The notes under the pieces are model-generated. The model was not told the DNA's origin, did not search any database, and saw only the letters and a program-made list of their open reading frames with translations. From Parafrankia discariae (GTDB taxonomy: Bacteria > Actinomycetota > Actinomycetes > Frankiales > Frankiaceae), in the NCBI RefSeq assembly GCF_000373365.1, contig NZ_KB891246.1, forward strand, positions 1 through 32,779: 32,779 nucleotides of DNA. Reading direction: 5' to 3'. Shown piece by piece: positions 1-32,779 of the stretch. The translations under genes were made by a program, and so were the position numbers. Every line of letters starts with the position of its first letter. Position 1 is the first letter of the stretch.

Positions 1-290
1 CGACAACTACGCACCGCACCTGTCGACCCGGGTCGATGGGCGGGTCGGGGTGTGGGCGGCGGCGAACAACGTCGAGATCGCCTACACCCCGACCAACAGT
101 TCATGGCTGAACCGGATCGAGGCCCAGTTCACCGCCCTGCGCTACTTCGCGCTCGACGGCACCGACCACCGCAACCACCGGGCCCAGGCATCGATGATCC
201 GCCGCTACCTCGGCTGGCGGAACCGCCACGCCACGGACAAGAAACTCCGCACCATCGTCGCCAAGGCGAACGTTGCCTGATGCGGCACTA
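1..290 (+). mobile_element. Right end of an IS630-family insertion sequence (truncated by window edge)
   Basis: The C-terminal part of an IS630-type transposase runs from the window edge to a stop at 280. Hydrolase coding sequence on the opposite strand resumes at about 291. The junction reads CTAG around 288-291, and IS630 elements are known to insert at TA, often inside CTAG. I therefore place the element end near 288, with TA at 289-290 as the likely target duplication. The left end and the other TA copy lie outside the window, so the boundary is inferred. Confidence 0.7.
2..280 (+). CDS. IS630-family transposase, C-terminal fragment
   Basis: The frame is open from the window edge and reads DNYAPHLS, then NNVEIAYTPTNSSWLNRIE, typical of the DDE core of IS630/Tc1-like transposases. 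The stretch PTNSSWLNRIEAQF carries the last catalytic acidic residue (the E of NRIE), and DNYAPH corresponds to the second acidic position. The DDE domain makes the strand cuts and joins during transposition. The last 45 residues are basic (RNHRAQASMIRRYLGWRNRHA), as usual at this end. Only about 92 residues are visible of a usual 330-360. An internal ATG at 50 would begin a shorter ORF, but the motifs upstream of it show the real frame continues leftward. Confident as to family; whether the complete element is active cannot be seen. Confidence 0.85.
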   Translation, partial: DNYAPHLSTRVDGRVGVWAAANNVEIAYTPTNSSWLNRIEAQFTALRYFALDGTDHRNHRAQASMIRRYLGWRNRHATDKKLRTIVAKANVA

Positions 291-945
291 GTTTCGAATA
301 GCGCTCGCCATGCGGCTGCGCCCATTCTCCGGCGGCGGAGAGCTGGGCCAGCATGGTCTGCTTCGTGGTGGGCGGGTCGACGTCGACGGCGCGCTGATGG
401 CGCCGCTCCCAGAACGACCGGCCGGCGGCCTGGCTGGTCTCGGACGGCTCGAAGAACAGGTAGAGGAAGTCCTCCAGGGTCGGCACCTCGTGCCGGGTCG
501 CGACCTCGAGCATGTCGGGCGCGGTTCCCTCGTCCTCACCCGCGCGCGGCTTGAATCCGGCGATGATCAGGCGCCGGACCAGCTCGGGGTGGCGTAGTGC
601 GAGTTCCTGCGCCACGGCCCCGCCCATCGACAGCCCCAGCACATCCACCTGCGCCGGACCCAGCGCGTGCAGGAACTCCGCGGCGTGGTCCGCCATCGCG
701 CCGAAGGTGTCCGGTGTCTCGCCGGTCGAGCTGGCGACTCCCGCGTTGTTGAAGAGGATCACCTCCCGGCCCGCGGCGAGTCCGTCGGTCACCGCCGGGT
801 CCCAGTGGTCCAGGCCGCCGCGAAAATGCTGGAGGAACAAAAGGGGTGTTCCGGTGCCACTGCCAAATCGCCGATAAGCGAAACGGACGCCGCCGTTCGC
901 AATGTACTGAGTAGGCGCCGTCACATGTGAGAGATTCTTCGACAC
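205..945 (-). pseudogene. Alpha/beta hydrolase, 3' end removed by IS630 insertion
   Basis: The protein has the alpha/beta hydrolase layout: an oxyanion-loop region near residue 40 (LQHFRGGLDHWDP), the nucleophile elbow GLSMGGA with Ser106, and a lid region rich in F and W (about 155-185). The family normally continues about 60 residues past GERYS to a late catalytic His. Here the match stops at about residue 218 (near position 291) and the frame runs into antisense IS630 sequence, ending at 205 with an unrelated tail. The catalytic His is therefore missing and the enzyme is presumably inactive. I chose the GTG start at 945, which has GGAGGGG five bases upstream at 951-957. A TTG at 981 is in frame but lies inside a palindromic operator. 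It is divergent from a TetR gene, whose natural target it probably was. Substrate unknown. Confidence 0.8.
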
Positions 946-961
946 AACCGCCCCTCCGGTC

Positions 962-981
962 TTGGTACCGATCGGTACCAA
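962..981. promoter_or_regulatory. Palindromic operator 1, TetR/hydrolase intergenic region
   Basis: TTGGTACCGATCGGTACCAA is a perfect 20-bp palindrome, 17 bp upstream of the GTG start of the hydrolase. Its core recurs at 1001-1012 with centres 35 bp apart. This is the expected architecture for a TetR repressor controlling itself and a divergent target. Binding by the neighbouring TetR protein is inferred from position and symmetry. Confidence 0.75.
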
Positions 982-1000
982 TTAAGCTAACGGCATTAGA

Positions 1001-1012
1001 TACCGATCGGTA
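1001..1012. promoter_or_regulatory. Palindromic operator 2, TetR/hydrolase intergenic region
   Basis: TACCGATCGGTA is a perfect 12-bp palindrome identical to the core of the site at 962-981. It lies 90 bp upstream of the tetR start and in the AT-richest part of the intergenic region, so it probably overlaps one of the two divergent promoters. Confidence 0.7.
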
Positions 1013-1101
1013 CCCAATTTTTATGTGATGACCGACATGGTGCCTGGAGTCTGGCGGGTAGGGGCTGTCCGCCGTGGACACCGACCGTTACCCTGGGGCG
1101 T

Positions 1102-1785
1102 GTGGTGGTGGAACGAGCAACGGAGTCGCGTGAGGCGGCCGAGCGGCTCGGCCCGCGCGAGCGCATCCTTGTCGCGGCTCGTGCGCTGTTCTACGGGCAG
1201 GGCATCCACGCGACCGGTGTGGAGCAGCTCGCCGAGGCGGCCGGTGTCTCCAAACGGACGCTGTACCAGCTGTTCGGCAGCAAGGACGGGTTGGTGGCCG
1301 CCTACCTGACCTGGATGAGCCAGCACGCCCCGACCAACGAGCGCCACCTGCGGCGGGCCGGTCTGACACCGCGGGAACGCCTGCTCGCGCTCTTCGGGCG
1401 TCCCACGTCGTCGGTAGCCGTGCGGGGCTGCCCGATCCACAACGCCGCCGTCGAGATCACCAACCCGCGCCATCCGGGTGCAGCCGTGATACACGCCCAC
1501 AAGGAAGGCTTCCTGCGCCAACTCGTGGACACCGCCGCGCAGGCCGGTGCCCGCGACCCCGAGACCCTGGGCCGTCAACTGTTCGTCCTGTTCGAGGGCG
1601 CCACCGCCCTGGGTACCTCAACCGGTGAACTCGCCTCCTACGACTACGCCCGCTCGGTCGCCCAGGCCCTCGTCGATCAGGCCCTCGTCCATCAGGCACT
1701 GCCGGCGCCACCCGCGGCCGGGCCGGAGGCCACCAGGCCGCCGGAGCACGGCGGGTGGCCCACCCCGGCGGGCAGGTCGCCGTAA
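1102..1785 (+). CDS. TetR/AcrR-family transcriptional repressor
   Basis: A 227-residue protein with an N-terminal TetR helix-turn-helix at about residues 18-64: RERILVAARALFYGQGIHATGVEQLAEAAGVSKRTLYQLFGSKDGLVAAYL. The ligand-binding half contains RGCPIHNAAVE (about residue 112), a Cys-containing segment common in one TetR subgroup. The last 30 residues are Pro/Gly-rich and look disordered. The gene is divergent from the hydrolase, with two copies of a TACCGATCGGTA palindrome between them, so it most likely represses itself and the hydrolase. The start is the first of three consecutive GTG codons (1102, 1105, 1108). The ribosome site (GGGGCG) is weak, so the exact start is uncertain by a few codons. 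Because the hydrolase is broken, the regulator may now control only itself or distant targets. Ligand unknown. Confidence 0.9.
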   Translation: MVVERATESREAAERLGPRERILVAARALFYGQGIHATGVEQLAEAAGVSKRTLYQLFGSKDGLVAAYLTWMSQHAPTNERHLRRAGLTPRERLLALFGRPTSSVAVRGCPIHNAAVEITNPRHPGAAVIHAHKEGFLRQLVDTAAQAGARDPETLGRQLFVLFEGATALGTSTGELASYDYARSVAQALVDQALVHQALPAPPAAGPEATRPPEHGGWPTPAGRSP

Positions 1786-1786
1786 A

Positions 1787-1810
1787 CCGACGGGCAGGCG
1801 TACCTGTCGG
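1787..1810 (+). terminator. Hairpin terminator after tetR
   Basis: CCGACGGG (1787-1794) pairs with CCTGTCGG (1803-1810) as an 8-bp stem with one G-U pair and an 8-base loop, starting one base after the tetR stop. There is no U tract, which is common in high-GC actinomycetes. Confidence 0.5.
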
Positions 1811-1989
1811 CGAGGATCGAACGCCCGGAGGTGTCTGGACGGCGCGGGTCGATGCGGGTGACGCAGGCGGCATGGACCGAACGCTAGGGCTCCCCGGCGA
1901 GGGCCGAATCCTGGATTTCCCCTAGTGTCACAGCCTTCCGTGGCAGTGCTCCAATGGTCGGGCATACCCGACAGGACGGTGGAGGCCTG

Positions 1990-4815
1990 GTGCAGAGGAC
2001 TGCTCGCCTGCTCGGGCGGGCGGCTGAGATGTCGGTGATCGACGGCATCGGCGCCGCGCTGCGCCGGGGGATGAGCGGCGCGCTGGTTGTCCGCGGCGAG
2101 CCGGGGGTGGGCAAGACCGCGCTACTCGACTACGCGGCTTCGATGAGCCCGGGAAGCGAGATCGCCCGGCTGTCGGGAGTCGAGTCCGAGGGTCGGCTCG
2201 CCTATGCCGGACTGCACCGCGTGCTCGTGCCCTATCTCGGACGGGCGAAGCGGCTGGCACCCGCGCGCCGGGCGATCCTCGAGTCAGCCCTCGGGATCAC
2301 CGACGGGCCGCCCGCGAACCCCTTCCTGCTTGGCCTGGCGGTTCTCACCCTGCTCGCGGAGGTCGCGCGGCGCCGGCCGCTGCTGTGCCTCGTCGACGAC
2401 GCTCAGTGGCTCGACCAGGAGTCCCGCGAGGTGCTCACTTTCGTCGCCAGGAGGCTCCACGCCGACCGGATCGGGATGATCTTCGGCGTACGAGAGCCTC
2501 CCCGGGACCCCCGGTTCGAGGGCATCGCCGAGCTGACGGTGCCGAACCTGGCGCCGGGCAGCGCCGCGGATCTTCTCGTCACGAGGTCCGGAGGCCGGGT
2601 GGACCGACAGATCGCGGACCATCTCGCACGTCAGGCTGGCGGCAACCCGCTCGCCCTGGTCGAAGTGGCCCGGGAACTCGCGGCCGGCCGCGTAGCCCCG
2701 GGGCTCCTGCTCGACGAACCGCTGCCACTCGGAGAGCGGCTGGAACTGCATTTCCGCAGCCAGATCCGTGCCCTTCCGGACGCCACCCGCGCGTTCCTCC
2801 TCCTCGTGGCCGCACATCCGGTCGTCGACCGCACAGTGGTGTGGCGCGCAGCCGCCCCGGACGGGATCGCCGCTGCCGCCGCCACACCCGCCACGGACGC
2901 CCGGCTCGTGAAGACAGCTCCCGACCTCCACTTCCGCCACCCCCTCATCCGCTCGGCGGCCTACGGGAGCGCCGAAGCCGGCGAGCGCAGGCACGCCCAC
3001 GAGCTCCTGGCGCGTGTCACCGACCCCGTCACGCAGCCCGACGTCCGGGTCTGGCACCGCGCGGCCGCGGCGGGCGGTCCTGACGAAGAACTCGCCGCCG
3101 AGCTGGAACGGTGCGCGCGTCTGGCGAAGCGCCGCGGCGGCCTGCTGGCGGAGTCCGCCTTCCTCACCCGCGCCGCGGAACTCACACCCCAGGCACCGGT
3201 CCGGGCCGTCCGCTACCTCGACGCCGCGCAGGCCGCGGAGACCGGAGGCGCGCCGCTGCGAGCCGAAGCGCTTCTCGACGAGGGCGCCCCCCTCTTCCAG
3301 GAGCCGCTCGTACAGGTTCGCGCACAGCGGCTCCAGGCACGCGCGCTGGCCTCGTCAGGTCGCTCCCGGGCCGGGATCGCGGTGACGCTCCTGTCCGCCG
3401 CGCGCAGGTCCGCGCCGCTGGACCTCGATCTCACCCGCGAGATCCTCCTGGAAGTCGTGCTGTGGGTCTTTCAGACCGGGCGGTACCTGACCGGTCCGAC
3501 GCCGCGGGAGATAGGCCGCGAGATCCTGGATCTCGGCGGGTTCACTGGCACGGGACCCGCCGCCGGCCCGGGCGCCAGCACCGCCGGCGACCTCCTCCTG
3601 GAGGGCCTGGCGACCTTCCTCAGCCGGGATCACGCGACCGCCGCCCCACTTCTGCGCCGTGCCCTGGAAGGCATGCGCGGCGGGGAGGCGCTGGATGGCG
3701 GAGTCCCGCCGTGGCTGCTCAACGGGGTCTTCGCGGCGAGCATTCTCTGGGATGACCGAGGCCGCGACGAGTGGCTGACCCGGTGTGAGGTGACCGCGCG
3801 GCGTACCGGAGCCCTCCGACCGCTCGTCCTCACGCTTCTCGGCAAGTCCCTGCAGGAGGCTGCCTGGGGCGACGTCCCGGCGTCGGAACGATGCAGCACC
3901 GACGGCCGCCAGATAGCGCAGGCGCTCGGCTGGAGCCCGACGCAGCTGTTGACGCTGTCCAACCCGAACATCCTCGGCTGGCAGGGCCGCGACGAGGAAG
4001 CGCGGCTGGCCGCGGACAGTCTGTTCGCCGCGGCGGCCGAGCTGGAGGCCGGTGACATCGGCCGCTACGCCAGCATGCTCCTGATCGTTCTTCACCTGGG
4101 CCGCGGCGACTACGCCGACGCGTTCTCCGCCGCCCGCCGCCTGCAGGCCGAGGCGGTGCCCGGCTTCGACAACGAGGCACTTCCCGCGCTCATCGAGGCC
4201 GGACGGCGCCTCGGCCGGCTGGCCGAGGCCACCGCGGCGCTGGAGGAGCTGCGTCGCCGCGCCACCGCCAGCGCGACGCCCTGGGCCCTGGGGCTGCTGG
4301 CCCGGTCAGAAGCCCTGCTCGCCGCGGACCCCGAGGCCGAACCGCATTACAGGAACGCGATCGACCTGCTGTCGGGCACCAGGGCCGTGGGAGACGCGGC
4401 ACGCGCCCACCTGCTCTACGGTGAGTGGCTGCGCCGGAGGCGACGACGGAACGAGGCACGGGCCCAGCTCACCCAGGCCTTCACCACGTTCGCCGACCTG
4501 GGGGCGGACGTCTTCGCGCATCGGGCCCAGACGGAGCCGGCCGCGATGGGCGTCGCGCGACCTCCCGGCGCTCATGCGCCCACGGTCACCCTCACCCCGC
4601 GGGAGGACCAGATAGCGCGGCTCGCGGCGCAGGGCGCGACGAACGACGAGATCGCGGCCCGGCTGTACCTCAGCGTGCACACGGTCGAATATCATCTGGG
4701 AAAGGTCTTCCGCAAACTGGGCATACGCTCCCGCCGCCGTATCGCCGCGGCCTTGGAAGGGGAGAATTCCCCCTCAGGCGCGCGGACCGCGGTGCCGTCG
4801 TCACCGCAGAGTTGA
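1990..4815 (+). CDS. Large ATP-binding LuxR-family regulator (LAL/MalT type)
   Basis: A protein of about 941 residues. At the N terminus is an AAA/STAND-type ATPase module with Walker A GEPGVGKTALLDY (about residue 36) and Walker B LLCLVDDAQWLD (about 132), followed by QAGGNPLALVEVARELA, a typical sensor/arm segment. A long alpha-helical middle (about 330-850) resembles the TPR-like arrays of this family. The C terminus is a LuxR/GerE helix-turn-helix at about 866-925: LTPREDQIARLAAQGATNDEIAARLYLSVHTVEYHLGKVFRKLGI. Family members are ATP-dependent activators, often of catabolic or secondary-metabolite genes. I prefer the GTG at 1990, preceded by GGTGGAGG (1978-1985). An in-frame ATG at 1954 would add 12 residues but has no ribosome site. 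It stands alone; the next intact gene is on the opposite strand. Its target cannot be read from the sequence. Confidence 0.93.
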   Translation: MQRTARLLGRAAEMSVIDGIGAALRRGMSGALVVRGEPGVGKTALLDYAASMSPGSEIARLSGVESEGRLAYAGLHRVLVPYLGRAKRLAPARRAILESALGITDGPPANPFLLGLAVLTLLAEVARRRPLLCLVDDAQWLDQESREVLTFVARRLHADRIGMIFGVREPPRDPRFEGIAELTVPNLAPGSAADLLVTRSGGRVDRQIADHLARQAGGNPLALVEVARELAAGRVAPGLLLDEPLPLGERLELHFRSQIRALPDATRAFLLLVAAHPVVDRTVVWRAAAPDGIAAAAATPATDARLVKTAPDLHFRHPLIRSAAYGSAEAGERRHAHELLARVTDPVTQPDVRVWHRAAAAGGPDEELAAELERCARLAKRRGGLLAESAFLTRAAELTPQAPVRAVRYLDAAQAAETGGAPLRAEALLDEGAPLFQEPLVQVRAQRLQARALASSGRSRAGIAVTLLSAARRSAPLDLDLTREILLEVVLWVFQTGRYLTGPTPREIGREILDLGGFTGTGPAAGPGASTAGDLLLEGLATFLSRDHATAAPLLRRALEGMRGGEALDGGVPPWLLNGVFAASILWDDRGRDEWLTRCEVTARRTGALRPLVLTLLGKSLQEAAWGDVPASERCSTDGRQIAQALGWSPTQLLTLSNPNILGWQGRDEEARLAADSLFAAAAELEAGDIGRYASMLLIVLHLGRGDYADAFSAARRLQAEAVPGFDNEALPALIEAGRRLGRLAEATAALEELRRRATASATPWALGLLARSEALLAADPEAEPHYRNAIDLLSGTRAVGDAARAHLLYGEWLRRRRRRNEARAQLTQAFTTFADLGADVFAHRAQTEPAAMGVARPPGAHAPTVTLTPREDQIARLAAQGATNDEIAARLYLSVHTVEYHLGKVFRKLGIRSRRRIAAALEGENSPSGARTAVPSSPQS

Positions 4816-4911
4816 TTTCCGGGTTCCACCGCGCCGCGGCATGGGCATCGCCCCGCCGTTCAGGCGAGAACGGTCCCCCCATCTACGGTGAAGGTGGAGG
4901 CCCCGGTCAGC

Positions 4912-5105
4912 GCCGGCGTGGGCAACCGGAACGCCCAGCGCGCGGTCCCGGCCGCGACTGCCTTGCCGCCTACCGCGCGCCGCTGGAGGAATACCGACCG
5001 GAGCGCATCGTCGTCGGTGGATCGTCGGCGGGCGGGGTAACCTCGCCGCCGCGCTCATCCTGCGAGCGCGGGACGAAGGCCTTCCGCCGTCCCCTTCCGC
5101 GGGCC
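4912..5105 (+). pseudogene. Decayed esterase/lipase (HSL family) relic
   Basis: Between the LuxR-type gene and the SDR gene, a 345-bp stretch without an intact gene (4816-5160) holds a recognisable piece of an alpha/beta hydrolase-3 (hormone-sensitive-lipase-like) enzyme. One frame reads RDCLAAYRAPLEEYRPERIVVGGSSAGG (from about 4953). At 5037 the frame slips, and NLAAALILRARDEGLPPSP continues in another frame. Together they match the family pattern LAAYRALL-ERIVVGGDSAGGNLAAAL around the nucleophile Ser. Upstream, NRNAQRAVPAA in a third frame may be the remains of the usual YRLAPEHPFPAA. The start, the Asp/His part and an open frame are all missing, so this cannot encode an enzyme. The alternative, a sequencing frameshift in a real gene, is unlikely because both ends are also absent. 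Confidence 0.65.
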
Positions 5106-5160
5106 GCCGGGGACGAGCGTGGCGTTCGGGCCGAGTCCGGTGGCCGGGAGAGGTGACTCT

Positions 5161-6003
5161 TCACTTCCTCCCGGCGAACAGGTCGACCCGGCCGGTCGAG
5201 ACGGCGGCGACCGCGCCTCCGTCGACCAGGAGGTCGGTTCCGGTGATGAACGAGGCGTTGTCCGACAGGAGGAAGTCGACGGCGGCGGCGATGTCGTCCG
5301 CCGAGCCGAGCCGGCCGGTGCCGGAGGCCGCCACCATGGCACGCATACCAGCCCCGGACTCGCTCGCGAGTTCCTGCTGTCCCATCTTCGTCGAGATGAC
5401 CCCAGGACTGATCGAGTTGACCCGGGCGCCTCGGACGCCCCACGCGTCGCTGGCCGAACGCACCCGCAGCTGGTTGGCCCGCTTGGCGAAGGAGTAGGCG
5501 TAGCCCGCGCTCGGGAACGCGTCCACCGCCGTGAACGGCAGGTTCAGCAGTTCCTCGGTGGGGGCGTTGGCCAGCTGAGCCTCGATCTCGCGGGCCGGCG
5601 GGGGAACGAAGTAGCCGGACATGCTCGAGATGACCACGCCGGCGCCGCCCACGGCGACGACCTCGGCGAACGCGTCGAGCACCAGCGCGGTGCCGAGCAG
5701 GTCGACCTTCAGGATCGCGTCGACCGGCGCCTGGGTGGGGGACAGGCCCGCGGTGTGGACGACGTGCCGCACCGGGCCGAGGGCCGCGGCGGCCCGCGCG
5801 AGCGCGTACACGGACTCCCGGGACGACACGTCCACGACCTGGGCCGTCACCTGCTGGCCCTCGTCGCGGAGGTTCTCGGTGGCGGCGTTCAGCGCCGTCT
5901 CGTCGTAGTCGGCCAGCAGGACCGTCTTGCCCGTGCCGACCCGGCGGGTCACGGCGACACCCATGCCGCCAAGGCCGATGACCACCAGTACCTCGTTCGG
6001 CAT
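5161..6003 (-). CDS. Short-chain dehydrogenase/reductase (SDR)
   Basis: A 280-residue NAD(P)-dependent oxidoreductase with a classical-SDR plan. The N-terminal Rossmann strand has a variant nucleotide motif, VIGLGGMGVAVTRRVG, instead of TGxxxGIG. It is followed by LLADYDE (cofactor-selecting acidic residue), VVDVSS, HTAG in place of NNAG, and the catalytic Ser (ISSMSG) and Tyr/Lys pair (YSFAK). VNSISPGVISTKM and a C-terminal ITGTDLLVDGGAVAAV complete the fold. The insert between Ser and Tyr (FVPPPAREIEAQLANAPTEELLNL) is longer than usual and is probably a substrate lid. The ATG at 6003 has GGGAG seven bases upstream and places the Rossmann motif at the normal N-terminal position. A longer ORF start at 6096 would run through the operator. 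Divergent from a TetR gene and probably repressed by it. Substrate unknown. Confidence 0.9.
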   Translation of the reverse strand: MPNEVLVVIGLGGMGVAVTRRVGTGKTVLLADYDETALNAATENLRDEGQQVTAQVVDVSSRESVYALARAAAALGPVRHVVHTAGLSPTQAPVDAILKVDLLGTALVLDAFAEVVAVGGAGVVISSMSGYFVPPPAREIEAQLANAPTEELLNLPFTAVDAFPSAGYAYSFAKRANQLRVRSASDAWGVRGARVNSISPGVISTKMGQQELASESGAGMRAMVAASGTGRLGSADDIAAAVDFLLSDNASFITGTDLLVDGGAVAAVSTGRVDLFAGRK

Positions 6004-6025
6004 GCCCAAGCTCCCGACGTCCGAT

Positions 6026-6046
6026 TCCGAGACGACCAGTCTCGGA
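6026..6046. promoter_or_regulatory. TetR-type operator between SDR and tetR
   Basis: TCCGAGAC (6026-6033) and GTCTCGGA (6039-6046) form a perfect 8-bp inverted repeat with a 5-bp spacer, 22 bp upstream of the SDR start and 55 bp upstream of the divergent tetR start. Size and position match a dimeric TetR operator. Binding is inferred. Confidence 0.7.
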
Positions 6047-6100
6047 TGATGGACTATACGCCGGAGGTTCCCGCCGGGGCGCGCTCCTAGACTCACGTGG

Positions 6101-6676
6101 ATGACGGGCGGGCGCCGGCGCAGTGAGAGCTCGCGGCGGGCGATCCTCGACGCGGCCCGTGTCCTGCTGCTCGAACGCGGCTACGAACGGTTGACGATCG
6201 ACGCCGTCGCCGCCCAGGCCGGCGTCGGAAAGCAGACGATCTACCGCTGGTGGGGGTCGAAGGGAGCCGTCGTCGCCGATGCGGTGCTCGAGGGCGGGCT
6301 CGTGCCACCGTCCATCCCGCTGCCCGACACGGGAGACATCGAGGCCGATCTGCGAGCCTGGCTGAGGGCCTGGACCGCGCGTCTGGCCTCCGGCGTGGGC
6401 AGGAACCTCATCCTCGCCCTCACCGCGGCCACGGCCGAGGACCGCGCCGTCGCCGATGTCCTCTACGAGCGCTTCACCGGACCCCACGAGCAGCTCCTGC
6501 GCGACCGCCTGGAAAGCGCCCGCGCGGCGGGTCAGCTCGGGTCGGAGGTGCCGGTCCCGGCGATCGCCGGCGTGCTGATCGGCTCCCTGCTCTACCGCGT
6601 CCTCAGCAGGCAGGCACCGCCGACGGTGGACGACGCCGACATGGTCGTGCGCCTGGTGCTCACCGGGGCAGCCTGA
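6101..6676 (+). CDS. TetR-family transcriptional regulator
   Basis: 191 residues with the N-terminal TetR helix-turn-helix at about 12-58: SRRAILDAARVLLLERGYERLTIDAVAAQAGVGKQTIYRWWGSKGAVVADAVLEG. The KQTIYRWW version of the recognition helix is typical of one large actinobacterial subgroup with a TetR_C-type ligand domain (LRAWLRAWTARLASGVGRNLILALTAATAEDRAVADVLYERF). The ATG at 6101 follows GCTCCTAGACTCACGTGG, which has no strong ribosome site, so a leaderless or weakly initiated message is possible. Divergent from the SDR gene across a 21-bp dyad. I infer that it represses both genes until an SDR substrate or product binds. Confidence 0.9.
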   Translation: MTGGRRRSESSRRAILDAARVLLLERGYERLTIDAVAAQAGVGKQTIYRWWGSKGAVVADAVLEGGLVPPSIPLPDTGDIEADLRAWLRAWTARLASGVGRNLILALTAATAEDRAVADVLYERFTGPHEQLLRDRLESARAAGQLGSEVPVPAIAGVLIGSLLYRVLSRQAPPTVDDADMVVRLVLTGAA

Positions 6677-6697
6677 TCCGGACCCGTGGACGCCCGA

Positions 6698-6721
6698 CCG
6701 CGGCACCGTCGGTTGCCGCGG
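6698..6721. terminator. Hairpin terminator shared by convergent genes
   Basis: CCGCGGCA (6698-6705) and TGCCGCGG (6714-6721) form a perfect 8-bp stem with an 8-base loop. It sits in the 57-bp gap between the ends of the convergent tetR gene and the small membrane protein gene, and symmetry lets it serve both strands. Confidence 0.6.
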
Positions 6722-6733
6722 CCGGGCGGGGGA

Positions 6734-7048
6734 TCAGCTCGAACGGTTGGTGGGACGGTCCGCCAGCAGGTAGGACGTGGCCGCGGCGGCGGCCGTGACG
6801 GTGAGGACGGAGGGCCAGGCGCCGAGCTTCTTCGCGAGCGGGTGGGCCGCGCCGAACGCCGCCGTGTAGGTGCCGAGCAGCACGCCGGTCACGGCGGGGC
6901 CGCGGGAACGCAGCCAGGAGCGCCCGCAGGCCGCGCCCATGGCCACGAGCACGACGCCGCCCAGTTGCCGGCGGCCGCTGAGGCGAGCGACGGAGTAGCC
7001 GCCCACGAGGCCGACCGCTACGACAGGTGCAGTGGGTACCGGTGCCAT
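6734..7048 (-). CDS. Small conserved-type membrane protein, function unknown
   Basis: A 104-residue hydrophobic protein beginning MAPVPTAPVVAVGLVGGY. It has about three or four predicted membrane segments: around residues 7-18, 29-42 (LGGVVLVAMGAACG), 50-66 (GPAVTGVLLGTYTAAFG) and 78-95 (WPSVLTVTAAAAATSYLLA), joined by short basic loops (RLSGRRQ, RSWLRSRG, HPLAKKLG). The ATG at 7048 begins the hydrophobic part. Longer in-frame starts exist but would add a long low-complexity leader running back through the PadR region. The ribosome site is poor. No family name is recognised. It is convergent with the upstream tetR and divergent from the PadR gene, so a link with either is not established. Confidence 0.6.
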   Translation of the reverse strand: MAPVPTAPVVAVGLVGGYSVARLSGRRQLGGVVLVAMGAACGRSWLRSRGPAVTGVLLGTYTAAFGAAHPLAKKLGAWPSVLTVTAAAAATSYLLADRPTNRSS

Positions 7049-7227
7049 GACGCCGACGCTACGCCGCTGGAGGGAGGGTGGTCCGGCCCCAGTGTCCTTG
7101 TGGGGCAACCGATAGGCCCTTGACGGCGGGACCGGGCAGACCTCGACCTTCCCCTGACCGAGGGGGACCGCGCGGGGCGACGTTCCGGCCCTGGGGGACC
7201 GCGGCGTCCGGCTCACCAAGGCAGATC

Positions 7228-7257
7228 TTGACCGTTCTATCTCTACATATCTAGATT
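7228..7257 (+). promoter_or_regulatory. Promoter of the PadR operon with palindromic site
   Basis: TTGACC (7228-7233) and TAGATT (7252-7257), 18 bp apart, are a good sigma-70-type pair in an AT-rich patch. The -10 overlaps ATCTAGAT (7249-7256), a perfect 8-bp palindrome that may be the core of a PadR operator. Transcription would start within a base or two of the GTG at 7265, which has no ribosome site, so the first message is predicted to be leaderless. Confidence 0.6.
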
Positions 7258-7264
7258 TAGCGTC

Positions 7265-7597
7265 GTGGCTGGACTGTTCCGGGTGACCCCCGCGACGCTC
7301 GACGTTCTCGAGGCACTTCTCGACGGCGAGGTCGAGCCGTACGGCCTGGCGATCGCCAGGCAGGCCGGCCTGGCGACCGGCAGCGTGTTCCCGATCCTGG
7401 CCCGGCTCGAGCGCGTCGACTGGATCGCCTCGAGCTGGGAGGACACCGATCGCCCCGGGCCGCGTCGGCGGCTCTACCGGTTCACCCCGGAGGGGATGGC
7501 CGGTGCCCGGGTGCTGCTCGCCGAGCGCCGTGGTCGCGCCGCCGGGCAACGCCGCGGGCTGGGCGGATTCACCTCGGCGCCGGAAGGTGCCCGATGA
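7265..7597 (+). CDS. PadR-family transcriptional regulator
   Basis: 110 residues forming the winged helix of PadR proteins: LFRVTPATLDVLEALLDGEVEPYGLAIARQAGLATGSVFPILARLERVDWIASSWED, then the wing RPGPRRRLYRFTPEGMAGARVLLAERR. GSVFPILARLE occupies the place of the usual GTVYPLLRRLE recognition helix. It is of the short (PadR-s2-like) kind without a long C-terminal dimerisation helix. The GTG start lies only eight bases past the -10, so translation is probably leaderless. It overlaps the next gene by ATGA (7594-7597). Small PadR proteins next to actinobacterial membrane proteins usually repress their own operon. The signal is unknown. Confidence 0.88.
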   Translation: MAGLFRVTPATLDVLEALLDGEVEPYGLAIARQAGLATGSVFPILARLERVDWIASSWEDTDRPGPRRRLYRFTPEGMAGARVLLAERRGRAAGQRRGLGGFTSAPEGAR

Positions 7598-9762
7598 CCG
7601 CGAGCCCGGGCGCCGTACCGCCCGCGAGTCCGGCCGCCGTACTGCTCGCGAGTCCGGCCGCCCCGCCCCGGACGCCGGCCCGGCGGGCGATCGTCGGCGT
7701 CGTCACGGGCTTCTACCTCGCCAGCGCGCTGGCCAGCGTTCTTCCCGTCGCCCCGGTCCATGCGGTGGCCGGGGCGGGCGCGGTTCTCGGCCTGGTCCTC
7801 GGCGTGCTCACGGTGCGACACCCGCGGCTGTCCAGGCCCTTGCTGGGAGCGGTGCTCGGCGCGCTGGCCGGCTACGTGGCCCACTCCGCCTACCCGGTCG
7901 GGTCTGCCCTGAACGGCAGCGACTTCCTCTACGACGACGGCCTCGACCTCGACTTCGGGTACAGCCCGGCGTCCTGGATGCTGCTGGGGGCCGGCGTGGG
8001 GGCGGCTGTCGCCACGGCCGTCGAACGTGGCTCGCGGCTCGCGTCGCCGTTGCTGGGTGTCGTGCTCGGAGGACTGGCCGGCCATCTCGCCGAGTTCGCC
8101 TGCCGGCCCGGCGACGCCACCTTCGACTCCGACTACGGGCTGCGGTGGTTCACCGACGGGGCGACGTCGACAGCCGTGATCGGCGGGTACGGACCGCTGT
8201 ACACCGCCGCCGGTTCCGCGCTCGGACTGTTGCTCGGCCTCGTCGCCCACGGTCGACCCCGGTGGAAGACGGCCTCGCTCGGACTCGCGCTCGGTGTGCT
8301 CGCCGGCAGCCTCGGGTCTGCCGCCTACCGGGTCAGCTACGCGACTTTCGACACTGCCGGCGATTACCGTGATTCGGGCTTCGTCGGTGACACCGTCGCC
8401 GGTTTCCCCCCTGCGGTCTGGATTGTGGCGGCGGCCGCGACCGGCCTACTGATCGGTGCGCTCGCCGGCCGTTTCCCGTCGTTCGTGGCGCCGTTCTCGG
8501 GCCTGGCCGCCGGCGCCTTTCTCGGAGGCGTCGTCTTCGCCGCCATGCGGTCGACGTACATGTTCGGCTCGGATGCCTCCTTCACCGAACCGGCGAGTCC
8601 GGTTGGATCCGCGTTCCAGGTCGTCGTGCGGGGCCCGGGGCCAGTAATCGGAATGGCGGCTGGTGCCGTGTTCGGGCTCTGCTTCGGGCTGCATGCCATC
8701 TTCCGTTTCCGTCTCGCGGCGTCCGGACTCGGCCTGGCCGCTGGTGCCGCCGTGGGCATAGCGGTCGCCTCCGCCTGTCAGAACTTCAGGAGTCTCCAGA
8801 CGGCGCCACTGGCCCCCGCCGACGACTACGTTCCCTTTGTCATCCTCGGAGCGGGAATGGTGCTCGGCACGGTTCTCGGGCCACTCGCCGACCATCGGTC
8901 ACGGCTCGCCAGACCCCTGGCGGGAGTGGCCCTCGGCGTGATCGTCGGCTACGTGGCGAGCAATACCCTGGCCGCCGCGTACCTGCTGGCCGTCCACTAC
9001 GACTACCAGCACCCGAGCGACACCCGGTACGCCACCGTCGTGGGCCTGGGCGTCGGCGCTGCCGCCGGGCTGGCGCTGGGCCTGCTCGCCACCCTGCGCC
9101 CCCGTTGTGTCACCACCGTGTCGGGTCTGGCGCTCGGTCTGCTGGGGGGCGAGGTCGCCTGCTTCGCCGTGCAGGTCCTGTTCCTGGACCGCGGCGGTGA
9201 CGGTTATGCGAGGAACTCCGTGTACATCGAGCTCGGCTGTTGCGGGGTCGGGGCGGCCGCCGGGCTGGTTCTCGGCGCGTTCACCCATCGCCATCCGCTG
9301 CGGGGCCGTCCGTGCCTCGGCGCGCTCGCGGGTGCGTTCGTCGGGTCGATGGTGTGGCTCCTGTTTCCCGGAGCGCCACCAGTCGAGACAGCCGCGGTCA
9401 GCGCGGTGGTGGGAGCGGTCGCCATCGCCCGCCGACCGAGTTCCGGGTGGGGGCTGGTGCCAGTCGGGGGCGGCGCGCACCGCACCGCGCTGACCGCGTG
9501 GCGACTCGCCGGAGAACTGCGACCCGGCGCCTTCGCTCACGGCCTGGTCCGGGCCGCGGCGGCCGTCGCGGCCGACGACCGGCGGCAGGCGCGTTACGCC
9601 GAGGAGTTCCGCGCGACTCTCGCCGAGATCACCGGGCCGTTGGCCTGCCCCCGACGGCTCTGGTGCGCGCTGACGATCTTCGCCAACGCCGCCCTGCTGC
9701 GCGCCGAACTGGGCCGAGCCGCCGAGCCTGGTGCCGACCAGCCACCGAATGATTTCGATTAG
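7594..9762 (+). CDS. Polytopic membrane protein built of eight two-helix repeats
   Basis: A 722-residue protein not assigned to a named family. After a Pro/Ala-rich N terminus and a first membrane helix (about 33-51), eight repeats begin near residues 60, 132, 205, 279, 355, 419, 486 and 551, each 64-76 residues long. A unit is a Gly-zipper helix (GAGxxLGLxLGxL), a short basic turn (such as RHPRLSRP, DHRSRLARP, TLRPRC), a second Gly-rich helix (PLLGxxLGxLAGYxA) and a variable loop. In the early repeats the loops are rich in Asp and Tyr (FLYDDGLDLDFGY, ATFDSDYG, ATFDTAGDY). By the positive-inside rule the basic turns are cytoplasmic and the acidic loops outside, giving about 17 helices. A soluble C-terminal tail (about 613-722) contains DDRRQARYAEEFRATLAEITGPLACPRRLWCALTIFANAALLRAEL, resembling tails of other PadR-linked actinobacterial membrane proteins. 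Coupled to PadR by an ATGA overlap. Channel, transporter or sensor: undecided. Confidence 0.85.
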   Translation: MTASPGAVPPASPAAVLLASPAAPPRTPARRAIVGVVTGFYLASALASVLPVAPVHAVAGAGAVLGLVLGVLTVRHPRLSRPLLGAVLGALAGYVAHSAYPVGSALNGSDFLYDDGLDLDFGYSPASWMLLGAGVGAAVATAVERGSRLASPLLGVVLGGLAGHLAEFACRPGDATFDSDYGLRWFTDGATSTAVIGGYGPLYTAAGSALGLLLGLVAHGRPRWKTASLGLALGVLAGSLGSAAYRVSYATFDTAGDYRDSGFVGDTVAGFPPAVWIVAAAATGLLIGALAGRFPSFVAPFSGLAAGAFLGGVVFAAMRSTYMFGSDASFTEPASPVGSAFQVVVRGPGPVIGMAAGAVFGLCFGLHAIFRFRLAASGLGLAAGAAVGIAVASACQNFRSLQTAPLAPADDYVPFVILGAGMVLGTVLGPLADHRSRLARPLAGVALGVIVGYVASNTLAAAYLLAVHYDYQHPSDTRYATVVGLGVGAAAGLALGLLATLRPRCVTTVSGLALGLLGGEVACFAVQVLFLDRGGDGYARNSVYIELGCCGVGAAAGLVLGAFTHRHPLRGRPCLGALAGAFVGSMVWLLFPGAPPVETAAVSAVVGAVAIARRPSSGWGLVPVGGGAHRTALTAWRLAGELRPGAFAHGLVRAAAAVAADDRRQARYAEEFRATLAEITGPLACPRRLWCALTIFANAALLRAELGRAAEPGADQPPNDFD
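7771..9429 (+). repeat. Eight-fold internal protein repeat (about 200 bp per unit)
   Basis: This is the coding stretch of the eight Gly-zipper units described for the 722-residue membrane protein. Spacing between unit starts is 72, 73, 74, 76, 64, 67 and 65 residues. The DNA has diverged, so the duplication shows mainly at protein level: GAG-LG at each unit start, a basic turn about 16 residues later and P-L-G-LG-LAG after it. Confidence 0.75.
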
Positions 9763-9853
9763 AAGAGGGGAGGAGCTGTCCGTTTCCTGTTCCTGGCATG
9801 GCACCCGGAGCCCGTTTCTCGTCCCGTTCGCCGACCGTTCGTAGGCCGGTGCG

Positions 9854-10456
9854 TCAGGGGCGGGTGGCGGAGTCCACGACGACCTGCAGGGCGGGCGCGC
9901 ACCGCCGGATGATCTCGTCGGGGGTCATCGAGGCGATCGGGTCCAGCTCCAGGACGTAGCGGCTGAGGATCAGGCCGGCTACCTGGAGGCTGAAGGCGGC
10001 GGCGTGCTCGCGACCGGCCGGACCGCCGAACCTCGCGGTCAGACGGTCGATGAGCTCTCGCCCCACCGCCTCACGCACCAGGCGGGTCAGCGCGGGGTCG
10101 GTCATGGCGGTCGTCAGCATCGTGCGCAGTGGCGGCCCCGAGGTCGGGTCGTCCCAGACGCCCAGCACGCCGCGTAGCACGCGCTCCGCCAGGCCGTCGT
10201 GCTCGCCGGCGAGCACGTGGTCGAGCACGTCCGCCGGGTTGACGGCCAGGGCCATCGACGCCGCGAACAGGCCCTGCTTGGAGCCGAAGAAGTAGCTGGG
10301 CAGCGCGCTGTCGACGCCGGCGGCGGCCGCCACCGACCGCAACGTCACCGCCTGGTAGCCATCCGCGAGGAAGCGCTCGCGTGCCGCGGCCAGTATCCGC
10401 TCGCGGCTGTCGGAGCCCCCTGGGCGGCGGCCGCGTCCCACAGTCTTATTCGGCAC
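9854..10456 (-). CDS. TetR-family repressor of the adjacent efflux pump
   Basis: 200 residues with an N-terminal TetR helix-turn-helix at about 16-62: DSRERILAAARERFLADGYQAVTLRSVAAAAGVDSALPSYFFGSKQGLFAASMAL. The variant SALPSYFFGSK, where most members have TLYRHF, is typical of the PsrA/RutR-like group. The C-terminal half (REHAAAFSLQVAGLILSRYVLELDPIASMTPDEIIRRCAPALQ) fits the TetR_C_17-like ligand domain. The GTG at 10456 lies only six bases after a -10 box (TAAAAT on this strand, 10463-10468) and has no ribosome site, so the message should be leaderless. Divergent from an MFS drug exporter and surrounded by operator half-sites, so it very probably represses both genes. Confidence 0.9.
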   Translation of the reverse strand: MPNKTVGRGRRPGGSDSRERILAAARERFLADGYQAVTLRSVAAAAGVDSALPSYFFGSKQGLFAASMALAVNPADVLDHVLAGEHDGLAERVLRGVLGVWDDPTSGPPLRTMLTTAMTDPALTRLVREAVGRELIDRLTARFGGPAGREHAAAFSLQVAGLILSRYVLELDPIASMTPDEIIRRCAPALQVVVDSATRP

Positions 10457-10511
10457 TGTTGAATTTTAGCCGACGGCCTGCCATAGTCAAAATTCAGCAG
10501 CGTTGAATTAT
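10456..10511. promoter_or_regulatory. Divergent promoters and repeated TTGAATT operator half-sites
   Basis: Minus strand: TTGACT (10485-10490) and TAAAAT (10463-10468), 16 bp apart, drive tetR. Plus strand: TTGAAT (10459-10464) and CATAGT (10482-10487) may drive the exporter. CTGTTGAATTTT (10456-10467) is repeated inverted as AAAATTCAGCAG (10489-10500), and a third half-site GTTGAATTA follows at 10502-10510. The two close sites make a dyad AATTCA-N7-TGAATT (10491-10509). Each half-site overlaps a promoter element or the tetR start, so bound repressor would block both genes. Confidence 0.7.
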
Positions 10512-10529
10512 GTGGAGGGCGGTCCGGTC

Positions 10530-12098
10530 ATGGCAGTCAGGGAACGACCAACCCCGGGGTCCGGGCAGGGCCCGGTGATGATCGTGGTGTGCGTGGCGCT
10601 CGCGACCGTCGTCGCGGCGATGGCCTCGCTCAACGTGGCGCTGCCGGGCATCGCCCGCGGCACCCGGGCGAGCCAGACCCAGCTGGCCTGGGTGGTGGAC
10701 GCCTACTCGCTGATCTTCGCCTCGTTGCTGCTACCGGCCGGCGCGATCGGCGACCGCTACGGGCGCCGGCGGGCGCTGCTCGTGGGACTCGTCGTGTTCG
10801 GTCTCGGCTCCGCGGCGGCGATGACGGTCTCGACGGCCAACGCCCTGATCCTGCTGCGTGGCGTGCTCGGGCTCGGTGCCGCGCTGGTCATGCCCGCGAC
10901 CCTGTCGACGATCACCACGACGTTCCCCGAGGCCCAGCGGCCGCGGGCCGTCGCGACCTGGGCGGGCGTGGCCGGCGGCAGCGCCGTCATCGGCCTGCTC
11001 GCCACCGGCCTGCTCCTCGAGGTGTTCTCGTGGCGGTCGCTGTTCGGTCTCAACGTCGTCCTGGCGGCCGCCGCGATCGCCGGAACGCTGCGTTTCGTAC
11101 CCGAGTCGGCCGACCGGCACGTGCCGCGACTGGACGTGGTCGGCGCGCTCCTCGCCGTCGCCGGACTGGTGACGCTGGTCTACTCGGTCATCGAGGCGCC
11201 GAACGCCGGATGGCTCAGCGGGCGCACCGCGGGGGGGATCGCGGCCGGGCTCGGTGTGCTCGGCGGGCTCGTCGCCTGGGAGCTCCGCCAGGCCCACCCG
11301 CTGCTCGACCCGCGGCTGTTCCGGAATCGGGCCTTCGCCGCCGGCACGCTCTCGATCCTGGCGCAGTTCTTCGCCTTCTTCGGCTTCATCTTCGTCCTGC
11401 TTCAGTACCTGCAGCTGGTCCGCGGTGACAGCGCCCTGTTCGCCGCGGTGAGCATGCTCCCGATGGCCGCGGCCATGATGTCCGTCGCCCGCCGGACACC
11501 GCGCCTCGCCGCGCGTGTCGGGGCCCGGAACGTCTGCGTCGGTGGACTCGTCCTGATCGCCACGGGGCTGGTCGTGCTCTCCCGCCTGGAGGCCACGAGC
11601 AGCTACTGGCTGATCGTCGGGGGCCTGCTTCCGCTGGGGGCGGGCATGGGCGCCGCGATGGCCCCGGCGACGACCGCGATCACCGAGGCGCTGCCCGCCG
11701 CGAAGCAGGGCATCGGTTCCGCGATGAACGACCTCGCGCGCGAACTCGGCGGCGCGCTGGGCATCGCCGTCGTCGGCAGCGTCCTGGCCGCCTCGTACCG
11801 CGGCCACCTGGACCTGTCCGGTCAGCCGCCCGCCCTGGCCGAGCAGGCCCGCTCGTCACTCGCGGTCGCGTCCCGCCTCGGCGGCGCCGTCCAGGCCCAG
11901 GCCCAGGACGCGTTCGTCAGCGGGCTGCGCGCCGCGCTGCTCTGCGCGGCGGCCGCCGCCGTGCTGGCCGCGGCCGGCGTCGCCGCCCTGCTCGCGAACC
12001 ACGGCCTCCCGGCGTCCCGACCTCTCGACCCGCCCGGGACCGCCCGGACTTCGGAGGACCCCCGGACCTCGACGGAGCTCAGGCGGACCACCACGTGA
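10530..12098 (+). CDS. MFS multidrug efflux transporter, DHA2 (14-helix, EmrB/QacA) family
   Basis: 522 residues with about 14 membrane helices. Motif A of the first loop is GAIGDRYGRRRALLVG. The antiporter motif C region reads LLRGVLGLGAALVMPATLSTITTTFPEAQRPRAVATWAGVAGGSAVIG, and the second half has PATTAITEALPAAKQGIGSAMNDLARELGGALGIAVVGSVLAASY, all typical of proton-driven DHA2 exporters. The tail (about 500-522) is soluble and rich in Pro, Thr and Arg. I chose ATG 10530, with GGAGGG ten bases upstream, over a TTG at 10503 that lies within the operator. Divergent from its TetR repressor. The exported compound is unknown: a toxin or antibiotic, or a product of one of the tailoring genes in this window, is possible but unproven. 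Confidence 0.93.
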   Translation: MAVRERPTPGSGQGPVMIVVCVALATVVAAMASLNVALPGIARGTRASQTQLAWVVDAYSLIFASLLLPAGAIGDRYGRRRALLVGLVVFGLGSAAAMTVSTANALILLRGVLGLGAALVMPATLSTITTTFPEAQRPRAVATWAGVAGGSAVIGLLATGLLLEVFSWRSLFGLNVVLAAAAIAGTLRFVPESADRHVPRLDVVGALLAVAGLVTLVYSVIEAPNAGWLSGRTAGGIAAGLGVLGGLVAWELRQAHPLLDPRLFRNRAFAAGTLSILAQFFAFFGFIFVLLQYLQLVRGDSALFAAVSMLPMAAAMMSVARRTPRLAARVGARNVCVGGLVLIATGLVVLSRLEATSSYWLIVGGLLPLGAGMGAAMAPATTAITEALPAAKQGIGSAMNDLARELGGALGIAVVGSVLAASYRGHLDLSGQPPALAEQARSSLAVASRLGGAVQAQAQDAFVSGLRAALLCAAAAAVLAAAGVAALLANHGLPASRPLDPPGTARTSEDPRTSTELRRTTT

Positions 12099-12291
12099 CC
12101 GCGGAGTGTCGGCACGGGTCGGTGGGCGGCGGAGCACAGGACGCCGTCGTCGCCGGCACGGACGTCCCGCGGTTGTCGTCGGCGGCGGTCAGGCGGGCGT
12201 GGACCCGGCGGCATCGCGATCACCGGCGAGCCGGCCCGGAATCTCCTGCACGCTGTTCTTTCTCCCGCACGACATCTTGAACTTGTGGGTG

Positions 12292-12323
12292 ACACGTGTA
12301 ACCTGAACCGGTTACACGTGTAA
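12292..12323. promoter_or_regulatory. Double LacI-type operator upstream of the LacI gene
   Basis: ACACGTGTAACC (12292-12303) and GGTTACACGTGT (12310-12321) are perfect inverted copies separated by 6 bp. Each arm contains its own palindrome ACACGTGT, extended to the perfect 12-bp TTACACGTGTAA at 12312-12323, with the central CG expected for LacI-family operators. Two operators with centres 18 bp apart lie about 90 bp before the LacI start, consistent with autoregulation of the LacI-P450 unit. The rest of the 301-bp gap (12099-12291) shows nothing I can name. Confidence 0.75.
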
Positions 12324-12334
12324 ATCGATCACTT

Positions 12335-12367
12335 GGTCGATCACACAGGTCGACCACACAGGTCGAC
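12335..12367 (+). repeat. 13-bp tandem direct repeats in the LacI leader
   Basis: GGTCGATCACACA (12335-12347) is followed directly by GGTCGACCACACA (12348-12360) and the partial copy GGTCGAC (12361-12367). They sit between the operator doublet and the start codon, so they would lie in the mRNA leader or near the transcription start. Possible secondary protein site; role unknown. Confidence 0.55.
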
Positions 12368-12399
12368 GGCCGGCCCGCGGGTCGAGGACGGGTGGGCGG

Positions 12400-13440
12400 G
12401 TGGTGCCGGTCGACGATCGACAGGATGGGCCGACCGCGGCGCCGGGTCCGGCGCGGCCCACCAGCGCCGACGTCGCGCGGCGCGCCGGTGTGTCGCGGGC
12501 GACGGTCTCCCATGTTCTCAACGGCACCGAGCATCCGGTCAGCGAACAGACCCGGCAGCGGGTCCTGGCGGCGGCGCGGGAGCTTCAGTACGCGCCGAAC
12601 GCGTCGGCGCGGGCGCTGCGCGCCGGGCGCAGCAACATCGTCCTGGTGCCGATGTCACGGTCCCCGGTCGTTCCCGGTGAGGACAGGTTCCTCGAGAACC
12701 TCGACCGGGAGCTGGCCGAACGCGACCTGGTCCTGCTGATGCAGGGTGACCGCAACACCACCGGGATGAGCGGGGCCTACGCCTGGGCCGAACTGCGCCC
12801 GGCCGCGGTGTACGTCAACGTGTCCCGTGGTACCCGGACGGCGGTGGAGCTGCTGCGGCGGGCGGGCGTGCGGGCGGTTCTGCTCACCGGCGTCCCGGGG
12901 GTGACCTACGCGCCGACCGTGCCCCTCGACCCCGCCGCGGTGGCCGGCCTCGCGACCCGGCACCTGCTCGCGCGGGGCTGCCGGCGCCTGGCCTGCCTGG
13001 TGCCCGGTGGCCCCCTGGCGGAGGTGCCCGAGCGGCGGTACGACGCCGTTCTGGAGGCCGCGGCGGCCGGGAACATGCCGGTCGAACGGGTGGACTGCGA
13101 GCTCTCCTCGGACAGCGTCGCGCCGGTGGTGGACCGGTGGCGCGATCCGGCGTGCCGCCCGGACGCGGTGTACGCCAACAGCGACCAGTTCGCCATCCTG
13201 CTCATCCACAAGCTGCGCGACGCCGGCCTGGAGGTTCCCCGGGACATCGCGGTGGTCGGTTCGGGTGACCATCCGCTGGGTGCCGCGCTGCGGCCCGCGC
13301 TCACCACCGCCACCTTCGACGTGCCGGCGATAGCGCGGGTGGTCGCCTCCTCGATCCGCCGGCTCCTCGACGGCCAGGACCTGGACCCGGGCCTGGAGGC
13401 CGCCCTGCGGCCACACCTGATCATCAGAGAGTCCGGATGA
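12400..13440 (+). CDS. LacI-family transcriptional regulator
   Basis: 346 residues. The N-terminal LacI helix-turn-helix and hinge are at about 20-68: TSADVARRAGVSRATVSHVLNGTEHPVSEQTRQRVLAAARELQYAPNASARALRAGRSNIVLVPM. The periplasmic-binding-like core has AVYANSDQFAILLIHKLRDAGLEVPRDIAVVGSGDHPLGAALRPALTTATFD, the usual C-terminal pattern that closes over a small effector. The effector pocket is rich in Arg and Pro and the family's ligand sugars cannot be assumed. The start is GTG 12400 or GTG 12403 after GGTGGGCGGG. A doublet of CG-centred palindromes upstream suggests autoregulation. The P450 gene begins 19 bases downstream, so the two are probably co-transcribed and the P450 is the likely regulated function. 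Confidence 0.92.
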   Translation: MVPVDDRQDGPTAAPGPARPTSADVARRAGVSRATVSHVLNGTEHPVSEQTRQRVLAAARELQYAPNASARALRAGRSNIVLVPMSRSPVVPGEDRFLENLDRELAERDLVLLMQGDRNTTGMSGAYAWAELRPAAVYVNVSRGTRTAVELLRRAGVRAVLLTGVPGVTYAPTVPLDPAAVAGLATRHLLARGCRRLACLVPGGPLAEVPERRYDAVLEAAAAGNMPVERVDCELSSDSVAPVVDRWRDPACRPDAVYANSDQFAILLIHKLRDAGLEVPRDIAVVGSGDHPLGAALRPALTTATFDVPAIARVVASSIRRLLDGQDLDPGLEAALRPHLIIRESG

Positions 13441-13459
13441 CGACGAAAGGAACGATCCG

Positions 13460-14647
13460 ATGACGGACGAGCTGTACTGGGACCCGTTCGACAAGGCGAT
13501 CGACGTCGACCCGCACCCGCTGTGGAAGCGGATGCGCGACGACGCGCCGGTCTACCGCAACGAGAAGTTCGACTTCTACGCGTTCTCCCGCTTCACCGAC
13601 GTCGACACCGCCCACCTCGATCCCGGGACCTACAGCTCCAAGTACGGCACGGTCCTCGAACTCATGAAGCCGGAGCCCTGGGACACCGGCCAGATCATCT
13701 TCATGGACCCGCCGATCCACACCCTCCTGCGCGTCCTGGTCTCCCGGGCCTTCACCCCGCGCCGCGTCGGCGGCCTCGAGGGCGTCATCCGCGACCTGTG
13801 CGCCGAGCTCCTCGACCCCCAGGTCGGCGGGGGCGGGTTCGACTTCGTCCAGGACTTCGCCGCCCAGCTCCCCTCACTGGTCATCTCCCAGCTCATCGGC
13901 GTCGACCCCGCCGACCGGGAGGACGTCCGCCGGATGATCGACGAGACGTTCTACCTGGACCCGGAGAAGGGCATGTTCAACGAGACCGCCATAGCCGCCG
14001 CCGCGAGGTTCCACGGCTACCTCCGCGAACAGATCCAGGACCGGGTCAAGAGCCCCCGGGACGACATGATGACCGCGCTCACCCAGGCGGAGATCACCAC
14101 CGACGACGGCACCCGCCGGCTCAGCCTCAGCGAGGCCACGGACTTCACCGCGCTGCTCGTCTCGGCGGGCACGGAGACCGTCGCCCGCCTTCTCGGCTGG
14201 GCCTGCGTCCTGCTGGCCGCGCACCCCGACCAGCGGGCCGACCTGGCCGCCGACCCGTCGCTGCTGGGCGGCGCCGTCGAGGAGACGCTGCGTTACGAGG
14301 CGCCGTCCCCCGTCCAGGGCCGCGTCACCACCCGCGACGTCGAGGTGCACGGCGTCGAGATCCCCGCGAAATCCAAGATCCTGCTGCTCACCGGCTCCGC
14401 CGGGCGCGACGATCGCAAGTACGACGACCCGGACCGCTACGACATCCGGCGCAGGTTCGACAGCCACGTCTCCTTCGGCCACGGCGTCCACTTCTGCCTC
14501 GGCGCCGCCCTCGCCCGGATGGAGGGACGCATCGCCCTGGAGGAGACCCTGCGCCGCTTCCCCACCTGGGACGTCGACCACGACAACACGGTGCGCCTGC
14601 ACACCAGCACCGTGCGCGGCTACGAGAAGCTGCCGATCGTCGTCTAG
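13460..14647 (+). CDS. Cytochrome P450 monooxygenase
   Basis: 395 residues, the normal size of soluble bacterial P450s. The I helix has SAGTETVARLLG (about 235-246) with the acid/Thr pair for oxygen activation. The K helix ExxR is EETLR (Glu275, Arg278). The haem loop is SFGHGVHFCLGAALARME with ligand Cys346. The end, TSTVRGYEKLPIVV, is typical of the terpenoid/steroid/fatty-acid-oxidising bacterial group, but the substrate cannot be deduced. The ATG follows GAAAGGAAC. It lies directly downstream of a LacI gene in the same direction and upstream of a serine hydrolase. No ferredoxin or reductase gene is nearby, so electrons must come from partners encoded elsewhere. Confidence 0.95.
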   Translation: MTDELYWDPFDKAIDVDPHPLWKRMRDDAPVYRNEKFDFYAFSRFTDVDTAHLDPGTYSSKYGTVLELMKPEPWDTGQIIFMDPPIHTLLRVLVSRAFTPRRVGGLEGVIRDLCAELLDPQVGGGGFDFVQDFAAQLPSLVISQLIGVDPADREDVRRMIDETFYLDPEKGMFNETAIAAAARFHGYLREQIQDRVKSPRDDMMTALTQAEITTDDGTRRLSLSEATDFTALLVSAGTETVARLLGWACVLLAAHPDQRADLAADPSLLGGAVEETLRYEAPSPVQGRVTTRDVEVHGVEIPAKSKILLLTGSAGRDDRKYDDPDRYDIRRRFDSHVSFGHGVHFCLGAALARMEGRIALEETLRRFPTWDVDHDNTVRLHTSTVRGYEKLPIVV

Positions 14648-14751
14648 GTCGGCGCGGACGGCCCTGGACGACTGCGGGATCATCAGCGCGTGCCAGGTTC
14701 TCGGTGTGCGGTTGATGATCTCACGGGGCGCGGCGCGGGGAGGAACCAGCG

Positions 14752-22332: not shown

Positions 22333-23714
22333 GCCAGTCGCCCGACCCCAGCGGCCTGGACGCCGTCGCGACCGCGGACCCCGCCACCGAGAACCCCACC
22401 ACCGCGGATCCCGCCACGGCGGACTCCGTCGCGGCGGAGTCCGCGCCCGCGGAGCGCGGCCTCAGCCGTCGCCGCCTGGTCGCGTTCCTCGGTGGTGCCG
22501 CGGCTGTCGGCGCGGGCGGCACCGCCGCCGGCTTCGTCGCCGCCAGCTCGGAGGACGAGTCGCCGGGGGCGGGCCGGACGGTTCCGTTCTTCGGTTCGAA
22601 CCAGGCCGGAATCGTCACCCCGGTCCAGGACCGGCTGCACTTCGCCGCCTTCGACCTCAGCCCGGCGGCCACCCGCGACGACCTGATCGCGCTGCTCACC
22701 GCCTGGACCAACGCGGCGTCCAGAATGACCGCCGGGCTGGACGTCGGCACCGGCGCGGTCTCCGGCGCGCCCGGCGCCCCGCCGGACGACACCGGGGAGG
22801 CGCTGGGGCTCTCGCCCGCCCGGCTGACCCTCACGCTCGGTTTCGGCACCAGTCTGTTCACCGACGCCGACGGCAAGGACCGGTTCGGGATCGCCGCCGC
22901 GCGACCGGCGCAGCTCGCCGACCTGCCCGCCTTCCCCGGCGACGCCCTCGACCCGGCCTCCAGCGGCGGCGACCTGTGCGTGCAGGCCTGTGCCGACGAC
23001 CCGCAGGTGGCCGTGCACGCCATCCGCAACCTGGCCCGGCTCGCCCGCGGCACCGCCTCGGTGCGCTACTCCCAGCTCGGGTTCGGCCGCACCAGCTCCA
23101 CCTCGACCGGCCAGGCCACCCCGCGCAACATGATGGGTTTCAAGGACGGCACCGCCAACATCAAGGCCGAGGACACGGCCATCATGAACACCCACGTCTG
23201 GGCCCAGCCCGGCGACGGGCCGGACTGGATGACCGGCGGCAGCTATCTCGTCAGCCGCCGCATCCGGATGCTCATCGAGCCCTGGGACAGCACCCCGCTC
23301 ACCGAACAGGAACGGGTCATCGGCCGCGCCAAGGGAAGCGGAGCCCCGCTCGGCCAGCGCGACGAGTTCGACCCGATCGACTTCGGGGCGAAGGACTCCG
23401 CCGGCGAGCTGGTCGTCGACGCCAAGTCCCACGTACGGCTCGCCCACCCGACCCAGAACAACGGCGCCGTGATCCTGCGCCGCGGCTACTCCTTCACCAA
23501 CGGCACCGACAACCTCGGCCGCCTCGACGCCGGCCTGTTCTTCATCGCCTACCAGCGCGACCCGCGGACCCAGTTCGTCACCATCCAGAAGTCACTGGCC
23601 GGCAGGTCCAACGACGCGCTCAACGAATACATCCAGCACGTCGGCAGCGGCCTGTTCGCCTGCCCGCCCGGCGTCCAGGCCGGGCAGTACTGGGGCCAGC
23701 GGCTCTTCGCCTGA
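22329..23714 (+). CDS. efeB: EfeB, Tat-exported DyP-type haem peroxidase
   Basis: 461 residues. A Tat signal, LSRRRLVAFLGGAAAVGAGGTAAGFVAA, begins about residue 45 after an unusually long acidic Ala/Thr/Pro-rich leader (DPATENPTTADPATADS). The DyP fold carries the GxxDG motif in NMMGFKDGTANI (about 268-279) with the distal Asp, and SYLVSRRIRMLIEPWDSTPLTEQERVIGR and SHVRLAHPTQNNGAVILRRGYSF (His of the haem side) further on. In EfeUOB it oxidises ferrous iron or acts on haem at the outer face of the membrane, feeding EfeO/EfeU. It overlaps efeO by four bases and is the last gene of the operon. Confidence 0.95.
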   Translation: MSQSPDPSGLDAVATADPATENPTTADPATADSVAAESAPAERGLSRRRLVAFLGGAAAVGAGGTAAGFVAASSEDESPGAGRTVPFFGSNQAGIVTPVQDRLHFAAFDLSPAATRDDLIALLTAWTNAASRMTAGLDVGTGAVSGAPGAPPDDTGEALGLSPARLTLTLGFGTSLFTDADGKDRFGIAAARPAQLADLPAFPGDALDPASSGGDLCVQACADDPQVAVHAIRNLARLARGTASVRYSQLGFGRTSSTSTGQATPRNMMGFKDGTANIKAEDTAIMNTHVWAQPGDGPDWMTGGSYLVSRRIRMLIEPWDSTPLTEQERVIGRAKGSGAPLGQRDEFDPIDFGAKDSAGELVVDAKSHVRLAHPTQNNGAVILRRGYSFTNGTDNLGRLDAGLFFIAYQRDPRTQFVTIQKSLAGRSNDALNEYIQHVGSGLFACPPGVQAGQYWGQRLFA

Positions 23715-23719
23715 CAACA

Positions 23720-23734
23720 CGGCCGCCCCGGCCG
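23720..23734 (+). terminator. Hairpin terminator after efeB
   Basis: CGGCCG (23720-23725), loop CCC, CGGCCG (23729-23734): a compact 6-bp GC stem five bases after the efeB stop, at the end of efeUOB. Confidence 0.5.
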
Positions 23735-23847
23735 ACCTCCGTCCGTCCGCCTGGTCATCGAGGAGCTCGGCGTTCCGCCGGTCCTGACGATCGTGCAGGA
23801 CGTCGCCTGACGCCACCTCTCGTTCGGCGGGTGCGCGACCGAGTGTT

Positions 23848-24336
23848 TCAGTAGTAGTCGCGCATGAGTTCGTTCACCCAGGCCGGCTGGGTGATGTCTC
23901 CGCGAGGGCCGAACTGTGTCATGTAGGGCTTGATATCCAGCACCGGTGTGCCGTCCACGGCGTCGAGACCCACGACGTGAATGTCGAGGCCGTCCACCCG
24001 CAGCAGTCGGCAGCGGGAGACTCCGATTCGGTTCGGGCGGTACTTGCCACGCTGGGCGAAGATGCCGACCAGCGGCCAGTCGGGATTGTTCCGCGGATGA
24101 CGGGCGCCGCTCTCGATCTCAGCCGGCGGCAGTCGGTGGAAGTGGAAGACGACCTCGAGATGGGAGAAGCCGTCCAGGCCGATCAGGGCGTCCGTGCCGA
24201 ACCGGTCGGCGTCCAGAGCGATCACCGAGGTCACGGTTCCCCAGTTGTCGTCGGTGAGCTCCCGTCGTTCGCTGCGCACGAGCCCGATCGGGACGAGGTC
24301 CGTCACCGCCCTGCTTTCCTCCGGGCCCGTCGCCAC
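23848..24336 (-). CDS. trmO: TrmO/TsaA-type tRNA m6t6A37 methyltransferase
   Basis: 162 residues of the UPF0066/TsaA beta-barrel family: VPIGLVRSERRELTDDNWGTVTSVIALDADRFGTDALIGLDGFSHLEVVFHFHRL, then the SAM-site region SGARHPRNNPDWPLVGIFAQRGKYRPNRIGVSRCRLLRV and VDGTPVLDIKPYMTQFGP. TrmO N6-methylates threonylcarbamoyl-adenosine 37 in tRNAs reading ACN codons. The protein is shorter than E. coli TrmO, lacking its C-terminal extension, as is normal for actinobacterial members. The GTG at 24336 follows GAGAGGGGAC. It is a stand-alone gene convergent with efeB. Confidence 0.88.
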   Translation of the reverse strand: MATGPEESRAVTDLVPIGLVRSERRELTDDNWGTVTSVIALDADRFGTDALIGLDGFSHLEVVFHFHRLPPAEIESGARHPRNNPDWPLVGIFAQRGKYRPNRIGVSRCRLLRVDGLDIHVVGLDAVDGTPVLDIKPYMTQFGPRGDITQPAWVNELMRDYY

Positions 24337-24352
24337 GGCCGTCCCCTCTCGC

Positions 24353-24394
24353 TGCCCGCCGGGTGTCAGGCTTTGCCCGCCGGGTGTCAGGCCT
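24353..24394. repeat. 21-bp tandem duplication across a stop codon
   Basis: Two adjacent 21-bp copies (24353-24373 and 24374-24394), each beginning TGCCCGCCGGGTGTCAGGC, differ by one base near the end. They cover the last codons and stop of the methyltransferase gene (minus strand), so the end Ala-stop occurs twice in frame; read-through would add only six residues. Confidence 0.75.
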
Positions 24395-25238
24395 TGCGGG
24401 CGATGGCCCCGTAGCCGCCGACCTCGGCGTCGGTCACGTCGGTCGGGGTGTCGTCGTCGGGGCGCCAGCGGTGCAGGAGCCGCACACCGGGGTCGACGAG
24501 GTCCAGACCGTCGAAGAAGCGGACGACCTCCGCGTGGGTGCGCGGGCGGGCGGGGATTCCCTGCTTCCGGTAGATCTCGGCGAGCTGTTCCACCTCCCGC
24601 GGGGCGAAGTCGGGCGTGACGTGGGTGAGCGTCAGGGTGCTGCCGGTGGGAAGCGCGTCCACGAGGGTGTCGACGATGCCGTAGGGATCGTCGGAGTCCG
24701 GAACGAAATGGAAGATCGCGACCAGGGACAGCGCGACCGGTTCGGTCAGGTCGAGGGTGTCGAGCAGTTCCGGTGCGCGCAGAATTTTGGCCGGGTCGCG
24801 GATGTCGGCGTCGAGGTAGGCGGTGCGCCCCGGAGAGCTGCTGGTCAGCAGGGCGCGGGCGTGGGTGAGCACGATCGGGTCGTTGTCCGCGTACACCACC
24901 CGCGCCCCGGGGATGATCTCCTGCGCGACCTCGTGGAGGTTCGGGCTGGTGGGAATGCCGGTGCCGATGTCCAGGAACTGGCGTATCCCGAGCTCACCGG
25001 CGAGGTGGCGGGTGGCCCGGATGAGAAACGCCCGGTTCTGGCGCGCGGTCATCCGCAGCCCGGGGAAGGCGTGGAGCGCCTGGTCCGCGGCGGCCCGGTC
25101 GGCGGGGAAGTTGTCCTTCCCGCCGAGGTAGTAGTCGTACATGCGGGCGGAATGCGGCAGGTCGGTCCGAAGGTCGACGGCCGGGATCTCGTCCATCAAC
25201 TTCCGCCAGCGCCCCTTGCCGGGAGGCTTGTTCGCCAT
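24387..25238 (-). CDS. SAM-dependent methyltransferase, DUF574/Methyltransf_19 family
   Basis: 283 residues. It opens with VDLRTDLPHSARMYDYYLGGKDNFPADRAAADQAL, the diagnostic start of this actinobacterial family. SAM motif I is FLDIGTGIPTSPNLHEVAQ (about 90), with the acidic strand VVYADNDPIVLTHARALL, YLDADIRDPAKIL and the later ALSLVAIFHFVPD. The family is abundant in actinomycetes, often next to regulators or in secondary-metabolite loci; substrates are mostly unknown. I chose ATG 25238 with GGGAGG six bases upstream; ten upstream in-frame residues are not expected in the family. The stop lies in a 21-bp tandem duplication. It precedes trmO, 50 bp apart, and the two may be co-transcribed. 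Confidence 0.93.
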   Translation of the reverse strand: MANKPPGKGRWRKLMDEIPAVDLRTDLPHSARMYDYYLGGKDNFPADRAAADQALHAFPGLRMTARQNRAFLIRATRHLAGELGIRQFLDIGTGIPTSPNLHEVAQEIIPGARVVYADNDPIVLTHARALLTSSSPGRTAYLDADIRDPAKILRAPELLDTLDLTEPVALSLVAIFHFVPDSDDPYGIVDTLVDALPTGSTLTLTHVTPDFAPREVEQLAEIYRKQGIPARPRTHAEVVRFFDGLDLVDPGVRLLHRWRPDDDTPTDVTDAEVGGYGAIARKA

Positions 25239-25464
25239 GCTTGACCTCCCGTGCCATCTTATGATCAAAGACCGGATGTTCCGGCTCCCGGATCATCTCA
25301 AAGAGTGGGTGCGTGGGATCGGAGGGTCACGCCTGTTGCTGATCCATAGCTTTTCGGGGGGCCGGTGGGCCGAAGCCGGATGTTCCCGACCGCTGTCGGT
25401 CCGTATGCGAACGCGGTCAGGCCGATCGCTCCGCGGCTCACCTGTAGCGCCTGGTAACACCCGG

Positions 25465-26367
25465 TCAGGCCCGGTGGCCGACCACCTGTGCCGCCGCGAC
25501 GCGGTAGAAGGCGGCTGCCGGCTCGTGCCGACCGAAAGGTTCGAGATAACTCACGGCGGCCTCGCGCGCCGACTGGTCCGAGACCAGCATCAGGCCACGC
25601 GAGGCGAGGTAGGCGGGAACCCCGGCGGGGTCGAGGCCGAATTTCCACGGCTCGCCGACGCCGCGGACCGTCGCGAGCCATTCGGCCGCGCCGTCGAACT
25701 CCTTCGTGCCGTCCAGGGCACCGCGGTCGATGTAGGTGAAGATGACGAGGCTGCCGGCGGCTGTCGCCGTGGCGAGCCAGCGCAGTGTCGCGTCGACGGC
25801 CTCAGCGGTCAGGTATTCGGTGACCCCCTCCCAGATGACGGCCGTGGGCCCGGTGGCGAAACCGGCGTTTCGCAGCGCCGGCTCGGCGTCCTCCCGCTCG
25901 AGGTCGACCGGTACGAACCGGACGTGGGCGTACGACTCCGGTCCCAGCCGGCGGCGTAGCCGCTCCCGCTTGCCCTCCTGCGTGGCCGGATGGTCGATCT
26001 CGAACACCGTCAGCTTCGCCAGTGCCGGAATACGGTAGGCACGGCTGTCGTAGCCCGCGCCGAGCAGCAGCACCTGCCGTGCTTCCGCGGCGACCGCCGT
26101 GCCCAGGAGATCGTCGATGAGACGGGTCCGCACCACCGCGGAGCTCCGTGGCCCGCTGACCCACCGCCGGTCGAGATAGCGGGGGATCGCGGAACCGACC
26201 AGTGGAACGCCGGCCAGCCGCGCCAGGAGCCGGTAGCCGGGCCGGAGAAACCCGGCGGCGTACGGATCGACGAACAGGCGCACGCCGCCCCGACATGACT
26301 CCAGGGCTCGGAAGAACGCCACGTGCTCGGCGGTACGGCTTGACGCGCGCCCCGCTGAGGAAACCAT
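25465..26367 (-). CDS. SAM-dependent methyltransferase, LCM/TIGR00027-like
   Basis: 300 residues. The leucine-carboxyl-methyltransferase-like fold shows SAM motif I VLLLGAGYDSRAYRIP (about 95-110), the acidic VFEIDHPATQEGKRERLRRRLG typical of this family, VRFVPVDLEREDAE and AVIWEGVTEYLTAEAVDATLRWLA. Such enzymes methylate carboxyl or hydroxyl groups of small molecules in actinobacterial pathways. The ATG at 26367 shares a base with the P450 stop (TGATG), so the two are translationally coupled. A much longer ORF to 27111 is only an open antiframe of the P450 gene. Last gene of the CCO-FAD-P450-MT group; a final O-methylation step is inferred. Confidence 0.9.
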   Translation of the reverse strand: MVSSAGRASSRTAEHVAFFRALESCRGGVRLFVDPYAAGFLRPGYRLLARLAGVPLVGSAIPRYLDRRWVSGPRSSAVVRTRLIDDLLGTAVAAEARQVLLLGAGYDSRAYRIPALAKLTVFEIDHPATQEGKRERLRRRLGPESYAHVRFVPVDLEREDAEPALRNAGFATGPTAVIWEGVTEYLTAEAVDATLRWLATATAAGSLVIFTYIDRGALDGTKEFDGAAEWLATVRGVGEPWKFGLDPAGVPAYLASRGLMLVSDQSAREAAVSYLEPFGRHEPAAAFYRVAAAQVVGHRA

Positions 26368-27566
26368 CAGCCGACCAGGCTCAGTGGCGGGCCGAGGACG
26401 AGCGGGAGGTGCTTCAGCCCCCGCTGGTTGCTGGAGTAGGTGCGGACGACGCCGTCGTAGTCCACCTCGTACCCGGGGTGGCGGGCCAGCAGTTCCTCGA
26501 AGGCGATCCGCGCCTCGAGGCGGGCGAGCGCCGCGCCCAGGCAGAGGTGGATGCCGTGCCCGAACCCGAGCTGCCGGCCGATGTCCCGCTGGATGTCCAT
26601 CCGTTCGGCGTCGGGATAGACCCGTTCGTCGTGGCACGCCGACCCGAGGAGCAGCAGTACCCGGCGGTCGGCCGGGATCACCGTGCCCTGGACCTCGACG
26701 TCCCGGCTGGTCCACCGGCCCGTGTACTGGGCCGGGGGGTCCAGGCGCAGCATCTCCTCGACGGCGCGGGGGATGAGCGACGGGTCGCGGACGAGCTTCG
26801 CGCGCTCCGCCGGTGCCTCGGCGAGCCGCACCGTGCCGCTGGACACGAGCTTCATGACCGTCTCGTAGCCCGCGACCGTCAGCTCGGCCAGCCGGCCGAG
26901 GACCTGCTGGTCGTCGAGGTGGTGCCGGGTGCCGTCGTCGGCGACGACAGACGTGTGGATGAGCAGGCTCACCAGGTCGTCCCCGGGCTGGCCGCGCCGT
27001 TGGGCGACCAGCGTGAGGAACAGTTTCGCCAGCTCCGCCGCCGCGCGCGTGGCAGTGGCCGGCAGAACACCCGGCGTGTCCTCGGCGTCGCGTTCCAGGA
27101 GGCGTCCGCACAGCTCGCGTACGACCTCCCGTTGCTCGGCCGGCAGGCCCAGGATCTCGGCGATGATGACCATGGGCAGCTTCGCGGAGAAGCCGGAGAC
27201 CAGATCCATCCGGCCTGTTCCAGCCGCCTCGTCGAGCAGCCCGGCGGCGACGGCCCGGATGCGCGGCTCGAGATCCTGCACCTGGCCCGCGCTGAAGTGT
27301 CTGGCCAGAATCTTCCGGTTCCAGCCGTGGGCCGGGGGATCGGTGGTGAGAAGGGTGTCGAAACCGTTCTCGATGCCCTCGAGGGTGGTTCCGTGCGAGG
27401 TGAGGTACGTCTCCGCGTCAAGCAGCGCGGTGAGGACGTCCTCATGGCGGCTCAGGGCGTAGAAGCCACGTTCTGGATTGTGGTACACGGGAGCGTTGTC
27501 GCGTAGCCATCGATAGGTGGGATAGGGATCATCCGCGATGGCCCGAGAAAAGGGGTCGTACTCCAT
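26367..27566 (-). CDS. Cytochrome P450 monooxygenase in the tailoring group
   Basis: 399 residues. The I helix is ELTVAGYETVMKL (acid-Thr pair present, Tyr at the usual Gly/Ala position). K helix ExxR is EEMLR in AVEEMLRLDPPAQYTGRWTSRDVEV, and the haem loop GFGHGIHLCLGAALARLEARIAFEELL has ligand Cys342. It starts MEYDPFSRAIADDPYPTYRWLRDNAPVYHNPERGFYALSR, a typical bacterial P450 N terminus. GGAGAG precedes the ATG at 27566. It lies 55 bp downstream of the FAD oxidoreductase and is coupled to the following methyltransferase. It differs clearly from the P450 at 13460, so the two are not recent duplicates. No ferredoxin is nearby. Confidence 0.95.
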   Translation of the reverse strand: MEYDPFSRAIADDPYPTYRWLRDNAPVYHNPERGFYALSRHEDVLTALLDAETYLTSHGTTLEGIENGFDTLLTTDPPAHGWNRKILARHFSAGQVQDLEPRIRAVAAGLLDEAAGTGRMDLVSGFSAKLPMVIIAEILGLPAEQREVVRELCGRLLERDAEDTPGVLPATATRAAAELAKLFLTLVAQRRGQPGDDLVSLLIHTSVVADDGTRHHLDDQQVLGRLAELTVAGYETVMKLVSSGTVRLAEAPAERAKLVRDPSLIPRAVEEMLRLDPPAQYTGRWTSRDVEVQGTVIPADRRVLLLLGSACHDERVYPDAERMDIQRDIGRQLGFGHGIHLCLGAALARLEARIAFEELLARHPGYEVDYDGVVRTYSSNQRGLKHLPLVLGPPLSLVG

Positions 27567-27621
27567 GATCTCTCCGTCGCTGTCGTCGCTGAGCCGCGGG
27601 GGTGGGGCGGGCCTCGGCCCG

Positions 27622-28869
27622 TCAGCCGGCCGGGCGGTCCGCGGCGGTGAGCAGGCGGTTCTCGACCGGCGTGCCGACCTCCTCGTAAAGCCGCTCCAGG
27701 TTCCGCGGAGCGAAGAAGTCCTCGCCCGGATATCCGCCGGCGACCATCGCGAAGAACTTCTTCAGGTATGTCGGGCTCTGGCTGGCGGCGGTGAGGGCCG
27801 CCTGGAAGAAGGGCGGGAGCGTGAGCGAGGCCATCGTGACGGTCAGCTGGAAGAGCCCGGCGCTCTCCTCGTCACGCCGCCTGGCGTACTCGGCGGTCGC
27901 GTCGTCGATCGGGCGCTCGCCGGAAAGCCCGCTGTGCAGGCACTGCGCGAGCAGCTCCCCGTACCGGAAGGCGTCGGTTATGCCCCAGCCGGTGAGCGGG
28001 TCCTTGTGGTAGCCGGCGTCCCCGACCAGCGCCCATCCCGGGCCGTGGGACTGCCGGTAGTAGTTGTCCGCGTAGCGGATCCCCCGGAAGTCCTCCTCCC
28101 GCTTTCCGTGGGCCCGGAGATCCTCGCCGAGCTCGGGTACGACCCGGTCGAACACCGCCTGGAAGCCGCCCTCGGCGTCGGCGCGAAACTCCTGGTACCG
28201 ATCAGGCTTGCGCATGACCGCGAGCATGTGCAGGCCGTCGTTCGTCGGGCAGGTGGCGAACTGCCGTTCATCACGGATCCGGCTGTGATGCCCCCAGTCG
28301 AGCCCGGAGTAATAGGAGTAGTAGACGAAGCCCAGCGCGGGGACCACCCGGTAGAATCCGGCCCCGACCTTGGTCGCCACAACCGAGTTGGGGCCGTCCG
28401 CGCCCACCACGAAGCGGGCCCGGAACTCCTCTTCGGTTCCGTCCCGGGCCACACCGCGTATTCCGGCGGCACGCCCCTCCTCGAAGAGGACGTCGGTGGC
28501 GGTGAAACCCTCGATCACCTCCGCGCCGGCCTCGCGGGCGGCGTCGACCAGGATCTTGTCGAGCACGGTGCGCCGTGGGCAGTAGGCTTCGGTGACTCCT
28601 TCGACGGTGTCGGCGAATCCCTCGACGTGGAGGTCGGCGACGGAGAACCGCATGTGCCGGACCGGTGGAACCCCCGTCGCCTCGAGGCGATCTAGAAGGC
28701 CCCACGCTTTGAGCCTGGCGAGACCGGTCTGATGTATGAAGTGTGTCGAGACCGTGTCACTCGGGAAGGTGGCACGGTCGACGGCGAGCACCCGGTGGCC
28801 GCGCCGGGCGAGCAGCATCGCCACCGGTGACCCGGAGCAGCGCGCGCCCACAACTATCACATCGTACAT
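27622..28869 (-). CDS. FAD-dependent oxidoreductase (geranylgeranyl-reductase / aromatic-hydroxylase type)
   Basis: 415 residues of the GR2 flavoprotein type: N-terminal FAD dinucleotide site YDVIVVGARCSGSPVAMLLARRGHRVLAVDRATFPSDTVST (GxRxxG variant common in geranylgeranyl-reductase-like proteins), the central FVVGADGPNSVVATKVGA (DG motif) and the GD motif GWALVGDAGYHKDPLTGWGITDAF. A Tyr/Trp-rich middle (VYYSYYSGLDWGHHSR) probably shapes the substrate side. Such enzymes reduce isoprenoid double bonds or hydroxylate or epoxidise hydrophobic substrates. The ATG at 28869 has TGGAG upstream. The 16-bp tandem repeat array lies just upstream. First gene of the FAD-P450-methyltransferase unit. Confidence 0.9.
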   Translation of the reverse strand: MYDVIVVGARCSGSPVAMLLARRGHRVLAVDRATFPSDTVSTHFIHQTGLARLKAWGLLDRLEATGVPPVRHMRFSVADLHVEGFADTVEGVTEAYCPRRTVLDKILVDAAREAGAEVIEGFTATDVLFEEGRAAGIRGVARDGTEEEFRARFVVGADGPNSVVATKVGAGFYRVVPALGFVYYSYYSGLDWGHHSRIRDERQFATCPTNDGLHMLAVMRKPDRYQEFRADAEGGFQAVFDRVVPELGEDLRAHGKREEDFRGIRYADNYYRQSHGPGWALVGDAGYHKDPLTGWGITDAFRYGELLAQCLHSGLSGERPIDDATAEYARRRDEESAGLFQLTVTMASLTLPPFFQAALTAASQSPTYLKKFFAMVAGGYPGEDFFAPRNLERLYEEVGTPVENRLLTAADRPAG

Positions 28870-28898
28870 TCGCGTACGCTCCAGCAGTAGATAATGTC

Positions 28899-28978
28899 GC
28901 CGGTGGGCAGAGCCGCCAGTGGAAAGAATTGCTGGTGGAAGGAGCCGCCGGTGGAAAGAATCGCTGGTGGAAGGAGCC
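28899..28978. repeat. Five tandem 16-bp direct repeats (iteron-like) upstream of the FAD gene
   Basis: Five back-to-back 16-bp units start at 28899, 28915, 28931, 28947 and 28963: GCCGGTGGGCAGAGCC, GCCAGTGGAAAGAATT, GCTGGTGGAAGGAGCC, GCCGGTGGAAAGAATC, GCTGGTGGAAGGAGCC, with a decayed sixth from 28979. Alternate units are most alike, giving a 32-bp super-repeat. The array fills most of the 135-bp gap between the oxygenase and FAD genes, 30 bp upstream of the FAD start, where activator sites would be expected. Units are adjacent without unique spacers, so it is not CRISPR. Confidence 0.8.
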
Positions 28979-29004
28979 GTTGGGAAGCGGGGAAACGGCG
29001 CCGC

Positions 29005-30663
29005 TCAGCCGTACTGTTCCAGCACCTGGCTGATCACGCCGCGGGCGGCCGGCGAGAACTGCCGCCAGTCGTCGCCGAGGTCGGCCGCGAAAGAGCGTTC
29101 GTAGCCCGTGTCGCGCAGCCGGATGTCGGGCAGATACCCGGAGTGGAACTGGACGGACAGTTTCAGGCCCGCGGCGGTGGCGACGGCGACGGGCCCCGCG
29201 CCGAGAGCGAGGGCGTCGAACACCTGAAGCTCGGTCCGGTCGGAGTGGTGAACAAAGATCACCGCCCAGCCGGGGCCGCCGGCGGGGTCGGGAACGAACA
29301 CCGGTGACTCGCCGGTCGTGCCGGCGGGAAACGACCAGGCCGACTGCTCGGTCATCGTCTCCAGGTCGATGCACACCAGGGACGACGGAATCTCCCGCGA
29401 CGGCAACCGGTCCACCGGGACGACGCGATAGGGGTGGTCCCGGTACATCTCGACGACGCGGGTGGCCAGCATCCCGGTGTCGCAGCCCCAGTACGACTGC
29501 CACAGGTGACGGCCACGTTCGAGCCCCGGGCGCCGCAGGTCACGACCGTAGACCAGCGTGGCCCAGTGTCGTTCCGCGTCCAGGAAGACCCGGCTGTCCC
29601 TGACCCGACCGGTTCGGCCGTCGATCACATAGCGGCCGACCGGTGAGGCGTCCACCGGGGCGGGGACGAAGCCGGGCAGGCCCTTGGCGAGACCGGAGCC
29701 GGTTCCCCAGACGCTGTCGGCGTCGGTGAGCGTGTAGTTGAGGTCCCAGCCGTTCGAATGGGCGAGGTACATCGTGACGTCGTCGCCGTCCTGGCGGTAG
29801 TCGGCGAAGTGGTGGAACGACTCGCGCGGGACGCGGGCGTGGGTCACCGGGACATCACTGCCCCGGCGGGCCGCGGTGAGATCGCGCTTGGCCACCAGGT
29901 AGACGTCGGTGAAGGGCAGATGCGGTTTGGTGCGGCCACGTCCGGCGACGGCGCCGGGCTCGGGCTGGAACCCGATCTCCGTGAAGATCACGTAGTCCTG
30001 GGTGACCGTCATCTCGTGCACGCCCTGGGTCAGGTGCGCACCGGGTACGTGCCACGTCTCGACGTCGCCGTGGCCGTCCCAGCGGACCACCCACATGGGA
30101 CCTTCCATGTCGGTGGTGGACGAACCCCGGGGGCGGAGGTTCGTGTTGCACCACCACATGCAGCCGTCGTCGAGGTCCTCGACCGGGTGCGCCGCCGTCC
30201 GCACACCGGGGAGCAGGGGATGCGCGACGACCTCGGGGTATTCACCGACCCCGCCGAGAAAGGTCCTGAACTCCAGCGTCGCCGGGTCGAACTCGACCGG
30301 CCGCTGGCTCAGGCCGGTGAGCAGCAGCCGGTCCCCGAAGAAGTGCGGCGCCACGTTCGTCAGGGACGGCCGTCCGCCGGCGGTCAGCTCCGCGAGTTCG
30401 GCCGGTGGCAACGCCCGGCCGAGGCCGTCGAGAAGAGCCAGGTCGGGGGTGACGACCCGTTTCGTCCGCCAGTGCCTGGTCTCGAGGTCCACCTGGGTGA
30501 GCAGGCCCGGGCCGGCGAACATGAAATCGACGGCGGTCGGCTGCGCCGGCCCGATGACGAAGACGCTCCCGGTCAGCCCGTCGGGCCACCGGCCGGCAGT
30601 AACCGTCAGGTCGACGTTGTACTCGGTGCTCGGTTCAAGAGCGTGGTGAAGTGCATGGCCCAT
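29005..30663 (-). CDS. Carotenoid cleavage oxygenase family (RPE65/CCD/LSD) dioxygenase
   Basis: 552 residues, slightly longer than bacterial averages. The beta-propeller's four iron-ligand His appear to be His159 (RTAAHPVED), His216 (GVHEMTVTQDYVIF), His285 (FHHFADYRQDGDDVTMY) and His507 (VQFHSGYLP), in the usual order and spacing. These enzymes cleave a C=C bond of carotenoids, apocarotenoids, retinoids or stilbenes with O2 at a single Fe(II). The sequence is divergent around the N terminus (no canonical WPDGLxGSLYRNGP but WPDGLTGSVFVIGP), so the substrate is uncertain. ATG start at 30663. It heads a minus-strand group with the FAD enzyme, P450 and methyltransferase. The 324-bp upstream region carries a separate dyad. 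Confidence 0.88.
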   Translation of the reverse strand: MGHALHHALEPSTEYNVDLTVTAGRWPDGLTGSVFVIGPAQPTAVDFMFAGPGLLTQVDLETRHWRTKRVVTPDLALLDGLGRALPPAELAELTAGGRPSLTNVAPHFFGDRLLLTGLSQRPVEFDPATLEFRTFLGGVGEYPEVVAHPLLPGVRTAAHPVEDLDDGCMWWCNTNLRPRGSSTTDMEGPMWVVRWDGHGDVETWHVPGAHLTQGVHEMTVTQDYVIFTEIGFQPEPGAVAGRGRTKPHLPFTDVYLVAKRDLTAARRGSDVPVTHARVPRESFHHFADYRQDGDDVTMYLAHSNGWDLNYTLTDADSVWGTGSGLAKGLPGFVPAPVDASPVGRYVIDGRTGRVRDSRVFLDAERHWATLVYGRDLRRPGLERGRHLWQSYWGCDTGMLATRVVEMYRDHPYRVVPVDRLPSREIPSSLVCIDLETMTEQSAWSFPAGTTGESPVFVPDPAGGPGWAVIFVHHSDRTELQVFDALALGAGPVAVATAAGLKLSVQFHSGYLPDIRLRDTGYERSFAADLGDDWRQFSPAARGVISQVLEQYG

Positions 30664-30987
30664 GTCATTTCCCTGGGAGTTCGGCTCGCCGAGTGGAATT
30701 CAGGACTCTGGTCGCGACGGATTTGTTCTCACATCCTCCAGATGTCACCGCGGCGACGCCGTCGAAATAATGCCAATTAATGGATCTATTGGCATTGCCC
30801 GTCGCGTCGCCAGGTGAGGCGGCGTCGGTTGATCTGCGACGTGACAAGTTGATCTACGGCGAGCCCGGGTCGACGGGAGCCGCGGGGGCCGGCCGTCCCG
30901 CTGTGCGGATCCCCGTTCGGGGGTGCCACCCGGGCCCGCTTATCATCTCGAATCGGGTACATCGGGCGGAGCTGAGGAGATGTGGCC
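30664..30987. promoter_or_regulatory. Divergent promoter region, oxygenase / LCP gene
   Basis: A 324-bp gap without a gene. Its AT-rich centre has AATGCCAAT (30769-30777) and ATTGGCATT (30788-30796), perfect inverted 9-bp copies 10 bp apart, which looks like an operator for a dimeric regulator. GTTGATCT occurs twice as a direct repeat 20 bp apart (30828 and 30848). Nothing else I can name. The regulator is not identified; no regulator gene sits next to it. Confidence 0.55.
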
Positions 30988-32550
30988 GTGCCAGGAGATG
31001 CGCCGCTTCCCGCCCAGCTGAGCCTGCGGGGAGACGACGGATCCGGCCGGCCCCGGCGTGGGCGCGCCGGCCGCGGGCGGCTCGGTACCGCGCTCGCGAG
31101 CGCGCTCTCCGTCACCGTACTGATGTTCAGTGTGGGTGGCTGGTCGCTTTACGCCTACGCCAACGGCAACGTCAACCACATCGGTCTCGACCTGGGCGGC
31201 GATCGCCCGGCCGCCGAGCACGACGTCGAGAACTACCTGCTGGTCGGTACGGACAGCCGCGCGGGCACCGGCGACGAGTACGGCGGCGCCTCGCTCGTCG
31301 CCGGCCAGCGCTCGGACACCACGATGCTGATCCACGTGGCCGAGGACGGGGCCACCACGACGGTCTCGTTCCCGCGCGACACCCTCGTGGCCATTCCCGA
31401 GTACACCGACCAGGCCGGCAAGGTGCACAAGAAGCACCGGGGCAAGTTCAACTCGGCGATCGCCGACGGCGGCCCGTCGCTGCTGATCAAGATGATGGAG
31501 AGCCTGACCGGGATGCGGGTCGACCACTACGTGTCGGTCGACCTCGCCGGCTTCAAGCAGATCACCGACGCGATCGGCGGCGTCGACGTCTGCGTGCTGC
31601 CCTCGGATTTCCGGGACCGTTTCCAGGACGACGCCGGGCGGTGGCGGGTGAGCACCAACACCCACGACACGATGAGCGGCTGGTCCGGCGGCCCGGGAAC
31701 CCTGCACGTCAACGGCGAGCAGGCCCTCGCGTTCGTCCGCCAGCGGCACGGGTTCATGCAGGGCGACATCGCCCGGATCAACCGCCAGCAGCAGTTCCTC
31801 GGCGCCGTGCTGCACAAGGCCACCAGCGGCGACGTCCTGACGAACCCGCTCAAGTCGGGGGCGCTGCTCCGGGCGGCCACCGCCGCGGTCACCCTCGACG
31901 AGAACACCTCACTCGACGAGCTCATGAAACTCGGGCTGTCGATGAAGGGCATGACGGACGGCGCGCTGCACGTCGAGACCCTGCCGACCCGGGCGCCCGG
32001 GCGCGCCGACGGCGGGAACCCGGACGACGGAACGCTGCCCCCCTTCGGCGCGGTCCAGCTCTACGACCCGGTCGACCTCGCGCGGATCGTCCTGCCACTC
32101 GGTGGTCAGGTCGACGGGGTCACCGTCGAGGACACGACCGCCTCGGCCACGCCCGGCCCGGTGACCGTCCCGCCCGAACAGGTCGCGGTCGCCGTCTACA
32201 ACGGCTCCGGCACCGCCGGCCTGGCCGCGAAGGCGACGACGGCGCTGACGCGCGAGGGCTTCCAGGCGACCAGCGCCGGCAACGCCGAACCGCGGGCCCA
32301 GGCCAGGTCACAGGTGCTCTACGGCGCCGGTCAGCAGCAGGCCGCGTGGACGGTGCAGGCGGCGGTGCCCGGCTCGGTCTCCCGCGCCGACCCGACCATC
32401 ACCGGGATCCGCCTCATCCTCGGCGGCGGGTACACCGGCGTCGTCACCCCGGCGGCGACCAGTGCCACCCCCGCCGCCGGCGCGACGGCCCCGGCCCCGG
32501 CGGCCCCCGCGTCCCAGGACGCGCCACCGCCCCCCAACTGCACCCTCTAA
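30988..32550 (+). CDS. LytR-CpsA-Psr (LCP) wall-polymer transferase with LytR_C domain
   Basis: 520 residues. A short basic cytoplasmic start, one membrane helix (ASALSVTVLMFSVGGWSLYAYA, about 34-55), then the LCP domain: ENYLLVGTDSR, RSDTTMLIHVAEDGATTTVSFPRDTLVAIP, FNSAIADGGPSLLIKMMESLTGMRVDHYVSVDLAGFKQITDAIGGVDVCV, EQALAFVRQRHGFMQGDIARINRQQQFL. These carry the conserved Asp and Arg residues that hold the polyprenyl-phosphate and Mg. A C-terminal LytR_C domain (about 395-475, VAVAVYNGSGTAGLAAKATTALTREGFQ) and a Pro/Ala tail follow. The enzyme attaches glycopolymers (such as arabinogalactan or teichoic acids) to peptidoglycan. GTG 30988 is preferred because GAGGAG lies eight bases upstream; GTG 30982 is too close. 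Confidence 0.93.
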   Translation: MPGDAPLPAQLSLRGDDGSGRPRRGRAGRGRLGTALASALSVTVLMFSVGGWSLYAYANGNVNHIGLDLGGDRPAAEHDVENYLLVGTDSRAGTGDEYGGASLVAGQRSDTTMLIHVAEDGATTTVSFPRDTLVAIPEYTDQAGKVHKKHRGKFNSAIADGGPSLLIKMMESLTGMRVDHYVSVDLAGFKQITDAIGGVDVCVLPSDFRDRFQDDAGRWRVSTNTHDTMSGWSGGPGTLHVNGEQALAFVRQRHGFMQGDIARINRQQQFLGAVLHKATSGDVLTNPLKSGALLRAATAAVTLDENTSLDELMKLGLSMKGMTDGALHVETLPTRAPGRADGGNPDDGTLPPFGAVQLYDPVDLARIVLPLGGQVDGVTVEDTTASATPGPVTVPPEQVAVAVYNGSGTAGLAAKATTALTREGFQATSAGNAEPRAQARSQVLYGAGQQQAAWTVQAAVPGSVSRADPTITGIRLILGGGYTGVVTPAATSATPAAGATAPAPAAPASQDAPPPPNCTL

Positions 32551-32551
32551 A

Positions 32552-32779
32552 GGCTGTTTCGTAACCCGGATGCCGGGCCTCGGGGCTGCCTGGTAGATCA
32601 TGTTGGGGTGCAGGTCATCTCCGCCGCCGACCCTCAGTGGATCTTCCCGTTCACCGGGTTGAAGCCGACCCAGTTCCGCCGACTGGTCCGTCTCGTCGCC
32701 CAGCGCGGCGGGGACCGGATCGCCGACGGGCGGCCGGGACGGCCGTGGGCGTTGCCTCTGCCGGACCGGGTGCTGCTGG
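32552..32779 (+). mobile_element. Left end of an IS5-type insertion sequence (cut by window edge)
   Basis: Immediately after the LCP stop at 32550 the sequence GGCTGTTTCGTAACCC begins, the kind of terminal end seen on actinobacterial IS5-group elements, and a transposase reading frame follows 56 bp later. The right end is outside the window, so inverted repeats and target duplication cannot be checked. Confidence 0.6.
32608..32779 (+). CDS. IS5-type transposase, N-terminal fragment
   Basis: Starts at GTG 32608 with VQVISAADPQWIFPFTGLKPTQFRRLVRLVAQRGGDRIADGRPGRPWALPLPDRVLL and runs off the window edge. The pattern FTGL-P-QF--LV followed by GRPWALPLPDRVLL is the N-terminal HTH_Tnp_4 part of DDE transposases of the IS5/IS1182-like groups, which binds the element ends. 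The catalytic domain is not in view. A weak GTTGGGG precedes the start. Confidence 0.75.
   Translation, partial: MQVISAADPQWIFPFTGLKPTQFRRLVRLVAQRGGDRIADGRPGRPWALPLPDRVLL

Follow-up and report, generated by a model that had tools for sequence, protein, structure and literature searches.

Results

The padR locus and its promoter

The window, the whole 32,779-nucleotide stretch that was analysed, comes from the 7.9 Mb genome of Parafrankia discariae, which has Frankia among its family relatives. It holds a two-gene unit in which padR is followed by the gene of a large membrane protein, the two being joined by an ATGA overlap (Table 1). The coordinates and the overlap given by an earlier, sequence-only reading of this DNA proved correct. 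The padR product scores 37.9 bits against PF03551 (cut-off 27; E 1.8e-9), which places it in the PadR family. The promoter in front of the gene supports a leaderless start, as had been proposed, and a similar layout was seen by eye in relatives.

The spacer of this promoter contains the element CTATCTCTACATATNTA, a candidate PadR operator. In a search that allowed at most two mismatches, and that further targets may escape, six of the seven genomes searched had one copy each, in every case before padR, and the reversed pattern had no match in the seven. At the same tolerance the element is absent from G024, where the pair is a short form. We rejected an operator dyad as evidence at the window's padR promoter, since the dyad test was not significant there. 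The same test was also not significant at 10 of 14 other promoters of PadR genes paired with the C-terminal tail described below; the other four (L041, L054, L086, L092) have clear dyads directly before the start codon.

Table 1. Positions of the padR unit and its features in the window
Feature	Position	Strand	Basis or remark
Promoter of padR, TTGACC-18-TAGATT, 7 nt to GTG, leaderless type	7228..7257	+	1 found against 0.1 expected in shuffles
Element CTATCTCTACATATNTA in the promoter spacer, candidate PadR operator	7237..7253	+	Conserved
padR, stand-alone winged-helix regulator of 110 aa	7265..7597	+	GTG start
Membrane protein of 722 aa	7594..9762	+	ATG start
Tandem repeat of 24 bp, 2.7 copies	7598-7662		Encodes the N-terminal low-complexity region of the 722-aa protein
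Eight Gly-zipper helix pairs (A-turn-B), residues 51-592	7744..9369	+	Leave-one-out HMMs, charge and zipper counts
Tail domain, residues 641-706 (66 aa), R-Y-x-E-E core, probably cytoplasmic	9514..9711	+	Conservation and AF2

Eight Gly-zipper repeats in the membrane protein

The membrane protein begins with an N-terminal helix, continues with eight two-helix units and ends with one further helix and a C-terminal tail. With borders drawn by eye, the units start at residues 51, 124, 199, 272, 346, 411, 479 and 543 (steps of 64-75), and their mean pairwise identity is 34%. Scores of the units with leave-one-out HMMs ranged from 17.9 to 53.2 bits and averaged 33.4, whereas 15 unit-shuffled sets had means of -0.8 to 1.6 and segments of the MFS protein of the window a mean of 0.5; the eight repeats reported from the sequence alone are thus borne out. 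A crude ungapped self-diagonal scan of the whole protein gave nothing above shuffles, as is to be expected when indels separate the units. When the units of four homologues were compared with those of the window, the best match was the same-numbered unit in only 4, 2, 3 and 2 of 8 cases, so that exchange between units is possible.

The motif GxxxG occurs 34 times (7.7 expected) and is present on 17 of the 18 helices, and GxxxGxxxG occurs 17 times (0.7 expected), a number that none of 2000 within-helix shuffles reached. The 18 helices were assigned from hydropathy and by eye; the sequence-only reading, which proposed a check for 16-17, had overlooked one extra helix at each end of the array as well as the conserved C-terminal tail. 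Inner turns contain 17 K/R against 1 D/E and outer loops 9 K/R against 21 D/E, the latter being rich in acidic and aromatic residues, and the same basic-inner, acidic-outer trend recurs in four homologues, in agreement with the sequence-only reading. We infer that both termini are cytoplasmic; the basic inner turns place tail and PadR on the same side of the membrane.

No Pfam or NCBIfam family, transporter families included, exceeded its cut-off for this protein, in which the sequence-only reading had likewise recognised no named family. Sub-threshold Pfam rows were PF13488 (E 0.024) and PF13886 (E 0.02), and a PDB sequence search with the full membrane-protein profile returned no match at E <=1. 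The AF2 model of the full 722-residue protein, built from five sequences, has a pLDDT of 37.5.

A conserved tail on varied proteins

Among five sequences, 41 of 66 positions of the tail are invariant, compared with 109 of 349 in the helices and 44 of 179 in the outer loops. An AF2 model of residues 620-717 from 27 sequences has a mean pLDDT of 80.2 and reaches 90 or more at 50 of 98 residues. It predicts helices at model residues 25-40, 43-58 and 65-91, and a less confident one at 9-22; the means of 10-residue blocks are 90-94 over model residues 31-90.

The window tail had no Pfam match at E <=1, and the 27 tails gave three chance-level Pfam families, HAAS not among them, and six chance-level NCBIfam families, the best row being E 0.007 for a single tail. 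A PDB search with the tail profile returned two chance rows (best E 0.21) and Foldseek no match to the tail model at E <=0.001. VIA found no usable relative of the model; 2O3L, a solved HAAS structure, is absent from its rows, though absence there does not exclude a family. Among titles and abstract starts of the open-access literature, we recognised no description of such a module.

Profile A4 detected the tail at E <=0.001 in at least 23 of 393 genomes of the class and at least 12 of 137 genera, with the row of L093, at least, looking spurious. Profile A5 gave at least 3 of 386 genomes of the phylum, the window's own and G513 included; we regard the G513 match, which has two stops inside, as spurious. 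These counts are lower bounds because the best 14-15 candidates were scored per genome. The tail is fused to NB-ARC (L021), DUF4407 (L041, E 4.2e-46) and HD_4 (L089, E 5.9e-22) domains and, as read from translations, to single or multiple transmembrane helices and to LPAGT-type repeats.

Pairing of the tail with PadR

PadR played no part in the tail search profile; 24 of 31 distinct tail genes nonetheless lie directly behind a PadR gene on the same strand (L001-L005 and 19 more). This total omits the spurious weak rows L040, L043, L045, L047, L093 and L105 and takes L042 and L083 as one gene. The tail frame overlaps the PadR gene in 23 of the 24 pairs, and that of L036 begins just behind it. 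For seven tail genes no PadR lies upstream in the stretch read (L035, L089, L037, L048, L049, L032, L038); L037, L048 and L049 are LPAGT-type proteins, and L032 and L038 are fragments. In G006 and G009, PadR is followed by LPAGT-repeat genes that run off their contigs, so two of the apparently PadR-less tail genes probably do have one.

The long LPAGT/LPDGT repeat proteins (L048, L037, L140, L159) have repeats that fall at contig ends, and in the same genomes some contigs bear the C-terminal tail while PadR lies on different ones. Two further neighbours are of other kinds. A gene with a Pfam match to ECF sigma factors lies directly before the tail-bearing gene at L020/L035 (G006:C440), which suggests that regulators besides PadR may also be served by the tail; and the tail-HD_4 protein L089 (G273) follows an MmyB/XRE-type regulator, also assigned by Pfam.

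The P. discariae genome has 19 PadR matches, 16 of them above the cut-off. Three PadR genes are paired with a tail, each of a different type. The two pairs outside the window lie convergently inside a stretch of about 3.5 kb (G000:C153; L068, 2824-6297) and have two other tail types. Weak rows of an earlier tail profile, obtained in a tiny search space, fall inside two PadR-bearing ORFs of this genome (L065, E 1.6e-4; L071, E 0.0012).

The reverse search, by PadR profile with E <=1e-16, found at least 30 places; they are spread over 24 of 276 genomes, and 12 of them are known pairs. Among the 18 further PadR loci (L150 was already known), four are followed directly by a match to the tail profile (E below 1e-3), nine by a divergent three-helix-like module (judged by eye) and two by LPAGT genes, while at L141, L143 and L162 no module was recognisable downstream. 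At L143 (G087), PadR is followed by an HD_4 ORF without visible tail. Aligned with hhalign, a set of 11 divergent modules matched the tail with 93% probability (E 2.8e-7), which none of 150 shuffles equalled, a value carried in part by L144 and L149, which already matched the tail profile; the other nine were picked by eye. A PrsW protease and a TPR protein belong to this set. L154-L157 alone gave 20% (E 0.0011) against the tail and 0.2% against HAAS. As for the shuffle controls, one run of 100 had an anomalous maximum of 132.66, and a repeat with 150 new shuffles a maximum of 11.75. Several proteins with tail or tail-like modules behind PadR have other known parts: a PrsW-type intramembrane protease with the module near its N-terminus (L148, G050), a TPR protein (FxSxx-like; L153, G018), Rho_N (L152, G166) and a RelA/SpoT-like protein (L144, G127).

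Distances between PadRs correlate with those between their tails (r = 0.86 for 24 pairs, 0.75 for 18 thinned pairs, neither value being reached in 5000 permutations), a correlation that still includes the shared ancestry of linked genes. In a tree of 20 of the 24 tail-PadRs, 20 HAAS-PadRs and 13 further PadRs from the P. discariae genome (from 13 of 14 loci tried), the tail-PadRs form one side of a branch with support 97/88, present in 98% of bootstrap trees, from few alignment columns.

Distribution and decay of the repeat protein

The membrane protein was matched in 9 of 35 genomes of the family, the window's own counted. Four copies in genus g2 (Frankia) are full-length, with 38-42% identity, and the array can be aligned along its whole length in these four genomes and the window; four other copies are reduced or tail-only. 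In G017 and each of the four full copies, the PadR-ending frame overlaps the membrane ORF by ATGA or GTGA. Over flanks of 1.5 kb to about 4 kb round L003, L006, L010 and L023-L025, padR and the membrane gene were the only ones of eight tested window genes to be found, save for one short TetR match in L023. In these flanks, and for the genes tested, the conserved padR neighbourhood that the sequence-only reading had proposed to look for consists of the pair.

Within the window's genus, G017 (L006) encodes a product of 237 residues that keeps PadR and the tail together with a single unit. In its gene, helix A of unit 1 joins helix B of unit 8, which is consistent with a collapse by in-frame recombination between repeats. 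A closed ring or pore, suggested earlier from the repeat count, is a possible assembly of the array, but an eight-fold ring is not kept everywhere, the short L006 copy being a putative gene. In Frankia tisae (L026) only a 3' part is left, in two frames; G019 has only the last part of about 54-57 residues; and the copies in G011 and G019 are truncated or frame-shifted.

In the six pairs formed by the four genus-g2 copies, dN/dS is 0.11-0.52 for the tail, 0.11-0.26 for PadR (first 93 codons) and 0.59-0.83 for the transmembrane part, values that come with low dS and short regions. The repeat array thus varies faster than PadR and tail.

Discussion

A possible membrane sensor that regulates itself

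What had been observed from the sequence alone is confirmed, and the reading of the locus as a regulated module is strengthened, its centre now being the tail rather than the array. We consider it probable, on balance, that the membrane protein is a self-regulating sensor in which the tail conveys to PadR what state the repeat array is in; the pair would act as a switch from membrane signal to transcription. Control by PadR and the idea of sensor units, both put forward by the sequence-only reading, gain support, short of proof, from the gene linkage, the promoter element and the tail-PadR pairing elsewhere. PadR would repress its own operon at CTATCTCTACATATNTA, by analogy with the autoregulated LltR and LstR of Listeria as presented in the part of PMC6624303 drawn on here. 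The tail would bind PadR. If the repeat array changed, whether through stress on the membrane, through lipid packing or through a compound that acts on membranes, the tail could be altered, and PadR might then be released from DNA or held off it. Titration of PadR by the tail would set the level of the membrane protein. Given that the element was seen only before padR, the membrane protein is probably both the sensor and the main product of the response. The single branch of tail-PadRs, the correlated PadR and tail distances and the stronger constraint on these two also favour the scheme; the dyad result at the window's promoter, the seven tail genes for which no PadR lies upstream in the stretch read and the three PadR loci lacking a recognisable module count against it.

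Food for debate is the fast evolution of the transmembrane part. The tail and PadR are constrained while the membrane side is freer, as a sensor might be, with relaxed constraint as the alternative; indeed, the high dN/dS of the transmembrane part and the decay in G019, G011 and G017 may reflect weak constraint instead of sensing.

An exporter or channel repressed by PadR is an unlikely alternative, in which the 18 helices would form a transport path, PadR would bind a toxic ligand in the style of LmrR and the tail would be a structural end. PadRs do often control efflux pumps, as with LmrR/lmrCD and LadR/mdrL (examples in the cited portion of PMC6624303), and a polytopic product with acidic and aromatic outer loops would suit such a role. 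However, no transporter family exceeded its cut-off and the PDB held no sequence match, a transport path fails to explain the same tail on NB-ARC, DUF4407 and HD proteins, the transmembrane part evolves faster than PadR and tail, and L006 keeps PadR and tail with one unit, not eight.

We give a small chance to the idea that the protein is a membrane-packing or scaffold protein, a ring or sheet formed by a single Gly-zipper chain that serves as an effector of stress, with PadR sensing by other means and the tail docking other partners. The very high density of Gly-zippers would fit, as would the finding of CTATCTCTACATATNTA only before its own operon, which makes the membrane protein the only known product. 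This idea leaves the tail-PadR pairing and the correlation of their distances unexplained, however, and the AF2 model with pLDDT 37.5 is uninformative on a ring. That the gene is a decaying or selfish, repeat-rich and lineage-specific ORF, weakly constrained and of no regulatory role, seems very improbable: the patchy occurrence (9/35), the truncation or frame shifts seen in G011 and G019, the collapsed copy in G017 and a transmembrane dN/dS of up to 0.83 speak for it, but PadR and tail are more clearly constrained, the promoter element is conserved and the array aligns end to end between the window and the four genomes with full copies.

The tail as a possible partner module of PadR

A second reading concerns the tail itself, and here we see an even chance that it represents an unnamed actinobacterial three-helix partner module of PadR, which either stands apart from HAAS or is a distant branch of it, with the eight-unit array as one sensor among others. 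As part of this reading, the module would link one PadR clade to Gly-zipper arrays, DUF4407 proteins and NB-ARC ATPases, and in divergent versions to PrsW proteases and TPR proteins, and would occasionally serve regulators of the ECF sigma or XRE type. The array of eight units would possibly be a membrane gauge that can be tuned, recombination being able to change the number of units. For many PadRs the sensed signal is obscure, and a recognisable partner domain would show which neighbour feeds each PadR. The Frankiaceae case would offer an unusual repeat sensor of 18 helices and, to compare it with, a naturally occurring variant that has a single unit.

Comparison with known systems

PF13488 (Gly-zipper) and PF13886 (TM7S3/TM198-like) resemble the array in their Gly-rich membrane helices, a likeness below the curated cut-offs that shows no common architecture. 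The LltR-lmo0600 locus of Listeria is closer in layout, with a PadR gene followed directly by the gene of a polytopic membrane protein. There, according to the part of PMC6624303 relied on here, the operon is autorepressed and loss of the repressor strongly derepresses it. It differs in being a firmicute locus with a DUF1700 protein and a further DUF4097 gene, and that part of the paper describes no eight-unit Gly-zipper array for lmo0600. The DUF1700 type has in turn been placed in the HAAS superfamily (PMC11237479, in the part consulted).

The same part of PMC11237479 presents the HAAS-PadR dyad, which its authors offer as an alternative to two-component systems. In both this dyad and the tail-PadR pairs, a three-helix module on varied transmembrane or intracellular sensors is encoded next to a PadR gene that stands alone, and the three consecutive alpha-helices by which HAAS is defined are predicted for the tail as well. 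Each of 20 HAAS loci that we fetched has a PadR in its stretch; HAAS was found in 33 of 98 genomes of the class, and PF22564 (HAAS) had no match over its cut-off in the P. discariae genome. The differences are several. The GxP motif of the third HAAS helix occurs in 0 of 27 tails as opposed to 11 of 12 HAAS modules (C-terminal 45 residues). The window protein carries its module at the C-terminus, unlike HAAS, which typically sits N-terminal to multi-TM domains (again in the part of PMC11237479 used). Tail-PadRs stand on a branch separate from HAAS-PadRs. As for coupling to PadR, invariable by definition in HAAS, it is seen in 24 of 31 tail genes, and two others are probably cut by contig ends.

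A faint similarity nevertheless exists. Over helices 1-2, hhalign gave the tail and HAAS a score of 20.9 (E 0.0019, probability 14%), where the best of 100 column shuffles reached 13.0. The divergent modules matched HAAS with 61% (E 8.3e-5) and, in the other direction, 40% (E 3e-4), with 0 of 150 shuffles as high. The tail may thus be a remote relative of HAAS, to judge from these profiles. Lacking the HAAS profile and the GxP motif, yet faintly similar, it would work like HAAS without being filed as such, and since the divergent modules are nearer to HAAS, a wider superfamily is possible, which speaks against a wholly separate tail. The HAAS-PadR idea of a kinase-free pathway from membrane to DNA would then extend to a second, or a far wider, type of module.
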